A stretch of 64,000 nucleotides of DNA from Streptomyces griseus subsp. griseus. Its GTDB lineage: Bacteria > Actinomycetota > Actinomycetes > Streptomycetales > Streptomycetaceae. The DNA is taken from contig NZ_CP032543.1 of assembly GCF_003610995.1 (NCBI RefSeq), forward strand, positions 4,278,001 to 4,342,000. The letters are read 5' to 3'. A program made the position numbers and the translations under genes. Below are positions 1 to 64,000 of the stretch, piece by piece. Position 1 is the first letter of the stretch; each line of letters starts with the position of its first letter. The notes beneath the pieces were generated by a model that was not told the origin of the DNA, made no database searches, and was given only the letters and a program-made list of their open reading frames with translations.

Positions 1-161
1 CCCGGCGGGATGGAGCGCGCCCCGACCGCCAGGCTCAGCAGGACGGCCAGCGCCAGCGCGACGACGGCGGCGGCCGTGGCGGTCGCGCGCCGGGAGAGGC
101 GGGGTGCGCGGGGTGTCGGAGGCGCGACGGCCGGTGCCGGTGCTGGCGCGGGCGCTGACAT
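1..161 (-). CDS. Iron-siderophore ABC transporter permease (FecCD family), N-terminus only
   Basis: Only the first 53 codons lie in the window; the gene continues beyond base 1. The protein opens with an Ala/Pro-rich cytoplasmic stretch, then Arg-rich residues, then one hydrophobic segment ending in LAVGARSIPP, the typical first helix of FecCD/BtuC-type permeases that move ferric siderophores through the membrane. The ATG at 161 is the only sensible start. An iron-box-like sequence lies 53-71 bases upstream (214-232), which supports an iron-uptake role. The family assignment rests on one helix and context, so it is good but not certain. Confidence 0.65.
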   Translation of the reverse strand, partial: MSAPAPAPAPAVAPPTPRAPRLSRRATATAAAVVALALAVLLSLAVGARSIPP

Positions 162-213
162 CTGAACCAATCGGGAGGGACGGCGGGACGGACTCGGGGA
201 CGGCTTCGCGAGG

Positions 214-232
214 ATTACTAAGGCTTGGCTAA
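214..232. promoter_or_regulatory. Possible iron box (DmdR/IdeR-type operator)
   Basis: The core TAAGGCTTGGCTAA matches 10 of 14 positions of the corresponding part of the actinobacterial iron box (TTAGGCTAACCTAA). The outer left part fits poorly, giving about 11 of 19 overall. It lies between the divergent siderophore permease and HAD phosphatase genes, where an iron repressor site would be expected. Position and partial match only. Confidence 0.35.
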
Positions 233-306
233 GTTCTGGCTCAGTCTAGGTGGCGGGGATTCGGCCGAGGACGGGGGTGGGCCGGTCCGCCGGCCCCGTC
301 GGCACA

Positions 307-978
307 ATGGTCCCCATGGCTTCCACGGCTTCGAGCCCCCACACGGTCCCGCCCACAGCCCCCCTCACGGTCGGCTTCGACCTCGACATGACCCTCGTCG
401 ACTCCCGGGCCGGTATCGCCGCCACCTACCGGGCCCTCTCCGCGGAGACGGGCGTCCCCATCGACGACGCCCTGGTGGTGAGCCGGATCGGCCCGCCGCT
501 GGAGGAGGAGCTGGCGCACTGGTTCCCGGCCGATAAGGTGGCCGCCGCGGGCGACCGCTACCGGGCGCTCTACCCCGACCACGCGATAGCGCCGAGCACG
601 GCACTCCCCGGGGCGCGGGAGGCGATCGCCGGGGTACGGGCGCTCGGCGGCCGGGCGATCGTGGTGACGGCGAAGTACGAGCCGAACGCCAAGCTGCACC
701 TGGCGCACCTCGGGATGGAGCCGGACTCGGTGATCGGCTGGCTCTGGGCCGAGGCCAAGGGCGAGGCGCTGCGGGAGCACGGGGCGCAGGTCTACGTGGG
801 CGACCACGTCGGGGACGTCCGCGGGGCGCGGGCGGCCGGGGCGCTGTCGGTCGCCGTGACGACGGGCCCGTGCGGCGAGCAGGAGCTGCGGGCGGCGGGC
901 GCGGACGTGGTGCTGGCGGACCTGACGGAGTTCCCGGCCTGGCTGCGGGCGTTCGAGGCGAGCCGCGCGGCGGCCTGA
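307..978 (+). CDS. HAD family phosphatase (phosphoglycolate phosphatase-like)
   Basis: A 223-residue haloacid-dehalogenase-fold hydrolase. Motif I is FDLDMTLVDSR near residue 24, with the nucleophile Asp and the general acid Asp two positions later; a VVTAK segment fits motif II/III, and VGDHVGD near residue 165 is motif IV, which binds Mg2+. The length and cap arrangement match phosphoglycolate phosphatase-like small-molecule phosphatases; the real substrate cannot be read from sequence. ATG 307 is chosen because the longer reading frame from 250 adds low-quality Arg/Gly sequence; ATG 316 is an alternative. No clear ribosome binding site precedes it, so a leaderless transcript is possible. 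Confidence 0.85.
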   Translation: MVPMASTASSPHTVPPTAPLTVGFDLDMTLVDSRAGIAATYRALSAETGVPIDDALVVSRIGPPLEEELAHWFPADKVAAAGDRYRALYPDHAIAPSTALPGAREAIAGVRALGGRAIVVTAKYEPNAKLHLAHLGMEPDSVIGWLWAEAKGEALREHGAQVYVGDHVGDVRGARAAGALSVAVTTGPCGEQELRAAGADVVLADLTEFPAWLRAFEASRAAA

Positions 979-988
979 GAACTTGGGC

Positions 989-1294
989 CTACCGCCCGTC
1001 GGTCACCCGGTCGATCACCCAGTCGAGGCCGTGCGGCCCCGGCTCGTACGAGGGTGCCTGCCGCCACACCTCGCTGAACCCCCCGACGAGGGCCGAGCGG
1101 GCATCGGCGCCCTCCGGCAGCCGGGACCGCAGCAGCTCCAGCAGGAGTGGGGCGAGCAGGTCGTAGAGCTGACCGAGCGCGTCACTGCTGCCGTGGGCGA
1201 TCTGTACGAGGAGGTCGTCGACGTGTGCTGTGGCCCGGCCCGGAACGTCACAGGCTGCGGGATGGACCTTGAGGGCGTGCCCTGCGTGCTTCAC
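989..1294 (-). CDS. Sigma-70 region 2-like mini-protein
   Basis: A 101-residue protein starting at a GTG (VKHAGHALKVH). Residues 25-95 read like region 2 of an ECF/SigK-type sigma factor: DDLLVQIAHGSSDALGQLYD, then LLLELLRSRLPEG and FSEVWRQAPSYEPG. Region 4 (promoter -35 recognition) is absent. Region 2 binds the beta-prime clamp of RNA polymerase in real sigma factors, so this could bind polymerase without full promoter recognition, or be a decayed sigma factor. It lies 59 bases downstream of a small membrane protein on the same strand. The likeness is recognised by eye only. Confidence 0.65.
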   Translation of the reverse strand: MKHAGHALKVHPAACDVPGRATAHVDDLLVQIAHGSSDALGQLYDLLAPLLLELLRSRLPEGADARSALVGGFSEVWRQAPSYEPGPHGLDWVIDRVTDGR

Positions 1295-1353
1295 GCGACC
1301 GAGCCTAACCACCCCGGACGACCGGCGTGATCCGGACGAAAGATCCAAAGTCC

Positions 1354-1593
1354 CTAACCCCGGCTCGCCGCCCGCTTGGGGGAGCTCAGCCATACCGAGC
1401 GCACGACGCCCGCCCCGGCGATCAGGAAGCCGACGCCCATGAACATGCAGACCCCGTACGCGATCGGGGGGAACGGCTCCGTACCGAGGAAGAGCGGGGC
1501 GACCGTGACCAGAGTGGCCAACGCGCCGACGAAAAAGACGATGGCGCCGATCGATACGAGCCGGTCGCCGGCGCCTGAAGGAGTAGTGGTCAC
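1354..1593 (-). CDS. Small membrane protein with two transmembrane segments
   Basis: About 79 residues from a GTG start (VTTTPSGAGDRL). Two hydrophobic segments, roughly residues 12-34 and 43-62, are joined by a short loop around FLGTEPFPP; the C-terminal tail is basic (SPKRAASRG). No family function is known to me. It is probably co-transcribed with the sigma-region-2-like gene that follows on the same strand. An upstream ATG at 1626 would add 11 residues but lacks a good ribosome binding site. Confidence 0.7.
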   Translation of the reverse strand: MTTTPSGAGDRLVSIGAIVFFVGALATLVTVAPLFLGTEPFPPIAYGVCMFMGVGFLIAGAGVVRSVWLSSPKRAASRG

Positions 1594-1773
1594 GCCACCA
1601 GGGTAGTTCCCTGCCCGGAGGAACACTCCGGCGACGTCTTGTCACCGGCCGCAGGGCCATTAGCCTTGGTCCAGGCGGGTCACGGTGACCCGCTGTACTG
1701 CTATCCGGAGCCGTTGCCCGTTGTCGCGCACGGCTCTTTCCGCACATTGACGAGTACGAGGACGGGGACAGAC

Positions 1774-2157
1774 GTGCCCACCGGCAAGGTGAAGTGGTTC
1801 AACAGCGAGAAGGGCTTCGGCTTTCTCTCCCGCGACGACGGCGGCGACGTCTTCGTGCACTCGTCGGTACTCCCTGCCGGGGTCGACGCACTCAAGCCCG
1901 GCCAGCGTGTGGAGTTCGGCGTGGTCGCGGGCCAGCGCGGTGACCAGGCCCTGTCCGTGGTGGTCCTCGACCCGACCCCGTCCGTCGCGGCCGCCCAGCG
2001 CCGCAAGCCGGACGAGCTGGCGTCGATCGTGCAGGACCTGACGACGGTTCTGGAGAACATCACGCCCCAGCTGGAGCGCGGCCGCTACCCGGACAAGGCC
2101 GCGGGCGCCAAGATCGCGGGCCTGCTGCGCGCGGTCGCGGACCAGCTGGACGTGTAG
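1774..2157 (+). CDS. Cold-shock domain protein with C-terminal extension
   Basis: A 127-residue protein. The first ~65 residues are a canonical cold-shock domain: GKVKWFNSEKGFGFLSRDDG gives RNP1 and DVFVHSSVL gives RNP2, the single-stranded nucleic-acid binding surface. The remaining ~60 residues form an Arg/Lys-containing helical extension (RRKPDELASIVQDLTTVLEN) absent from the usual 67-residue Csp proteins and typical of a Streptomyces subfamily. GTG 1774 is chosen because the cold-shock domain starts immediately after it and the upstream in-frame sequence is not protein-like. It probably acts as an RNA chaperone or antiterminator. Confidence 0.9.
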   Translation: MPTGKVKWFNSEKGFGFLSRDDGGDVFVHSSVLPAGVDALKPGQRVEFGVVAGQRGDQALSVVVLDPTPSVAAAQRRKPDELASIVQDLTTVLENITPQLERGRYPDKAAGAKIAGLLRAVADQLDV

Positions 2158-2167
2158 CCGCCGGACC

Positions 2168-3034
2168 TCAGCGTGCCGGGAACGCCAGCGCGTCGGGGCC
2201 GAGGGGCGGTACGAGTCCCTCGGCCGCGGCGCGGGTGAGCAGCCCGCGGACGGCCGCGTAGCCGTCCTCGCCGAGGTCGGCGGTGAACTCGTTGACGTAC
2301 AGGCCGATGTGCTGGTCGGCGACGGCCGGGTCCATCTCCTGGGCGTGCTCCTGGACGTAGGGCCGCGAGACCTCGGGGTGGTCCCAGGCCATCCGGACCG
2401 AGCTGCGGATGGAGTCGGCCAGGCGGCGCAGGGTCTCCTCGCCGAGGGAGCGCCTGGCGATGATCGCGCCGAGGGGGATCGGCAGGCCGGTGGTGTCCTC
2501 CCAGTGGCGTCCCATGTCGGCCAGGTTGTGCAACCCGAACGTGTGGTAGGTGAAACGGGCCTCGTGGATGACGAGGCCCGCGTCGACCTTGCCGTCCCGG
2601 ACCGCCGGCATGATCTCGTCGAACGGCATGACGACGACCTCGCCGACCCCGCCCGGGACCATCTCCGCCGCCCAGAGCCGGAACAGCAGGTACGCCGTGG
2701 AGCGCTCGCTCGGGACGGCGACGGTCCGCCCCGTCAGGTCGATGCCCAGCTCCTTGGTGAGGACCAGCGGGCCGCAGCCCCGGCCCAGCGCCCCGCCGCA
2801 CGGCAGGAGCGCGTACTCCTCCAGCACCCAGGGCAGCACCGCGTAGGACACCTTCAGCACGTCCAGCTCGCCGCGCTCGGCCATGCCGTTGGTGAGGTCG
2901 ATGTCCGCGAAGGTCACATCCAGCGCGGGCGCGCCGGGGACCCGGCCGTGGGCCCAGGCGTCGAAGACGAACGTGTCGTTGGGGCAGGGCGAGAAGGCGA
3001 TCTCGATCGGGCCCGGGTGTGCGTCAGTGGTCAT
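2168..3034 (-). CDS. mqnD: 1,4-dihydroxy-6-naphthoate synthase (MqnD)
   Basis: A 288-residue enzyme of the futalosine (menaquinone) pathway that converts cyclic dehypoxanthine futalosine to 1,4-dihydroxy-6-naphthoate. The N-terminus IEIAFSPCPNDTFVFDAWAHG is the family signature, and the whole protein has the two-lobed periplasmic-binding-protein-like fold characteristic of MqnA/MqnD. The ATG at 3034 overlaps the end of mqnB by 11 bases, so the two are translationally coupled and sit in one operon transcribed leftwards. Streptomyces lack the classical MenF-D-B route and depend on this pathway, which makes the gene likely essential. The other genes (mqnA, mqnC) are not in this window. Confidence 0.93.
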   Translation of the reverse strand: MTTDAHPGPIEIAFSPCPNDTFVFDAWAHGRVPGAPALDVTFADIDLTNGMAERGELDVLKVSYAVLPWVLEEYALLPCGGALGRGCGPLVLTKELGIDLTGRTVAVPSERSTAYLLFRLWAAEMVPGGVGEVVVMPFDEIMPAVRDGKVDAGLVIHEARFTYHTFGLHNLADMGRHWEDTTGLPIPLGAIIARRSLGEETLRRLADSIRSSVRMAWDHPEVSRPYVQEHAQEMDPAVADQHIGLYVNEFTADLGEDGYAAVRGLLTRAAAEGLVPPLGPDALAFPAR

Positions 3035-3719
3035 GCCGGTTCCAACCTTCCAGTACGGGTGCGCTCTTCCCGAACGCCGCGGTGAGCGCGGCCAGCGCGT
3101 CGCCGATGCGCCAGGACGCGCGGTCGCGGGGGCCGACGGTGTTCGAGACCGCCCGCACCTCCAGTGCGGGCACCCCGGCCCGTTCGGCGGCCTCCGCCAC
3201 CCCGAACCCCTCCATCGCCTCGGCCAGCGCACCCGGGTGCGCGGCGAGCAGGGCGGCGGTGCGGGCGGCGGTGCCGGTCACGGTGGAGACGGTGAGGACG
3301 GGGCCGGGGGCGCCTCCGGCGGCCGACGCCACCTCCCGTACGAGCGCGGGCGGCGGGGTGAAGCGGTCCCGGCCGAAGCCGAGCGCGGTGACGGGCAGGA
3401 AGCCGTCCGGGGTCTCGGCGCCCAGGTCGGCCGCCACGATGTCGCTCGCCACGACGAGGGAGCCGAGGGGGGCCGCGGGGGCGAACCCGCCGCCGATCCC
3501 GGCGGAGACGACCAGCCCGTAGGGGTGCTGGGCGGACGCCAGCGCGAACGCCGCCGCCGCCGCTGCCGCCGCCGGGCCGGCCCCGCCCGCCAGGACGTCG
3601 AACGCGCCTCTGCGGTGCAGCTCGGCCCCCGGCAGGGTGAGGGTCTCCTCCGTACCCCCGAACGCACGCGTGACCGCGTCCCGTTCCACCGGGACAGCGG
3701 TCACGACGAGCACACGCAC
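3024..3719 (-). CDS. mqnB: Futalosine hydrolase (MqnB)
   Basis: A 231-residue nucleosidase of the phosphorylase/MTA-SAH nucleosidase fold that removes hypoxanthine from futalosine to give dehypoxanthine futalosine. Visible features are the N-terminal strand RVLVVTAVPVERDAV, the VVSAGIGGGF segment that shapes the nucleoside pocket, and EAMEGFGVAEAAE, the Met-Glu region that binds ribose in this fold. EVRAVSNTVGPRD carries the catalytic-loop Asp region. It lies immediately upstream of and overlaps mqnD, which supports the assignment over a generic MTA/SAH nucleosidase. Confidence 0.92.
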   Translation of the reverse strand: MRVLVVTAVPVERDAVTRAFGGTEETLTLPGAELHRRGAFDVLAGGAGPAAAAAAAAFALASAQHPYGLVVSAGIGGGFAPAAPLGSLVVASDIVAADLGAETPDGFLPVTALGFGRDRFTPPPALVREVASAAGGAPGPVLTVSTVTGTAARTAALLAAHPGALAEAMEGFGVAEAAERAGVPALEVRAVSNTVGPRDRASWRIGDALAALTAAFGKSAPVLEGWNRHDH

Positions 3720-3807
3720 AGGGGGAGCCTCAGGGCCTCAGGAGGGACGGGGGGACGACGGCCGGAACGTCTTCCTGAGCTCGGTCAGGACGTCCACTCG
3801 ATCTCGG

Positions 3808-4287
3808 TCAGGACGTCTTCTTGAGCTCGAACTGCCAGATGCCGGTGAGCTTCTTGCCGTTCGTCTCGACGATGGAGATGTTCGTCTTGCTGGCGGGCTC
3901 GCCCGTCTGGCTGGCGAAGAAGGCGCTGCCGGGGATCGTCCGGTAGGTCTTCTTGAACGGCTCCTGCTCGGCCTGCTGGCCGTTGATGAAGAGCGTCCAG
4001 CCGTGGTCGGCGATCTCGGGGTCGACGCCGAAGCGGACCTTGTCGTCCATGGCGACCTCGATGGTCTTGTCGGCCTTCTTGTTGAGGCAGCCCTGGATCA
4101 GCGACTCCTTGATCGCCTCACCGTCGTTGTAGCAGGCCGCCTCGGTGTTCACCGAGGTCGTGCCGACCGTCACGGTGGCGAGCGGCGTCGGCTTGTCGCA
4201 GGCGGACAGGACAAGGAGTCCCGCGGACACGGCACCAAGAGCGACGCCGATTCGACGGCCCTTACCGGAGAAGAACGCAACGGTCAT
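3808..4287 (-). CDS. Secreted lipoprotein, DUF2771 family
   Basis: A 159-residue lipoprotein. The signal peptide (about residues 1-30) ends in the lipobox LSAC, with the modified Cys near residue 30. The mature part is a small beta-rich domain with two further Cys (EAACYND and IQGCLNK) that could form a disulfide, and the DHGWTLFINGQQAEQEPF stretch I associate with DUF2771. It should be anchored to the outer face of the membrane; no activity is known. A short duplicated segment follows the stop codon (TCGGTCAGGACGTC occurs twice, about 3781-3812). The adjacent MFS gene is on the same strand just upstream. Confidence 0.85.
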   Translation of the reverse strand: MTVAFFSGKGRRIGVALGAVSAGLLVLSACDKPTPLATVTVGTTSVNTEAACYNDGEAIKESLIQGCLNKKADKTIEVAMDDKVRFGVDPEIADHGWTLFINGQQAEQEPFKKTYRTIPGSAFFASQTGEPASKTNISIVETNGKKLTGIWQFELKKTS

Positions 4288-4314
4288 GGGCCGAAGGCTA
4301 TCGGTCGCGTCCGC

Positions 4315-5760
4315 TCACGCCACGCGGGGGTGCGGCGAGCCGCGCCGCGCGGACCCCAGGAGACCCCGTACGGACGTGGCCGCGCCGAGGGCGAGGATGC
4401 CCGCGGCGACCGACATGCCGAGCACCGCGTTGAGCGGCAGCGCGATCCCGATGCCGCCGCCGACCACCCACGCCATCTGGAGCAGGGTCTCGGACCGGGC
4501 GAAGGCGGAGGTACGGACCTCCTCGGGGACGTCCCGCTGGATCATCGCGTCCAGCGACAGCTTGGAGAGGGCCTGGGTGAACCCGGCGACCGCGCCGAGC
4601 GCCGCGACCGCCGCGGTGGAGAAGAAGACCGCGGCGAGGACCGCCGTGCCCAGGGCCAGCCCCAGCACCGTCGCGATGATCACCTCGGGCCCGCGCGCCC
4701 GGAGCCACGCGCCCACCGCCGTACCGCAGGCGTTCCCGACCCCGGCCGACACGCCGACGATGGCGAGCGAGACGGCCGCGCTCTGGCCGGCCATCGGGTG
4801 CTCGCGCAGCAGGAACGCCAGGAAGAAGATGAGGAACCCGGAGAGGGCCCGGTGCGCGGCGTTGGCCTGGAGGCCGTGGAGCACCGACCCGCCGACGGAC
4901 CGCAGACCGGGCGGACGCTCCTTGGCCGGTTTCTCCCCGTTGCCCTTCCTGCCGCGCTGCGGCTTCGGGTCGGCGGAGCGCGGTACGGGCTCGGGGCGGT
5001 GCGGGAGGTGCGCGTGGTCCTGCGGGTCGATCAGGCGGGCCCGGCGCTCACCCTTGGCGGAGTCGACCTTGGGCGGCATCGTGAAGGCGAGGAAGGTGCC
5101 CACGATGAAGATCGCGCAGGCGCCGTAGAGCGGCCAGGCGGAGCCGACGGTCTGGAGGCCGGCCCCGATCGGGGCCGCCACCCCCGTGGCGAGGAGCCCT
5201 GCCAGGGTGACCCGTGAGTTGGCTTTGACCAGGGAGAACTTCGGTGGCAGCAGCCGTGGCACGACCGCGCTGCGCACCACCCCGTACGCCTTCGAGGAGA
5301 CCAGCACCCCCAGCGCCGCCGGATACAGCTCCAGGCCGCCGGTGGCGACCGCGCCCGACATGGTGATCGCCAGCAGCGCGCGGGCCAGCATCGCGCCCGC
5401 CATCGCGGCCCGGCGGCCGTGCGGCAGCCGGTCCAGCAGCGGGCCGATCACCGGCGCGAGGAGCGTGAAGGGGGCCATGGTGATGGCGAGGTAGAGCGCG
5501 ACGCGCCCGCGCGCCTCGTCGGTCGGCACGGAGAAGAAGACGGTGGAGGCGAGGGCGACGGTGATCATGACGTCACCGGCGCCGTTCACCGCGTGCAGCT
5601 CGATGAGTTTGCCGAGGCCGGATTCACCGGCTCCATGGGCGTGCGTCGCCTTGCGGATGCCGCGCGCCGCGCCGGTGAACGGGGTCCGCAGGGCACGACC
5701 TGTCGCCCGCCCCGCCCTGCGGAGCGGGCCGGGACCGTCGTGCGACCTGGCGGAAGTCAC
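4315..5760 (-). CDS. MFS transporter
   Basis: About 481 residues with roughly 11-12 hydrophobic segments, a long charged central loop (Lys/Arg/Pro-rich, around residues 240-300) between the two six-helix halves, and MFS-type short basic loops such as LLDRLPHGRRAA. This layout is typical of major-facilitator exporters, but the substrate is unknown. The GTG at 5760 is taken as start: downstream sequence is continuous and protein-like (GLGKLIELHAVNGAGDVMITV), while in-frame sequence further upstream is not. The gene ends 27 bases before the DUF2771 lipoprotein and may be co-transcribed with it. Confidence 0.82.
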   Translation of the reverse strand: MTSARSHDGPGPLRRAGRATGRALRTPFTGAARGIRKATHAHGAGESGLGKLIELHAVNGAGDVMITVALASTVFFSVPTDEARGRVALYLAITMAPFTLLAPVIGPLLDRLPHGRRAAMAGAMLARALLAITMSGAVATGGLELYPAALGVLVSSKAYGVVRSAVVPRLLPPKFSLVKANSRVTLAGLLATGVAAPIGAGLQTVGSAWPLYGACAIFIVGTFLAFTMPPKVDSAKGERRARLIDPQDHAHLPHRPEPVPRSADPKPQRGRKGNGEKPAKERPPGLRSVGGSVLHGLQANAAHRALSGFLIFFLAFLLREHPMAGQSAAVSLAIVGVSAGVGNACGTAVGAWLRARGPEVIIATVLGLALGTAVLAAVFFSTAAVAALGAVAGFTQALSKLSLDAMIQRDVPEEVRTSAFARSETLLQMAWVVGGGIGIALPLNAVLGMSVAAGILALGAATSVRGLLGSARRGSPHPRVA

Positions 5761-6189
5761 CCCGTCATAGTGCCCCAACCCTGGCCGGTATGAACGGTGA
5801 TCGGCTACGGACTCGCACGTGACGTCCTGTCGGACCAGTGGCGGCGGGCTCGGAGCGCGTGCGCCGCGGGGCGGGTCGCGCAAGCCCTCCAGGGCGGCGG
5901 TGGCCGGATGTCGGAGAGACGGATACGGCACGTTTGGGACGTGCAGGTGGGCGCGGAGCGGCGGAGAGGGTAGCGTGCGTAACGCGCCACCGGCGGTTGT
6001 TCTTGGCCGCGCGCCTCTCCGCGATCCCGCAGAATGGGTGGCAGAAGGCGCGCCCGAGGCAGGCACAACGGGTGTGGACGTCGACGCGGCCCCCAGGTCC
6101 GCTCCGCCCGCAACTGTCTGGCCGAAAACGGCAATCGTGCAGCAGCTGGCGCGCTCGTGAGACTGGCGTATGGAGAGAAGCGAAGACCT
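5761..6189. other. Divergent intergenic region, no gene seen
   Basis: About 430 bases separate the leftward MFS gene from the rightward DUF3027 gene and should hold both promoters. Codon usage in all frames looks random. I found no hairpin, repeat or RNA motif I can name. Confidence 0.5.
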
Positions 6190-7119
6190 GTGAGTGCTGC
6201 GACGACGCGAAGCCGTACGGCCCGTACCCCCGTTCCCGACCGCCTGTGCGCCGAGGCGGTCGACCTCGCGCGCGCCGCGGCGGAGGAAGCCGCCGCGCCC
6301 GGCGTGGTCGGTGAGCATGCCGGTGTGGTCTCCGAGGGGGACCGTGTCGTCACGCACTATTTCGAGTCCAAGGAGCCCGGCTACCGGGGCTGGCGTTGGG
6401 CGGTGACCGTCGCGCGGGCCTCCCGTGCGAAGAACGTCACCCTGGACGAGACGGTGCTGCTGCCGGGGTCCGACGCGCTCCTGGCGCCGGAGTGGGTGCC
6501 GTGGAGCGAGCGGCTGCGCCCCGGTGACATGGGCCCGGGCGACCTGCTGCCGACCGAGGCGGAGGACCTGCGCCTGGAGCCGGGCTGGACCGGCGAGGAC
6601 GAGCCGCCGCCGAACTCGGTCGTCTCCGAGGAGCTGGCCGAGCTCGTCGACGCGGAGGACGCGGAGCTGACGGACCGGCCGGTGGCCGCCACCAGCCGGG
6701 GCTCCATCGCGGCGGTGGCCGAGGAGCTGGGTACGCGGCGGGCGCGGGTGCTGTCGCGGTACGGGCTGTACGAGGCGGCGGACCGCTGGGACGAGGCGTT
6801 CGGCCCGAAGACCCCGATGGCGCAGGCGGCACCGGCGACGTGTGTGAGCTGCGCGTTCCTGATTCCGATGGCGGGCTCCCTGAAGCAGGCCTTCGGGGTG
6901 TGCGCGAACGAGTTCGGCCCGGCGGACGGGCATGTGGTGTCGCTGGCGTACGGGTGTGGGGGGCACTCGGAGGCGGCGGTGATGCCGAAGCCGGTGCGGC
7001 CGGCGGATCATGCGCTGGACACGATGCGGGTGGACGAGTACGTGCTGCGCCCCGAGCGCGGCGAGGGCTCAATCCCACCCGAGGCGGACGGCGCGTCGGA
7101 GGACCTGGGGCACTCGTAG
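6190..7119 (+). CDS. DUF3027 family protein
   Basis: A 309-residue soluble protein found throughout Streptomyces and relatives. The N-terminal half has LCAEAVDLARAAAEE and HYFESKEPGYRGWRWAVTV, the conserved core as I remember it. The C-terminal third carries a probable metal site: CVSCAFLIP, then FGVCANE and YGCGGHSE, that is C-x2-C followed by spaced Cys and His. Its role is unknown. GTG 6190 is chosen; an in-frame GTG at 6157 would add 11 residues but has no better ribosome binding site. It is followed by the repeat island and then a large ATPase-domain gene on the same strand. Confidence 0.85.
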   Translation: MSAATTRSRTARTPVPDRLCAEAVDLARAAAEEAAAPGVVGEHAGVVSEGDRVVTHYFESKEPGYRGWRWAVTVARASRAKNVTLDETVLLPGSDALLAPEWVPWSERLRPGDMGPGDLLPTEAEDLRLEPGWTGEDEPPPNSVVSEELAELVDAEDAELTDRPVAATSRGSIAAVAEELGTRRARVLSRYGLYEAADRWDEAFGPKTPMAQAAPATCVSCAFLIPMAGSLKQAFGVCANEFGPADGHVVSLAYGCGGHSEAAVMPKPVRPADHALDTMRVDEYVLRPERGEGSIPPEADGASEDLGHS

Positions 7120-7179
7120 GACGGCCACGCGCTGTGCCCTCAAGCGCCGGACGGGCTCGATTTCGGCGGGGCGGGGACC

Positions 7180-7440
7180 TTTCAGGCCTGTGGGCGGTGA
7201 TCCTTGCGGTCCGTGGGGTGGTGACCGTTCCGGTCCGTGGGGCGGTGGGCATTCCGGCCTGTGGGGCAGTGATCCTTACGTTCCGTGGGGTGGTGGGCAT
7301 TCCGGCCTGTGGGGCGGTGACCGTTCCTGTCCGTGGGGTGGTGACCGTTCCGGTCCGTGGGGTGGTGGGCATTCCGGCCTGTGGGCGGTGACCCTTCCGG
7401 TCCGTCGGGCGGTGAGCATTCCAGCCCGTCCGGCGTTTGA
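7180..7440. repeat. 24-bp tandem repeat array, about 11 units
   Basis: Units begin at 7201, 7225, 7249, 7273, 7297, 7321, 7345, 7369 and 7392, with a shortened unit before (7180) and a diverged one after (7416). Most are exactly 24 bases; one is 23. Each has the core TTCCGG-C-GTGGGG-GGTG, and two subtypes alternate, one with GCATTCCGGCCTG and one with CCGTTCCGGTCCG. Because 24 is a multiple of three the array stays open on both strands; the plus strand would give an eight-residue period around GPWGGDRS. No ribosome binding site or independent gene is evident, so I treat it as non-coding. Confidence 0.92.
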
Positions 7441-7556
7441 GGACGGAACCGTCGACGGGGCGTCGGGCGCCTCTGCTGGGGTGCTGGGCTCCGGGGCCCT
7501 GTTCTTGTGCCGCCCACCCAGCCAAGGGTTCCGTCCTCAAACGCCGGACGGGCTGG
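7421..7556. repeat. Perfect 30-bp inverted repeat around the CGCCGGACGGGCT motif
   Basis: The left arm 7421-7450 and right arm 7527-7556 are exact reverse complements over 30 bases and are separated by 76 bases. Each arm contains CAAACGCCGGACGGGCTG or its complement, a motif that I recall recurring in Streptomyces intergenic regions. A related copy, AAGCGCCGGACGGGCT, is at 7142-7157 just after the DUF3027 stop. The paired arms would form a very stable long hairpin in RNA or a cruciform in supercoiled DNA. Confidence 0.9.
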
Positions 7557-7676
7557 GGTGGGTTTGGGTTCCGGCTGCGAGCGCCGGACGGGCTGGGGTG
7601 GGTTTGGGTTCCGGCTGCGAGCGCCGGACGGGCTGGGGTGGGCCCGGGATACGGCCGCACACGCCGGACGGGCTGC
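7542..7676. repeat. 40-bp direct repeats, 3.4 copies
   Basis: Units start at 7542, 7582, 7622 and 7662 (partial, about 15 bases). The first two are identical over 40 bases; the third differs only in its second half. Every unit begins with CGCCGGACGGGCTG, the same motif used in the 30-bp inverted repeat, so the array looks like tandem amplification of one arm plus spacer. Confidence 0.9.
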
Positions 7677-7786
7677 GAGCGCGGGCCCACGGGTTGGGGG
7701 CCGGGGCCGGGTGCACGGTACCTTCGGGCGCACACTGGGCGGCAGGGACAGGCCCAGCCCCACCCACGGCGGACGGAGTCGACAGC

Positions 7787-10700
7787 GTGAGCATGAATGC
7801 GACCGAGGGGGCCGATCCGTTCGGGACGGCACGGCTGCGGCGCGGCGTGCTCGACGCCTGGGGTGCGGGCCCCGCCCGCTTCCGGGAGGACGCCAACGCC
7901 GAGGAGGACCTCGCTCTCGGCGGCTACCGCGACCGCCTCGTCGTGGAGCTGGCCCAGAACGCCGCCGACGCCGCCGCCCGCGCGCACGTCCCCGGCCGGC
8001 TCCGCCTCACCCTGCACCCCGCCGCCCCCGGCGACCCGGACGGCCGCTGTGTCCTGGCCGCCGCCAACACCGGCGCCCCCCTGGACGCCACCGGCGTGGA
8101 GTCCCTGTCCACCCTGCGGGCCTCCGCCAAGCGCGAGGGCCACGAGTCCGCCGTGGGCCGGTTCGGCGTCGGGTTCGCCGCCGTCCTCGCGGTGAGCGAC
8201 GAGCCCGCCGTGCTCGGCCGCCACGGCGGCGTCCGCTGGTCCCTGGCCGAGGCCCGCGAACTGGCCCGGAACGCGGCCGTCGGCTCTCCCGGCCTCGGTG
8301 ACGAGCTGCGCCGCCGCGACGGCCACGTACCCCTCCTGCGCCTCCCGCTGCCCGCCGAGGGCTCCGCACCCGACGGGTACGACACCGTCGTCGTCCTGCC
8401 CCTGCGCGACGGCACCGCCGAGGACCTGGCCGCCCGGCTGCTGGCCGCCGTGGACGACGCGCTGCTGCTGACCCTGCCGGGCCTGGCCGAGGTCGTCATC
8501 GAGACCCCGGACGGCGTACGGACCCTGAGCCGCTCGGCCCACGGCCCGTACACGCACATCGACGACTCCGTGAACGGCCTGAACCGCTGGCGCACCGTCT
8601 CCCACCACGGCCCGGTCGAGCCGGCCCTCCTCGCCGACCGCCCGGTCGAGGAGCGGCTGCGCCCCCACTGGTCGGTCACCTGGGCGGCCCCGGTCGACGA
8701 GTCCGGCGCCCCGCTCCGCCCCCGCACGGCCCCGGTCGTCCACGCCCCGACCCCCACCGACGAGCCCCTCGGCATCCCTGCCCTCCTCATCGCCTCCCTC
8801 CCGCTGGACACCGCCCGCAGGCACCCCGCTCCCGGGCCGCTCACGGACTTCCTGGTGGAGCGGGCGGCGGACGCCTACGCGGAGCTGCTGGGCGCCTGGC
8901 AGCCGGTGTCGACCGGCACGATCGACCTGGTGCCCGGGCCGCTCGGCAAGGGCGGCCTGGACGGGGCCCTGCGCGGCGCGATCCTGGCCCGGCTGCCCCG
9001 GGTCGCGTTCCTGGAGCCGGCCGCGCCCCGGGACACCGCCGAGGCCGAGGACCGCTGGGAGGACTGGGACCGTACGGAGGACACCGCCGCGACGGCCACG
9101 GACACCACCGCCCTGCGCCCCGTCGAGGCCGAGGTGGTCGAAGGCGTCGGGGCCGAGACCGTACGGGTCCTCGCCGAGGTGCTGCCCTCCCTGCTGCCCG
9201 CAGGGCTGGAGCGCCGCCCCGAGCTCCGTACCCTCGGCGTCGCCCGTGTCCCGCTGACCGAGGCCATCGACCGCCTGGCCGGCCTGGAGCGTGACCCCGC
9301 CTGGTGGCACCGGCTCTACGACAGCCTCGCGGGCATCGACCCCGACCGCCTCACCGGCCTCCCCGTCCCGCTCGCGGGCGACCCGGAGGACGAGCGGGCG
9401 GGCCGTCCGCCGCGCACCACCATCGGCCCCCGCCAGGTGCTGCTGCCCCTCCCGGACGCCCTCACCGGCCCCGTCCTGGGCCGCCTCTCCCGGCTCGGCC
9501 TCAAGGTCGCCCACCCGGACGCCGCCCACCCCCTCCTGGAGAAGCTCGGCGCTCTGCCCGCCACACCGCGAGCGGTTCTGACGACACCTCAAGTGCGGGC
9601 GGCGGTCGCCGGATCGCTGGACGCGGGGGAGATCTGGGACGAGGACGCACTCGACGGCGACGAGCTGGCGGAGACGGTCCTCACCCTCGTACGCGACGCC
9701 GAACTCGCCCCCGGCGACGAGCCCTGGCTCGGTGCGCTCGCCCTTCCCGACGAGGACGGCGAACCGGCCCCCGCAGGTGAACTCGTCCTCCCCGGATCCC
9801 CGTTCGCGCAGATCATGCGTGAGGGTGAGCTGGCTCTCGTCGAGGAGGAGGTGGCCGAACGCTGGGGTGAGGGTCCGCTGACCGCCTGCGGGGTCCTGGC
9901 GACCTTCGCCCTCGTCCGGGCCACCGATGTCGTCCTCGACCCGGACGAACTGGAGCCCCGCGACAGCGACTTCGCCGAGCCGGACGACGCCGGGCTGCTG
10001 GATGCCGTCGACGTGTGGTGCGAGGACCTTCTCGACCAGCTGGCCAAGACCCCGGTGCCACCGGTCGCGACCGAGATCGTCGCCGTACGGGACCTGGATC
10101 TGGTGGACGACGACGCCTGGCCGCAGGCGCTCGCCCTGCTGGCCCAGCCGCCCCTGCGCGACGCGCTCACGCAGCCGGTGCGGGTGCTGCTGCCGGACGG
10201 GACGACGCAGTCCGTGCGCCCGTACACCGCGTGGTGGCTGCGCGACCACCCCGTACTGGACGGGCGCCGCCCCGCCGGGCTCCGCGCGGCGGGCGGTGAC
10301 CCGGTCCTGGCCGGGCTGTACGACGCGGTGGACGCCACCGGCTTCGACGACGCCCAGGTGCTGCGGGCCCTCGGGGTGCGTACCTCCGTTGCGGCGCTCC
10401 TCGACGAACCGGGCGGTGCGGCCGAGCTGTTGGGGCGCCTGGCCGACGAGGACCGGTCCGTCACCTCCGTACAGCTGCACGCGCTCTACACGGCCCTCGC
10501 CGAACTCGACCCGGACCAGGTGACGTTGCCGGACGAGCTGCGGGCGGTGGTGGACGGGGAGGTGACCGTGGTCGACGCGGCGGACGCCGTGATCGCGGAC
10601 GCCCCGGACGTGCTGCCGCTGACGGAGGGGCTGCCACTGCTCCCGGTATCCCCCTCCCGGGCAGCCGAGTTGGCCGACCTCCTCCAGGTGCGGCGGCTCG

Positions 10701-11005
10701 GCGAGACCATCGAGGCGGGCGTCACCAGCGAGGGCGAGGAGCACCGCGTGCCGGAGTCCGTCCGCGTCCTGCTCGGCCCCGCCACCCCGGACACGTACGT
10801 CGAGCACCCCGAACTCCGCGCGGGCGGCGTCGAACTCGACTGGCGCCGCACCCGCGACGGGGTCGTCCACGCGTCCACCCTGGAGGGCGTCGCGGCGGGC
10901 CTGGCCTGGGCGGCGGGCCAGTGGCCCCGACGCTTCGAGGTCGCGGCCCTGTTGGAGGACCCGTCCCGCACGGAGGAACTGGCCCGGGACCGCTGGTTCG
11001 ACTGA
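7787..11005 (+). CDS. Large protein with sacsin/Hsp90-type (GHKL) ATP-binding domain
   Basis: A 1,072-residue protein. The N-terminal ~250 residues look like a GHKL ATPase domain as in Hsp90 and sacsin: VVELAQNAADAAAR gives the N-box helix with the Mg-binding Asn, and VGRFGVGFAAVLAV gives the glycine lid. The remaining ~800 residues are acidic and helical, with no domain I can name; they may bind clients or partners. Function is unknown, perhaps chaperone-like or nucleic-acid related. GTG 7787 is chosen for the GGACGGAG ribosome binding site 9 bases upstream; ATG 7793 is a near alternative. The reading frame stays open far upstream through the repeat island, which I regard as incidental in GC-rich DNA. 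Confidence 0.85.
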   Translation: MSMNATEGADPFGTARLRRGVLDAWGAGPARFREDANAEEDLALGGYRDRLVVELAQNAADAAARAHVPGRLRLTLHPAAPGDPDGRCVLAAANTGAPLDATGVESLSTLRASAKREGHESAVGRFGVGFAAVLAVSDEPAVLGRHGGVRWSLAEARELARNAAVGSPGLGDELRRRDGHVPLLRLPLPAEGSAPDGYDTVVVLPLRDGTAEDLAARLLAAVDDALLLTLPGLAEVVIETPDGVRTLSRSAHGPYTHIDDSVNGLNRWRTVSHHGPVEPALLADRPVEERLRPHWSVTWAAPVDESGAPLRPRTAPVVHAPTPTDEPLGIPALLIASLPLDTARRHPAPGPLTDFLVERAADAYAELLGAWQPVSTGTIDLVPGPLGKGGLDGALRGAILARLPRVAFLEPAAPRDTAEAEDRWEDWDRTEDTAATATDTTALRPVEAEVVEGVGAETVRVLAEVLPSLLPAGLERRPELRTLGVARVPLTEAIDRLAGLERDPAWWHRLYDSLAGIDPDRLTGLPVPLAGDPEDERAGRPPRTTIGPRQVLLPLPDALTGPVLGRLSRLGLKVAHPDAAHPLLEKLGALPATPRAVLTTPQVRAAVAGSLDAGEIWDEDALDGDELAETVLTLVRDAELAPGDEPWLGALALPDEDGEPAPAGELVLPGSPFAQIMREGELALVEEEVAERWGEGPLTACGVLATFALVRATDVVLDPDELEPRDSDFAEPDDAGLLDAVDVWCEDLLDQLAKTPVPPVATEIVAVRDLDLVDDDAWPQALALLAQPPLRDALTQPVRVLLPDGTTQSVRPYTAWWLRDHPVLDGRRPAGLRAAGGDPVLAGLYDAVDATGFDDAQVLRALGVRTSVAALLDEPGGAAELLGRLADEDRSVTSVQLHALYTALAELDPDQVTLPDELRAVVDGEVTVVDAADAVIADAPDVLPLTEGLPLLPVSPSRAAELADLLQVRRLGETIEAGVTSEGEEHRVPESVRVLLGPATPDTYVEHPELRAGGVELDWRRTRDGVVHASTLEGVAAGLAWAAGQWPRRFEVAALLEDPSRTEELARDRWFD

Positions 11006-11125
11006 GGAGGCCGGGTCCGGCCGGGAGGGGCGACAGCGCAACCATTCCCGGGGCTCGCCCGTCTGTTCCGGTGAGCCGACACACTTCGGGCCACCGGGCC
11101 GGAGGCGGATGCTCCGGGAGAGCCC

Positions 11126-11926
11126 ATGCGTGTTCACGTCGCCGCGGTCGCCGTCACGGGCGCGCTGAGTCTGTCCGCCCTCGCCGTACCGGCGTCACAG
11201 GCCGCCCAGGCCCCGCGCCCGGCCGAGGAACGGCCCGTCATCGGGAAGGTCGTCGTCAACGCAGGCAAGCCCATCGTGGTGGGCACCACGTCCCGGCAGA
11301 AGGTCGCCGTCTCGATCACCGCCTCCTCCCCGTCCGGGATCGCGGACGCGTACGTGTTCCTGTGGCACGGCCACATCGACGAGGTCGACGCCGTGCTCGG
11401 GCAGGACCAGGCGCGCGGTGCGTGCACCGTGGCACCCGGCGATCCGGCCACGTCGACCTGCACGGCCACGATCACGATCGACCCCCGCTCCGCCCTCGGC
11501 CGCAACAGCCTGGCCGGGACCTGGCAGGCGGCCGGGGGCGCGGTCGCCGCCACCGGCGACCCGGGCGACGAGAGCGTGAACGAGACGGCTGCCTCGGTCC
11601 GGCTCCAGCGCTTCTCCAAGCTGACGGTGAACGCCGCTCCGGAGCCGGTGAGGAAGGGCAGGACCCTCACGGTGACCGGCAAGCTGACGCGCGCCGACTG
11701 GGAGACCAAGAAGTACGCGGGTTACGCGGCCCAGCCGGTGAAGCTCCAGTTCAAGAAGAAGGGTGCCAAGAGCTACACGACGGTCAAGACCGTCAAGACC
11801 AGCTCCACCGGCACCCTGAAGACCACGGTGAAGGCGTCCGTGGACGGTTACTGGCGCTACAGCTTCGCCGGTACGTCGACCACCCCGGCCGTCTCGGCCG
11901 CCGGTGACTACGTCGACGTGAAGTAG
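11126..11926 (+). CDS. Secreted beta-rich protein (DUF5707-like)
   Basis: A 266-residue secreted protein. A signal peptide ([20 protein letters not shown]) is probably cleaved after PASQAAQA near residue 30. The mature part has two beta domains: the first contains [15 protein letters not shown], and the second is Ig-like with tandem-looking strands [19 protein letters not shown] and [20 protein letters not shown]. Close relatives are common in Streptomyces and are sometimes called calcium-binding proteins; I see no EF-hand here. It is convergent with a CtpE-like P-type ATPase and shares a terminator with it. Confidence 0.82.
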
Positions 11927-11944
11927 TCGGCAGGGATCGCGGAG

Positions 11945-11977
11945 AAGCCCCCGGGAGGTTCGTCCTCCCGGGGGCTT
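11945..11977. terminator. Bidirectional hairpin terminator
   Basis: Perfect 14-bp stem (AAGCCCCCGGGAGG at 11945-11958 with its complement at 11964-11977) and a TTCGT loop, between two convergent genes that stop at 11926 and 12022. No long U-run follows, as usual in Streptomyces. Confidence 0.9.
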
Positions 11978-12021
11978 CCCGTATGTCCGCGCGGCCCGTA
12001 CGCCTGATCCGCGCCGCCCGC

Positions 12022-14490
12022 CTACGCGCCGAAGCGCCGGCCCACCAGCCGCCAGCTGAACTCCAGCAGGGCGGCCGCCGCCACCGCGATGCCGACCGCC
12101 GTCCACGGCATCGTCGTGCCCACCAGCTTCAGGGCGAAGAAGTCCTGGAGCCACGGCACCACGAGCACGATCAGGAAGGCGAGCCCCATCGCCGCCACCA
12201 GGCCGATGCGCCACCAGGTGTACGGGCGGGCGATGATCGCCAGCACCCACATCGAGGTGAGGAACAGCGTCAGCGTCGCCGCGCTGGTCTCGGCCTCCAG
12301 GGCGCCGGGGCCGGTGTAGTGGTGGCGGGCCACCAGGTAGGTGATGAAGGTGGCCGCCGCCGCGATGACGCCCGAGGGGATCGCGTACCGCATGACGCGT
12401 CGTACGAAGTGGGGCTGGGCGCGCTCCTTGTTCGGCGCCAGGGCCAGGAAGAACGCCGGTACGCCGATGGTCAGCGTGGACAGCAGCGTCAGGTGCCTCG
12501 GCAGGAACGGATACTCCACCTGGGTGCAGACCACCAGGACCGCCAGCAGCACCGAGTAGACCGTCTTGGTGAGGAAGAGGGTGGCGACCCGGGTGATGTT
12601 GCCGATCACCCGGCGGCCCTCGGCGACCACCGACGGCAGCGTCGCGAAGCTGTTGTTCAGCAGCACGATCTGCGCCACCGCCCGCGTCGCCTCGGAACCC
12701 GAGCCCATCGAGACCCCGATGTCGGCGTCCTTGAGGGCCAGGACGTCGTTGACGCCGTCGCCCGTCATCGCGACCGTGTGGCCGCGCGACTGGAGGGCCG
12801 CCACCATGTCCCGCTTCTGCTGCGGGGTGACCCGGCCGAAGACCGCGTTCTGCTCCATGGCCGTGGCCATCTCGTCCGGGTCGGTCGGCATCCGCCGGGC
12901 GTCCAGGGTGTTCTCGGCGCCCGCGAGGCCCAGCTTCCCGGCGACCGCGCCGACCGAGACGGCGTTGTCGCCGGAGATGACCTTGGTGGCCACGTTCTGC
13001 TGCGCGAAGTAGGACAGCGTCTCCGCCGCGTCCGGCCGCAGCCGCTGCTCCAGGACGACGAGCGCGGTGGGTACGGCCCCGTCGGCCGCACCGGGCGCGT
13101 CGAGTTCGCCCCGTACGCGGGCCAGCAGCAGCACCCGCAGGCCCTGCTCGTTGAGGTGCTCGATCTCGGTGAGGGTCTCGTCGCCGTCGGCCAGCAGGAC
13201 GTCGGGGGCGCCCAGCAGCCAGGCGGAGGCGGTCCCGTCGGTCTCGGTGAACGCCGCGCCGCTGTACTTGCGGGCGGAGGAGAACGGCATGGCGTCGGTG
13301 ACGGTCCAGGCGGCTGTGTCCCCCGCCGGGTAGGCGTCGATGATGGCCTGGAGACTGGCGTTGGGGCGCGGGTCGGAGGCGCCGAGGGAGCGCAGCACCT
13401 GGTGGACGTACGTCTCGTCGCCCCCGCCCAGCGGCCGGACCTCCGTGATGTCCATGCCGCCCTCGGTGAGGGTGCCGGTCTTGTCCAGGCAGACCACGTC
13501 GACCCGGGCGAGCCCCTCGATGGCGGGCAGCTCCTGGACCAGGCACTGCTTGCGGCCCAGGCGTACGACGCCGATGGCGAAGGCGACGGAGGTCAGCAGG
13601 ACCAGGCCCTCGGGGATCATCGGGACGATGCCGCCGACGGTCCGCGCGACCGAGTCCTTGAAGTTGTTGTCCTTGACGACGAGCTGGCTGATGATCAGCC
13701 CGATCGCCGTCGGGACCATCATCCAGGTGACGTACTTCAGGATCGTGCTGATGCCGCTGCGCAGCTCCGAGTGGACGAGCGTGAAGCGGGACGCCTCCTC
13801 GGCCAGCTGGGCGGCGTACGCCTCACGCCCCACCTTGGTCGCGGTGAACGCCCCGCCGCCCGCGACGACGAAGCTGCCGGACATCACCGGGTCGCCGGGC
13901 CGCTTGAGGACCGGGTCGGCCTCACCGGTCAGCAGTGATTCGTCGACCTCCAGGCTGTCGGCCTCGGCGACCGTGCCGTCCACGACCACCTTGTCGCCCG
14001 GACCCAGCTCCACCACGTCCCCGAGGACGATCTCGTGGGTGGAGATCTCGGCGGCCTTCCCGTCGCGGCGCACGGTCGGCTTCGCCTCGCCGATCACCGC
14101 GAGGCTGTCCAGGGTCTTCTTGGCCCGCCACTCCTGGATGATGCCGATGCCGGTGTTGGCGACGATCACGAAGCCGAAGAGGCTGTCCTGGATCGGCGCG
14201 ACGAACAGCATGATCACCCAGAGCACACCGATGATCAGGTTGAACCGGGTGAACACGTTGGCCCGGACGATCTCGGTGACCGAGCGCGAGGACCGCACGG
14301 GTACGTCGTTGACCTCGCCCCGCGCCACCCGCTCGGCCACCTCGGCGGTGGTGAGGCCGGTGGCGTCCTGAGCCGAAGGTGGCAGGTCCATGGGGTGCAC
14401 GGGGTCGAGTTCGGCCCCCGCGTCGATCATGGCCGGCCGGGAGGGTCCGGGGGTCTGCTCCCCGGAGGAATCGAGTGCCCGCTGCGTCAT
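12022..14490 (-). CDS. Cation-translocating P-type ATPase (CtpE-like)
   Basis: An 822-residue P-type ATPase. Visible are the actuator TGE motif (residues 188-190), the membrane PEGL motif (293-296), the phosphorylation motif DKTGTLT with Asp336, and MTGDGVNDVLALKDADIG in the hinge. There are about ten transmembrane helices. The PEGLVLLTSVAFAIGVVRL segment, with PEGL rather than the heavy-metal CPx motif, matches CtpE, the calcium importer of mycobacteria, better than heavy-metal pumps; I infer Ca2+ but cannot exclude other divalent cations. ATG 14490 is the only good start. It is convergent with the secreted protein gene and downstream of the DUF2530 gene on the same strand. Confidence 0.9.
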   Translation of the reverse strand: MTQRALDSSGEQTPGPSRPAMIDAGAELDPVHPMDLPPSAQDATGLTTAEVAERVARGEVNDVPVRSSRSVTEIVRANVFTRFNLIIGVLWVIMLFVAPIQDSLFGFVIVANTGIGIIQEWRAKKTLDSLAVIGEAKPTVRRDGKAAEISTHEIVLGDVVELGPGDKVVVDGTVAEADSLEVDESLLTGEADPVLKRPGDPVMSGSFVVAGGGAFTATKVGREAYAAQLAEEASRFTLVHSELRSGISTILKYVTWMMVPTAIGLIISQLVVKDNNFKDSVARTVGGIVPMIPEGLVLLTSVAFAIGVVRLGRKQCLVQELPAIEGLARVDVVCLDKTGTLTEGGMDITEVRPLGGGDETYVHQVLRSLGASDPRPNASLQAIIDAYPAGDTAAWTVTDAMPFSSARKYSGAAFTETDGTASAWLLGAPDVLLADGDETLTEIEHLNEQGLRVLLLARVRGELDAPGAADGAVPTALVVLEQRLRPDAAETLSYFAQQNVATKVISGDNAVSVGAVAGKLGLAGAENTLDARRMPTDPDEMATAMEQNAVFGRVTPQQKRDMVAALQSRGHTVAMTGDGVNDVLALKDADIGVSMGSGSEATRAVAQIVLLNNSFATLPSVVAEGRRVIGNITRVATLFLTKTVYSVLLAVLVVCTQVEYPFLPRHLTLLSTLTIGVPAFFLALAPNKERAQPHFVRRVMRYAIPSGVIAAAATFITYLVARHHYTGPGALEAETSAATLTLFLTSMWVLAIIARPYTWWRIGLVAAMGLAFLIVLVVPWLQDFFALKLVGTTMPWTAVGIAVAAAALLEFSWRLVGRRFGA

Positions 14491-14573
14491 GGACTAGACG
14501 GTACGGGCGTGCGGCGCGAATCACCCGCCGGGGGGTCGAAGATCCGACCAGGGGAGGACCAAGTCGGTCCCGT

Positions 14574-14697
14574 GGTCGTACGGGAGCGGCGAGATTCCCG
14601 TACGGGCGGGACTGTTCTCGTGCGGGAGGGGCCGTTCTGGTACGTGAGGGGGCTCGGTCTCGCGGGAGGGCTCGGTTCTCCTGAGGGAGGGTTACCG
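14574..14697. repeat. Degenerate ~20-bp repeats with an internal inverted repeat
   Basis: Between the P-type ATPase start and the DUF2530 stop there are about five diverged units resembling TTCCCGTACGGGCGGGACTG (starts near 14595, 14616, 14636, 14658 and 14678). At the left end CGTACGGGA (14577-14585) pairs with TCCCGTACG (14596-14604). Units differ at many positions, so boundaries are approximate. No gene is visible here. Confidence 0.5.
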
Positions 14698-14714
14698 ATG
14701 GCTCACCGGCCGCC

Positions 14715-15041
14715 TCAGGCGGTCCGGTCGGTCCGGGTGCTCGTGCCCAGTGCCCCGTCCGCCGCCTCGGCCCCCGCGGCGTCCTTGGCCTGTGCCTGGG
14801 CCGCGTGGCGCTTGAGGGCGGCGTCGCGCCCGCGGACGTACCAGATGCCGATCAGGCCGAGCCCGGCGCCGGCCAGCGGTGTCCACACCCACCAGGTGTG
14901 CCCGTGGTCGGCGAACCAGCCGTAGAAGGGGAGCTGGGCGAGGAAGAGGACGAACCAGAGGATCGTGCCGCCGACGACGGTGGAGACGATGGGGCCCTCC
15001 AGGGGCTCGGGCGCCTCGTGCTTCGGTGTCCACTTCTCCAT
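14715..15041 (-). CDS. DUF2530 membrane protein
   Basis: A 108-residue protein with the DUF2530 signature KHEAPEPLEGP followed by two transmembrane helices (about residues 19-41 and 50-70), then a conserved WYVRGRDAALKR basic segment and a variable Ala-rich tail. It is widespread in actinomycetes and has no known function. ATG 15041 (MEKWTPKHE) is preferred over the ATG 21 bases upstream because the conserved family start coincides with it. Confidence 0.88.
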   Translation of the reverse strand: MEKWTPKHEAPEPLEGPIVSTVVGGTILWFVLFLAQLPFYGWFADHGHTWWVWTPLAGAGLGLIGIWYVRGRDAALKRHAAQAQAKDAAGAEAADGALGTSTRTDRTA

Positions 15042-15175
15042 GTGGTCAGTGTATGGGGCCACCCGATCGGAGGTGCGGTGGCCGGTGGACGCAAGGCGCC
15101 ACGCGGGTCTACGCGCGGAGATAGCGATCTTCGCCTTATGTATTCATACTGAATCTGCTTTGGGCTGGCTCGAAT

Positions 15176-15189
15176 TGTTCGTCTGAACA
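15176..15189. promoter_or_regulatory. Short palindrome upstream of the NCS2 permease
   Basis: TGTTCGTCTGAACA has perfect 5-bp arms and lies in the 233-bp divergent gap between the DUF2530 and NCS2 permease genes, in a locally AT-rich stretch (15130-15210) that probably holds promoters. It could be a repressor site; no family is assigned. Confidence 0.35.
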
Positions 15190-15274
15190 TCCAATTTCGA
15201 TCACCTTTCGCCCTTTCTGCTCCCGCTCCGGGGAGCGCCCCGTCTCGCTCCCCTACGTACGACTGAGGTCACCC

Positions 15275-16729
15275 ATGCCCCCCTCGGCCACCGCTCCGGT
15301 CGACTCCCCGCAGCCCTCGGCACCGCAGCCCACCGGCGGCGTGGACCGGTTCTTCAAGATCTCCGAGCGGGGGTCGACCGTCGGGCGCGAACTCCGCGGC
15401 GGGTTCGCCACGTTCTTCGCGATGGCGTACATCATCGTGCTCAACCCGATCATCCTGGGCAGTGCGAAGGACATGTACGGCCACCAGCTGGACAACGGTC
15501 AGCTGGTCACCGCCACCGTGCTCTCCGCCGCCTTCTCCACGCTCCTGATGGGCGTCATCGGCAACGTGCCGATCGCGCTCGCGGCCGGGCTCGGCGTCAA
15601 CACCGTGGTCGCCCTCCAGCTCGCCCCCCGGATGAGCTGGCCGGACGCGATGGGCATGGTCGTCCTCGCGGGCGTCGTGGTCATGCTGCTGGTCGCGACC
15701 GGGCTGCGGGAGCGCGTGATGAACGCCGTACCGCGCTCGCTCCGCAAGGGCATCGCGATCGGCATCGGCCTCTTCATCCTGCTGATCGGACTCGTCGACT
15801 CCGGCTTCGTCTCGCGCATCCCGGACGCCGCCCTCACCACCGTCCCGCTCCAGCTCGGCGGCGACGGCCACCTCACCGGCTGGCCGGTCCTGGTCTTCGT
15901 GCTCGGCGCGCTGCTCACGCTGGCGCTGATCGTGCGCAAGGTGCCCGGCGCGATCCTGATCTCGATCATCGCCATGACGGTCGTCGCCCTGGTCATCGAC
16001 GCGGTGGCCGGTCTGCCCGAGGGCGCCTGGGGCCTGACGACGCCCGCGTGGCCGGGCAACCCGGTCTCCGCGCCCGACTTCGGCCTGCTGGGCGAGGTCA
16101 GCCTCTTCGGGGGCTTCGGGAAGGTCGGTCTGCTGACCGGCATCCTCTTCGTCTTCACCGTGCTGCTGTCCTGCTTCTTCGACGCGATGGGCACCATCCT
16201 GGGCGTCGGCGACGAGGCCAAGCTGATGGACGAGAACGGCACCTTCCCCGGCATCAACAAGGTGCTGTTCGTGGACGGCATCGCGGTCGCCACGGGCGGT
16301 GCGACCTCGTCCTCCGCCACCACGTGCTTCGTGGAGTCCACGGCGGGCGTCGGAGAGGGCGCCCGCACCGGACTGGCGAGCGTGGTGACCGGTCTGCTCT
16401 TCTCGGTGGCGCTGTTCCTCACACCGCTGGCGACCATGGTCCCGTCGCAGGCGGCCACTCCCGCCCTGCTGGCGGTCGGCTTCCTGATCATCGCGGGGTC
16501 CGTACGGGACATCGACTGGAGCGACTACACACTCGCGATCCCGGCGTTCCTGGCGATGGTGATGATGCCGTTCACGTACTCGATCACCAACGGCATCGGC
16601 ATCGGCTTCATCGCCTTCTCCGTGCTGCGGCTGGCGGCGGGCCGGGGCCGGGAGGTCCCGATCGCGATGTACGTGGTGTCGGCGGTCTTCGTCTTCTACT
16701 ACGCGATGCCGGCGCTCGGCCTCACGTGA
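15275..16729 (+). CDS. NCS2 family purine/xanthine-type permease
   Basis: A 484-residue permease with about 12-14 hydrophobic segments. GGFATFFAMAYIIVLNPIIL at residues 43-62 is the hallmark of the AzgA/PbuG branch of the nucleobase-cation symporter-2 family, which imports adenine, guanine or hypoxanthine with protons. LSCFFDAMGTILGVGDEA and SSATTCFVESTAGVGEGART carry the conserved polar residues of the transport core. The ATG at 15275 begins a short cytoplasmic Pro/Ala-rich tail before the signature DRFFKISERGST. The gene is convergent with and overlaps the small RHH gene by 8 bases. Confidence 0.92.
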   Translation: MPPSATAPVDSPQPSAPQPTGGVDRFFKISERGSTVGRELRGGFATFFAMAYIIVLNPIILGSAKDMYGHQLDNGQLVTATVLSAAFSTLLMGVIGNVPIALAAGLGVNTVVALQLAPRMSWPDAMGMVVLAGVVVMLLVATGLRERVMNAVPRSLRKGIAIGIGLFILLIGLVDSGFVSRIPDAALTTVPLQLGGDGHLTGWPVLVFVLGALLTLALIVRKVPGAILISIIAMTVVALVIDAVAGLPEGAWGLTTPAWPGNPVSAPDFGLLGEVSLFGGFGKVGLLTGILFVFTVLLSCFFDAMGTILGVGDEAKLMDENGTFPGINKVLFVDGIAVATGGATSSSATTCFVESTAGVGEGARTGLASVVTGLLFSVALFLTPLATMVPSQAATPALLAVGFLIIAGSVRDIDWSDYTLAIPAFLAMVMMPFTYSITNGIGIGFIAFSVLRLAAGRGREVPIAMYVVSAVFVFYYAMPALGLT

Positions 16730-16961
16730 CCGGCTTGACGCGGGCGCCGGGTCTCTCCTCGTCGGCGTCCCTCGGGGCGGCCGGCGGGCCGTAGAACTTC
16801 TCCGTCTCGTCGACGGCCGCCTTGAAGCGTTCGTCGAAGTCGTCGCGAATGAGCGTCCGGACCACGTAGTCCTGGACGCTCATTCCGCGTTTGGCGGCAT
16901 GCTGCCGGAGCCGGTCGAGCAGCTCACCGTCTATCCGCAGGCTGAGCACTGTCGATCCCAT
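16722..16961 (-). CDS. Ribbon-helix-helix DNA-binding protein (antitoxin-like, orphan)
   Basis: A 79-residue protein. STVLSLRIDGELLDRLRQHA followed by AKRGMSVQDYVVRTLI is a classical ribbon-helix-helix fold: one DNA-contacting strand (LSLRI) and two helices. The charged tail (DFDERFKAAVDETEKFY) is of the kind that neutralises toxins in ParD/VapB antitoxins. No toxin gene is adjacent: one neighbour is the convergent NCS2 permease, which it overlaps by 8 bases, and the other is a divergent MarR gene. It may be a solo regulator or a remnant antitoxin. Confidence 0.8.
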   Translation of the reverse strand: MGSTVLSLRIDGELLDRLRQHAAKRGMSVQDYVVRTLIRDDFDERFKAAVDETEKFYGPPAAPRDADEERPGARVKPVT

Positions 16962-17048
16962 ACCGAGCAGGGTCGCGGCCCGGGGGCGCTTTTCGCGTCA
17001 CTTTCCGCTTCCGTCTCACTCGTTCGGGTGATCGGTGTTTCGCGCGCG

Positions 17049-17063
17049 TACCACCGGGTGGTA
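17049..17063. promoter_or_regulatory. Palindromic operator candidate upstream of the MarR gene
   Basis: TACCACCGGGTGGTA is a perfect palindrome with 7-bp arms around one central G, ending 32 bases before the MarR start. A second small inverted repeat, GTTACGCTAAC (17081-17091), lies right at the start. The first is a good candidate for autoregulation. Confidence 0.5.
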
Positions 17064-17095
17064 TTTAGTTTGGGTAATGAGTTACGCTAACAAAC

Positions 17096-17536
17096 ATGCC
17101 TGACCTGATCCACGACGGTGCCAGTGCCGCCGCCGTGAGCTCCCTCCGCTCAGCCGTGATGCTGCTGGGCCGACGCCTCAAGCACCAACGCGTCGACGAA
17201 TCGCTGAGCCCCACCGAGATGTCGGTGCTCGGCACCCTTGCCCGCTGCGGCTCGGCCACCCCCGGCGAGCTGGCCCGCAAGGAGCACGTGCAGCCCCCGT
17301 CGATGACCCGCATCGTCGCGCTGCTGGAAGCGAAGGGACTCGTCAGGCTGGAACCGCACCCCGATGACCGTCGGCAGAAGATGGTCAGCCAGACCGAGCA
17401 GGCCGAGGCCATGCTCGCGGAGAGCCGCACCAAGCGGAACGCCTGGCTGGCCCAGCTCGCCGAGGGCCTGGACGAGGACGAGTGGGAGACGCTGCGGGCC
17501 GCCGCGCCCGTTCTGGAGAAGCTCGCCCACCTGTGA
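17096..17536 (+). CDS. MarR family transcriptional regulator
   Basis: A 146-residue winged-helix regulator. SLSPTEMSVLGTLARCGSAT begins the DNA-binding domain, ELARKEHVQPPSMTRIVALL is the recognition helix, and GLVRLEPHPDDRRQKMVSQT is the wing with the conserved DxR motif. Terminal helices form the dimer interface. It sits 172 bases upstream of an MFS exporter on the same strand, the common arrangement in which a MarR repressor controls a drug or metabolite exporter. The palindrome at 17049-17063 is a likely own operator. Confidence 0.92.
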   Translation: MPDLIHDGASAAAVSSLRSAVMLLGRRLKHQRVDESLSPTEMSVLGTLARCGSATPGELARKEHVQPPSMTRIVALLEAKGLVRLEPHPDDRRQKMVSQTEQAEAMLAESRTKRNAWLAQLAEGLDEDEWETLRAAAPVLEKLAHL

Positions 17537-17708
17537 CCCCGCGGGCGCACCGGCGCCACGCCTGACCCGTACCGGATGGGACCACCGGCACGGGGAAGAC
17601 GATCAACCGGGCCCGGCACACCGCCGGCCCGGACGATCACCGCCGGAGCGCCCGCCGTCACGTCCTCGTCGGACCGCACGCCGTAGACGTATGAGGAGAT
17701 GAACCCTT

Positions 17709-19043
17709 TTGAGTACGGGATCCGGAGCAGACTCCGCCCCCGCACCGACCGCCACCCACGAGAGCAAGACCGGCGGGACCTTCTCGTCGCTGAAGATCCG
17801 TAACTACCGCCTGTTCGCCACGGGCGCCGTGATCTCCAACACCGGTACCTGGATGTCCCGCATCACGCAGGACTGGCTCGTCCTGAGCCTGACGGGTTCC
17901 GCGACCGCCGTAGGTATCACCACGGCCCTCCAGTTCCTTCCCATGCTGCTCTTCGGCCTGTACGGCGGTGTCATCGCCGACCGCCTCCCGAAGCGGCAGA
18001 TCCTGCTCGTCAGCCAGGCCATGCTCGGCCTGTGCGGTATCGCGCTGGCCGTCCTGACCCTCTCCGGCGTCGTCGAGGTCTGGCACGTCTATCTGGTCGC
18101 CTTCCTCCTCGGCATGGTGACCGTCGTCGACAACCCGGCCCGCCAGTCGTTCGTCTCCGAGATGGTCGGCCCCGCGCAGCTCCGCAACGCGGTCAGCCTG
18201 AACTCGGCGAACTTCCAGTCCGCCCGCCTCATCGGCCCCGCGGTGGCGGGTGTCCTGATCACCACGGTCGGCAGCGGCTGGGCGTTCCTGCTCAACGGCC
18301 TCTCCTTCCTGGCCCCGCTCATCGGCCTGCTGATGATGCGGACGAGCGAACTGCACGCCTCGGTCCGGGTGCCCCGCGCCAAGGGCCAGCTGCGCGAAGG
18401 ACTGCGGTACGTCCGTGGCCGCCCCGAGCTGATCTGGCCGATCGTGCTGGTCGGCTTCGTCGGCACGTTCGGTTTCAACTTCCCGATCTGGCTCACCGCC
18501 TTCGCGGACGGGGTCTTCGACGGCGGCGCCGGGATGTACTCGTTCTTCAACATCCTGATGGCCGCCGGTTCGCTGGCCGGCGCGCTGCTCTCGGCCCGCC
18601 GCCGCTCCACGCGGCTGCGGATGCTGGTGGCGGCGGGAACGGCGTTCGGGCTGCTGGAGATCGCGGCTTCGCTCTCCCCGAACGTCTGGCTGTTCTCGAT
18701 CCTCCTGGTCCCGATCGGCATGCTCGGCCTCACGACGAACATCACCGCGAACACCAGCGTGCAGATGGCCGCCGACCCCGAGATGCGGGGCCGGGTGATG
18801 AGCCTGTACATGATGGTCTTCGCCGGGGGTACGCCGGTGGGCGCCCCGATCGTCGGCTGGATCAGCGACACGTACGGCGCGCGTATCGGCTTCGCGGCCG
18901 GCGGCGCGATCTCGCTGATCGCCGCCCTGGGCGTCGGCTTCGCCCTCGCCCGCATAGGCGGCCTCCGCCTGAAGGTCGACCTCCGCCCTGGCCACCCGCA
19001 CGTCCGCTTCGTACAGCGCGAGCAGCTGGCGACGGCGGCGTAG
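17709..19043 (+). CDS. MFS exporter (DHA3/EntS-like)
   Basis: A 444-residue transporter with about 12 hydrophobic segments. SLKIRNYRLFATGAVISNTG and GTWMSRITQDWLVLSLTGS form the first helix region characteristic of the DHA3 (EntS/macrolide-exporter) subfamily, and GGVIADRLPKRQILL is the conserved basic MFS loop between helices 2 and 3. Substrate unknown. The start is a TTG at 17709 preceded by GAGGAG with 10 bases spacing; no ATG or GTG gives a full-length protein. It ends in front of a long hairpin terminator and probably depends on the upstream MarR regulator. Confidence 0.9.
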   Translation: MSTGSGADSAPAPTATHESKTGGTFSSLKIRNYRLFATGAVISNTGTWMSRITQDWLVLSLTGSATAVGITTALQFLPMLLFGLYGGVIADRLPKRQILLVSQAMLGLCGIALAVLTLSGVVEVWHVYLVAFLLGMVTVVDNPARQSFVSEMVGPAQLRNAVSLNSANFQSARLIGPAVAGVLITTVGSGWAFLLNGLSFLAPLIGLLMMRTSELHASVRVPRAKGQLREGLRYVRGRPELIWPIVLVGFVGTFGFNFPIWLTAFADGVFDGGAGMYSFFNILMAAGSLAGALLSARRRSTRLRMLVAAGTAFGLLEIAASLSPNVWLFSILLVPIGMLGLTTNITANTSVQMAADPEMRGRVMSLYMMVFAGGTPVGAPIVGWISDTYGARIGFAAGGAISLIAALGVGFALARIGGLRLKVDLRPGHPHVRFVQREQLATAA

Positions 19044-19059
19044 GACACACCCAGGAGAC

Positions 19060-19100
19060 ACGGAACCGCCCCCTCCCGGACCGGGAGGGGGCGGTTCCGT
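19060..19100. terminator. Long hairpin terminator after the MFS gene
   Basis: Twenty bases (19060-19079) are perfectly complementary to 19081-19100 around a single central A; in practice the loop will be a few bases larger. It lies 17 bases after the MFS stop. Confidence 0.92.
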
Positions 19101-19276
19101 GCGCATCACGAGGTCAGCCGCGGGGAAAGGAATCGGTCTTCAGGACGAGGTCCGGGGAGGTGCCGGTCCTGTCGATGCCGAGCCCGGACCCGGCCCTGTC
19201 GTCACACCGGTCCGGGCCCTGGAGGTGGTACGGGCCTGGGCGCGGAGCCGGCGGGCGGTGCGGTTAGGCTCGAAGG

Positions 19277-19366
19277 GTGGACCCGAAGACCAGAAACCGC
19301 ATCATGGCGGCCGTGCTCGTGCTCATGTTCCTCGTCGTCGCCGTGGCGGCCGCTTTCGGCAGCTGA
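19277..19366 (+). CDS. 29-residue single-pass membrane protein
   Basis: A very small ORF: GTG start, VDPKTRNRIMAAVLVLMFLV then VAVAAAFGS and TGA. It has a short charged head (DPKTRNR) and one uninterrupted hydrophobic helix of about 20 residues. I recall near-identical tiny proteins beginning MDPKTRNRIM in other Streptomyces, which argues that it is real and conserved. Function is unknown; such miniproteins often bind a larger membrane complex. Upstream it has only a weak purine stretch (GAAGG directly before the start). Confidence 0.6.
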   Translation: MDPKTRNRIMAAVLVLMFLVVAVAAAFGS

Positions 19367-19394
19367 GCGGGCGGGGCGCGCGGCGGCGTACCTG

Positions 19395-19790
19395 GCGTCG
19401 CCCCCTCGCCGCGCTGAGCCGGCACCACCGCACCGACACCCCTGCCGCGCCCAGGAGCTGGAGCGGCCCCAGGGTCTGCCCCACGAAGAGGCAGCCCGGG
19501 ACCGTGGCGCACAGGGGCGAGGCGAACGACAGGAACGAGGCGGCGAGGGCCGGCGGCCGCGCTGTGCCGTTGCACCACACGACGTACGCGAGCAGCGCCC
19601 CGATGATGCCCAGGCAGGCGCACGATGCCCGTGGCCATGCATACGGCCCACAGAAGCTCGGCGAGGACGCCGATGCCGTCCGGTCCGGCCTGCGGCTGGA
19701 GGACGAGCAGCGACGCCCGCGGCGGCGAGTGCGCGGGCGCCGATGTGCAGGGGGCGGATACGGGCGCCGAGTGCGAGGAGCTGAACCGGC
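19395..19790 (-). pseudogene. Degenerate EamA/DMT transporter remnant
   Basis: Three protein-like segments of one EamA transporter occur in different frames. ARIRPLHIGARALAAAG is followed one frame away by LLVLQPQAGPDGIGV and CMATGIV. After a sharp junction near 19610, LGIIGALLAYVVWCNGT and PLQLLGAAGV follow in another frame. In intact EamA proteins about 55 residues separate the second and third parts, so there is an internal deletion plus at least one frameshift near 19714, and the N-terminal half is missing. It is clearly non-functional. The opposite strand shows only shadow frames. Confidence 0.7.
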
Positions 19791-19914
19791 TGCTGCGGAC
19801 GCTGGTGGTCACGCCGGAGGGCGGCCGCTGACGGCAGGGGTCCGTCCCAGGCGTCGGACACTCGGTCGACGCATGCTTGCCTGGAGTGGACTCGAAGGAG
19901 TTGGCTGGGGCGTC

Positions 19915-20904
19915 ATGAAGTACACACAGCTCGGACGCACCGGACTCAAGGTCAGCCGACTCGTGCTCGGGACGATGAACTTCGGCCCGCAGACCAACGA
20001 GTCGGACAGCCACGCGATCATGGACGCCGCGCTCGGCGCGGGCCTGAACTTCTTCGACACCGCCAACGTCTACGGCTGGGGCGAGAACAAGGGGCGCACC
20101 GAGGAGATCCTCGGCACCTGGTTCGCCCAGGGCGGCGGCAGGCGCGACAAGGTGGTCCTGGCCACCAAGATGTACGGGAACATGGCGCCCGACGGCGACG
20201 CCTGGCCCAACCACGACAAGCTCTCCGCCGTGAACATCCGGCGGGCCGTCGACGCCTCTCTCAAGCGGCTCCAGACGGACCACATCGACCTCTACCAGTT
20301 CCACCACGTCGACCGGAACACCCCGTTCGACGAGATCTGGCAGGCGATCGACGTCCTGGTCCAGCAGGGCAAGATCTTGTACGCGGGTTCCTCGAACTTC
20401 CCCGGCTACAAGATCGCCCAGGCCAACGAGCAGGCGGCCAGGCGCGGTTCGCTCGGCCTGGTCAGCGAGCAGTGCATCTACAACCTGGCCGAGCGGCGCG
20501 CCGAGATGGAGGTCATCCCGGCCGCGCAGGAGTACGGCCTCGGCGTCATCCCCTGGTCCCCGCTCCACGGCGGCCTGCTGGGCGGCGTCATCAAGAAGGC
20601 GGCCACGGAGGGCCGCCGCGCCTCGGGCCGCTCGGCCGACGCCCTGGCCAACAGCACGGTCCGCGCCCAGGTCCAGGCGTACGAGGACCTGCTGGAGAAG
20701 CACGGCCTGGAGCCCGGCGAAGCAGCCCTGGCCTGGCTCCTGACCCGCCCCGGCATCACGGGCCCGATCGTGGGCCCGCGCACCGCCGGCCAACTGGACA
20801 GCGCCCTGCGAGCCCTGGAGTTGGACCTCCCGGAGGCGGTCCTCACCGGCCTGGACGAGATCTTCCCGGGCCCGGGCCCGTCACCGGAGGCCTTCGCCTG
20901 GTGA
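19915..20904 (+). CDS. Aldo/keto reductase
   Basis: A 329-residue NADPH-dependent oxidoreductase with a TIM-barrel fold. The N-terminus YTQLGRTGLKVSRLVLGTMN, the FFDTANVYGWGENKGRTEE segment (catalytic Asp and Tyr), the LATKMYG Lys and QFHHVD give the expected tetrad. TGPIVGPRTAGQLDSAL is the C-terminal cofactor 2-prime-phosphate site. It belongs to the Gcy/YajO-like AKR group; substrate unknown. The ATG at 19915 has GAAGGAG about 16 bases upstream. It stands alone and is followed by a hairpin. Confidence 0.93.
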   Translation: MKYTQLGRTGLKVSRLVLGTMNFGPQTNESDSHAIMDAALGAGLNFFDTANVYGWGENKGRTEEILGTWFAQGGGRRDKVVLATKMYGNMAPDGDAWPNHDKLSAVNIRRAVDASLKRLQTDHIDLYQFHHVDRNTPFDEIWQAIDVLVQQGKILYAGSSNFPGYKIAQANEQAARRGSLGLVSEQCIYNLAERRAEMEVIPAAQEYGLGVIPWSPLHGGLLGGVIKKAATEGRRASGRSADALANSTVRAQVQAYEDLLEKHGLEPGEAALAWLLTRPGITGPIVGPRTAGQLDSALRALELDLPEAVLTGLDEIFPGPGPSPEAFAW

Positions 20905-20924
20905 CCTGACCCCAAGCGAACCTC

Positions 20925-20957
20925 GCGGCCGCCGCCCTGGGACGGGGTGGCGGCTGC
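20925..20957 (+). terminator. Hairpin terminator after the aldo/keto reductase
   Basis: GCGGCCGCCGCCC (20925-20937) pairs with GGGGTGGCGGCTGC (20944-20957), with G-T pairs and one slipped base, around the loop TGGGAC. It begins 20 bases past the stop. Confidence 0.6.
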
Positions 20958-21046
20958 GGGTGTTTGCGGGCCGCCGTGCCGGACCAGGCCCGGCCTGCCA
21001 GGCACGAGACGTTCCGCTACCCAGCGAACCGGTCCAGCGCCGCCAG

Positions 21047-21115
21047 ACCCGGCGGGCGGTGCTGGCGGCGCTACCGCGCGAACCGGTCCAGCGCCGCCAG
21101 CACCGCCCGCCGGGT
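21047..21115. repeat. 26-bp perfect inverted repeat across the proline iminopeptidase stop codon, plus duplicated gene tail
   Basis: Bases 21047-21072 are the exact reverse complement of 21090-21115, with a 17-base loop that contains the stop codon and last codons of the iminopeptidase. In addition the last coding bases are duplicated downstream: AACCGGTCCAGCGCCGCCAG occurs at 21081-21100 and again at 21027-21046, and the second copy also ends in a stop (LAALDRFAG then TAG, 21018-21020). The hairpin may terminate transcription. Confidence 0.8.
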
Positions 21116-22042
21116 CGCGGGCCCGCCCAGGTGGCCCGCGTCCTCGATGACCGTCAGCTCGGCCTCCGGCCAGGCGCGGTCGAGTTCCCAGGCGGTGATC
21201 AGGGGGCCGCCCAGGTCGAAGCGGCCGTGGACCAGGGCGGCGGGGATGCCGGTCAGGCGGTCGGCGTCGTCGATGAGCTGGTTCTCCTTGAGCCAGGCGC
21301 CGTGGGAGAAGTAGTGGCTGCAGATCCGGACGAGGGCCTGCTGAGCGCGGTCCGGGCGGCCGCTGAACGGGGCCGGGCCCGGGTTCGTCTCCAGGGAGAG
21401 GACCGCGTCCTCCCAGGCGCACCAGGCGGCCGTGGCCCGTTCCCGTACGGCAGGGTCGGGACTCTCCATACGGCGGGCGTAGGCGGCGACCACGTCGGTC
21501 GGGCCCGCGGCTTCGGGGACGGCCTCGCGGAAGGTGTGCCAGGCCTCGGGGAAGATCTGGCCGGCGCCCCGGTAGAGCCAGTCGATCTCACTGCGGCGGG
21601 TCGTGGTGACCGACGCGATGACGGCCTCGGTGACGCGCTCCGGGTGGGTCTGCGCGTACGCCAGGATCAGCGTGGAGCCCCAGGAGCCCCCGTACAGCAG
21701 CCAGCCGGTGATGCCGAGGTGTTCCCGAAGGCGTTCCATGTCGGCGATCAGGTGGTGCGTGGTGTTGTGCCGCAGGTCGGTGGCCGGGTCGCTCGCATGG
21801 GGCGTGGAGCGGCCGCAGCCCCGCTGGTCGAAGAGGACGACGCGGTAGCGGTCCGGGTCGAAGTACCTGCGGGCACGAGGGGTGCATCCGGAACCGGGCC
21901 CGCCGTGCACCACGAGAGCCGGCTTGCCCTCCGGGTTGCCGCACACCTCCCAGTACACGAGGTTGCCGTCGCCGACGTCCAGCATCCCGCTGTCGTACGG
22001 GTCGATCGGCGGGTACAACTCGTCGGACTGCTTCCGGTCCAC
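21071..22042 (-). CDS. pip: Proline iminopeptidase
   Basis: A 323-residue alpha/beta hydrolase (peptidase family S33) that releases N-terminal proline from peptides in the cytoplasm. Features: VVHGGPGSGC oxyanion loop, FDQRGCGRSTPHA, and the nucleophile elbow GGSWGSTL containing the catalytic Ser; HGRFDLGGP carries the Asp and GHLGG near the C-terminus the His region. The DLYPPIDPY-type N-terminus (ELYPPIDPYDSG) is diagnostic for prolyl iminopeptidase. GTG 22042 follows a strong GGGGAGG ribosome binding site 8 bases upstream. The 3-prime end sits in an inverted repeat. Confidence 0.93.
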   Translation of the reverse strand: MDRKQSDELYPPIDPYDSGMLDVGDGNLVYWEVCGNPEGKPALVVHGGPGSGCTPRARRYFDPDRYRVVLFDQRGCGRSTPHASDPATDLRHNTTHHLIADMERLREHLGITGWLLYGGSWGSTLILAYAQTHPERVTEAVIASVTTTRRSEIDWLYRGAGQIFPEAWHTFREAVPEAAGPTDVVAAYARRMESPDPAVRERATAAWCAWEDAVLSLETNPGPAPFSGRPDRAQQALVRICSHYFSHGAWLKENQLIDDADRLTGIPAALVHGRFDLGGPLITAWELDRAWPEAELTVIEDAGHLGGPATRRAVLAALDRFAR

Positions 22043-22132
22043 CTCGGCGCCTCCCCATCCTGGCTCGTGAACGGGACACCTTACGGGGCGTCGCGGCACG
22101 GGTTGAGGCTGAGGCGCCCCGGCGCTCCACCC

Positions 22133-22549
22133 CCGCGAGGTGGAGCGGGTGACAGCTGACCGCCCCTGCCGCCTCGGTGACCAGTGGGATTTCCGCGGCG
22201 GCCAGATCGAGGAGCGTGAGCTTTTGACCTGAGGGAGCGTAGGGGGCAACGACCTGCCGTACCGTGTCGGTGGACAGCGTGGGGCCCTGCTCGCCAACAC
22301 GCTCTACGACGTCTTCCCCCGGCCCACACGCCAGGAGTTCAGCGCCACGCTGGACCAGGAGGCGGACAGGACCCTGCTGCACGACGAGCACACCGACCAG
22401 GACGAGCAGAAGTCCACCGACACCCAGTGCTTCACCAACGATCCGCTGGACCGGCTGTCCGAGGCATGGACGGCGAAGACCGACTGCGCGGCGCCCCTCT
22501 CGGCGTCCACGGCCGGTGGTTCGGACGCGACGCCGTCGCCTATCTGATC
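22133..22549 (+). other. Coding-like fragment of unknown origin
   Basis: The 555 bases between the iminopeptidase start and the next gene hold a plus-strand frame with protein-like composition but no usable start. One part reads CRLGDQWDFRGGQIEERELL, then comes an in-frame TGA at about 22229, then NDLPYRVGGQRGALLANTLY and further acidic sequence to a TGA at 22549. I do not recognise the family. It looks like a decayed gene or gene tail. Confidence 0.35.
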
Positions 22550-22597
22550 AGCGATCACTGGCCCATCGCCTGATCCACGAGGCGTACCCTTGCCGCC

Positions 22598-23083
22598 GTG
22601 AACGCGACTCCCCGGGTCCTCGCCGTACTGGACGACCTCCTCGCCTCCGCCGCCCCCGACCAGCGCGGCGCTCTGTGGCGGCTTGCCGAGGAGGGGCGGG
22701 ATTTGGACGGCAACGTGGTGCGGCTGCCGGCCGGGGCCGAGGTCGGGGAGCATCAGGAGGACGTGCTGGATGTGCTCCTGGTGGTGCTGGAGGGGGGAGG
22801 GCTCGTGCGCATGGCGGGTGGGGTGATGGAGTTGGGCGCATCCACCGTCCTCTGGCTGCCTCGCACCTCGCGGCGCGCCCTTGTCGCGGGCCCGGGCGGG
22901 CTCACGTATCTCACCGTTCACCGTCGTCGGCCCGGGCTTGCCGTCAAGGGCCCCGGTGTGGCGTACGACGGGGGCGAAGGGCCCTGCATGCTGGACCGGG
23001 TCTGTTCGGGGTGCGGGCGGTTGTCCGAGGATCCCGTGCCGGTCTTCTGCAGCCGGTGCGGGGAGCGGTTTCCGGAGCGGTGA
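22598..23083 (+). CDS. Cupin-like protein with C-terminal zinc ribbon
   Basis: A 161-residue protein from a GTG start. Residues 30-115 look like a single small beta-barrel of cupin type (RLPAGAEVGEHQEDVLDVLL, then GASTVLWLPRTSRRALVAGP), lacking the usual multiple His metal ligands except GEHQED. The last ~35 residues form a zinc ribbon: CSGCGRL followed by FCSRCGERF. The combination suggests a small-molecule or metal-sensing protein; no function is known to me. It is convergent with the kinase gene downstream. Confidence 0.72.
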   Translation: MNATPRVLAVLDDLLASAAPDQRGALWRLAEEGRDLDGNVVRLPAGAEVGEHQEDVLDVLLVVLEGGGLVRMAGGVMELGASTVLWLPRTSRRALVAGPGGLTYLTVHRRRPGLAVKGPGVAYDGGEGPCMLDRVCSGCGRLSEDPVPVFCSRCGERFPER

Positions 23084-23172
23084 GCCCGAGGCGGGAGTGG
23101 TGTCCCGGACGGTGACCGGCAGGCCGGGCCGGAGCAGTGGCCCCGGCCCGGGTCCGTACCGCCCGAAAGCTG

Positions 23173-25314
23173 TCAGTACCCCTCGCACTCCGTCAGGTCC
23201 GGGCGGCCCGGGGGGGTCTTGTTGCCCAGGAGGGTCGACAGGTTCTTCGCGTACAGGTCCTCCCAGACCTTTCCGGCCAGGATCTTCCGCAGTGCCGAGC
23301 ACACCTCGGTCTTCAGGCCCGGCGACCCGGGGCGCATCGCCACGCCGTACCCCTCCGCGCCCTGGATGTTCTCCAGCCGCCGCACCTTGCCCGGGTTCGC
23401 CTTCTCGTAGCCCGCCAGGATGATGTCGTCCGAGGCCACCGCGTAGACGTCCGACGTCACGTCCAACAGCTGGTCCAGGCAGTCCTGGTAGGTGTTGGGC
23501 TGGGACTCCGTCATCGTGAAGCCCCGCTTGGGCAGCTCCGTCTCGTACGTCGAGTCCCGCGCCGTGCACACCTCGACCTTGAGCCGGCGCAGGTCGCTGG
23601 AGTCGTTGATCGTGTACTTGCTGGACTTCTCGCGGACCAGGAAGCCCCGGCTCGCCTCGTAGTACGGGCCCGCGAAGTCGACGCTGTACCCGCCGGGTGA
23701 CGCGCTCTTGCGTTCGGGCGTGATGCTGTACGAGGCGATGACGAGGTCCACGCCCTTCGTCTTGAGCGCGGTGCTCCGGTAGTCGGTCGGGACCGTGGTG
23801 AAGGCGACCTCGTTCCGGCTGTACCCCATGTGCCCGGCGATCGCGTAGGCCAGGTCTATGTCGTAACCCGTGTACGTGTCCGTCTTCCTGTCGTACTTGC
23901 TCAGGCCCGGCTGGTCGTCCTTGACACCGATCTTCAGGGTGGGGTTCGTCGCCTTCCACTTCTCCGTCACGGCGCTGCCGCCGCGGCCCCGGTCGCCCGG
24001 GCCGGCCGTGGTGGTGCCCGTCGTACCGTCCTTGTCGTCGCCGACCCCCTTCGCGACCAGCCAGCCCGCCGTGCCCAGCAGGGCCACGCACAGGGTCGCC
24101 GTCGCTGCCTTCAGCCACGGCCGCTTCCGGGCGCCGCGGCGTGCTGGTGATCCGTCCGCCCGAGGCGCCGCCACGGGCGGGCCGAGCGGGTCGGGGCGCG
24201 GTTCGGAGACCTCCGTGGGCGGGTGCGTGGCGGTTCCGGTCCCGGAGCCGGTCGTGTTCCGAGGGGGCGGGTCGCCGAGCACCTCCCGCAGCATCGCCTC
24301 CGCCGTCGCCGCGTCCAGGCGCTCGTGCGGGTCCGGGAGGAGGAGGCCCTGGATCACCGGGGCGAGCGGTCCGGCGTACCGGAGGGCGGGGTCGGGGGCC
24401 TGCCGGATGTTCTCCTGGACCTCCCACACCTCACCGCCGGCGAACGGGACCCGGCCCTCGACCATCTCGTACAGCGTGATGCCGAGCGCCCACAGGTCGG
24501 ATGCGGGGGTGGGGCCGGGGGAGCCGGGGGCGAAGAGTTCGGGCGCCAGGTACGGGGGCGTGCCGATGACGCTCCCGGACCGGGTCACCTGGGCCGCGCC
24601 CTCGAACGTCGCGATCCCGAAGTCCACCAGGATCGCCAGCCCGTCGTCCCGGACCAGCACGTTGCCCGGCTTCACATCGCGGTGGACCACCGACGCCGTG
24701 TGGACCGCCCGCAGGCCCTGGAGGATCTGGAGGCCGATGTCCGCCGCCCTCGGTACGGCGACCACCCGCTCGGCGCGCAGCAGATCCGCCAGGGACCTGG
24801 CTTCGAGGAGCTTCATCACGATCCAGACCTGGTTGTCGGTCTCGACCTGGTCGTGGACGGTCACCACATTCGGGTGTTCGATCTTGGCGATCGCCTCCGC
24901 CTCCCGGCGCGCCCGCTGCATCGCGGAGGCCTGGGTGGAGGCGGTCATCGCGTTCCGGTCGAGGAGCCCCTTCACGGCGACGAAGCGGCGGAGCCGCCGG
25001 TCGTGGGCCTTCCACACCTCGCCCATGCCGCCGCTGCCGATCGGTTCCAGCAGCTCGTAGCGGCCCTCGATCACCACCTGCGGCCTGTGTGGTGAGGGAG
25101 CGCGCGGCGGTGTCCGGGGCCATGCCTGCGCGGTCCCGGAGTCCGCGTGATGGTGGTCGTCGCCCGGGCGGCGATCCTGCGGGCCGTGAGGACCACCGGC
25201 GGTACCCCCGCCCGCCGCGCCACTCCCGTTCCCCGTTCCGTCCCCGGCCCCGGCTCCGTGCCCGACCCAGGCTCCGCCCTCGGCCCCGGCTCCGGACCTG
25301 TCTTCGCCTTGCAT
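23173..25314 (-). CDS. Receptor-type Ser/Thr protein kinase fused to an extracellular amino-acid-binding domain
   Basis: A 713-residue membrane protein. Residues 1-80 are Gly/Pro-rich and disordered. The kinase domain spans about 86-346: glycine loop IGSGGMGEV, catalytic Lys115 in VAVK, HRDVKPGNVL with Asp213, DFG at 231-233 and GTPPYLAPE. A Pro-rich linker leads to one transmembrane helix (about 401-422). Residues 455-713 form a family-3 solute-binding domain as in glutamate/glutamine ABC receptors: LKIGVKDDQPGLS, YTGYDIDLAYAIAGHMGY and the hinge region near LVIASYSITPERK. Ligand binding outside could control phosphorylation inside. No ABC permease genes are adjacent, so it is probably a sensor rather than a transporter part. 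Confidence 0.92.
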   Translation of the reverse strand: MQGEDRSGAGAEGGAWVGHGAGAGDGTGNGSGAAGGGTAGGPHGPQDRRPGDDHHHADSGTAQAWPRTPPRAPSPHRPQVVIEGRYELLEPIGSGGMGEVWKAHDRRLRRFVAVKGLLDRNAMTASTQASAMQRARREAEAIAKIEHPNVVTVHDQVETDNQVWIVMKLLEARSLADLLRAERVVAVPRAADIGLQILQGLRAVHTASVVHRDVKPGNVLVRDDGLAILVDFGIATFEGAAQVTRSGSVIGTPPYLAPELFAPGSPGPTPASDLWALGITLYEMVEGRVPFAGGEVWEVQENIRQAPDPALRYAGPLAPVIQGLLLPDPHERLDAATAEAMLREVLGDPPPRNTTGSGTGTATHPPTEVSEPRPDPLGPPVAAPRADGSPARRGARKRPWLKAATATLCVALLGTAGWLVAKGVGDDKDGTTGTTTAGPGDRGRGGSAVTEKWKATNPTLKIGVKDDQPGLSKYDRKTDTYTGYDIDLAYAIAGHMGYSRNEVAFTTVPTDYRSTALKTKGVDLVIASYSITPERKSASPGGYSVDFAGPYYEASRGFLVREKSSKYTINDSSDLRRLKVEVCTARDSTYETELPKRGFTMTESQPNTYQDCLDQLLDVTSDVYAVASDDIILAGYEKANPGKVRRLENIQGAEGYGVAMRPGSPGLKTEVCSALRKILAGKVWEDLYAKNLSTLLGNKTPPGRPDLTECEGY

Positions 25315-25405
25315 GCGACCCCCTGTGCACTACATGGACCAGGCAAACAGTAGACGTTCCGCCAGCACTCCACAGGGTTGCGAGGCATGGCTTTCGCAGG
25401 CGCGC

Positions 25406-26279
25406 TCAGGGCGCTGCGCCACCGTTGCTCTTCAGTAACTGCCCGTTGACCCACTGGCCTTGTGGCGAGCACAGGAAGTCCACCAGGTGCGCGGTGTCCT
25501 GCGGGGTGCCGAGGCGGCCGAGCGGGGTGCCCCGGGTGATGGCTTCACGCAGGTCGTCGTTCATCCAACCGGTGTCCACCGGACCGGGGTTGACGACGTT
25601 GGCGGTCACGCCGAGGTGGGCCAGTTCGTGGGCGGCGGCCAGGGTGATGCGGTCCAGGGCGCCCTTGCTCGCGCCGTAGGGGAGGTTGCCCACGGTGTGG
25701 TCGCTGGTGAGCGCGACGATGCGGCCCGCGCCCGCGCCGGGCTCGCTCTCCGGCCCGCCGCGGAAGCGGAGCCCGTACTCGCGGATCAGCAGCCAACTGG
25801 CGCGCGCGTTCACGGCGAAGTGCCGGTCGAACGCCGCCACGGTGGTGTCCAGCAGCCCCGAGTCCACCGACTCCGCGTGCGAGAGGACGAGCGCGGTGAC
25901 CGGACCGAGGCGCTGCTCCGCCTCGTCGAAGATGCGGACGGGGGCGTCGGGCCCGGTCAGGTCCGCCTCGATCGCCGTCGTACGGGCTCCGGCGTTCTCC
26001 AGCTCCCGCGCGATGGAGGCCGCGGCCCCGTCCTCGGCGCCCCACTCCATGCGCCGGTCGTACGGCGTCCAGTAGGTGAAGGCGACATCCCAGCCGGAGG
26101 CCGCGAGTTGTCGGGCGATGCCCGCGCCGATGCCGATGGAACGGCCGACGCCGGTGATGAGCGCGACGGGCCGGGCGCGGGGCTGCCTCCTCCGACGCCT
26201 GTTCCGGGGCTGCCCGCTCCGGGGTCGGCGCCGGGGCCGCCCGCTCCGGGGCGGTCGAAGGCCGTTCGCTGATCGTCAC
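25406..26279 (-). pseudogene. SDR family oxidoreductase, frameshifted near the N-terminus
   Basis: The GTG at 26279 has a good ribosome binding site (GAAGGA) and starts an Ala/Pro/Glu-rich tail with repeated PERAAP. The SDR domain, PVALITGVGRSIGIGAGIAR (NADP loop) through YGASKGALDRI (catalytic Tyr and Lys) to the stop at 25406, is in another frame that has no ATG, GTG or TTG before 26050. The span is 874 bases, one more than a multiple of three, so a single extra base between about 26185 and 26275 explains it. Either the gene is broken, or this GC-rich stretch is mis-assembled. The catalytic domain is otherwise intact (about 255 residues). Confidence 0.75.
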
Positions 26280-26507
26280 GGGTCGATCCTTCGTGCCCCG
26301 TACGCGTACGTCAACGGCTTTCCCGGCCAGGACCCGGGCGCCTCCTACCCCCGCTGACCTGCGACGACCCATCTTCCTGGTAGGCCGACGCGATCTCTGT
26401 GTTTCCCCCGGACCCGGGGGCGCTCCTAGCGTGGACTACGGAAAGCGCAACGAAAGCAGACCAACGCCGCATAGCGACAGATGCGGCCGGAGAGAGGGAC
26501 CGTCACC

Positions 26508-27266
26508 ATGAGCGAGCAGCAGCTGCTGAACGGCAGGACCGCGGTCGTCGCCGGAGGGGCCAAGAACCTCGGCGGCCTCATCAGCCGGACCCTGGCCGAG
26601 TCCGGGGCCAACGTGGTCGTGCACTACCACGGCGAGAACACCGCCGCCGATGCCGAGAAGACGGCGGAGGCGGTACGCGGCACGGGTGCCCAGGCCCTCG
26701 TCGTACGGGAGGACCTGACCCGGGTCGAAGGCGTACGCAGCCTCTTCGATCAGGCCCTCGACGCCTTCGGCGGGGTGGACGTGGCCGTGAACACCACCGG
26801 CATGGTCCTCCGCAAGCCGATCGGTGAGACGACCGAGGAGGAGTACGACCGCATGTTCGCGATCAACTCCAAGGCGGCGTACTTCTTCCTCCAGGAGGCC
26901 GGCGCCCGGCTCAACGACGGTGGCCGCATCGTCAGCCTGGTGACTTCGCTGCTCGCCGCCTTCACCGACGGGTACGCCACCTACGCCGGCGCCAAGGCCC
27001 CGCTGGAGCACTTCACCCGGGCGGCGGCCAAGGAGTTCGCCCCGCGCGGGATCGCCGTGAACAATGTGGCCCCGGGGCCGATGGACACGCCGTTCTTCTA
27101 CCCGCAGGAGACGCCGGAGCGGGTGGAGTTCCACAAGTCGCAGGCGATGGGCGGCCGGTTGACGGAGATCGAGGACATCGCGCCGCTGGTGAAGTTCCTG
27201 GTCACCGAGGGCGGCTGGATCACCGGCCAGACGATCTTCGCCAACGGCGGCTACACGGTCCGCTGA
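26508..27266 (+). CDS. SDR family oxidoreductase
   Basis: A 252-residue classical short-chain dehydrogenase. TAVVAGGAKNLGGLISRTLA is a variant Rossmann glycine motif, VNTTGMVLRKP matches the NNAG-type strand, and YATYAGAKAPLEHF supplies the catalytic Tyr-x3-Lys. The C-terminus GGWITGQTIFANGGYTV is the usual SDR end. AVRGTGAQALVVREDLT resembles 3-oxoacyl-ACP reductase-like members, but the substrate is unknown. ATG 26508 is preceded by GAGAGGGA. A LysR gene follows after 24 bases on the same strand, so the two are probably co-transcribed. Confidence 0.92.
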   Translation: MSEQQLLNGRTAVVAGGAKNLGGLISRTLAESGANVVVHYHGENTAADAEKTAEAVRGTGAQALVVREDLTRVEGVRSLFDQALDAFGGVDVAVNTTGMVLRKPIGETTEEEYDRMFAINSKAAYFFLQEAGARLNDGGRIVSLVTSLLAAFTDGYATYAGAKAPLEHFTRAAAKEFAPRGIAVNNVAPGPMDTPFFYPQETPERVEFHKSQAMGGRLTEIEDIAPLVKFLVTEGGWITGQTIFANGGYTVR

Positions 27267-27290
27267 CCGTCTTCAGGAGTACGGGAGGGA

Positions 27291-28202
27291 ATGGGCCGCG
27301 TGACTCTGGACCTGCACAAGCTGGAACACCTCGTCGCCGTCGCGGAGGAGGGCGGGTTCACCCGGGCGGCCGAGCGGCTGCACCTCAGCCAGCAGGCGCT
27401 GAGCACCTCGATCCGCACCCTTGAGCGGTACGTCGGTGTCCAGCTCCTGGACCGGGGTCACCAGCACGTCACCCCCACCCCCGCCGGGCAGGCCCTCATC
27501 GATGACGCCCGCGCGCTCCAGGCCCAGGCGCACGCCGCCCTGGAGCGCGCCCGGCGCATCGGCCGGGGGCAGGCCGGGCACCTGAGGATCGGCCACACCC
27601 CGGCGGTCACGGCGGAGGAGGTGGTGGAGTTGCTGACCCGGGCCCGTACGGAGGAGCAGGGCATCCAGGCCCACGTACGCCAGCTCTTCCCCGACGAACT
27701 GCGTGACCAACTCCTCACGGGCGCGTGCGACGTGGGGCTGAGCCGGTCCATGCCCGCCGACACCGGCCTCACCCGCGCCCGGATCGCCGAACACCGCCTC
27801 CGGGTCGCCGTCCCCGCCGGCCACCCGCTCGCCGCGCGCCCCACGGTGGCCTTGGCCGACCTGCGCGGGGAGCCGATCACGGTGTGGGGCGAGTCCGGCT
27901 CCTCCGCGTACACGGACCTCCTGATCGGCCTGTGCCGCCAGGCGGGCGTGGAGCCGGACACCCAGCGCAACCCGGTGCAGGGCACGCCACCCATCACCGC
28001 CGTCACCGCGACGGGCCGCATCGCCTTCGTCACCGCGCCCGCGGGCCCGGCGGCGGGCGGCGCGGCGTACGTCGTGGATCTGGACCCGCCGGTCCACGTA
28101 CCGGTCCACGCGCTGTGGCCCGCGCACACGACGTGTCCGGGGCGGGACCTCTTCCTCGAACGGACCGCGGGGGAGCGGGGAAGCGACTCCCTCACGGAGT
28201 GA
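27291..28202 (+). CDS. LysR family transcriptional regulator
   Basis: A 303-residue regulator. LDLHKLEHLVAVAEEGGFTR, AAERLHLSQQALSTSIRTLE is the winged helix-turn-helix, followed by the linker helix and an effector domain (GHLRIGHTP to about residue 290) of the periplasmic-binding fold. LRVAVPAGHPLAARP is a typical LysR segment. GTG 27300 is an alternative start with a better-spaced GGGAGGG. Its tandem position behind the SDR gene suggests that it controls that enzyme or the nearby frameshifted SDR. Confidence 0.92.
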   Translation: MGRVTLDLHKLEHLVAVAEEGGFTRAAERLHLSQQALSTSIRTLERYVGVQLLDRGHQHVTPTPAGQALIDDARALQAQAHAALERARRIGRGQAGHLRIGHTPAVTAEEVVELLTRARTEEQGIQAHVRQLFPDELRDQLLTGACDVGLSRSMPADTGLTRARIAEHRLRVAVPAGHPLAARPTVALADLRGEPITVWGESGSSAYTDLLIGLCRQAGVEPDTQRNPVQGTPPITAVTATGRIAFVTAPAGPAAGGAAYVVDLDPPVHVPVHALWPAHTTCPGRDLFLERTAGERGSDSLTE

Positions 28203-28377
28203 CAGGGGCGTCCGGGGGAGGGGTGACGAAGGCGCCGGAGTGTCGGGGACGGGTTTTCGGGCGCCTTGGTGCCATAAGTTCGCTTTATGGGTCGAGAGGA
28301 AGAAAGAGGCTATCCGTACCGCCGAATCGCCGGGAAGCTGATGATTTCCAGCCCCTGCGAACGAAATCGATGGTTCT

Positions 28378-29394
28378 GTGAAACGTAGATGCATGGCCCT
28401 GCTGGTGGCGGTCTCGGTGGCCACCCCGGTACTTCTGGGAGGCGCGTCCGCCGTCGCCGACCCGGTGAGCAAGCGGCCTCGTCCCGTCCAGGCGACGGAG
28501 GGGACGACGAGCGATGACCGCCGGAGTGCGCGGAGCGGCGGTCTCGTGACAGGGCTCAGGAGGGTGCCCGCAGAGTTCCTGGCGGGCGGCGCCTGGCGGG
28601 AGTTCGACCTCGTGCTGACGAACATCACGGGGAAGGAGATGTCCGACTTCACGCTGGACTTCCAGGTGATCACCTACCACCCCGACCCGTCCCTTCTTCC
28701 GTCGCACATGTCCGTCCGGGCGATGCTCGACGGCTCGTGGCAGGACATGGAGCTGTGGGACATGGGAGCGCGGGACGTGGACGTGCTGCTCCCCGTCGAA
28801 GGCATGACGCTGCCACCCGGAGAGACCGTCATCCCGATGCGGATGAAGTTCTCCGGGGACGCTCCGTCCGTCCGGTTCTTCCTCGGCCCACGGGCCGACG
28901 AGGACCATGCGGAGAGCTGTGACGAGGACTACTGGGAAGTCTCGGAGATCGTCCGTGGCGCTGGTCCCGGGCCTGACCCGGAGCCATCGGCCGGTCCCGG
29001 CCCCTCCACGGGCCCGTCGTCCGACCCCTCTCCGGTTCCTTCGGCGGATCCCAGCGCTTCCATGGATCCGAGTCATGATCCCTCCGCCGACCCGAGCCGT
29101 GGCCCCTCCGTGGACCCGGGCCGTGAGCCCTCCGTGCATCCGGGCCCGGCCTCGTCACCCGGCTCCGGTCCCGGCCCTGCCACGGCCTCCGCTCATCCCC
29201 TTCCCGCACCGGAGTTCACCCAGCCCGGGACGGGTCCTTCAGGAGCCGCCTCCGATGCGGGCGACCACCTCGCCCGGACGGGAAGCGATACGGCGACCAC
29301 GATGGTCCTCGGTATCGGCGGTGCGCTGATCCTGCTGGGGGCCGTGTTCGCCGTCGTCGGCCGCCGTGCTGCGCGGCGCGGCGGCCGCGCGTGA
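28378..29394 (+). CDS. Cell-wall-anchored surface protein with LAxTG sorting signal
   Basis: A 338-residue secreted protein. A signal peptide (about residues 1-27, LLVAVSVATPVLLGGASAVA) is followed by a globular domain to about residue 180, containing FDLVLTNITGKEMSDFTLDF, which looks like an Ig-like or carbohydrate-binding fold. Then comes a ~100-residue stalk rich in Pro, Ser, Asp and Gly with repeated DPS and GPS. The C-terminus has the LARTG sorting motif, a hydrophobic helix and a basic tail (GRRAARRGG). LAxTG is the target of class E sortases of Streptomyces, so it should be linked to peptidoglycan. No sortase gene is adjacent. Start GTG 28378. Confidence 0.88.
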   Translation: MKRRCMALLVAVSVATPVLLGGASAVADPVSKRPRPVQATEGTTSDDRRSARSGGLVTGLRRVPAEFLAGGAWREFDLVLTNITGKEMSDFTLDFQVITYHPDPSLLPSHMSVRAMLDGSWQDMELWDMGARDVDVLLPVEGMTLPPGETVIPMRMKFSGDAPSVRFFLGPRADEDHAESCDEDYWEVSEIVRGAGPGPDPEPSAGPGPSTGPSSDPSPVPSADPSASMDPSHDPSADPSRGPSVDPGREPSVHPGPASSPGSGPGPATASAHPLPAPEFTQPGTGPSGAASDAGDHLARTGSDTATTMVLGIGGALILLGAVFAVVGRRAARRGGRA

Positions 29395-29502
29395 CTCACC
29401 GGGCCGGATGAGCGCCTGCTACCTCCTGCGCGCCGGACTCCGCATCATCTAGGCGACGGCCGCCCTCCCCGGCTCTGCGACGGAGGGCGACCGCTTCGCC
29501 CG

Positions 29503-29547
29503 CCGGTCGGCCCGCCGCCTCGACATGCGGCGACGGGCCGACCGGCA
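29503..29547 (+). terminator. Strong hairpin between the surface protein and SnoaL-like genes
   Basis: GCCGGTCGGCCCG (29503-29515) is perfectly complementary to 29535-29547, with further pairing of CCGC and GCGG inside. A smaller 8-bp stem (29462-29469 with 29483-29490) precedes it. It could terminate the upstream gene or lie in the leader of the next. Confidence 0.6.
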
Positions 29548-29617
29548 GAGACTCGGTACGGATCGATCACCGAGGCCGGACCCCGTTCCCGGCCTGCCCG
29601 TACCGAGGAGGAACGCC

Positions 29618-29944
29618 ATGACCACATCGATCAGCGACCCGGTGGTCGAGAGGTTCGTCGCCGCCGTCAACGCGGGCGACGAGAGCGCCTTCAAAGCCGT
29701 CCTGACCGACGACGCCACGATGTCCGACGACGGCAGCGAACGGGATCTGGCCGCCTGGACGGAGAAGGAGATCTTCTCTCCGAAGGCGAACGGCCGGATG
29801 GACGTCGTGCAGGCCTCGGACGACGGCCGCACCCTGGTCGTCGACTACACGAACGACACCTGGGGCACGATGCGGACGCGCTGGTCCTTCACGGTCACCG
29901 GCGACCGCGTCAGCCGCTTCGAGACGGGCCAGGCACCCGCCTGA
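29618..29944 (+). CDS. SnoaL/NTF2-like small protein
   Basis: A 108-residue protein with the cone-shaped NTF2/SnoaL-like fold: an N-terminal helix (DPVVERFVAAVNAGDESAFK), AVLTDDATMSDDGSE, and paired strands ending RTRWSFTVTGDRVSRFETGQ. Members range from isomerases and cyclases to non-enzymatic domains; no catalytic residues can be assigned. ATG 29618 follows GAGGAGG at 29605-29611. It stands alone. Confidence 0.88.
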   Translation: MTTSISDPVVERFVAAVNAGDESAFKAVLTDDATMSDDGSERDLAAWTEKEIFSPKANGRMDVVQASDDGRTLVVDYTNDTWGTMRTRWSFTVTGDRVSRFETGQAPA

Positions 29945-30022
29945 GGCCCCGCTCCTCCAGGATGCTTCGTGAGCCCGTTCCTTGGGGGCGCTTCTTGAGC
30001 GACCGGCCCTGAGGGGCCCGCC

Positions 30023-30296
30023 TCACTTGTCCCGCAGCCACGGCCGCAGGACCGTACCGACCAGGCCTCCGCCGTCGGCGGTCATCACGGCGGCCGGGCC
30101 GAGCAGGCCGACGAGGGCGGCGATGTCCGCGCTCTCCCACGCCTCCTCGACCCGCCGTACGTCTTCGGCCTGCCCGGATCCCGGCGGCCGGTCCGGTGCC
30201 GGGGCGCCGCGCGCCCGCCGCCGGGCGGAGGCCGCGAGCTGCTTGCAGGCGGCGGAGGCCCGGCCGAGGACGACGGCGACCTCGGCGAAGGCGTAG
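30023..30296 (-). pseudogene. Fragment of a SigJ-type ECF sigma factor
   Basis: A minus-strand frame without its own start reads YAFAEVAVVLGRASAACKQL, matching region 4 helix-turn-helix of SigJ-like sigma factors (FAEVA..LG.S.AACRQ). It continues through basic residues and a linker, then VEEAWESADIAALVGLLGP and VMTADGGG, the beginning of the SnoaL-like C-terminal domain, and stops early with LRPWLRDK. The regions before region 4 and most of the SnoaL domain are missing. It is a truncated remnant. Confidence 0.65.
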
Positions 30297-30539
30297 TGGG
30301 TGCTGCACAGCGTCGGAGCGCGCGTGATGTACGGGGCGTCGATGCTGTCCGTGCTCGCTGCGGTGCCGGCCTGGAAGCCGGGCGGTGGATCGCCGAGACC
30401 CCTCTGGTACGCGACCGGCTTCCTGGCCCTCGGATCAGCTCAGGGGGCGGCCGGTATCGCGCACCTGCCGTCGGCCCATCTCCCCCTCGGCGACCCGCAG
30501 GAACCCGGCCTCTCCGGGACCCGCCAGGAGGCTCGGTCG

Positions 30540-30750
30540 GCGGCCGGCCCAGGCACCAGTACGCACGGTCCGCCGTCGAGGTGGGCGAGCGGCTCCTCCG
30601 AGGGCTCCTCCCCCTGACGGCGGGCCCGAAGTCCCGTCGTACGGCCTCGACCGAGGTCTCATGGTTCCACCTCCGGGCCACGTGCGGCCGCTCCAGCCAC
30701 GAGATCAGCAACGGGAAGTCGTCCTCGGTGAGCCGACGCCAGGTGATCAT
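30540..30750 (-). pseudogene. GNAT acetyltransferase remnant (frameshifted)
   Basis: ATG 30750 overlaps the Nudix stop (ATGA), as in an operon. It reads MITWRRLTEDDFPLLISWLE and PHVARRWNHETSVEAVRRDF, the start of an AAC(6-prime)-like GNAT acetyltransferase. Near 30625 the expected continuation EEPSEEPLAHLDGGPC is in another frame, consistent with one lost base in the GGGGGAGGAG run. The acetyl-CoA-binding core is absent. The gene is broken. Confidence 0.65.
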
Positions 30751-31226
30751 CGGGGGCCCTCCAGCAGGGCGCGCGTCTCGTCGCTGACGGCCGGGAGATC
30801 GTCCGGGTCGGCCCAGGCGGATCCGTCGTGCTCGCTGAGGATGATTGCTCCGGGGGCTCCGGGGGCTCCGGCGGCTCCGGGGGCTCCGGCGGTGACGCTG
30901 ACCGCGAAAGTGAACTGCCGGGTGCTGCGGCCACTTCGGGAGGTGTAGTCGAAGCTTCCTGCGTGCCCGGTGACCTGGGTGACAGCGAGCCCGGTCTCCT
31001 CCATGACCTCCCGGCGCAGGGCGACTTCGAGCCGTTCGCCGGCGTCGACCCCGCCACTCGGCAGCTCCCACAGCCCTCCGAGGAAGTCGTCGGCCCGCCG
31101 CCTGAGCAGGAGCACCCGGCCGTCCTCGTCGGTGATCAGCGCGCCGACGACGTACTTCTCGATCCCGTCCCGCCGGGCGTTGGCGAGGAGGCCCTCGGTG
31201 ACCGAGTCGGGGAGGAGGAAGGTCAC
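30747..31226 (-). CDS. Nudix hydrolase
   Basis: A 159-residue hydrolase of nucleoside diphosphates linked to another moiety. The Nudix box is complete: GGVDAGERLEVALRREVMEE followed by TGL, fitting G-x5-E-x7-RE-U-x-EE-x-G-U. Upstream, GALITDEDGRVLLLRRRADD and LGGLWELPSG are typical first strands. The inserted AGAPGAAGAPGAPGAI stretch is a low-complexity expansion of an Ala-Pro-Gly repeat (30849-30893). It is the only intact gene between three remnants and overlaps the acetyltransferase remnant by 4 bases. Confidence 0.9.
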   Translation of the reverse strand: MTFLLPDSVTEGLLANARRDGIEKYVVGALITDEDGRVLLLRRRADDFLGGLWELPSGGVDAGERLEVALRREVMEETGLAVTQVTGHAGSFDYTSRSGRSTRQFTFAVSVTAGAPGAAGAPGAPGAIILSEHDGSAWADPDDLPAVSDETRALLEGPR

Positions 31227-31295
31227 TTCGGCGGCTCCTTCTGGCAGCGGCTCCGGCTACGGCTTCTGCGAACGGCCGGGGGCAGGGCTCCCCCG

Positions 31296-31668
31296 TCACC
31301 GAGCGACGGCGCGGACCAGGAGCGTACCGATGTGTCCGGGGTGCGGGGCGTCCAGCACTTCCGCGTGGGTCGTGGCGAACCCGGCCCGGGTCAGCAGCCG
31401 CTGCCACACGGCCGGGTGGTAGCTGTGGCGGTACGTGAACATCGCCTTGCCCGCGAAACCGCCCTTGTACCTGCCCTGCGGCCTGTACGCACCGGGGATG
31501 GCCGGAGGCCGCGAGAGGGTGAACACCCCTCCGGGAGAGAGCCGTTGGCGTACGAGAGGGAAGAGGCGGCTGGATCGGTGAACCAGGCGGCTCCGAAGAC
31601 CGAGTGGACGGCGTCGTACGTCTCCCCGAGGTCATGAAGGAGTGACCCGCGTGGGTCGGTGTCCTCAA
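31296..31668 (-). pseudogene. C-terminal half of a SAM-dependent methyltransferase (frameshifted)
   Basis: LHDLGETYDAVHSVFGAAWF followed by TDP is in one frame, and RLFPLVRQRLSPGGVFTLSR onwards to the stop is in another. One base is missing near 31575, between GATCC and AGCCGC. The second part is a good methyltransferase C-terminus (FTYRHSYHPAVWQRLLTRAG). The N-terminal SAM-binding motif is missing; coding sequence ends abruptly near 31668. Confidence 0.65.
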
Positions 31669-31818
31669 GGCTTCGGCAGATCCTGAGTCATCAGGTTGCG
31701 GTACCGTAATCGTGTCATCACGCGCCGTGTGCGCATGTGTGCGGGGTTACCGGCATGCATGCGCGTATGGAGCGGCCCCCGGCGGTGTTCGAGCACCGGC
31801 CCGGGGACCTTCACCACC

Positions 31819-31827
31819 AGTGGATAA
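31819..31827 (-). promoter_or_regulatory. DnaA-box-like nonamer
   Basis: On the minus strand TTATCCACT matches 8 of 9 bases of the E. coli consensus TTATCCACA. It lies 22 bases before a replication-initiator-like gene. A single box is weak evidence; Streptomyces boxes are usually TTGTCCACA. Confidence 0.3.
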
Positions 31828-31848
31828 ACAGAGAAAGGTCCACCCGCG

Positions 31849-32949
31849 ATGCTGTCGCATGTTATCCCGCCCCCTCGGGGCTACACGAAGGTCCCCAACG
31901 GCCTTGTACGACAGTCGCGTCTGGGCAGCGACGCGAAGATTCTGGTCATCTACGTGCAGGGGCTACCCGAAGGCGATCGTGACAAGGCCCTCAGTGAGCA
32001 CGCCCGTGCCCTTCACATCACCGGGCGGCGGTACCAGAAGGCCAAGTCCGAGCTGGTGGCGAGCGGTTACCTCCATGAGAAGCGGGAGTCCGTCGCCGGT
32101 GGGCGGTGGCGGACCGTGCAGGTCTTCTCCAACTCCCCGCTGACGGAGGACCAGGCCGCGCGAGTGCGGGCCGGAATCCCGGCCGACGGGTACGAGCTGC
32201 TGGGCACGGCCTCCGCTCCGGGTGCGCACATTCCGACGGTCGGTGTTCCGAGTCCTCGGGTGGCCGGTGGTCTATTACCCGCAGGCGAAGAACTGGGGAA
32301 TAACGCATCCCACCCACCCACCGAAGCGAGTCCGGGCGAGGACGTGGACGAGGCTGAGAGTGAGGGTGGGGGTGAGCCGGAAGGGGCCGACGGGGCTGAG
32401 GGGGCCTCCTGGGGGCCTCGCGAGGAGCTTCCTGGTGGGTCCTCCGACGGGCCTGAAGTGGCCGCCGCCGAGCGCGTACTGCTCTCCCTCCGCCACGAGC
32501 AGCGCCAACTCCATCTCGGCGTGCGTGAGGCCCGTACCCTCGCCGGGCTCGCCGCCGAGTGGCTACGGCGCGGCGTCACCGCTGCGGATCTGCGCCGGGT
32601 CCTGTGCAGCGGGCTGCCGTCGGAGGGGGTGCGGACGGCGGTGGGGTTCCTGGCGCACCGGCTCCGCGAGAAGCTGCCCGCCGCCCCCGAGAGCGGGCCT
32701 GCGTCGGAGCCGCCCCCGCCGCCACCGGCCCTGATCGCCTGCGCCGGGCCGGGCGAGGAGCACCTGTTCCGGCCTCATGTTCCGTGGGCCACGACCTGTG
32801 GGCCCTGTTACCGGGAGGAGCAACGCGCCTTCTGGGCCGATGCGCAGGCCCGGGCCGAGGCAGTGCCCGAACCTCCGCCGTGGCGGGAGCGGTTTGCGGC
32901 CGTTGCGGTGGACGGAGCCGCCGCGGACGCGGAGGGGGGTGGCTTGTGA
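31849..32949 (+). CDS. Winged-helix DNA-binding protein, replication-initiator-like
   Basis: A 366-residue protein. The first ~110 residues hold a helix-turn-helix of the kind in plasmid/phage replication initiators and DnaD-like proteins: GYTKVPNGLVRQSRLGSDAK, then HITGRRYQKAKSELVASGYL and a wing (RWRTVQVFSNSPL). A long acidic disordered linker follows (residues ~115-200), then a helical domain (AERVLLSLRHEQRQLHLGVR) and a Pro-rich tail ending with HLFRPHVPW and CGPCYREE, a possible metal site. Such genes recur in Streptomyces chromosomes, often near mobile remnants. The ATG has GAGAAAGG upstream. Function is not established. Confidence 0.75.
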   Translation: MLSHVIPPPRGYTKVPNGLVRQSRLGSDAKILVIYVQGLPEGDRDKALSEHARALHITGRRYQKAKSELVASGYLHEKRESVAGGRWRTVQVFSNSPLTEDQAARVRAGIPADGYELLGTASAPGAHIPTVGVPSPRVAGGLLPAGEELGNNASHPPTEASPGEDVDEAESEGGGEPEGADGAEGASWGPREELPGGSSDGPEVAAAERVLLSLRHEQRQLHLGVREARTLAGLAAEWLRRGVTAADLRRVLCSGLPSEGVRTAVGFLAHRLREKLPAAPESGPASEPPPPPPALIACAGPGEEHLFRPHVPWATTCGPCYREEQRAFWADAQARAEAVPEPPPWRERFAAVAVDGAAADAEGGGL

Positions 32950-33050
32950 GGCGTGTTGCTGGAGGGGTCGGTCGTGGCTGCTGTGGTGGGCTGTCCGTAA
33001 CCTCCGTGCGTGCGCTGGTGGTTATGCCGTTCCACCTGGAGGACTGAGAC

Positions 33051-33374
33051 GTGCCCGACCGGCCCGAGATCGTGTGTATCTGTGGTTCCACCCGGTTCGC
33101 GGAGGAGATGCTCGCGGCCAACCGGGAGCTGACCTTCGCCGGCGTCATCGTCGTCGCACCCGGCGTCTTCGCCCACTCCGGGGACCGCGAAACAGGCGAG
33201 AGGATCACCGGCGAGCAGAAGGCCGCTCTGGACGCGCTCCACCTGCGGAAGATCGACCTGGCCGACCGGGTTCTGGTGGTCAACCCCGGCGGGTACATCG
33301 GTGAGTCCACGAGGCGGGAGATCACGTACGCCCGCGGCGCCGGCAAACCCGTCTCCTTCACCGATCCCGTCTGA
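33051..33374 (+). CDS. Small nucleoside 2-deoxyribosyltransferase-like protein
   Basis: A 107-residue protein. IVCICGSTRFAEEMLAANRE is the nucleotide-binding start, VIVVAPGVFAHSGDRETGER follows, and LADRVLVVNPGGYIGESTRR is the conserved motif with the putative catalytic Glu/Ser region of the nucleoside 2-deoxyribosyltransferase/DUF4406 group. Relatives in phages act on nucleotides, but many have no proven activity. GTG 33051 follows a GGAGG at about 33040. It lies 101 bases after the replication-initiator-like gene and may travel with it. Confidence 0.78.
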   Translation: MPDRPEIVCICGSTRFAEEMLAANRELTFAGVIVVAPGVFAHSGDRETGERITGEQKAALDALHLRKIDLADRVLVVNPGGYIGESTRREITYARGAGKPVSFTDPV

Positions 33375-33677
33375 CCGGTCGGTGCTTCGCGGTGCGCCAA
33401 GTCTCTTCGGCGGCGCTCGGATCAGTCGGTACTCCGCGCCTTGGCCTCCAGCGTGCGAAAGGTGTCGGCGAACTTGGATCGCGTGGGCGGTGCCGGGGAG
33501 GGAGTGGGCCACGCGGCGTGGGTGGGGGCCGTTGTCAGAGGTGGCTGGCAGCATCGGTGTCGGCAGCGCTTCTACGGCCGGTCGCGGCCGGGCCGTTCCG
33601 GCGTTGTGTGGTGCGCGCGATGAGTTTTCCCGGTTCGGCACGTCTTCGTACCGTCGTCGACAACGTAGGAGGAACAC
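33375..33677. other. Intergenic region, possible gene-end remnant
   Basis: No intact gene. On the minus strand a short protein-like end, SKFADTFRTLEAKARSTD with a stop near 33422, might be the tail of a lost gene. The last 20 bases carry the ribosome binding site (TAGGAGGA) of the next gene. Confidence 0.35.
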
Positions 33678-34322
33678 ATGGCTCAGCTGCTGAGAGTCCA
33701 GAACTTCACCGTCTCCAGTGACGGGGTCGCGGCCGGTGAGGACCAGACCCTTGAGCACCCCTTCGGGCATGTCGACCCGGGGCGGCTGTTCTCGTGGGCC
33801 GGCGCCACGGCGAGCTGGCCGATGCGTACGGAGGCGGGGGGAAGCCGGGGGCTGGACGACTACTTCACGCGGGACTTCGAGCGCAACATCGGCGCCGAGA
33901 TCATGGGACGGAACAAGTTCGGTCCCCAGCGCGGGCCCTGGCCCGACCACGCGTGGCGCGGCTGGTGGGGCGAGGAGCCTCCCTTCCATACGCCGGTGTT
34001 CGTCATGACCCACCACGAGCGCCCCTCGTTCACGCTCTCCGACACCACGTTCCACTTCGTCGGCGGCGACCCGGCCGATGTGCTCGCGCAGGCCCGGGAG
34101 GCGGCTCAGGGCAAGGATGTGCGGCTCGGGGGCGGGGTCACCACCATCAGGGAGTTCCTCGACGCCGACCTCGTCGACGCGCTGCACGTGGTGGTCGCGC
34201 CGGTGAAGCTGGAGACCGGGCTACGGCTCTGGGACTCGCCCGACGAGCTTCTCGACCGGTTCCACCTGGAGGCCGTCCCCAGCCCGAGCGGGGTGACGCA
34301 CCACCTGTTCTGGCGGAGGTGA
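33678..34322 (+). CDS. Dihydrofolate reductase/RibD C-terminal family protein
   Basis: A 214-residue protein of the RibD-C/DHFR-like superfamily. LLRVQNFTVSSDGVAAGEDQ is the first strand with substrate-binding residues, GAEIMGRNKFGP follows, TPVFVMTHHERP and VRLGGGVTTIREFLDADLVD are NADPH-site segments, and LHVVVAPVKL is near the end. Members reduce pyrimidines or unknown substrates; a standalone member like this is not the riboflavin enzyme. Strong ribosome binding site TAGGAGGA. Confidence 0.9.
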   Translation: MAQLLRVQNFTVSSDGVAAGEDQTLEHPFGHVDPGRLFSWAGATASWPMRTEAGGSRGLDDYFTRDFERNIGAEIMGRNKFGPQRGPWPDHAWRGWWGEEPPFHTPVFVMTHHERPSFTLSDTTFHFVGGDPADVLAQAREAAQGKDVRLGGGVTTIREFLDADLVDALHVVVAPVKLETGLRLWDSPDELLDRFHLEAVPSPSGVTHHLFWRR

Positions 34323-34576
34323 GCGGTGAGGGGGCGGGTCCGTCGCCGGGTATGGCCGCGTGACTCGCCCTCGCGCCCTCTCGACGCCGCCCGTCATCTC
34401 CGCCGGCTCGCTCGCCGCTTCCCTCAGCCCGTGCTCACCGCCTCCGGTGGTCTGCTGCTGCTCTGGGAGGTGCGGGACGCCTCCGCGTCCCTCTCGGCCT
34501 GGCGTGACGTTGAGATCCGGCGCCGGCACACCCGACGGCCCTCCACTGAGGCGGAGGTACGGGAGTGGTTCGACCC

Positions 34577-35023
34577 TCAGCCGCGTGCGACGACCAGCAG
34601 GGTGAAGGCGGCGATGATGACCGCGACGCGGATGAAGTGGTAGCGGTCCCAGCGGTTCATCTGCTCCTTCCAGTCCTCGGGCGCGTTCTCGGGGGTCCAC
34701 GTCTTGCCCCGGTTGTTGATCGGGACGAGCAGCAGAATCGACATGATCACGCTCACGATCAGCAGCGCGGCGGCGATGACGACGAGGCCGGTGCCCTCGG
34801 TGTTCCATCCGGCTATGGCCCATACCGCGCTCAGGACGAGCGACCCGATGTACCAGAACGGCATCACTGCTCCGAGCATCCGGCCCCCATGGGCGCGGCC
34901 GCGCAGGCCGTTGTCGCCGGGGAGTGCGTCGAGGATCCGGTTGATGACGAAGGCGACGGAGAACTCCACACCCACCATCAGGCCGACGATCACGGTGGTG
35001 AAGACCTCTAGTGCGTTGAGCAT
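34577..35023 (-). CDS. DUF1772 (anthrone oxygenase-like) membrane protein
   Basis: A 148-residue protein with four transmembrane helices. LMVGVEFSVAFVINRILDAL and the later WTPENAPEDWKEQMNRWDRY fit the DUF1772 family, some members of which are cofactor-free anthrone oxygenases; most are unassigned. It is divergent from a TetR gene, with three copies of a CTAGCG-type site in between, so it is very probably the repressor's main target. Start ATG 35023. Confidence 0.88.
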   Translation of the reverse strand: MLNALEVFTTVIVGLMVGVEFSVAFVINRILDALPGDNGLRGRAHGGRMLGAVMPFWYIGSLVLSAVWAIAGWNTEGTGLVVIAAALLIVSVIMSILLLVPINNRGKTWTPENAPEDWKEQMNRWDRYHFIRVAVIIAAFTLLVVARG

Positions 35024-35047
35024 GGTGGCCCCTTCCGAGACTGGAAT

Positions 35048-35111
35048 CTAGCGGCGCTAGGTGATGTGGCAACGCTAGACCTGTCGATGCTTCGTTGTCT
35101 AGCGGTGCTAG
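35048..35111. promoter_or_regulatory. TetR operators (CTAGCG palindromes)
   Basis: CTAGCGGCGCTAG at 35048-35060 is a perfect palindrome, CTAGCGGTGCTAG at 35099-35111 is nearly so, and a half-site CGCTAG lies between (35073-35078). The two full sites are 51 bases apart, one near each divergent start. They are very likely bound by the adjacent TetR protein. Confidence 0.8.
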
Positions 35112-35120
35112 GATCGAATC

Positions 35121-35699
35121 ATGTCGGTACAGGAACGCAAGGCCCGGGAACGGGAGAGCCGTGAGCGCCTCATCGTGGCGACGGCCCGTGAACTAGCCGA
35201 GCAGCAGGGCTGGGACGCGGTCACCACGCGTCGGCTCGCCGAGCGCATCGAGTACAGCCAGCCCGTGCTCTACAGCCACTTCCGCGGCAAGCGCGAGATC
35301 ATCGGCGCCGTCGCCCTTGCGGGTGCTGCCGAGATGGCCGTGGCGCTGCGGGCCGCGACCTCCGCGGCGGACGGCCCTCGCGACCGGGTCACCGCCCTCG
35401 CCCGCGCCTACCTCGACTTCGCCGACCGCAACCCGGCGGTCTACGACGCCATGTTCCAGCTCGACGGCGGCCTGGCCTTCGCGGCCGAGGAGACTCCGGA
35501 GCCGCTCAAGGACGCCTTCGCCGCCCTGTTGGAGACCCTCGGCGAGGTCGCCGGGGACGGCGTCCACCCGGCTCTGTTCACCGAGGTGTTCTGGGCTGCA
35601 CTCCACGGGCTGGCCACCCTGGCCCGGGCGGGACGGCTACCGCCGGAGCACACCGAACGGCGGGTGGAACTGCTGGTGGACCGGCTCGCCGTGGTCTGA
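35121..35699 (+). CDS. TetR family transcriptional regulator
   Basis: A 192-residue repressor. RERLIVATARELAEQQGWDA and VTTRRLAERIEYSQPVLYSH form the helix-turn-helix; FRGKREIIGAVALAG ends the DNA-binding domain. The ligand domain shows FTEVFWAALHGLATLARAGR, as in the TetR_C_13/WHG subgroup. It is divergent from the DUF1772 gene and shares the CTAGCG operators with it, implying autoregulation and repression of that gene. Confidence 0.93.
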   Translation: MSVQERKARERESRERLIVATARELAEQQGWDAVTTRRLAERIEYSQPVLYSHFRGKREIIGAVALAGAAEMAVALRAATSAADGPRDRVTALARAYLDFADRNPAVYDAMFQLDGGLAFAAEETPEPLKDAFAALLETLGEVAGDGVHPALFTEVFWAALHGLATLARAGRLPPEHTERRVELLVDRLAVV

Positions 35700-35894
35700 C
35701 GCGCCGTGGTCTGACGCGCCGTTCCGGCAGGCGGGCAGGCGGAGGGCATGCAGGCGGAGGGCAGGCAGGTGAACGGCCGGGTGGACGGACAGGGCGGACG
35801 GGACTGGGGCCCGTGCCTGCCTCCCGGTTGGCCTGCCGCCATGCCTGATGCCTCTGTCGCCGCAGCCTCCTCTTCCTCAGCCCTTCCCAAGCCC

Positions 35895-36050
35895 TTCCCA
35901 CCCGCTTCGACGGTGACCCCGACCGTGTCGCACTGGTCGTTCCCGGCGTCGGGTAGCCGCCCGTCGGGTCGCTGCTGCACTGTGCGAGCAGCGTGCTGCG
36001 CAAACACGGGTGGACCGTGCAGGAGGTGCGTCCCTGCGCCATGACGTCCT
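35895..36050 (+). pseudogene. Alpha/beta hydrolase remnant with a nonsense codon
   Basis: The frame PTRFDGDPDRVALVVPGVG, then TAG at 35954-35956, then PPVGSLLHCASSVLRKHGWT and VQEV matches the first ~45 residues of a family of small Streptomyces alpha/beta hydrolases as I know them (a D-RVALVVPG start, then LLHFAR and GWTVQEVWW). The rest is missing. It lies in the ~420-base gap between the TetR and CPBP genes, where I see nothing else. Confidence 0.45.
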
Positions 36051-36116
36051 GGAGACACCCTCGGCGGGGCGATGGCGCATTGACCCGGGGTGCCGGGCGC
36101 CAGCAAGATCCTTGGT

Positions 36117-37175
36117 GTGAAACCTGACATACCTCCTTCGCCCTGGGACCCGCCCCCGCCCCCGTCCGCCTCCGACGGATCCGCCTGGCCGCAAGGCCCC
36201 GGACCCGGCCCCGGCTGGCAGCAGGGGTGGCAGGTGCCTCCGCACGGCCCCGTACCACCCCCGCCCGGGCCCGTGCGGGCCGAGGCCGGGGCCCGCTACG
36301 ACCAGCAGGGGCGTAACGGGGTGGGCGGCAGGTTCGGGTGGCTCGGGGAGTTGTCGCTCGTCCTGCTCCTGGTCGTCGTGGGCATCGTCGTCGTCACCGG
36401 GATCGGGGCCGTCCTCGCGGAGGTGCTGGACGCGGGGCCCACGGCGGCGGACAGCGAGGTGTTCTTCGAGGACCCCGTGGCCGACATGGCCCTCCAGCTC
36501 ATCGGCATCGCCATCGGGATACCGATCGTGCTCTGGGGCGCCCGCTACCTGGGCCGGCGCCCGGCCGGGACCGTCTCCTCGGTCGTCGGGCGGCTGCGGT
36601 GGAAGTGGCTGGGGCTGTGCGCCGCCGTCGCCTTTCCGCTGATCATCGTCCAGTTCGGCGTCATGATCGCGTGGACCTGGGGCGAGGAGTCCGCCGAACC
36701 GGCCGGGGACGGCTTCCCCGGCTGGACCGCCTTTCTCGTGAGCCTGGCCGTGCTGGGCGCGCTGGTCCCGTTCCAGGCGGCGGCCGAGGAGTACGTCTTC
36801 CGGGGCTGGCTCGTCCAGGTGATCGGGCGGACCGCACGGTCGCCGTGGCCCGCCGTCGTCGTCGCGTCGCTCCTCTTCGCCCTGGCCCACGGGTTCGGTC
36901 AGCTCAGCGGGTTCATCCTGTTGTTCTACTCGGCGCTGTGGTGGGGCTGGCTGGTGATCCGCACCGGCGGCCTGGAGGCGGTGATCACCCTCCACGTCGC
37001 CAACAACCTGCTGGCCTTCGGCCTCGCGGCCGGCTTCGGCGAACTCTCCTCCACCGGGACGGCGGCCGACGCGCCCTGGCAGGCCATGGTCGTCGAGTTC
37101 GTCTTCGCGCCGCTGTACTGCCTGGGGATGGCGTGGCTCGCGGACCGGCGGGGCGTTGAGCGGGTGAGCGCCTGA
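36117..37175 (+). CDS. CPBP family intramembrane metalloprotease (Abi/CAAX-like)
   Basis: A 352-residue protein. A Pro-rich cytoplasmic head (residues 1-70) precedes about eight transmembrane helices. EEYVFRGWLVQ is motif 1 of the CPBP/Rce1 family (E-E-x3-R), FALAHGFGQLSGF gives motif 2 with a His, and TLHVANNLLAF gives motif 3 with His and Asn, together the metal-binding active site. Members may cleave prenylated proteins or bacteriocin-like peptides; the substrate here is unknown. GTG 36117 is chosen because the frame upstream enters non-protein-like sequence. Confidence 0.9.
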   Translation: MKPDIPPSPWDPPPPPSASDGSAWPQGPGPGPGWQQGWQVPPHGPVPPPPGPVRAEAGARYDQQGRNGVGGRFGWLGELSLVLLLVVVGIVVVTGIGAVLAEVLDAGPTAADSEVFFEDPVADMALQLIGIAIGIPIVLWGARYLGRRPAGTVSSVVGRLRWKWLGLCAAVAFPLIIVQFGVMIAWTWGEESAEPAGDGFPGWTAFLVSLAVLGALVPFQAAAEEYVFRGWLVQVIGRTARSPWPAVVVASLLFALAHGFGQLSGFILLFYSALWWGWLVIRTGGLEAVITLHVANNLLAFGLAAGFGELSSTGTAADAPWQAMVVEFVFAPLYCLGMAWLADRRGVERVSA

Positions 37176-37226
37176 ACCCGGTGCGGCGAGCCCTCCCGCG
37201 GCGAGCCCTCCCGGGTGGGCCGCAGC

Positions 37227-37826
37227 TCAGAACCGTACCGTCAACTGCGCCTGTACATGGGCTCGCAGGACGCCCGCCATGTCCGTCGTGCAGCCGCTGA
37301 TCAGCCACTGGATCTGGAGGCCGTCCATCAGGGCGATCAACTGCTGCGCGGCGGCGGCCGGTTCGACGCCGTCGCGTAGTTCGCCCGCCTCCCGGGCCTG
37401 GGCGTAGGCGTGTTCGGTGTTGGCGACCGACGTACGGTAGCGGGCCTCGAAGTACGCGTGGGCCGGGTGGTCGGGGGAGGTGGCCTCCGCCGCGACCACC
37501 GAGAACAACTCGACGATCCCGCGCCGCTTGGCGTTCAGCTCCGCGAGGTCCACCAGCCGGCGCAGATGGTCGACGCCCCGGGTGACGCCGAGCGCCAGCC
37601 ACTCGTCGTCCACGTCGTCGCGTCGCTGGAGCACCGCGAGGAGCAGGGCCTCCTTCGTCGGGAAGTGGTGCAGGAGGCCCGGGTGGGAGATGCCGCAGCG
37701 GGTGGCGATGACCCGGAGCGAGGCGCCCCGGTAGCCCGCCTCGCCGAACAGGGTCATGGCCTGGTCGAGGATCTCGATCCGCTTGGCCCGGCCCTTGGCG
37801 TAGCCGCGCCGCGTTTCCGAGGTCAC
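37227..37826 (-). CDS. TetR family transcriptional regulator
   Basis: A 199-residue repressor. RIEILDQAMTLFGEAGYRGA, SLRVIATRCGISHPGLLHHF and PTKEALLLAVLQRRD give the DNA-binding domain; LIALMDGLQIQWL is a common C-terminal helix. It is divergent from a GH3 beta-glucosidase-type gene; the intervening AT-rich stretch has matching direct and inverted repeats. A role as sugar-responsive repressor of that gene is inferred from this arrangement. Confidence 0.92.
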   Translation of the reverse strand: MTSETRRGYAKGRAKRIEILDQAMTLFGEAGYRGASLRVIATRCGISHPGLLHHFPTKEALLLAVLQRRDDVDDEWLALGVTRGVDHLRRLVDLAELNAKRRGIVELFSVVAAEATSPDHPAHAYFEARYRTSVANTEHAYAQAREAGELRDGVEPAAAAQQLIALMDGLQIQWLISGCTTDMAGVLRAHVQAQLTVRF

Positions 37827-37933
37827 GCGCGTTCACCCGCTGTCATCGGACGCCTCTCTCGTTCCGCCCCGCGCTGCCGCCGAGCCCTCTCCTGGTGGGG
37901 GCCGGTGCTCCGCCCCAGATTCTCACAGGGACG

Positions 37934-37972
37934 AATACTTACCATTCCAATACTTACCAAGCGGTCGGTATT
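37934..37972. promoter_or_regulatory. Operator candidate between TetR and GH3 genes
   Basis: AATACTTACCA occurs twice (37934-37944 and 37949-37959), 15 bases apart. The second copy starts an imperfect 24-base palindrome to 37972 whose outer arms AATAC and GTATT are perfect and whose centre reads TACCAAGCGGTCGGTA. This is the most AT-rich stretch nearby and should also contain the promoters. Confidence 0.65.
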
Positions 37973-38014
37973 GAGCGTACGGTACTGCGGAGTGCCGTCG
38001 TGAAAGGAACTCCC

Positions 38015-40297
38015 GTGGGCCTCCTGCCGCCGTACCTCGACCCCGCGCTCCCCGTCGCGGACCGGGTCACCGATCTCCTGGGCCGCATGACGCTGCCCGA
38101 GAAGGTCGGCCAGATGCTCCAGCTCAACGCCAAGGAGGGCGTGCGGCACCTCGTGGAGGACCTGCACGCGGGGTCGATCCTGCACGCCTCGCCCGAGCGT
38201 GTGCTGGAGGCCGCCGCCCTCACCGAGAAGACCCGGCTGCGCATCCCGCTCCTCGTGGCGGAGGACTGCATCCACGGGCACTCCTTCTGGGAGGGCGCGA
38301 CGATCTACCCGACGCAGCTCGGCATGGCGGCCACCTGGGACACCGGCCTGGTGGAGCGGATCGCGCGGGCGACGGCGGTGGAGGTCGCGGCGACCGGCGT
38401 GCACTGGACGTTCTCGCCGGTCCTCTGCATCACCCGGGACCTGCGGTGGGGCCGGGTCAGTGAGACCTTCGGCGAAGATCCTCATCTCATCGGCGAGTTG
38501 GCCTCCGCCATGGTGCGCGGCTACCAAGGTGAGGGGCTCGGCGACCCGACCGCGATCCTGGCCTGCGCCAAGCACTTCGCCGGGTACTCCGAGACCCAGG
38601 GCGGGCGGGACGCGAGCGAGGCCGACATCTCCCGGCGCAAGCTGCGCTCATGGTTCCTGCCGCCGTTCGAGCGGGTCGCCAAGGAGGGGTGCCGGACGTT
38701 CATGCTCGGCTACCAGTCCATGGACGGCGTGCCGATCACCGTCAACGACTGGCTCCTCGGCGAGGTGCTGCGCGGCGAGTGGGGCTACACCGGCACGCTG
38801 GTCACCGACTGGGACAACGTCGGCCGCATGGTGTGGGAGCAGAAGATCTACGCCGATTACGCGCAGGCCTCGGCGGCGGCGGTCCGCGCGGGCAACGACA
38901 TGGTGATGACCACGTCGAAGTTCTTCGAGGGCGCCCAGGAGGCGGTGGCGGAGGGCGCGCTCACGGAGGCGGAGATCGACGCCGCCGTACGCCGCATCCT
39001 GACGCTCAAGTTCGAGCTCGGCCTCTTCGAGAACCCCCGCCACCCCGACGCCGCCCGGCAGGCCGAGTTCATCGGCAGCGCGGAGCACGCCGCCCTCAAC
39101 CTGGAGGCGGCCCGGCGCTCGCTGGTGCTGCTGACCAATGACGGCACGCTGCCGCTGGCGGGCGGTCTGGAGCGGGCCGGGGAAGGGCGGGCCACGGGGC
39201 CCGGTCCTCGTACCGTGGCCGTCGTCGGTCCCAACGCTCATGACGCGCAGACCCAGTTGGGGGACTGGGCGGGCTCCTCCGGGCAGGCGGACTGGCTCCC
39301 CGACGGGCAGCCGCGCGCCATGATCCGTACCGTCCTCGACGGCTTCCGCGACAAGGTGCCCGCCGACTGGACCGTCTCGTACGCCCCCGGCGCCCGCATC
39401 CTGGACGTCGGGCCCGACCCGGAGGGGGAGTTCTTCCCCGACGGGCAGCCCCGCCCCGAGGTCGTCGTCCCGGCCGCGCCGGACCCGGCCCTGATCGGTG
39501 AGGCGGTCGCCGCCGCGGAGGCCGCCGACCATGTGGTCGCGGTCGTCGGTGACCGGATCGAGTTGATCGGTGAGGGCAAGTCGACCGCCACCCTCGAACT
39601 CGTCGGCGACCAGGTCGCGTTGCTGGACGCACTGGCGGCGACCGGCAAGCCGCTGGTCGTCGTGGTCATCAGCTCCAAGCCGCTGGTGCTGCCGCCGTCC
39701 GCGCTCGGTGCGGCGGCGATCGTGTACGCGGCCAACCCGGGGATGCTCGGCGGTACGGCGGTGGCGGAGCTGCTTCTCGGGCTGATCGAACCGACCGGCC
39801 GGCTCCCGCTCTCCTTCGCCCGGCACGCGGGGCAGCAGCCGACGTACTACAACCAGGTGCGTGGCCAGCACGGCACGCGGTACGCGGACCTCACCCAGAA
39901 CCCGGCGTTCGCATTCGGGGAGGGGCTGAGCTACACGACGGTCACGTACACCGGTCTGGAGCTGCTGACGGCGGTCGTCGAGCCGGACGAGACCGTACGG
40001 GCGCGGGTGACGCTCACCAACTCCGGTGCCCGGCCCGCGCTGGAGACGGTCCAGGTGTATGTGAGTGACACCGTGACCTCGGTGACCTGGGCGGAGAAGG
40101 AGCTGAAGGCGTACGAGCAAGTGGCCCTGGAGCCGGGGGAGTCACGCCAGGTGGTGATCGACCTTCCGGTCGCAGCATGCACGTTGGTGGACGCGAAGGG
40201 GCGGCGCGTGGTGGAGCCGGGGCGCTTCGAGCTGCTGGTGGGGCCGTCGTCGCGGGACGAGGTGCTGCTGCGGGCGGAGTTCACGGTCAAGGGGTGA
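38015..40297 (+). CDS. Glycoside hydrolase family 3 (beta-glucosidase/xylosidase type)
   Basis: A 760-residue cytoplasmic enzyme (no signal peptide). Domain order is as in three-domain GH3 beta-glucosidases: N-terminal TIM barrel (about 1-345) with substrate residues KHFAGYSETQGGRD and nucleophile Asp265 in LVTDWDN; a second alpha/beta sandwich (about 360-600) with LVLLTNDGTLPL; and a fibronectin III-like domain (about 650-755, PALETVQVYVSDTVTS). It should release terminal sugars from oligosaccharides taken up by the cell. GTG 38015 follows AAAGGA by 6 bases. Control by the divergent TetR gene is likely. Confidence 0.93.
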   Translation: MGLLPPYLDPALPVADRVTDLLGRMTLPEKVGQMLQLNAKEGVRHLVEDLHAGSILHASPERVLEAAALTEKTRLRIPLLVAEDCIHGHSFWEGATIYPTQLGMAATWDTGLVERIARATAVEVAATGVHWTFSPVLCITRDLRWGRVSETFGEDPHLIGELASAMVRGYQGEGLGDPTAILACAKHFAGYSETQGGRDASEADISRRKLRSWFLPPFERVAKEGCRTFMLGYQSMDGVPITVNDWLLGEVLRGEWGYTGTLVTDWDNVGRMVWEQKIYADYAQASAAAVRAGNDMVMTTSKFFEGAQEAVAEGALTEAEIDAAVRRILTLKFELGLFENPRHPDAARQAEFIGSAEHAALNLEAARRSLVLLTNDGTLPLAGGLERAGEGRATGPGPRTVAVVGPNAHDAQTQLGDWAGSSGQADWLPDGQPRAMIRTVLDGFRDKVPADWTVSYAPGARILDVGPDPEGEFFPDGQPRPEVVVPAAPDPALIGEAVAAAEAADHVVAVVGDRIELIGEGKSTATLELVGDQVALLDALAATGKPLVVVVISSKPLVLPPSALGAAAIVYAANPGMLGGTAVAELLLGLIEPTGRLPLSFARHAGQQPTYYNQVRGQHGTRYADLTQNPAFAFGEGLSYTTVTYTGLELLTAVVEPDETVRARVTLTNSGARPALETVQVYVSDTVTSVTWAEKELKAYEQVALEPGESRQVVIDLPVAACTLVDAKGRRVVEPGRFELLVGPSSRDEVLLRAEFTVKG

Positions 40298-40350
40298 GTC
40301 TCGGGAGGTCGCGGTGAGGGGGCGCGCCCGGTGGGTGGGCCGGGCGGTCG

Positions 40351-41292
40351 TCACGGTGAGCGGTGGGTGTGGGAGGGGTGCTCGGAGGGGGTCGGGGGCC
40401 CGGGTGGTTCGGAGGGTTCGGGGGCCTCGGGTGGTGGTGCGGGGGTGCGGGCGGCGCGCTGGCCGAGCACGACGCCGCACAGCGTGAGCACCAGGCCGAC
40501 GACCTGTCGGCCGGACAGGCTCTCCCCGGCGAGCAGAAGCCCCAGCAGCACGCCCGTCACGGGGTTGAGCAGTCCCAGCAGCCCGACCGTCCCCGCCGGC
40601 AGGTGCTTCAGCCCCAGGAACCAGGCGGCGAAGGCGACGGCGGTCGCCACCACGGCCAGGTAGGCGAAACCGAGGAGCGCGGGGCCGTCGAGGGCGGGCG
40701 GCGCGCCCTCCACCAGGGCCGCGGCCGGCACGAGCAGCAGCCCGCCGCCGAGCAACTGCCAGCTGGTGGCGGCGAGTACGTCCACCTCGCCGCTCCACCG
40801 CTTGGCCAGGACGTAGCCGTACGAGGACATCGCCATCGCCCCGACGGAGGCGAGCACCCCGATCGCGTCCACCGAACCGGCGGCCGTGAACACCATCAGG
40901 CAGACGCCGCCGACGCCGGTCAGGGCACCGGCGAGGTGCTTCCGGCCGGGCCGCTCACCGACCAGCGGCCAGGCGAGCATCATCATGAACAGCGGTGCGA
41001 GGGCCATGATGATCGACGCCAGGCTGGTGGGGAGGCGCTGCGCCGCCACGTAGACGAGGGCGAAGAAGCCGCTCATGTTCAGCGCGCCGAGCACCAGGGA
41101 CTTCCACCACCAACTCCCCTGCGGCAGCTTCCGGCAGAGGGCCAGGAGGAGGAGCCCGGCGGGAACCGCCCGGAAGGCGGCGCCGTACAGGGGGTGGCTC
41201 TCGGGCAGATACTCGCGCGTGACGAAATAGGTCGTGCCCCAGGCCACGGGAGCCACCGCCGTGACCAGCGACCATTTCAGATTACCTTCCAT
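40351..41292 (-). CDS. EamA/DMT family transporter
   Basis: A 313-residue membrane protein with ten helices in two EamA repeats. WSLVTAVAPVAWGTTYFVTR opens the first, GVLASVGAMAMSSYGYVLAK the second, and NPVTGVLLGLLLAGESLSGR is the conserved end. The cytoplasmic tail is Pro/Glu/Ser-rich. It probably exports amino acids or other small metabolites. The start ATG (MEGNLKW) lies inside the palindrome TTCCATGGAA and has no Shine-Dalgarno sequence, consistent with a leaderless mRNA. A divergent MarR gene starts 20 bases away. Confidence 0.9.
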   Translation of the reverse strand: MEGNLKWSLVTAVAPVAWGTTYFVTREYLPESHPLYGAAFRAVPAGLLLLALCRKLPQGSWWWKSLVLGALNMSGFFALVYVAAQRLPTSLASIIMALAPLFMMMLAWPLVGERPGRKHLAGALTGVGGVCLMVFTAAGSVDAIGVLASVGAMAMSSYGYVLAKRWSGEVDVLAATSWQLLGGGLLLVPAAALVEGAPPALDGPALLGFAYLAVVATAVAFAAWFLGLKHLPAGTVGLLGLLNPVTGVLLGLLLAGESLSGRQVVGLVLTLCGVVLGQRAARTPAPPPEAPEPSEPPGPPTPSEHPSHTHRSP

Positions 41293-41326
41293 GGAAGCTA
41301 TTATGCCTTCCATGGAAGGTAATTTC
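41282..41326. promoter_or_regulatory. Twin palindromic operators containing both divergent start codons
   Basis: Two copies of CTTCCATGGAAG (41287-41298 and 41308-41319) lie on the same DNA face, 21 bases centre to centre. Outwards both continue as ATTAC or its complement, so the whole 45-base segment is itself nearly palindromic. The ATG in the middle of each copy is the predicted start of EamA (minus strand) and MarR (plus strand). Confidence 0.8.
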
Positions 41327-41899
41327 TGGGATGCGGCTCCGGAAGACGCGGAACCCGACCACGTGGACCGCATCCAGGCAGAGTGGGCGCGGGAGCGCCC
41401 GGACGTGGACGTCTCCCCGCAGGCCGTCATCGGCCGCCTGCACCGCCTGGGCCACCTCCTGACCGCCCGTCTCGACGTGGTCTACGCCGCCCACGGCCTG
41501 TCGGAGGGCGAGTTCGACGTCCTGGCCACACTGCGCCGGGCCGGGGCACCCTTCGAGCGGGCACCGGGCGCGCTGGCCGCGCACACGATGGTCACCACGG
41601 GCGCGATGACCAAACGGATCGACCGCCTCCAGCGTGCCGGCCTGGTGACCCGGCGCCGTTCGGCGGCGGACGGCCGGGGGCGGGTGGTCGCGCTCACCCC
41701 GGCGGGCCGGTCGCTGATCGACCGGGCGTTCACCGAGCACATGCACAACGAGCGGAACCTGCTGGACGCGCTGGAGCCGGAGGAGGCGGCGCAGTTGGAG
41801 CGACTGCTGACCGTGTGGCTCGGACGGGTGGAGTCGCCGGGCGGGCCCGCTACGCCTCCCCGAACACCCGGCGCGCCAGCTCCGCGCGGAGCCGGGTGA
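41312..41899 (+). CDS. MarR family transcriptional regulator
   Basis: A 195-residue regulator. IGRLHRLGHLLTARLDVVYA begins the dimerisation helix, LSEGEFDVLATLRRAGAPFE and TMVTTGAMTKRIDRLQRAGL form the winged helix, and RRSAADGRGRVVALTPAG is the wing with the DxR motif. The ATG at 41312 gives MEGNFWD; the EamA protein also starts MEGN because both starts lie in copies of the same palindrome. GTG 41362 is a shorter alternative. It should repress the divergent EamA gene and itself. Confidence 0.9.
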   Translation: MEGNFWDAAPEDAEPDHVDRIQAEWARERPDVDVSPQAVIGRLHRLGHLLTARLDVVYAAHGLSEGEFDVLATLRRAGAPFERAPGALAAHTMVTTGAMTKRIDRLQRAGLVTRRRSAADGRGRVVALTPAGRSLIDRAFTEHMHNERNLLDALEPEEAAQLERLLTVWLGRVESPGGPATPPRTPGAPAPRGAG

Positions 41900-42330
41900 G
41901 GTGATCGATCCCGGCGTCGAGGGTGGCCAGGCGGCGGCCGACGCCCCCCGCACCGGGGCCCGCCGGGGCGTCGGGGGGACCCGCACCGGGGCGGCGGGCC
42001 CTCGGTGAGGAGGTGGAGGCGACCGGCCAGGGACAAAGGTCCCCGAACCGTTCGGTCCACTCCTCCTCGATGCCGGGGGCGCACCGCTGTGACGGCGCGG
42101 CGAGAGGCCCTGCACGACGATGCGGAACGGGTCGGTCCACACCGGCGCGCTGCCTCCCGCCCGCCGTGCCGACATCTGCCCGGACAACGCCCCGACCAAG
42201 GCCGAGCGCGCCCCCTGCCGGGTCGCGCCGACGGCCGCCGCCGGCTGTTCACCGCCGACGGTGTCCACGAGGACGTCGATGCCGTCGGGCGCGGCTTCGG
42301 TGAGCCGGGCGGCGGGCGGCGCGCGCACGC
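41850..42330 (-). pseudogene. Remnants of a quinone oxidoreductase-like gene and an adjoining regulator tail
   Basis: DGIDVLVDTVGGEQPAAAVG, ALVGALSGQ and TDPFRIVVQGLSPR match the cofactor-binding half of zinc-type NADP-dependent quinone oxidoreductases. The expected continuation HPGIEEEWTERFGDL occurs in another frame, so the gene is shifted and cut at both ends. After it comes LATLDAGIDHLTRLRAELAR to a stop at 41850, a helical tail resembling the end of a MerR-type regulator. MerR-oxidoreductase pairs are common, so this may be a collapsed pair. The gap 42331-42581 shows nothing else. Confidence 0.5.
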
Positions 42331-42581
42331 GGGAAGGGTAGGGGCGGCGGGTGCGGTGACGCCGACCCTTGACCCGTGGGTCAGGGTCAAGCGCGGCCCG
42401 GAAGAGGCGGTGGAGGTACCCGGCGGTGAATCGTGCGGCGAAGAAGCGTTTCGGCTTGACAGCGTTGCGCTGTACGGGTGTGGCGCGGCACTCCGGCGGC
42501 CCTCGGGGCGAGCACAATGGGGCGGCGGTTCGTGAAGAGGTGCCGAGGCCCTCTCCCGCACCTTGCGCTGAAGGAGGACCG

Positions 42582-43223
42582 GTGGCTGATGGCTGGGCGG
42601 TTCAGCGGACAGGGCCCGGTGACCAGGCCCGTACCCAGGCGAGGGAACAACTGCTGGACGCCGCACGGGAGCTGTACGGAGTCGTCGGCTACCGGGAGAC
42701 CTCCGAGGCGGACCTGTGCGAGGCGGCCGGGGTCACCCCCGAGGCGCTCCGGCAGGAGTACGGGACACGAGAGGGCCTGCTCATCGCCCTGCACAACCGC
42801 GTCACCACCATCGGCCTCCGGGCCGCGGAGGCGGCCCTGCTCTCCGAGGGGATCGACGAGTGCGGGATCGGGGAGAGGGTCCGGCGCCTCTTCGACGCGT
42901 ACGTGGAGGCCGTCACCCGGGACCCGCGCGAGGCCCGGGTGACCTTCGTCGAGGTGCTGGGCGTCAGCGCGGTGGTGGACGAGCACTGCAAGCTCTGGCG
43001 GGCGTTGTGGACCGAGTTCCTCACGGGGGAGGCCGAGCGGGCGGTGGAACGGGGCGAGGCGGAGGACCGGGACCACCGCGTGGACGTCATGGTGATGGTC
43101 GGCACGGTCCACGAACTGATGGCCCACCACACCCGCCGCTCCCGCCGGGCCCGCCCGGAGGAGGTCTCCGGCGAGCTGACGCAGCTGGCACTGACGATGC
43201 TGGGGTCGCAGAGGGTGGGGTGA
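42582..43223 (+). CDS. TetR family transcriptional regulator
   Basis: A 213-residue regulator. REQLLDAARELYGVVGYRET and SEADLCEAAGVTPEALRQEY are the helix-turn-helix, with an unusual EYGTREGLLIALHNR instead of HF in the YxHFxxKxxL motif. The C-terminal domain has ARVTFVEVLGVSAVVDEHCK. GTG 42582 has AAGGAGG four bases upstream, slightly tight. No obvious target lies beside it: upstream are gene remnants and downstream a degraded HAD gene. Confidence 0.88.
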   Translation: MADGWAVQRTGPGDQARTQAREQLLDAARELYGVVGYRETSEADLCEAAGVTPEALRQEYGTREGLLIALHNRVTTIGLRAAEAALLSEGIDECGIGERVRRLFDAYVEAVTRDPREARVTFVEVLGVSAVVDEHCKLWRALWTEFLTGEAERAVERGEAEDRDHRVDVMVMVGTVHELMAHHTRRSRRARPEEVSGELTQLALTMLGSQRVG

Positions 43224-43244
43224 GGGGGAGGAGACACAAGGCGG

Positions 43245-43560
43245 TCACCGGCCGGCGACGAGGCCGGGCAGGGCGCGCATGTCGTCGACGACGGTGCCGG
43301 GGCCTTCGAGAGGGTGCGGGGGAGCCATGCCTCCCCCGTGGGCGAAGGCGCGCATCCCGCCGGTCCGGGCAGCCTGAAGACCGTACCGGCTGTCCTCGAC
43401 CACGGCGCACACCCCGACCACGGCGCACACTTCGCGCGCGACGTCCATCCACCGCGCCGCGTGGAGGAACAGACCAGGCGCGGGATTGCCGTGCTTCACC
43501 TCGGTGGCGCTGAAGACGCGGCCGTCGAAGCGCGGGTGGATGCGCCGGTCTCGGTGCGGC
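43245..43560 (-). pseudogene. HAD hydrolase remnant with internal 18-bp duplication
   Basis: RRIHPRFDGRVFSATEVKHG and NPAPGLFLHAA, then CAVVEDSRYGLQAARTGGMR are the C-terminal half of a HAD sugar phosphatase (beta-phosphoglucomutase-like). The N-terminal nucleophile motif is missing. An exact 18-base tandem duplication (43397-43414 and 43415-43432, differing only at the last two bases) inserts six residues, giving CAVVGVCAVVEDS in the motif IV region. It is non-functional as a HAD enzyme. Confidence 0.7.
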
Positions 43561-43624
43561 CACTCCGGCTCTGCTGTCGGCAGAGCGCCCCGACACCGAC
43601 CCGCCCAGCTGCCAGGCTGGCTGC

Positions 43625-44512
43625 ATGACGCAGCAGCGTACGAACGAGACCGGGGGCGGTGCCGGGACCCGGGCCGTGACCGGCAGCGAAGCCGGGCCCA
43701 TGGCCGTGACCGGGAGGGAAGCCGGGACCCCGGCCGTGACCCGGAGGGAAGCCGGGCCCGGGGCCCGGGCCGTGACCGAGACCGCTGCCGTCACCGTGCA
43801 TCGCCTCGATCTCGGCTTCTTCGTGCGGCCCGCAGTCGAGGCCGGTGGGCCGCACCCCCGAGTCGAACCGGTGCTCGCCTACCTGGTGGAGCATCAGCGC
43901 GGACGGCTCCTCTTCGACACGGGCATCGGCGCCGGGGACCCGGGGGCCGACGCGCACTACCGGCCCCGGCGACGGCCGTTGCAGGCTGCACTGGCCGCCG
44001 TGGGTACGGCACTTGAGGACGTGAGCGTCGTCGTCAACTGCCACCTCCACTTCGATCACATCGGTGGCAACCCCCTGCTGGCGGGCGTGCCCGTGTTCGT
44101 GCAGGAGACCGAGCTGGCGGCCGCGCGCAGGGGCGGGTACACCATCGACGCCCTCGTCGACTTTCCCGGTGCCCGCTACGAGGAGCTGTCCGGCGAGGCC
44201 GAGATCTGGCCCGGGGTCTGGATCGTGCCGACCCCCGGGCACACCGATGGCCACCAGTCGCTCGTCGTCCGGCAGGGGGACGGGGCGGACGGGACGGTCG
44301 TCGTGCTCGCCGGGCAGGCCCACGACTTCGCCTCGCACCACGCCTCCCACGAACTCGCCCGCCGTGCCGTACGCGACGGGGTGGCGGAGCCGCTTCCGCC
44401 CTACCCGCCCTGGATGGACCGGCTGGCCGCGTTCGATCCGGGGCGGGTGTTCTTCGCGCACGACTGCTCGGTGTGGGAACCGGCGTCGGGGCGGGTCAGC
44501 CCTCCGCGGTGA
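43625..44512 (+). CDS. MBL-fold metallo-hydrolase with N-terminal tandem repeats
   Basis: A 295-residue metallo-beta-lactamase-fold protein. NCHLHFDHIGGNPLL is the H-x-H-x-D-H metal motif, TPGHTDGHQS gives the third His and FFAHDCSVW the last. VLAYLVEHQRGRLLFDTGIG is the usual strand. Closest in style to N-acyl homoserine lactonase/quorum-quenching-like lactonases, but the substrate is unknown. The first ~50 residues consist of three 10-residue repeats (AVTGSEAGPM, AVTGREAGTP, AVTRREAGPG) encoded by 30-bp units and are probably disordered; an internal ATG or GTG after the repeats could be the true start. It overlaps the convergent SGNH gene by 17 bases. Confidence 0.85.
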   Translation: MTQQRTNETGGGAGTRAVTGSEAGPMAVTGREAGTPAVTRREAGPGARAVTETAAVTVHRLDLGFFVRPAVEAGGPHPRVEPVLAYLVEHQRGRLLFDTGIGAGDPGADAHYRPRRRPLQAALAAVGTALEDVSVVVNCHLHFDHIGGNPLLAGVPVFVQETELAAARRGGYTIDALVDFPGARYEELSGEAEIWPGVWIVPTPGHTDGHQSLVVRQGDGADGTVVVLAGQAHDFASHHASHELARRAVRDGVAEPLPPYPPWMDRLAAFDPGRVFFAHDCSVWEPASGRVSPPR

Positions 44513-45215
44513 CCGGGCCGCCGACGAGCGTCGGCCGGCGCGCGTACCGCCCGCCCAGACCCCACGCCTGGTGCATCGCGTCGGCGAAGGCGGCCGCGAG
44601 GAGGTGTTCGCCGGTCGGGCCCGGGTGGGTGCCGTCGTAGGTGTCCGTGTGGATGTCGTAGCCCGGCGGGCGCGAGGCCAGGAGGAGCGGGGAGGCCGGG
44701 GTGCCGAGGTCCGCCACGGCCTTGGCCAGGAGCTCGTTGAAGCGGGCGCAGGAGGCGGCGAAGGGGGCGTCCGAGTCGGCCCGGACGTTGGGTATCACCG
44801 GGAGCAGCACCATCCGGATGTGCGGGTTGGCCGTGCGGGCCGCCTCGATGAAGGCGCGGGCGTTGGCCGCCGTCTGCTCGGCGTCCGTGTAGAACCCGAG
44901 GTCTATCAGGCCCAGCGAGACCAGCAGCACGTCCGCCTCCGCCTCGCGCACCGCGTCCGCGATCGCCGGGGCCATGTGCAGCCACCCCTCGCCCCAGCCC
45001 GCCAGGTGCCTGCGCGCGTCGGGCGGGAAGGACGGGTCGGCGTACGCGTGGGAGAGCGGGGCGTTCGCCTCGGGGTCGTACAGCGTCGTGCGCGGGCCGA
45101 CGATCTCGTACGGAGTCGGGCAGACCGCCTCAAGGTGCTGCCACAGGCGGTAGCGCCAGGTGAAGTCGCCGGTGGCGCCGATGGTCATGGAGTCGCCGAC
45201 CGGGAGAAAACGCAT
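44496..45215 (-). CDS. SGNH/GDSL hydrolase
   Basis: A 239-residue esterase or lipase-like enzyme. FLPVGDSMTIGATGDFTWRY contains block I with the catalytic Ser in GDS, LLVSLGLIDLGF corresponds to block III (the usual GxND is altered to GLID), and YDGTHPGPTGEHLLA is block V with Asp and His. No signal peptide. The loss of the Asn in block III is unusual and could weaken the oxyanion hole. ATG 45215; it is convergent with the MBL-fold gene. Confidence 0.88.
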   Translation of the reverse strand: MRFLPVGDSMTIGATGDFTWRYRLWQHLEAVCPTPYEIVGPRTTLYDPEANAPLSHAYADPSFPPDARRHLAGWGEGWLHMAPAIADAVREAEADVLLVSLGLIDLGFYTDAEQTAANARAFIEAARTANPHIRMVLLPVIPNVRADSDAPFAASCARFNELLAKAVADLGTPASPLLLASRPPGYDIHTDTYDGTHPGPTGEHLLAAAFADAMHQAWGLGGRYARRPTLVGGPVTAEG

Positions 45216-45390
45216 GGCGTCATCATGGCCGATCACGGCTGTGGCCTGCGACGTGACGATGGACACGGTGGGGTGGGCGGCGGTGGGCCCCGAGCTGGAC
45301 GGGGGTGGGCCCTTCAGCAGCCGGGCCCGGGGCCGGGGGCGCGGACCGGGCCGGGCCGTGGACGGGGCCGCGACCGTGGACACTTGGGCC

Positions 45391-46419
45391 ATGCGTCCGT
45401 ATCCGAGCCGTCCGGCAGGTCTCGCCGTTCCCGCCGCAGCCCTGCTGCTCCTCCTGGGGGCCGCCTGCCCCGCCGTCGCCGCCGACGGGGAGCCCGACCG
45501 TGACTTCACCATCGAGGACCCCCGTATCACCGAGTCCAGCGGCCTCGCCGCAAGCCGTCTGCACCCCGGCGTCTACTGGACGCACAACGACAGCGACGAC
45601 GGCCCCTACGTCTTCGCCGTCGACTCCCGCACCGGGAAGACCGTCGCGACCATCACCATGCGGGGCATCGGTGAGCCGCGTGATGTGGAGGGCATCTCGA
45701 TCGGGCCCGACGGGGACATCTACGTCGGTGACATCGGGGACAACCTGGACGGGACCTGGTCCCACGTCTGGATCTACCGCTTTCCCGAGCCCAAGACCCT
45801 GCGCGACGCCACCGTCACCGCCGTCCAGTACGACGTGAAGTACGCCGACGGGGCCCGCAACGCCGAGTCGCTGATGGTCCACCCCAAGACCGGGCGCGTC
45901 TACATCGCGTCCAAGAACGAGGACGGCGGCGGGCTCTACGAAGGGCCCGCCGAGCTCACCACCGGGTCCGTCAACACCTTCCGGCGGGTCGGCGAGGTGC
46001 CGTGGGTGACGGACGGGGCCTTCTCGCCCGACGGGGGATCGCTGGTGCTGCGTTCGTACTTCAGCGCCCGGGTGTACGAGTTCCGGGACGGCCGCCTCGG
46101 GGAGAGCCGGTCGGTCGCCGCGCCCTTCCAGCGGCAGGCGGAGTCGGTGACGTACACGGCGGACGGCTCGGCCCTGATGTTCGGCTCCGAGGGTGTGCGC
46201 AGCGGTGTCGTGCGCGTGGAGGTCGAGGGGGGCGGGAAGCCGGCGGGGGGCGGTACGGAGAAGGGGAAGCCCTCGGGGAGCGGGAGTGGGAGCCCGGCCC
46301 ACGGGGCGGGTGAAGGCGAGGACGGTGACGGCAAGGGCAGCGTCGGGCTCGGTGCGGTGATCATCGTGGGGGCGGGGGCCCTGTGGTTCGCGCTGCGGCG
46401 GAAGCGGGGGCAGGGGTGA
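45391..46419 (+). CDS. Secreted, membrane-anchored beta-propeller-like protein
   Basis: A 342-residue surface protein. The signal peptide (LAVPAAALLLLLGAACPAVA, about residues 10-30) is followed by a ~230-residue domain of repeated strands with propeller-like turns: GVYWTHNDSDDGPYVFAVDS, ISIGPDGDIYVGDIGDN, MVHPKTGRVYIASKNEDGGG. Then comes a Gly/Ser/Lys-rich linker, and a C-terminal hydrophobic helix with RRKRGQG tail keeps it on the membrane. Function unknown. ATG 45391 is chosen since the signal peptide begins right there. Confidence 0.87.
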   Translation: MRPYPSRPAGLAVPAAALLLLLGAACPAVAADGEPDRDFTIEDPRITESSGLAASRLHPGVYWTHNDSDDGPYVFAVDSRTGKTVATITMRGIGEPRDVEGISIGPDGDIYVGDIGDNLDGTWSHVWIYRFPEPKTLRDATVTAVQYDVKYADGARNAESLMVHPKTGRVYIASKNEDGGGLYEGPAELTTGSVNTFRRVGEVPWVTDGAFSPDGGSLVLRSYFSARVYEFRDGRLGESRSVAAPFQRQAESVTYTADGSALMFGSEGVRSGVVRVEVEGGGKPAGGGTEKGKPSGSGSGSPAHGAGEGEDGDGKGSVGLGAVIIVGAGALWFALRRKRGQG

Positions 46420-46443
46420 GGCTCACGGGTGCCGTGGACGGCC

Positions 46444-46845
46444 TCAGTCGCCGTTCGTCATCGGCCACACCTCGTAGTGCAGCGTCCTGTCCCGCTTCAG
46501 CCGGTGCACCAGCGGGACGAGCACGCCCTGCACGACCGGGTACTTCCGCGACAGCATCCGCGCCGCGTGCGTGTTCTCCTCCGTGCCGGGCCGCAGCAGC
46601 CGTGCGTGGGCGCTGATCTGGGGTCCCGTGGGTCTGCCCCGGACCGTGCAGGGGGCGAGTTCCACCTTCGGGTGGTTCCGCATCCGCTCCACCTTCCAGG
46701 CGGAGGAGAACGTACGGATGAAGGCGTGATCGCCCTCGACGGCGATGTTGACGGGGGTGCCGACGGGGGTGCCGTCCTGCCGGCGGGTGCTCAGCAGGAC
46801 GGCGTACTGCTTCACGAAGGGGGCTAGCTCCCGGCTGGCGTCCAT
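46444..46845 (-). CDS. PPOX class F420-dependent oxidoreductase
   Basis: A 133-residue split-barrel flavin/F420-binding protein. YAVLLSTRRQDGTPVGTPVN is the typical first hairpin, FIRTFSSAWKVERMRNHPKV is the phosphate-binding region (S-x-K), and VELAPCTVRGRPTG follows. Such proteins use reduced F420 to reduce or protect small molecules; the substrate is unknown. ATG 46845. Confidence 0.92.
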   Translation of the reverse strand: MDASRELAPFVKQYAVLLSTRRQDGTPVGTPVNIAVEGDHAFIRTFSSAWKVERMRNHPKVELAPCTVRGRPTGPQISAHARLLRPGTEENTHAARMLSRKYPVVQGVLVPLVHRLKRDRTLHYEVWPMTNGD

Positions 46846-46876
46846 CTACCCATTGGGGCATGGGCAGGGCGTGTTG

Positions 46877-47848
46877 TCATGTCCGGTCCGCGGCGGGGAC
46901 CGGGGCCACCTCCGCCGGGTTCGCCGCCGGGGCCGCCGTCCGCTCCGCCACCAAGGCCTCGAAACCGGCGATCAGCCGGTCCAGCCCGAACGTGAAGTGG
47001 TCGAAGCCGGCGCTGAAGGTGTCCTCCGACATCCCCGCCATCACCGGGTACCCACCGCTGAGCATGGCCCGCTCCAGGTAGGGGCGCTGGCTCGCCCAGA
47101 ACTCCTCGTCGCTCAGCCCGGTCTGCGCCACCGCCTCCGCCGCGTCGGCCTGGGTGCGGGCGAGGCCCTCGACGAAGCTGTTGACCGTGATGATCACGCC
47201 GATCAGCTCGGGGTCGCGCAGCCCCATGGACCGCAGCGCGGTGAGGGCGAGCTCCAGGCCGCGCAGGGCGCTGGGGCCGAGCACCGTACGGGCCTGGTTG
47301 ATCTTCAGCAGCCAGGGGTGGCGGCGCAGGTTCTCCAGGTAGGTCCGGGCCATGGTGTCGATCGCCACCCGCCAGTCGCCGGGGGCGCTGTCCCGGTGGC
47401 CGGGTCCGCCGTCCCGTTCGCCGGAAGCGCTGCCTCCGGTCTCGGAGCCGCTGCCTCCGGTCTCGGAGCCGCTGCCTCCGGTCTCGGAGCCGCCGGCCGG
47501 ACCCTGGGGGGCGCCGACCGCCCCCTCACGTGCGGCGGGCAGGGGCTCGCCCAGCACCCGGTCCAGCATCAGGTCCAGGAGTTCGGCCTTGCCGGGGACG
47601 TACCGGTAGAGCGACATCGTGCCCGTGCCGAGCTCGGTGGAGAGCCGGCGCATGGAGACGGCGGAGAGCCCTTCCGCGTCCGCGACGGCGACGGCGGCCG
47701 TGACGATCCGGTCCAGCGTGAGGCCCGGTTTGGGGCCCCGGCTGGGGCGGTCCCCGGTGCCCCACAGGAGTTCCAGGCTGCGGGCGATGTCGCCGCTCCC
47801 GGTCGTGGTGCCGTCCGTCGCCGCCGCAGTCGATCCGTCTTTCGCCAT
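46877..47848 (-). CDS. TetR/AcrR regulator with inserted Gly-Ser-Glu-Thr repeats
   Basis: A 323-residue regulator, longer than usual. LTLDRIVTAAVAVADAEGLS, AVSMRRLSTELGTGTMSLYR and YVPGKAELLDLMLDRVLGE form the DNA-binding domain after a 40-residue head; the C-terminal part fits the tetracycline-repressor-like C domain. Three perfect 21-bp direct repeats (47429-47449, 47450-47470, 47471-47491) encode GSETGGS three times in the loop between the domains. Upstream GTAC-type palindromes are likely operators shared with the divergent small membrane protein. Confidence 0.92.
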   Translation of the reverse strand: MAKDGSTAAATDGTTTGSGDIARSLELLWGTGDRPSRGPKPGLTLDRIVTAAVAVADAEGLSAVSMRRLSTELGTGTMSLYRYVPGKAELLDLMLDRVLGEPLPAAREGAVGAPQGPAGGSETGGSGSETGGSGSETGGSASGERDGGPGHRDSAPGDWRVAIDTMARTYLENLRRHPWLLKINQARTVLGPSALRGLELALTALRSMGLRDPELIGVIITVNSFVEGLARTQADAAEAVAQTGLSDEEFWASQRPYLERAMLSGGYPVMAGMSEDTFSAGFDHFTFGLDRLIAGFEALVAERTAAPAANPAEVAPVPAADRT

Positions 47849-47880
47849 GGGGGCAGCGTAGTGCGCCGGAGGGAATGTGG

Positions 47881-47933
47881 GTACGCCGTACTCGTATCTA
47901 GGTACACCGTACTCAGTTTGGGATGCGGTGTAC
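47881..47933. promoter_or_regulatory. GTAC-type repeated operator sites
   Basis: GTACGCCGTACTC (47881-47893) and GTACACCGTACTC (47902-47914) are near-identical direct repeats 21 bases apart, each a GTAC-N3-GTAC palindrome. GGTGTACTCG follows at 47927 in inverted sense. They lie in the 74-base gap between the divergent TetR and small membrane protein genes. Confidence 0.75.
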
Positions 47934-48246
47934 TCGATTCGCTATCGGGCCCGTCGGGGAAGCCCGGAGCGGACCGGAGAAGCAGGGGGTCGTCGACCGC
48001 TTCCGGTCCATGCCGATGGCCCCCTCCGCCTTCGCCTCCGGACGCGGGGTGGCCGACCTGGTGGTCGCCGTCGCCGAGCTGGCGATCCTGGCCGCCACGG
48101 CGCTGCTGATCGGCTGGCGCGCGGGTGGCGGGGCAGCCGCGGCGGCGGGTGCGTTCGGGCTGCTCATGGCGGTGGTGTGGCCGCTGGTGATCACGCTGGT
48201 CTTCCTGCCGTTGGCGGTACGGAGGTTCCGGCGGCTGAGTCGGTGA
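47923..48246 (+). CDS. Small membrane protein, probable TetR target
   Basis: Up to 107 residues with two transmembrane segments ([20 protein letters not shown] and [20 protein letters not shown]) and a basic tail (RRFRRLSR). The first six codons have poor GC bias and overlap the operator, so the true start may be ATG 48010 or a little earlier, leaving about 78 residues. No family is recognised. The position next to the operator suggests regulation by the divergent TetR protein. Confidence 0.6.
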
Positions 48247-48328
48247 GGGGAGAGCCGGAGGTCCTGAGGTCCCCTGGTCCGGGAAGCCCTGACGTCCCCG
48301 TGACAGGAACGCCCTAGAGTCCCTCCCC

Positions 48329-49038
48329 ATGACCGAACCCGCCTTCCTCCGCGCCACCCGCACCTCCTACGACACCCTCGCCCCCGACTACGCCGCCTTC
48401 TCCCGCGAGGAGTTGGCGGCGAAGCCGGTGGAGCGGTCCGTGCTCGCCGCCTTCGCCGAGCTGGCCGCCGCCGACGGAGGCGGGCTCCCCGTCGCCGATG
48501 TGGGGTGCGGGACCGGCCGGGTGACGGGGCATCTGCACGGACTCGGCCGGGGACTCGACGTGTTCGGGATCGACCTCGCGCCCCGGATGCTGGCCGTGGC
48601 GCGGGAGGAGCACCCGGGGCTGCGCTTCGAGGAGGGGTCCATGCTCGGCCTCGATCTGCCGGACGGGTCGCTCGGCGGGCTGCTCGCCTGGTACTCCACC
48701 ATCCACGTCCCGGACGAGGACCTGCCGCGCGCCTTCGCCGAGTTCCACCGCGTCCTGGCCCGGGCGCCCCGGTACAGCTCGGCTTCCAGGTCGGCGACGA
48801 GCCGTTGCGGATGAGTGAGGCCTGGGGCCATGAGATCTCGCTGGTCTTCCACCGGCGGCAGCCGGAGCGGATGGCCGCACTGCTGGGGGCGGCGGGCCTG
48901 GAGGTGCGGGCCGTGCTGCGGAAGGAGCGGGAGACGGAGGGGCCGTTCCCGGAGCGGGCGCCGCAGGGGTTCGTGCTGGCGCGGAGGCCGGTTGTCAGTG
49001 GTGGCTGTGAGGATGGGGACACCGACGCAGAACGCTGA
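48329..49038 (+). pseudogene. SAM-dependent methyltransferase, single-base frameshift
   Basis: The N-terminal part from ATG 48329 is a normal class I methyltransferase: TRTSYDTLAPDYAAF, VADVGCGTGRVTGHLHGLG (motif I), FGIDLAPRMLAVAREEHPGL. Near 48765 the frame changes: the expected continuation APVQLGFQVGDEPLRMSEAW to GFVALRR-type end (GFVLARRPVV) lies one frame over and ends at 49038. The total, 710 bases, is one short of a multiple of three, consistent with one missing G in CCCGGGCGCC. Both halves are otherwise perfect, so an assembly error is as likely as a real mutation; the intact protein would have about 236 residues. Confidence 0.8.
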
Positions 49039-49060
49039 GGCAGAGACAGAGGGGGACCCC

Positions 49061-49474
49061 ATGGGCGCCTGGGACATCGGGCACTTCGACAACGACACCG
49101 CGGCCGACTTCGGCGGGCGGGTGGACGACGCCGAGCCGGAGAAGAAGGCGGATGTGCTCCGGGCCGTCCTGACCGCCGCCGCCGGCACCGCCCCGCAGGA
49201 CTATCTCGACAGCGGCGAGGAGGCGGTGGCGGCCGCCGCCCTGGTCGCCGCCCAGTGCCCCGGCGGGGAGCCCGTCACCACCGCGTACGGCCCCAAGGAC
49301 CCGCTGCCCCCGCTCCCGGCCGACCTGCGCCCGCTGGCGGTCCGCGCCCTGGACCGGGCGGCGGCGGCGAACGCGGAGCCGCTGGACCTGTGGGCCGAGG
49401 CCGGGGCGGAGGCGGAGTGGCTGGCGGGGATAGCAGCCCTGCGCGCGGTGCTGGCGGCGGCGCCGGGGGAGTGA
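49061..49474 (+). CDS. DUF4259 family protein
   Basis: A 137-residue protein starting MGAWDIGHFDNDTAADF, the diagnostic N-terminus of DUF4259. The rest is helical and Ala-rich (VLRAVLTAAAGTAPQDYLDS). No known function; members sometimes lie beside toxin-immunity loci, but nothing of that sort is visible here. It follows the methyltransferase by 22 bases on the same strand and may be co-transcribed. Confidence 0.9.
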   Translation: MGAWDIGHFDNDTAADFGGRVDDAEPEKKADVLRAVLTAAAGTAPQDYLDSGEEAVAAAALVAAQCPGGEPVTTAYGPKDPLPPLPADLRPLAVRALDRAAAANAEPLDLWAEAGAEAEWLAGIAALRAVLAAAPGE

Positions 49475-49487
49475 GGGCCGGGCTCGG

Positions 49488-50012
49488 TCAGTCGGCGCCC
49501 GGGTAGGTGCCCACCGCGCCGTCGATCAGCTCCCGCGCGATGTCCATGTGCCCGGCGTGCCGCACGGTGTCCTCCAGCATGTGGATGAGCACCCACCGCA
49601 TCGACACGACCCGCCCGTCCCAGACGGTGCCCGTCGTCTCCAGATCCGTCTTCCGGATCGAGGCGTCGGCGGCCGCGCGGGCGCGGGCGTAGAAGGCGAG
49701 GAGGTCGGCGGTCGTCTCATCGGGGCCGGCCGCCATGTCCTCGGTCACCGGGTCGAACCAGAACGGTTCGGTCGCCTGGCCGAACGGCGAGCAGAACCAG
49801 CCGTATTCGACGGTCGCGAGGTGCTTGACCAGGCCCAGCAGATTCGTCCCGGTGGGGGTCATCGGACGGCGCAGCTGCTCGTCGTCCAGCCCTTCGAGCT
49901 TCCACAGCACCACGTCCCGGTGCCGGTCGAGGCTGGTGTGGAGGCTTTCCTTCTCGCCTCCGGTGTACGGGACATGGGAGGCGGGGGTGGCGGGAGGTAC
50001 GGGGGAGCTCAT
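49488..50012 (-). CDS. DinB family protein (DUF664-like)
   Basis: A 174-residue four-helix-bundle protein. LVKHLATVEYGWFCSPFGQA supplies the first metal-binding His, and HMLEDTVRHAGHMDIARELI supplies the other two in the H-x3-H pattern of the DinB/YfiT superfamily. Members are mycothiol- or bacillithiol-dependent transferases or remain unassigned. ATG 50012 is preferred over the GTG three codons upstream. Confidence 0.9.
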   Translation of the reverse strand: MSSPVPPATPASHVPYTGGEKESLHTSLDRHRDVVLWKLEGLDDEQLRRPMTPTGTNLLGLVKHLATVEYGWFCSPFGQATEPFWFDPVTEDMAAGPDETTADLLAFYARARAAADASIRKTDLETTGTVWDGRVVSMRWVLIHMLEDTVRHAGHMDIARELIDGAVGTYPGAD

Positions 50013-50157
50013 GGGCGGCACCCTAGTGGCGCACCCCGGCCCTTCCCCGCGTCCGGCCCGCCCTCAGCGTTTCGGGCGGCCCGCCCGCACCCGCTCGGTG
50101 ACATCGGGGGTGACCTCGGCACCGATGGAGGCGGGTGCCACCCGGTCGCGTGAAGCA

Positions 50158-50196
50158 GAGACGGCCCGGCACCCCACGCGGGTGCCGGGCCGTCTC
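50158..50196. terminator. Hairpin terminator downstream of serC
   Basis: A perfect 17-bp stem (50158-50174 with 50180-50196) around CACGC. It lies 27 bases beyond the serC stop. Confidence 0.92.
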
Positions 50197-50222
50197 CGTA
50201 CGGCCGTGGGAGAAGCGAAGAG

Positions 50223-51437
<1,215 letters not shown>

Positions 51438-52667
51438 CTACGCGTCGTGGCCGAACGGGCAGCCCAGCTCCACCGGCAGCTCGTACAGGTCGTTCTGCGT
51501 CACGATCGGTTTGTTGCGCAGCTCGGCGGCCGGGAGCGCCAGCTCCAGCTCCGGGAACCGCTCGTACAGCGCCGGGAGCGCGATGCCCGCCTCCAGGCGG
51601 GACAGGGCCGCGCCGGGGCAGATGTGCGGGCCGTGGCCGAAGGCGATGTGGCGGTTCGGGGTGCGGGTGGCGTCGAACTCGCCCGCCGTCGGGCCGTACT
51701 GCTCCTCGTCCCGGCCCAGTGCGCCGAACGAGATGATCAGGCCCTCGCCCTTCGGCAGCACCTTGTCGCCCACCTCGATGTCCTCCGTGGCGAAGCGGAT
51801 CAGGACGTGGGAGGTCGGGGTGTTCCAGCGCAGCGTCTCCTCGATCACGCCGTCCCACGGGATCTCGCCGTTGAGGACCTGCTTGCGCTGCTCCGGGTGG
51901 GTCTGGAGCGCCTCCACCACGTTGACGATCAGGCTGATCGTGGTCTCATGTCCGGCGGCGATGATCAGTTGCAGCGTGTTGACGATCTCCTCGTCGGTGA
52001 GGTGGTCGCCGTTCTCCGAGGCCGCGATCAGGGCGCTCGTCAGGTCGTCGCCGGGGTTCGTCCGCTTGTCGTTGACGATCTTCGTGAAGAGGGCGCCCAG
52101 GTCCGCCATCATCTGCGGGACCTCCTCCGGCGGCGTCTGTGTCGAGAAGAACTTCTCGAACAGCTCCTTGAGGCGCGGGTGGTCCGCCGCGTCCACGCCC
52201 ATCAGCTCGCTGATCACGTTCATCGGGAGCGGGTAGGCGAACTCCGCCTTCAGGTCCACCGGCTGCCCGGCCGGGAGCGCGGCCAGCTTCTCCAGGCTCG
52301 CGTGCGTCAGCGCCTCGATGCCTGCCCGCAGCCGTTCCACCCGCTTCACCGTGAGCGCCTGCGCCACCAGCGTACGGAGCCGGCGGTGGTCGGCCCCGTC
52401 GACCGTCAGCATGGAGCGGCCCGGGTTGGCCAGGCCGATCAGCGGCCAGTCCATCGGTATCTCGCCCCGCTGCCAGGCGTTCCAGACGTTGATGTCCTTG
52501 ACCACCCGGCTGTCGGTGAGCAGCGCGCGGGCCTCCGCGTGGCGGGTGACCGCGTAGACGTGCACCCCGCCCGGCAGCTCCACCTCGGCCAGTGGACCGG
52601 CCGCCCGCAGCGCGGCGCCCTCGCCGTCGAGGTCTCTGACGAAGGGGTCGAGCGCGATGCGGGTCAT
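51438..52667 (-). CDS. Cytochrome P450 (CYP154-like) of a conservon
   Basis: A 409-residue bacterial P450. I-helix AGHETT at 238-243 (acid-alcohol pair), ExxR Glu277-Arg280 in EETLRWNTP, and heme ligand Cys350 in FGHGPHICPG are all canonical, so it should be a competent monooxygenase. Its ATG overlaps the stop of the upstream P450 (ATGA at 52664-52667), so it is the last gene of the cvn operon. In other Streptomyces the last conservon P450 is often CYP154; I assign that by position and likeness. The substrate is unknown. Confidence 0.9.
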   Translation of the reverse strand: MTRIALDPFVRDLDGEGAALRAAGPLAEVELPGGVHVYAVTRHAEARALLTDSRVVKDINVWNAWQRGEIPMDWPLIGLANPGRSMLTVDGADHRRLRTLVAQALTVKRVERLRAGIEALTHASLEKLAALPAGQPVDLKAEFAYPLPMNVISELMGVDAADHPRLKELFEKFFSTQTPPEEVPQMMADLGALFTKIVNDKRTNPGDDLTSALIAASENGDHLTDEEIVNTLQLIIAAGHETTISLIVNVVEALQTHPEQRKQVLNGEIPWDGVIEETLRWNTPTSHVLIRFATEDIEVGDKVLPKGEGLIISFGALGRDEEQYGPTAGEFDATRTPNRHIAFGHGPHICPGAALSRLEAGIALPALYERFPELELALPAAELRNKPIVTQNDLYELPVELGCPFGHDA

Positions 52668-53926
52668 GCGGGGCCTCCGAGGCTTCCGGGTCTGCCGAGG
52701 GCGGGCGTGGGTGTGAAGATCACCGGCAGGTCCGTCAGACCGCGCAGCCACGGCGAAGGGCGGCGGGTGAGCTGCTCGGCGGGGACGGCGAGGTCCACGT
52801 CCGGCAGCCGGTCCAGCAGGACCTCGATGCCGGTACGGGCGATGACCTCGGCGGTCTCCTGGGCCGGGAACGGGCAGCGGTGCTCGCCGTGCCCGAAGGA
52901 GAGGAAGGCGTTGTTGCCGCCGGTCAGCGCCGAGCCGTCGGTCCGCACCTGCGGGTCCCCGTTGGCGGCGGCGAGGCCGAGGAGCAGCAGGTCACCGGCG
53001 CGGATGTGGCGTCCGCCCAGGTGGGTGTCGCGGGCGGCCCAGCGGCCCGCCACGTTCTGCGTCGGGGTGTCCTCCCAGAGGACCTCGTTCATCGCTTCCG
53101 CGACGCTGTGGCGGCCGCCCGAGAGCGAGGCGGCGAACCGGTCGTCGGTGAGCATCAGGCGCAGCGAGTTGCCCATCCAGTCGGCGGTCGGCTGGTGCCC
53201 GGCCGCCATCATCACCATGAGGTCCTGGGCGACCTCCTCGTCGGTGAACCCGCCGGGGTCGGCGATCATCCGGGTGGCGACATCGTCGCCGGGCTCCGCG
53301 TGCTTGTCGGCCAGCAGCTGGAACATCGAGGTGCCCAGGTGCTGCTGTCCGGCCAGCGCCCGCTCCCGGCCGTCGATCATGTCGTTGATCGCGCCGACCA
53401 GGGGGTACGCCTCCTCGTCGGAGAAGCCGTAGATCCTGGCCAGGACCAGGGCGGGGAGCAGCTTGGCGTACTCCGCGATGATGTCGACCGCGCCCCTGGT
53501 GCAGAACCGGTCGATCAGCTCGTCCGCGAACTCCTCCGCGTACCGCTTCAGGGAGAACGGGTCGACGCCCTCCAGCGCGTTGCTGATCATCATCGCGCGG
53601 ACGCTGTGGCGCTCGCCGACCGTGTAGAGGATCGAGGGCTGCTTGCGCCCGATCATCGGCAGCAGCGGCCAGTCGTCGGGGATGCGCTCCCACTGGTTCC
53701 ACAGCTCGGAGTCCCGGCTGAAGAGGACCGGGTCGCCGGTGACCTGGTGCAGTTCGCGGTAGCCGAGGACGAGCCAGGCGGGCACGTCGCCGTCCAGCAC
53801 GACCGGGGCGACGGCGCCGTGGTCGCGCCGCATCTCCCGGTAGAGCTGGATGGGGTCGCTCTGGAAGCGGGGCCCGGACAGGGGTACGGACCCGTGGGTG
53901 ACGGGGCAGCCGGAGGTGGTGGTCAC
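52664..53926 (-). CDS. Cytochrome P450 (CYP157-like) lacking the ExxR motif
   Basis: A 420-residue P450. Heme Cys351 is present in SFGHGEHRCPF. The K-helix reads EVLWEDTPTQN (281-291), so the normally invariant Arg of ExxR is Trp; the I-helix reads AGHQPT (242-247), with Gln in place of the acidic residue. Both departures are known in the CYP157 family of Streptomyces conservons. It may be catalytically impaired or act as a redox or structural partner of the second P450. Start GTG 53926 overlaps the CvnD stop by four bases. Confidence 0.9.
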   Translation of the reverse strand: MTTTSGCPVTHGSVPLSGPRFQSDPIQLYREMRRDHGAVAPVVLDGDVPAWLVLGYRELHQVTGDPVLFSRDSELWNQWERIPDDWPLLPMIGRKQPSILYTVGERHSVRAMMISNALEGVDPFSLKRYAEEFADELIDRFCTRGAVDIIAEYAKLLPALVLARIYGFSDEEAYPLVGAINDMIDGRERALAGQQHLGTSMFQLLADKHAEPGDDVATRMIADPGGFTDEEVAQDLMVMMAAGHQPTADWMGNSLRLMLTDDRFAASLSGGRHSVAEAMNEVLWEDTPTQNVAGRWAARDTHLGGRHIRAGDLLLLGLAAANGDPQVRTDGSALTGGNNAFLSFGHGEHRCPFPAQETAEVIARTGIEVLLDRLPDVDLAVPAEQLTRRPSPWLRGLTDLPVIFTPTPALGRPGSLGGPA

Positions 53927-54570
53927 GGGGCGGGCTCCGGGGTCGGGGCGGCCGCCGCGAGCGCCGCCCCGGGGGCGGCGAGCAGGCGGGCCGCGGAGAG
54001 CGCGGCGAGGTGCTCCACGAGCGTGATGAGCACGTATTTGCTGGAGGACCGGTCCCGGGCGTCGCACTCCACCAGCGGCACGTCGTCCGCGAGGTCCAGG
54101 GCCTCGCGGATCTGCTGCTCGCTGTGGAGCGGGCCGCCGAAGTCGTTGCACGCCACGATGAACGGCGTGCCGTGGTGCTCCAGGCGGTCGATGGCGTACC
54201 AGGAGTCGGCGAGCCGGCGGGTGTCCACCAGGACGACCGCGCCGAGCGTGCCGGAGAACAGCCGGTCCCACAGGAACCAGAACCGCTCCTGTCCGGGCGC
54301 GCCGAAGAGGTACAGCACCGAGCGTTCGTCGAGGGTGATGCGGCCGAAGTCGAACGCCACGGTGGTGGACGACTTGGCCTGCACGCCGTCGAGGTGGTCG
54401 ACGGCCTCGCCCGCGCGGGTCATCGTCTCCTCCGTGTTGAGCGGACGGATCTCGCTCACGGATCGGACCATGGTGGTCTTGCCGACCCCGAAGCCGCCGA
54501 CGACAACGATCTTGAGTCCGTTGTCCGCGGTGTCGCTCAGGGTGGCGCGGTCAGAGGTTGCGGAGTCCAA
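53923..54570 (-). CDS. cvnD: Conservon GTPase (CvnD)
   Basis: A 215-residue small GTPase related to MglA/Rab-type proteins. VVGGFGVGKTTMVRSVSEI is the P-loop (G1), TVAFDFGRITLD lies at the switch region, LYLFGAPGQERFWFLWDRLF is G3 (G-x-P-G-Q) and VACNDFGG replaces the usual NKxD at G4. The start is a TTG at 54570, overlapping the cvnC end by 20 bases; an upstream GTG/ATG would give non-conserved sequence. It should cycle between GTP and GDP in contact with CvnA-C at the membrane. Confidence 0.92.
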   Translation of the reverse strand: MDSATSDRATLSDTADNGLKIVVVGGFGVGKTTMVRSVSEIRPLNTEETMTRAGEAVDHLDGVQAKSSTTVAFDFGRITLDERSVLYLFGAPGQERFWFLWDRLFSGTLGAVVLVDTRRLADSWYAIDRLEHHGTPFIVACNDFGGPLHSEQQIREALDLADDVPLVECDARDRSSSKYVLITLVEHLAALSAARLLAAPGAALAAAAPTPEPAP

Positions 54571-54922
54571 CGAGCACCTGTTCCAGGATGTCGGGGTCGG
54601 GGAGCCGGTCCGCGACACGGGCGGTACGGGGGTGGCGGGCGCTGATCCGGCCGGTGTCCAGCAGGTCGCACAGCATGATGCGGACGATGCTGACCGGCAG
54701 GCTCAGGTTCGCGGCGATCTCGACGACGGCGGTGGGGCCCAGGCACATCCGCAGGATCGCGACGTGCTCCGACTGCATGCCGGGGGCCGGGTCGCACTCG
54801 GCGACGACGAGGGTCACCAGGTCGAAGGCGGCCGAGTCGGAGCGGCTGCGTCCCCCGGTGAGGGTGTACAGCCGGTCCGGATCGTCGTCGCGGCCCGGGC
54901 GGGGGCGGGGCGCCGTCGTCAT
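54551..54922 (-). CDS. cvnC: Conservon DUF742 protein (CvnC)
   Basis: A 123-residue protein of the DUF742 family. YTLTGGRSRSDSAAFDLVTL is the diagnostic motif, and the following helices (HVAILRMCLGPTAVVEIAAN, LPVSIVRIMLCDLLDTG) look like a degenerate winged helix without DNA-contacting residues. It is thought to be an adaptor in the CvnA-D complex. Its ATG overlaps the cvnB stop by 4 bases (54919-54922). Confidence 0.93.
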   Translation of the reverse strand: MTTAPRPRPGRDDDPDRLYTLTGGRSRSDSAAFDLVTLVVAECDPAPGMQSEHVAILRMCLGPTAVVEIAANLSLPVSIVRIMLCDLLDTGRISARHPRTARVADRLPDPDILEQVLVGLRNL

Positions 54923-55341
54923 ACGGCCGGACTCTCTGCCGCGGGTGTGCGCGGCGGGGCGACGAGGTGTTCGCCGAGCTGTTCGACGAGCTCGCTCATG
55001 TTGTGGCCCACCAGGCCCACGTCGGATTCCTCGTCGGCGACGACGGCCAGGTGGGCGCCCGCGCCCGCCTCGACGATGAACAGCACACCGCCGTAGAACT
55101 CGGCCATCGCGGAGCGTACGCCGCCGGTGCCGTCACCGAACTCGATGGACGCGCCGTGCGAGAGGCTCTGGATCCCGGCGGAGATCGCGGCCAGCTGGTC
55201 GGCCTGGTCGACCGAGAGCTCGGGGGTGCGGCACAGCTTGAGGCCGTCGCGGGACAGGACGAGGGCGTGGCGGGTTCCGGGGGTGCGGTCGAGCAGCCCC
55301 TCCAGCAGCCAGTTGAGCTTCTCGTCGGTGGTCGCGGTCAT
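54919..55341 (-). CDS. cvnB: Conservon roadblock/LC7 protein (CvnB)
   Basis: A 140-residue roadblock/LC7 domain protein. LNWLLEGLLDRTPGTRHALV, LSRDGLKLCRTPELSVDQAD and GGVLFIVEAGAGAHLAVVAD are the alternating strand and helix elements; such domains act as GTPase-activating or scaffold partners of MglA-like GTPases. ATG 55341 overlaps the cvnA stop by 4 bases (55338-55341). Confidence 0.93.
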   Translation of the reverse strand: MTATTDEKLNWLLEGLLDRTPGTRHALVLSRDGLKLCRTPELSVDQADQLAAISAGIQSLSHGASIEFGDGTGGVRSAMAEFYGGVLFIVEAGAGAHLAVVADEESDVGLVGHNMSELVEQLGEHLVAPPRTPAAESPAV

Positions 55342-56882
55342 CGGGTGTTGCCTTCCGGGTGCGGGGAGTTGGCACGTACGGCCCGGCTGAAGGTGCTGAA
55401 GCGCGCTGCCTGGACCTTCGGGTCGGTGGTACGGGCCCGGGGGGTTTCGGCTCTGCCGGGGGTGGCGTTGCCGGTACGGGACTCTGCGGCGGCCAGGGTG
55501 CGGCCGCGGCGGCGCTTGGGCAGGCCGCTCTCGCCGAGCGCGGGCACGGTGCCGGTGGATTCGGACTCCGACTGCGGCGTCGGCTCTCCCGCCGGGGAGG
55601 GCGACGAGGAGGTGTCGTCGCCGGCGAGGGACCGGGCCGTGGGCGCGGCGTCGGAGGCGCCGGTGCCCTCGGCGGAGGCGTGGGACGGCTCCGGCTCGGC
55701 GGACGCGGAGGCGGCGGTGCCGGCCGGGAGTGCGGCGGCCGGGCCGGGCGACGGAGCGGTCACCCGCGAGATCAGGTCCTGCGGCAGCATCATCAGCGCG
55801 CCGGTACCGCCGCGCGCCGAGGGCCGGAAGGAGACCGTCAGTCCGTGCTTGCGGGCCAGCCGGCCGACGACGGCGAGACCGAGCCGGGTGCCGGAGAGGT
55901 TGGTGAGGTCCTGGTTCTCGGCCGAGACGGCCTTCTCCGCGCGGCGCAGCTGCACCTCGCTCATGACCAGGCCGCTGTCCTCGACGGTGATGACGATGCC
56001 CGCCGGGACCTCCTCCACGTAGACGTGGACCTCGGCGGTGGGCGGCGAGAAGTTGGCCGCGTTGTCGAGGAGTTCGGCGAGCGCGTGCATGACGCCCTCG
56101 GCCGCGTGCCCGGCGATCGCGACATCGCTGGTGGAGTGGAGGCGGACGCGCTGGTAGCTGCCGATGCGGCCCATCGCGCCGCGCAGGATCGACTCCATGA
56201 CGATCGGCTTGGCCCAGCGCCGCCCGGAACGCGCCCCGGTCAGTACGGCGATGGAGTCGGCGAGCCGGCCCGCCTGGGCGGTGCGGTGGTCGAGGTAGAG
56301 CAGGTCCCCGAGCACGGACTCGTCGGTGTGCCGGTGCTCCATCTCCCGCAGGTCGGCCAGCATGCTGGTGGCCAGGGCCTGCATGCGCCCGGCCGCGTTG
56401 GCGCAGGCCGCGACGGCGGCGGACCGCTCGGTCTCGGCGCGGGTGGCGCGGGCGGTGAGCCGGTCGACGGTGACGGAGAGCCGGGACCGCTCGGTGGCGG
56501 CCTCCGCGGCGATCCGCTCGTTCTCGGCGCGGGCCTCGGCGGTGACCCGGGCGGTCTCGGCGGAGGCGGCGGCCTTGATCCTGGCCGTCTCCGCGGTGAA
56601 GCGCTGGGCCTCGGCGGCGGAGGCGGAGACCAGGCGCGAGGTCTCGGAGGTGAACCGCTGGCTGTCGGCGGCCCGCAGGGAGCGCAGGGTGCGCGCGGCA
56701 CCCAGGGTGTGGACGGTGACGGCCACGCAGACGCTCAGCAGCACGGCGGCCGCGCCCGCGCCCCAGGCCAGCGGGGTCCGTACCGAATCGGGGGCCGTGG
56801 CCACGGCCCACAGAGTCAGCGTGCCGGTGGCGGCTGCCGAGATCAGCAGGGCGAGTGCGGTGGGCCTGAATGAGGGGCGCAA
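55338..56882 (-). CDS. cvnA: Conservon sensor histidine kinase-like protein (CvnA)
   Basis: A 514-residue membrane protein. Two transmembrane helices (about residues 8-28 and 38-60) have almost nothing between them outside, so any signal is sensed in or near the membrane. A long coiled coil follows (about 65-165, repeating ETARI, AEARAENER). The C-terminal HATPase domain has LAELLDNAANFSPP (N-box), VEDSGLVMSE and GTRLGLAVVGRLARKHG (G-box). A His phospho-acceptor may be EMEHRHTDES. There is no response regulator, as expected for conservons. The tail is disordered and Ala/Pro/Ser-rich. TTG 56882 has GAGGA 7 bases upstream. Confidence 0.92.
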   Translation of the reverse strand: MRPSFRPTALALLISAAATGTLTLWAVATAPDSVRTPLAWGAGAAAVLLSVCVAVTVHTLGAARTLRSLRAADSQRFTSETSRLVSASAAEAQRFTAETARIKAAASAETARVTAEARAENERIAAEAATERSRLSVTVDRLTARATRAETERSAAVAACANAAGRMQALATSMLADLREMEHRHTDESVLGDLLYLDHRTAQAGRLADSIAVLTGARSGRRWAKPIVMESILRGAMGRIGSYQRVRLHSTSDVAIAGHAAEGVMHALAELLDNAANFSPPTAEVHVYVEEVPAGIVITVEDSGLVMSEVQLRRAEKAVSAENQDLTNLSGTRLGLAVVGRLARKHGLTVSFRPSARGGTGALMMLPQDLISRVTAPSPGPAAALPAGTAASASAEPEPSHASAEGTGASDAAPTARSLAGDDTSSSPSPAGEPTPQSESESTGTVPALGESGLPKRRRGRTLAAAESRTGNATPGRAETPRARTTDPKVQAARFSTFSRAVRANSPHPEGNTR

Positions 56883-56995
56883 TCGGAGTCCTCGGTGGCG
56901 GACGGGGCGGAAGAGGTGAAACCGCGCCGGTCGAATCCGGACAGTTCACCACGGGTACGGGCGATCGTGCACAACTGGAGCTGATAGTTCCTGCT

Positions 56996-57022
56996 CAAGT
57001 CTTGGTCACTATAGGAGACTTG
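56996..57022. promoter_or_regulatory. Inverted repeat in the conservon promoter region
   Basis: CAAGTC (56996-57001) and GACTTG (57017-57022) flank TATAGG in an AT-richer stretch of the 242-bp divergent gap between cvnA and the FAD/Fe-S gene. It may be a regulatory site or promoter element; nothing else is recognisable in this gap. Confidence 0.35.
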
Positions 57023-57124
57023 ACGGTCTGTTTGGGAAGAACTTGTGGGCTTTTTTGTGCCGCTTGAGGGAATTTGTCCGCCCGCATCCCAAGAGTTCAT
57101 CAGTACCGACGGCATGCTGAAGCC

Positions 57125-60118
57125 ATGGCCGAACAGCATCGCCCGACCGCCGAAGTCCCCGACGGGTTCGCCGCCGCGCTCCGCTCCGCCGTGCGCGGCG
57201 AGAGCGATTTCGGGCCGACCGCCCGGGCTCTGACGACGATGGACGCCTCCAACTACCGCCGCGTCCCGCTCGGCGTCCTCGCCCCGCGCGACACCGACGA
57301 CATCGCGGCCGCGCTGGCGGTCTGCCAGGAGTACGGAGTCCCCGTCGTGCCGCGCGGCGGCGGCACGTCGATCGCCGGCCAGGCCACCGGCACGGGCCTC
57401 GTCCTGGACCTCACCCGCCATCTGCGCGCGATCCTCGACCTGGACCCGGCCGCCCGCACCGCCACCGTCCAGCCCGGCGTCATCCTGGACGACCTGCGGA
57501 CGGCCGCCGCCCCGCACGGCCTCACCTTCGGCCCCGACCCGTCCACGCACAGCCGCTGCACCCTCGGCGGCATGATCGGCAACAACTCCTGCGGCTCGCA
57601 CTCGGTGGCCTGGGGCACGACGGCGGACAACGTGCGGGCGCTGTCGGTGGTGCGGTACGGGGGCGAGGCGCTGCGGCTGGAGCAGGGGGCGCCCCGGCGA
57701 GGAAAGGAGCGCGGCCCCGGCGGCGTACGCGAAGAGACGGCTCACGGCTCCCGTGGCGTGCGTGGAAGGACGGCTCACGGCCCCGAAGCCGTACGCGCAA
57801 AGACGCTTCACGGCCCCGAAGGCGTACGCGAACTCGTCGACGCCCACCTCGCCCTCCTCCGCACCGGCTACCCCGGCCTCCCGCGCCGCATCTCCGGCTA
57901 CGCGCTGGACGCCCTGCTCCCCGAACACCCCGGCGGCCCCGACCCCGTACGGGCCTTCTGCGGCAGTGAGGGCACCCTCGCCGTGGTCACCGAGGCGACC
58001 GTCCGCCTGGTCGAGGCCCCGCGCGCCCGGGCCCTGGCCGTCCTCGGGTACGCCGACGAGTCCGCGGCGGCCGAGGCGGCCCCCGGCCTCCTCCCGTACC
58101 GCCCGCTCACCGTCGAGGGCATGGCCGCCGACCTCGTACGCGAACCGGCCGGGCTGCCCCGCGGGGCCGCCTGGCTCTTCGTCGAGACGGGCGGCGCCAC
58201 CCCGGCCGAGGCGAAGGCGCACGCCGAGCGCATCCTGCGGGCGGCCGACGCGGTGGACGGCACCGTCGTCACCGACCCGGCCGGACAGCGGGCCCTGTGG
58301 CGCATCCGCGAGGACGCCTCCGGCACCGCGACCCGGATGCCCGACGGCAGGGAGGCGTGGCCCGGCTGGGAGGACTGCGCGGTCCCGCCCGCCCGGCTCG
58401 GCCCCTACCTCCGCGACTTCCGCGCCCTGCTCGCCCAGCACGGCCTGCGCGGAACGCCGTACGGCCACTTCGGCGACGGCTGCATCCACGTGCGCATCGA
58501 CTTCGACCTGCTGACACCGGCGGGTGTGGCCGGGTTCCGCCGCTTCTCCGAGGAGTTGGCGGACCTCGTCGTCGCGCACGGCGGCTCCCTCAGCGGCGAG
58601 CACGGCGACGGCCAGGCGCGAGCGGAGCTGCTGCCCCGGATGTACGGGGACGAACTCGTCGCCCTCTTCGGCGCGTTCAAGGACCTGTGGGACCCGGACG
58701 GCGGCCTGAACCCGGGTGTGCTCGCCCGCCCGGCGCCCCTGGACACCAACCTCCGCTTCGCCGTCCTGCCGAAGCGCCCGGTGGACGTGGAGTTCGGCTA
58801 CCCGCAGGACGGCGGCGACTTCGCGGGCGCGGTACGGCGGTGTGTCGGCGTCGCCAAGTGCCGTACGGAGGCGGCCCCGGGCGCGGGGGTGATGTGCCCC
58901 TCCTTCCGCGCGACCGGCGAGGAGGCGCACTCGACGCGGGGGAGGGCCCGGCTGCTGCACGAGATGCTGGCGGGTGAGGTGATCACGGACGGCTGGCGGA
59001 GCACGGAGGTGCGGGACGCACTCGATCTCTGCCTCTCCTGCAAGGGGTGCCGCAGCGACTGTCCGGTGGGTGTCGACATGGCCACGTACAAGGCGGAGTT
59101 CCTGCACCACCACTACCGGGGCCGCCTCCGCCCCGCCGCCCACTACGCGATGGGCCGCCTCCCGCGGTGGCTGCGCCTGGCCACACCCTTCGCCCGCCCC
59201 CTCAACGCCCTGGCCCGGGTGCGCCCGTTGGCCGCCCTCGCGAAACGGCTGGCGGGGATCGCGCCCGAGCGGGCGATCCCGGTGCTGGCGACGGAGACGT
59301 ACAGCCGTTGGCTGCGGGGGCATCTGGGCAGGGGGGCGCGCATCCTCCCCTCCGACCGGGTGGTGCGGCTCTGGGCGGACACCTTCACCGAGCACCTGTC
59401 CCCGCAGGTGGGCCGGGCGGCGGTCCGGGTGCTGGAGGAGGCGACGGGACGCACGGTGCTGCCGCCGCCGAGCGGGGTGTGCTGCGGCCTCACCTACGTC
59501 TCGACCGGCCAGCTGGACGCGGCCCGCAGGGTGATGCGCCGCACCCTGGACCGGGTGGACCCGCTCCCCGGCCACCCGCTCGTCGTCCTCGAACCGAGCT
59601 GCGCCGCCACCCTCCGTACCGACCTGCCCGAACTCCTCCCCGACGACCCGCGCGCCGCCGAACTGGCCGCGAGCGTGCGGACCTTGGCCCAGTACCTGGA
59701 GGAGTACGCCCCCGACTGGACCCCGCCCCGCCTGGACCGCCCGGTCGCCGGCCAGACCCACTGCCACCAGCACGCGGTCCTCGGGGACGCGGCGGAGCGG
59801 CGGCTGCGGGAGCGGATGGGGCTGACCGGGGAGCTGAGCGGCGGCTGCTGCGGGCTGGCCGGGAACTTCGGCTTCGAGAAGGGCCACTGGGAGGTTTCCG
59901 TTGCGTGTGCGGAGGAGCGACTACTGCCTGCGGTACGGGGGTCGGAGCCCGGTGCGGAGCTGCTGGCGGACGGGTTCTCCTGCCGTACGCAACTGGACCA
60001 GCTGGCCGGGCGGCGGGCGCGGCACTTGGCGGAGGTGATCGCGGAGGGGATCGGGGAGGGGACCGCTTCCGTGAGCGAGGACGGGCCGCGGTTCCGGGAG
60101 CTGGAGGAGGGCCGGTGA
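57125..60118 (+). CDS. FAD-linked dehydrogenase with C-terminal 4Fe-4S and CCG domains
   Basis: A 997-residue fusion related to D-lactate/D-2-hydroxyglutarate dehydrogenases. VPRGGGTSIAGQATGTGLVL (about residues 77-96) is the FAD-binding loop, STHSRCTLGGMIGNNSCGSH follows, and the catalytic cap contains HFGDGCIHVRIDFD and SLSGEHGDGQARAE. After about residue 560 come CVGVAKC with GVMCPSFRATGEE, and CLSCKGCRSDCPVGVD, the Fe-S ligands. Two CCG modules follow (GVCCGLTYVS and GGCCGLAGNFG). It should oxidise a 2-hydroxyacid and pass electrons to the chain. An 11-residue tandem repeat (33-bp units, 57722-57820) interrupts the FAD domain. Confidence 0.92.
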   Translation: MAEQHRPTAEVPDGFAAALRSAVRGESDFGPTARALTTMDASNYRRVPLGVLAPRDTDDIAAALAVCQEYGVPVVPRGGGTSIAGQATGTGLVLDLTRHLRAILDLDPAARTATVQPGVILDDLRTAAAPHGLTFGPDPSTHSRCTLGGMIGNNSCGSHSVAWGTTADNVRALSVVRYGGEALRLEQGAPRRGKERGPGGVREETAHGSRGVRGRTAHGPEAVRAKTLHGPEGVRELVDAHLALLRTGYPGLPRRISGYALDALLPEHPGGPDPVRAFCGSEGTLAVVTEATVRLVEAPRARALAVLGYADESAAAEAAPGLLPYRPLTVEGMAADLVREPAGLPRGAAWLFVETGGATPAEAKAHAERILRAADAVDGTVVTDPAGQRALWRIREDASGTATRMPDGREAWPGWEDCAVPPARLGPYLRDFRALLAQHGLRGTPYGHFGDGCIHVRIDFDLLTPAGVAGFRRFSEELADLVVAHGGSLSGEHGDGQARAELLPRMYGDELVALFGAFKDLWDPDGGLNPGVLARPAPLDTNLRFAVLPKRPVDVEFGYPQDGGDFAGAVRRCVGVAKCRTEAAPGAGVMCPSFRATGEEAHSTRGRARLLHEMLAGEVITDGWRSTEVRDALDLCLSCKGCRSDCPVGVDMATYKAEFLHHHYRGRLRPAAHYAMGRLPRWLRLATPFARPLNALARVRPLAALAKRLAGIAPERAIPVLATETYSRWLRGHLGRGARILPSDRVVRLWADTFTEHLSPQVGRAAVRVLEEATGRTVLPPPSGVCCGLTYVSTGQLDAARRVMRRTLDRVDPLPGHPLVVLEPSCAATLRTDLPELLPDDPRAAELAASVRTLAQYLEEYAPDWTPPRLDRPVAGQTHCHQHAVLGDAAERRLRERMGLTGELSGGCCGLAGNFGFEKGHWEVSVACAEERLLPAVRGSEPGAELLADGFSCRTQLDQLAGRRARHLAEVIAEGIGEGTASVSEDGPRFRELEEGR
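57722..57835 (+). repeat. 33-bp tandem repeat inside the FAD dehydrogenase gene
   Basis: Units 57722-57754, 57755-57787, 57788-57820 and a partial one to about 57835. They encode GVREETAHGSR, GVRGRTAHGPE, AVRAKTLHGPE and GVREL, in frame, so the protein remains open. Homologous enzymes normally join these segments with a short loop. Confidence 0.88.
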
Positions 60119-60197
60119 AGGCCGGCGTGGGCTTTGCGGCTGCGCGGTCGGCCGGGGACCCCGTCTGCCGGATCCCCGGGACGGCGTTCGCCCGGCC

Positions 60198-61223
60198 TCA
60201 CCCCCGCGCGACGATCTCCCGGGCCAGCGCGGCCAGTTCCGGGAGGGCGGGGTGGCCCGGGCCGTCGCGGCGGGCGAGGAGGACCGGGACGCCCGGGGCG
60301 TCGTCGAGGGGCACGTAGGCGACCCCCGGGTGCGGGTGCATGGCGGCGGTGGAGGCGGCCGAGATCCCGCTGCCGCGCCCGGCGGCGATGGCGGTGAGCC
60401 AGTCGTCGGTGTTGGCGACGGTGAGGGTGGCGGCGGGCCGGGCGTGCGGCGGCCACAGCTCGGGGGTCGTGGTGCCGGAGACGGTGTTCAGGACGACGGG
60501 GCCGCCCACGAGGTCGGCGAGGCGCAGCGACGTACGGGAGGCCAGCGGGCCGTCCGCCGTCACCGCCGCCACCCGCGCCTCGGTGAACAGCACCTCGGTG
60601 ACGAGCCCCGGCGCGTTGACCGGTCCGCGCAGCAGCGCCGCGTCGACCTCGCCCCGGGTGAGCCCCGCCGTGCGGTCGTCGATCCGGAGCAGCTCCAGCG
60701 GGGTGGCCGGGTACCGCTCCTGCCAGCCCCGCAGGAGCGGTGTCGTGTACGGGCCGAAGGCCGACCAGGCGTGCCCGAGCCGCAGGGGCCAGTGGTGCAG
60801 GCGCCCGGTGTCGAGTGCCTCGTCGAAGGCGGCGACCGCCGCGGCGGCCTTGTCCCGGAAGGCGACACCCTCCGGAGTGAGGGAGAGGTGGTGGGTGGAC
60901 CGGTCGACGAGCCGGAGGCCCAGGTGGCGCTCCAGTGCGGCGAGGGTGCGGGAGACGGCGGGCTGGGTGAGGCCGAGGTGCGCGGCGGCCCGGGTGACGT
61001 TGCCCTCCTCGGCGATGGCGAGGAAGGCCCGCAGATGGCGGAGCTCCACGGCACGGGAGGCAGGGACCGGGCGCTCGGGAGGCGGTGGGGCTGCCAGGTG
61101 TCCTGGGTGCGGTGGGGTTGCGGGGGCCGCCGGGCGTCCGGAGTGCCCCGGGGCCGAAGGGGGCGCAGGGTGTCCGGGGCGCCCCGGGGCCGCCGCGCTT
61201 TTCGGCTCTTCCGGATGGCTCAT
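60198..61223 (-). CDS. LysR family transcriptional regulator
   Basis: A 341-residue regulator. ELRHLRAFLAIAEEGNVTRA and AAHLGLTQPAVSRTLAALER form the winged helix; the effector domain follows from about residue 140. The first ~55 residues are an unusual Pro/Gly/His/Ala-rich tail (repeats of PGHP, PGHS); a downstream GTG just before ELRHLRAF could be the functional start. It is divergent from an EamA exporter, the common LysR-exporter arrangement, with 118 bases between. Confidence 0.9.
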   Translation of the reverse strand: MSHPEEPKSAAAPGRPGHPAPPSAPGHSGRPAAPATPPHPGHLAAPPPPERPVPASRAVELRHLRAFLAIAEEGNVTRAAAHLGLTQPAVSRTLAALERHLGLRLVDRSTHHLSLTPEGVAFRDKAAAAVAAFDEALDTGRLHHWPLRLGHAWSAFGPYTTPLLRGWQERYPATPLELLRIDDRTAGLTRGEVDAALLRGPVNAPGLVTEVLFTEARVAAVTADGPLASRTSLRLADLVGGPVVLNTVSGTTTPELWPPHARPAATLTVANTDDWLTAIAAGRGSGISAASTAAMHPHPGVAYVPLDDAPGVPVLLARRDGPGHPALPELAALAREIVARG

Positions 61224-61341
61224 GCGTCCGGAGCATAACGGGAGCCCAGAACTCATTTCACGGGACGCGCGCGGGTCCCTAACGTGGAGCCCGTACGCCG
61301 TCCCGCACCCCCGCACCTCTCCTGTCTCCGGAAGGCCTCTC

Positions 61342-62304
61342 GTGAACGTCCAGCGCAGTGCCGCAGAGTCGGCCGCCGCAGCCGTCGTCGTACCCGAGGC
61401 GGTGCCTGCCCTGGAGGGTGCCGGGCAGGAGGGGGCCGGCCGCGGACCGGGCCGCCGGGCCGCGCTGGTGCCGGTCGTGCTGGTGGTGGCGGGCGGCCTC
61501 TCCGTCCAGTTCGGCTCGGCCGTGGCCGCGCTGCTGATGCCGAAGGCGGGGGCGCTGGGCGTCGTCACGCTCCGGCTGGCGGCGGCCGCGCTGATCCTGC
61601 TGGTGGTGTGCCGGCCGAAGCTGCGCGGCCACTCCCGCGCGGACTGGGGCACGGTGGTCGCCTTCGGCGTCGCGATGGGCGGCATGAACACGCTGTTCTA
61701 CCAGGCGCTGGACCGCATCCCGCTCGGTATCGCCGTCACCCTGGAGGTGCTCGGCCCGCTCGCGCTCTCCGTCTTCGCCTCGCGCCGCCTGATCAACGTC
61801 CTGTGGGCCGGGCTCGCCCTGGTCGGCGTGGTCCTGCTGGGCGGCGGGGGCTTCGACCGCCTGGACCCGGTGGGTGTGGCGTACGCGCTGGGCGCCGGGG
61901 CCATGTGGGCGGCGTACATCGTGTTCAGCGCCCGCACCGGCCGCCGCTTCCCGCAGGCGGACGGGCTGGCCCTGGCGATGGTGGTGGCGGCGGTCCTCTC
62001 GCTCCCGCTCGGCATCTGGGAGTCCGGCGCCAAGCTCACGGTCCCCTCCACCCTGGCGCTCGGCGCGGCGGTGGCGGTCCTGAGCTCGGTGCTCCCGTAC
62101 ACCCTGGAACTCATGGCCCTGCGCCGCCTCCCCGCCTCCACGTTCGCGGTCATGATGAGCCTGGAACCGGCGATCGCGGCCACGGCGGGCTTCCTGATCC
62201 TGAACCAGGCCCTCTCCACGACGGACGCCCTCGCCATCGCCCTGGTCATCGGGGCGAGCATGGGCGCGGTGCGCAGCCAGACGGGGGCGCGGCGGGAGGG
62301 GTGA
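61342..62304 (+). CDS. EamA/DMT family transporter (RhtA-like)
   Basis: A 320-residue membrane protein with ten helices. LSVQFGSAVAALLMPKAGAL and VTLRLAAAALILLVV begin the first half, GGMNTLFYQALDRIPLGIAV is the RhtA-type motif, and AYALGAGAMWAAYIVFSART begins the second half; LPASTFAVMMSLEPAIAATA is the conserved penultimate region. RhtA-like proteins export threonine and homoserine. GTG 61342 with GAAGG at 61331-61335. Likely regulated by the divergent LysR protein. Confidence 0.92.
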   Translation: MNVQRSAAESAAAAVVVPEAVPALEGAGQEGAGRGPGRRAALVPVVLVVAGGLSVQFGSAVAALLMPKAGALGVVTLRLAAAALILLVVCRPKLRGHSRADWGTVVAFGVAMGGMNTLFYQALDRIPLGIAVTLEVLGPLALSVFASRRLINVLWAGLALVGVVLLGGGGFDRLDPVGVAYALGAGAMWAAYIVFSARTGRRFPQADGLALAMVVAAVLSLPLGIWESGAKLTVPSTLALGAAVAVLSSVLPYTLELMALRRLPASTFAVMMSLEPAIAATAGFLILNQALSTTDALAIALVIGASMGAVRSQTGARREG

Positions 62305-62332
62305 GGGAGGAGGCCTCAGCTGTCGGCGCCGG

Positions 62333-62767
62333 TCACCCTGTGCAGGGCGCCTTGAGGTTCGTGACGGAGTCGGCGAGTTCGGCCGGGTGTGCGGGCCACC
62401 CCGTCCGGTGCCAGTGTTCGATCCGCCAGGAGAGCCGGTGCGGTCACAGGGCGGTGGTGGGCAGCTCCTGTACGGGGAGCCAGGCGAGGGTGCCGCCATG
62501 GGTGTCGAGCGCCTCGGGGGAGCCGGTGCTCCCCTCGGCCGCCCTGCGGACGTAGTGCTCGTGCCGCCCCCCTCCGGACACGCGCCACCTCGCGCCGTAC
62601 GCTCCCGCGCAGCCCGGTCTCCTCGCTCAGCTCCCGTACGGCGGCCTCCCCGGGGGTGCCGCCGTACCGGGAAAGGCGTAGCGGACGGATCCGCCCTCGC
62701 CGCGCTCCTCCAGGATGAGCCGGTCGCCGTCGAAGTGCGGCTCCACCAGGTGCGGTTCGGCAGTCAT
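62333..62767 (-). pseudogene. Nudix hydrolase pseudogene
   Basis: The ATG at 62767 begins a normal Nudix N-terminus (HFDGDRLILEERGEGGSVRY). The Nudix box GEAAVRELSEETGL is in the next frame. Downstream, GRHEHYV and GGTLAWLPVQELPTTAL are back in the first frame, followed by a TGA at 62444-62446 and by further coding-like sequence (SWRIEHWHRTGWPAHPAELA) to a second TGA at 62333. So there are two compensating frameshifts and one nonsense codon. Confidence 0.7.
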
Positions 62768-62875
62768 CGGCGGAGATGAGCAGCGGTGCCGGATGGCAGC
62801 CGGTCCCGGGAACGGGAACCGGACACCGGTCGGCCCCTCCGCCCGCCCCACCTGGCTGACGGGCTGAAAATCATG

Positions 62876-62887
62876 CAAGCACGCTTG
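62876..62887. promoter_or_regulatory. CAAGC-AC-GCTTG operator candidate
   Basis: A palindrome with 5-bp arms, 61 bases upstream of the TIGR03084 gene in an AT-richer patch. Sites of this form are common for TetR regulators of acyl-CoA degradation clusters, which fits the operon that follows. Confidence 0.5.
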
Positions 62888-62948
62888 ATTGTTTCTCGGT
62901 CCGCTGCCATGCTCCTGGGCACCACACCCGGTCCCGAGGGGAGCGCAC

Positions 62949-63755
62949 GTGTCCGATGTCGCAGCGGTGGTCGACGATCTGCGCGAGGAGAGCGACGAAC
63001 TCGACGCGCTGGTGGGCGCCTTGGCGGCGGACCGATGGCGCGACCGGACGCCCGCCGAAGGGTGGACCGTCGCCCATCAGATCGCCCACCTGACCTGGAC
63101 CGACGAGGTCGCGCTGCTGGCGGCCACCGAGCCTGCCCGGTTCGGCGACGAGGTGGCCAAGGCGCTCGCCGCCCCCGAGTCCTTCGTCGACGAGGCCGCC
63201 GAGGCCGTGGCCGTCGCCCACGCCCCGGACGCCCTGCTCGCCCGGTGGCGGGACGGGCGGCAGCGGTTGGGCAAGGTGCTGCGGGACGCCCCCGCCGGGA
63301 CCCGGATCCCCTGGTACGGGCCGCCGATGAGCGTCGCGTCCATGGCGACCGCCCGGCTCATGGAGACCTGGGCTCACGGCCAGGACATCGCCGACGCCCT
63401 CGGTGCCACCCGCGCCCCCACCGCCCGCCTGCGGCATGTCGCGCGGATCGGGGTGCGGGCCCGGGACTACGCCTACGCGGTACGCGGCATCACGGCGCCC
63501 CTGGAGGAGTTCCGCGTCGAACTGGTGGCTCCCGGAGGCGAGTTGATCGCGTACGGCCCCGAGGGTGCCGCCCAGCGTGTCACCGGCCCGCTCCTCGACT
63601 TCTGCCTCCTGGTCACCCAGCGAGCCCACCGGTCCGACCTCGCGGTCACCGCCGAGGGGCGCGAGGCCGACCAGTGGCTCGGGATCGCCCAGGCCTTCGC
63701 CGGACCTCCCGGCCCGGGTCGCCTGCCCCGCGCGGAGCAGGACGGCCACCGATGA
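62949..63755 (+). CDS. TIGR03084 family (DinB/maleylpyruvate-isomerase-like) protein
   Basis: A 268-residue protein. An N-terminal DinB-type bundle contains TPAEGWTVAHQIAHLTWTDE and, later, ATARLMETWAHGQDIADALG, which supply the metal-binding His residues; a C-terminal domain (about 180-255) follows. Members usually stand at the head of operons with an AtuA-like protein and acyl-CoA carboxylase subunits. GTG 62949 with GGGGAG upstream. Its stop overlaps the next start (ATGA, 63752-63755). Confidence 0.9.
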   Translation: MSDVAAVVDDLREESDELDALVGALAADRWRDRTPAEGWTVAHQIAHLTWTDEVALLAATEPARFGDEVAKALAAPESFVDEAAEAVAVAHAPDALLARWRDGRQRLGKVLRDAPAGTRIPWYGPPMSVASMATARLMETWAHGQDIADALGATRAPTARLRHVARIGVRARDYAYAVRGITAPLEEFRVELVAPGGELIAYGPEGAAQRVTGPLLDFCLLVTQRAHRSDLAVTAEGREADQWLGIAQAFAGPPGPGRLPRAEQDGHR

Positions 63756-64000
63756 ACGGCGCCCCCGCCCCCGCGCCCCTCCGGATCGGCAACGCCTCCG
63801 GCTTCTACGGGGACCGCTTCGACGCCGTACGCGAGATGCTCACCGGCGGCACTCTCTCCGTCCTCACCGGTGACTATCTGGCCGAGCTGACCATGCTCAT
63901 CCTCGGCCGCAGCCGCCTCAGGGACCCGGAGAAGGGGTACGCCACCACCTTCCTGCGCCAGCTCGAAGAAGGCCTCGGCCTCGCCCACGAGCGCGGGGTG
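63752..64000 (+). CDS. AtuA-like/DUF1446 protein, N-terminal part
   Basis: The first 83 codons of a gene that runs past the window. LRIGNASGFYGDRFDAVREM and LTGDYLAELTMLILGRSRLR are the start of the acyclic-terpene-utilisation AtuA family (DUF1446), associated with geranyl- or isoprenoid-CoA carboxylation in Pseudomonas and with similar acyl-CoA pathways in actinomycetes. It is translationally coupled to the TIGR03084 gene. The rest of the operon is not visible. Confidence 0.88.
   Translation, partial: MNGAPAPAPLRIGNASGFYGDRFDAVREMLTGGTLSVLTGDYLAELTMLILGRSRLRDPEKGYATTFLRQLEEGLGLAHERGV

Follow-up and report, generated by a model that had tools for sequence, protein, structure and literature searches.

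Why should the start codons of two divergent genes each lie at the centre of a palindrome? The question is raised by a locus of Streptomyces griseus subsp. griseus contained in a stretch of 64,000 nucleotides (contig NZ_CP032543.1, positions 4,278,001 to 4,342,000), hereafter the window. The gene for an EamA/DMT transporter of 313 amino acids (eamA, pecM-like; 40351–41292, minus strand) and that for a PecS/UrtR-type MarR regulator of 195 amino acids (marR; 41312–41899, plus strand) are arranged back to back, and both are predicted to be leaderless, from 41292 and 41312, respectively. As read from the sequence, CTTCCATGGAAG is present at 41286–41297 and 41307–41318, with 21 bp from centre to centre, and the eamA ATG (41292–41290, minus strand) and the marR ATG (41312–41314, plus strand) each stand at the centre of one copy. 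With their flanks the two copies form mirrored arms of 17 bp each (41281–41297 and 41307–41323) on either side of a 9-bp spacer, CTATTATGC, and MEGN is the N-terminus of both proteins. We treat the copies as the cores of two predicted operators, O1 (41283–41300), centred on the eamA start codon, and O2 (41304–41321), centred on that of marR.

The exact 12-mer has only these two copies among the 7,238,194 bases of the genome, with none in the reversed control, and a looser 18-mer gave no third site at one mismatch or fewer in the whole genome of the window. The original prediction of twin palindromes, 21 bp apart and with both ATGs at their centres, is thus confirmed by coordinates and by genome-wide uniqueness. 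Chance or a dispersed repeat was discarded as their origin, since the genome holds only two copies and relatives keep them. The accompanying statement that neither gene has a Shine-Dalgarno sequence also stood: upstream of marR no more than 3/6 bases match AGGAGG, and upstream of eamA no such sequence was seen by eye.

The regulator carries a winged helix-turn-helix MarR domain (PF12802, E 1.8e-12; PF01047, E 1.3e-9; both over the cut-off), while the divergent transporter has an EamA domain (PF00892, E 1.4e-41). The nearest solved relatives of the MarR protein are MftR, PecS and HucR. MftR and PecS were the top Foldseek matches, at 44–49% identity, with 46–49% for MftR and 29–32% for HucR. PecS/UrtR proteins have an additional helix on the N-terminal side of the MarR core; here a predicted helix at residues 17–28 (block mean pLDDT 64–72, a modest confidence) precedes helix 37–60, and the alignment of the protein with MftR and PecS begins at residues 15/16. 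Residues W20, D73, R106 and R118 of HucR have a role in its response to urate. Their equivalents in the printed alignment are W25, D69, R102 and R114, which are conserved in 93, 93, 92 and 93 of 93 rows, respectively. By its sequence, the locus is a divergon of the PecS/PecM type (UrtR family). Among named organisms, its MarR has its nearest relatives in S. microflavus and S. cyaneofuscatus. SAV4189, at first taken for the nearest studied Streptomyces MarR, was set aside; according to PMC6036246 its operator differs (TTGCCYKHRSCAA) and its target belongs to the MFS.

Both predicted -10 boxes are formed by the spacer CTATTATGC together with its first neighbours. TATTAT of the marR promoter (41299–41304, plus strand) and CATAAT of the eamA promoter (41305–41300, minus strand) overlap by 5 bp, and each ends 7 nt before its ATG. 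A predicted -35, TTCAGA (41276–41281, plus strand), lies 17 bp from TATTAT, and the pair is the sole sigma-70-like site found by the promoter scan in 41100–41500 (shuffle mean 0.0). The consensus scan of this region reported the plus-strand promoter only; the minus-strand eamA promoter, whose -10 departs from TANNNT, was absent from it, and neither the scan nor inspection by eye gave a clear minus-strand -35.

A comparison with relatives suggests that these boxes are placed for transcripts beginning at the start codons. TANNNT precedes the eamA start by 6–8 nt in 65/78 loci and by exactly 7 nt in 58/78, and the weaker NANNNT does so in 78/78 and 71/78, respectively (raw counts). Upstream of eamA, position -8 is T in 79/79 loci and position -12 is A in 91%, counting from the start. 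For marR, TANNNT was found 6–8 nt before an in-frame start in 92/93 rows (the exception being L054), a figure partly built in, as the start was picked among several in-frame candidates using the -10; as a control, 10 of 3284 ATG/GTG codons further downstream in the same loci are preceded by TANNNT at this distance. From the conserved spacing we conclude that both mRNAs are probably leaderless.

The locus set used for O1 comprised the window and the 80 loci closest to it in MarR similarity, 81 in all, and was not selected by the palindrome. In 79/81 loci a palindrome, O1, has the ATG/GTG of the divergent gene at its centre (CAT in 67, CAC in 12), as counted by a script that also accepted TTG centres and up to 2 mismatches; 72 of the 79 match perfectly at the 10 defined bases. 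The uncounted loci are L057, which has lost O1, and L073, in which the eamA frame is broken after the GTG in O1. The divergent gene is a relative of EamA, 55–100% identical to that of the window, in 78/79 loci (78/81 by automatic count); the frame in L015 gave no match to EamA. All 78 eamA genes have an in-frame ATG/GTG at the O1 codon, the runner-up between -20 and +20 codons being codon 16 (GTG, 44/78). Since an in-frame ATG/GTG/TTG also occurs within 60 nt upstream in 64/78 loci, a start in O1 is favoured rather than forced. O2 accompanies O1 in all 79 loci, at a distance of 21 bp in 68, 20 bp in five, 22 bp in three and 23 bp in three. Its centre dinucleotide varies freely across them; the centre of O1 is always CAT or CAC, which is what a start codon there would lead one to expect. 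On this comparison of sequences, it is the start codon that fixes the centre of O1, and something shared by O1 and O2 that fixes the arms. The search for CTTCCNNGGAAG outside the control regions of the 80 relative loci found no copy in 465,876 bases.

Codon choice shows at which level this constraint acts. Codon 2 of eamA is GAA in 78/78 genes, a codon that accounts for 24% of the Glu codons later in the same genes. When codon 3 is Ala it is GCT in 45/52 (3% elsewhere), and when codon 4 is Asn it is AAT in 28/33 (9% elsewhere). The rare synonyms at codons 2–4 therefore argue for constraint on the DNA of the eamA start region, not on the protein; a protein-level constraint on MEGN is ruled out by the same codons. 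The palindrome had been claimed to force both proteins to begin with MEGN, which is true of the window, but among relatives no more than ME (or VE) is set by the core, and residues 3 and 4 vary.

The arrangement at marR is of a different kind. Its start lies inside O2 in 6/93 rows, namely the window, L003, L004, L083, L056 and L085, and the MarR proteins of L004/L083 and of L056/L085 are identical, so that the six represent four distinct sequences. In 77/93 rows the start is at O1+45 to O1+49, that is, about 20 bp further on. The six rows sit on one tree fork (support only 94/61), nested among rows with the more distant start. Larger starred sets of the tree that include the six contain 4 or 5 additional rows too, and the tree count of one change compares the six only with five rows of the third-palindrome kind. 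By this phylogenetic placing of sequences, a marR start inside O2 is a derived state. The usual place of the marR -10 is the outer edge of O2; in the lineage of the window it is in the O1-O2 spacer, where it overlaps the eamA -10. The exact mirrored pair was found in 5/392 genomes of the genus, in three of which marR starts in O2. The two with a marR start further on are L084 and L087 (genomes G283 and G385). In L015, L078, L080, L116, L117, L126 and L132, and by reading in L147, marR starts in a third palindrome. The search of orthologues, set beforehand as a check on the original prediction, thus upheld one half of it, a palindrome on the divergent start, but found the marR start in O2 to be confined to the six rows. 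Likewise, the leaderless pair with a repressor over both starts is well supported by sequence comparison as regards the -10 spacing of both genes and the position of O1, but not as a widespread arrangement at marR. We conclude from the loci compared that a pump start inside the operator is the general rule, and that both starts in twin palindromes are a lineage-specific state.

Some individual loci depart from these arrangements. In L077 the only in-frame marR start before the conserved domain is the O1 ATG on the strand opposite eamA; TAGAAT lies 7 nt upstream of it, and both start codons would share one CATG. L035, L041 and L081 have three to four tandem CTTCC..GGAAG palindromes in 21-bp steps between eamA and marR.

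A gene-blind search was made for the twin-palindrome pattern, which requires a CAT/CAC-type centre, so that a start in O1 is partly selected in the loci that it returns. In the class, 10/296 genomes matched, the window's own included, with none in the reversed control; 10/10 of these places adjoin a relative of the window MarR, eight of them with EamA. In the genus, 64/392 genomes matched (control 0), with 66 places as counted from the listing. Thirty-eight of the 66 were examined (L101–L103, L105, L087 and the window; L116–L142; L143–L147), and 37 of these adjoin the MarR. The group L116–L142 is next to MarR in 27/27 and has EamA in 26/27; a script placed the start in O1 in 24 of these, and reading did so in L129 and L133. 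Divergent frames unrelated to EamA may also start in O1. Those of L097 (MFS, by Pfam), L098 (Rv2466c-like, by Pfam) and L120 (Rv2466c-like, by likeness to L098) do so, and in L147 the longer MFS-like frame, recognised by eye, starts there, a later start being possible. In these sequences the palindromic site accompanies the regulator even when the divergent gene changes (EamA, MFS, Rv2466c-like). In L098 and L120 this type of MarR and its operator stand divergent to a frame resembling Rv2466c, a mycothiol-dependent nitroreductase. The exception among the 38 is L143 (G350:C1:4776633), a twin palindrome, CTTCCATGGAAGGTTCGAACCTTCCATGGAAG, with a 20-bp period and no MarR, upstream of frames that by eye are HNH- and SSB-like.

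No wider regulon emerged in the window's own genome, where allowing 2 mismatches added 6 places, fewer than the control gave (20). Nine of its 12 other MarR matches (L107–L115) have no site at one mismatch or fewer. Three paralogues of the window MarR in the same genome (G000:C1:2855941, 6571977 and 4065390), with 36–42% identity, are without the operator.

We think it quite likely, on these sequences, that the locus works as a PecS/PecM-type divergon in which MarR represses its own gene and the EamA pump through O1 and O2, placed on both leaderless starts. A dimer of this UrtR-family (PecS/MftR/HucR-like) protein would be the repressor of marR and of the efflux pump. In this reading the ligand, the pump substrate, binding, both transcription starts and leaderless translation are inferred, and what the sequences themselves show is the anatomy of the DNA, its conservation, the association of the sites with the regulator and the protein family. 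Two dimers would occupy O1 and O2, 21 bp or approximately two helical turns apart, and the 9-bp spacer between them would hold the overlapping, opposed -10 boxes, each 7 nt from an operator-centred ATG. With both mRNAs beginning at or beside the A of AUG, the bound repressor would lie over each transcription start and on either side of the shared -10, so that both genes would be off together. A ligand, perhaps urate or a related molecule as in this family, would release it, after which RNA polymerase might load in just one of the two orientations at a time.

Other explanations have to be weighed against this. The palindromes could be ordinary PecS/MarR operators next to conventional promoters, with transcripts that start upstream, or with another start codon, and an overlap with the ATGs that is incidental. 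In-frame upstream starts would permit this, both for eamA (in the 64/78 loci given above) and for marR (ATGs at 41291 and 41303), and some close relatives are annotated from such a marR start, P0001 beginning with MPSMEGN. However, the O1 codon alone is ATG/GTG in 78/78 eamA genes, the distance from -10 to ATG is conserved for both genes, and the contrast between CAT/CAC centres in O1 and free centres in O2 across 79 loci is as expected of a start codon, so that we regard conventional promoters as unlikely.

That the palindromes are bound by a different regulator from the MarR encoded beside them seems to us very unlikely. L143 is an instance of the twin palindrome without such a neighbour, but a MarR relative is found beside 10/10 class-wide places and 27/27 further genus loci, the site persists next to divergent genes that are not EamA relatives, and the genome of the window has no further site at one mismatch or fewer. 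Most improbable of all is control at the RNA level, in which the mirrored arms, being mutually complementary over 17 bp (41281–41297 and 41307–41323), would form a hairpin in read-through transcripts and hide the starts. Each 12-mer is itself palindromic, which makes most of that complementarity automatic; mRNAs beginning at the ATG would hold only half a palindrome; and the 21-bp period (68/79) suits helical phasing.

Returning to a divergon repressed by MarR through O1 and O2, we incline towards a more general proposal, with somewhat less assurance. In the actinobacterial UrtR branch, operator, transcription start and start codon may coincide in one 12-bp element that travels with the regulator across targets. 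In the lineage of the window this element would be doubled, two operators on leaderless starts clamping one bidirectional -10.

Several parts of this picture have parallels elsewhere. The PecS/PecM divergons of Dickeya, Agrobacterium, Vibrio and Pectobacterium likewise have a UrtR-type MarR divergent from an EamA/DMT pump, with palindromes in the shared control region, and two 18-bp palindromes of PecS type lie in the shared eamA-marR region here. Burkholderia MftR and Deinococcus HucR belong to the same UrtR family as the window MarR. An MFS pump is the target of MftR, which the MFS target of L097 resembles. The PecS/PecM-type pair of S. coelicolor, which we take to be SCO2647/SCO2646, presumably also has a pump partner. 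The regulator of that species is described in the available text of PMC9739823 as PecS-like and urate-responsive. In A. fabrum, two overlapping PecS sites extend over the pecM promoter and into the coding region of pecM, according to the portion available of PMC12288460. The start codons are 20 bp apart in the window, compared with approximately 96 bp in A. fabrum and 200 bp in V. vulnificus, going by the fragments described for them. The window also differs from these two in that each start is the centre of a predicted operator, the two genes seem to be leaderless and their predicted -10 boxes overlap. Set against the PecS site of V. vulnificus (TATCTTTATATTAAGATA, as given in part of PMC6391409) over the first 6 bases of the half-site, the half-sites of the window match at 5/6 in three cases and at 4/6 in the fourth.

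In E. coli bidirectional promoters of the acrA/acrR type, overlapping -10 boxes drive divergent transcripts, as may be the case in the window, and acrR is an autorepressor beside an efflux operon, as marR may be beside eamA. Common start distances in such promoters are 18, 10 and 23 bp with small variations; the 20 bp predicted here is near the 18-bp class. The description of shared -10 promoters, in the sections available of PMC12825309 from which these distances come, makes no mention of both starts as operator centres or of two-way leaderless mRNAs. Leaderless transcripts make up about 21% of primary starts in S. coelicolor, where a TANNNT -10 is present at 80.4% of starts (PMC4895711, available portion). 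A leaderless MarR gene is also on record, crtR of C. glutamicum, for which the available portion of PMC5401885 places the required motif upstream of crtE, overlapping the crtE promoter, and not on the crtR start codon.

The divergon, the protein family, leaderless genes, shared -10 promoters and PecS sites reaching into pecM coding sequence (A. fabrum, PMC12288460) are already known. In the open-licence literature we found no report of operator, transcription start and start codon coinciding across actinobacteria and targets, and no relevant match to CTTCCATGGAAG as an operator. If the proposal holds, a leaderless gene would allow one set of bases to serve as both regulatory and coding DNA, with measurable effects on the protein in the form of a fixed ME/VE start and rare codons. 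It would also be a compact case of a repressor on the transcription start and, in the lineage of the window, a bidirectional promoter clamped by repressor. The sharp 18-bp signature could help to locate PecS-type targets in actinobacteria and to correct the annotation of start codons.

Two of the neighbouring genes may be recorded as well. At 37895–40297 (plus strand), convergent with eamA, is a gene whose GH3 product scores above the NCBIfam exo-beta-1,3/1,6-glucosidase cut-off, and at 43625–44512 (plus strand) is one for a metallo-beta-lactamase-fold protein, the best NCBIfam match of which, below the cut-off, is an AiiA-type lactonase.
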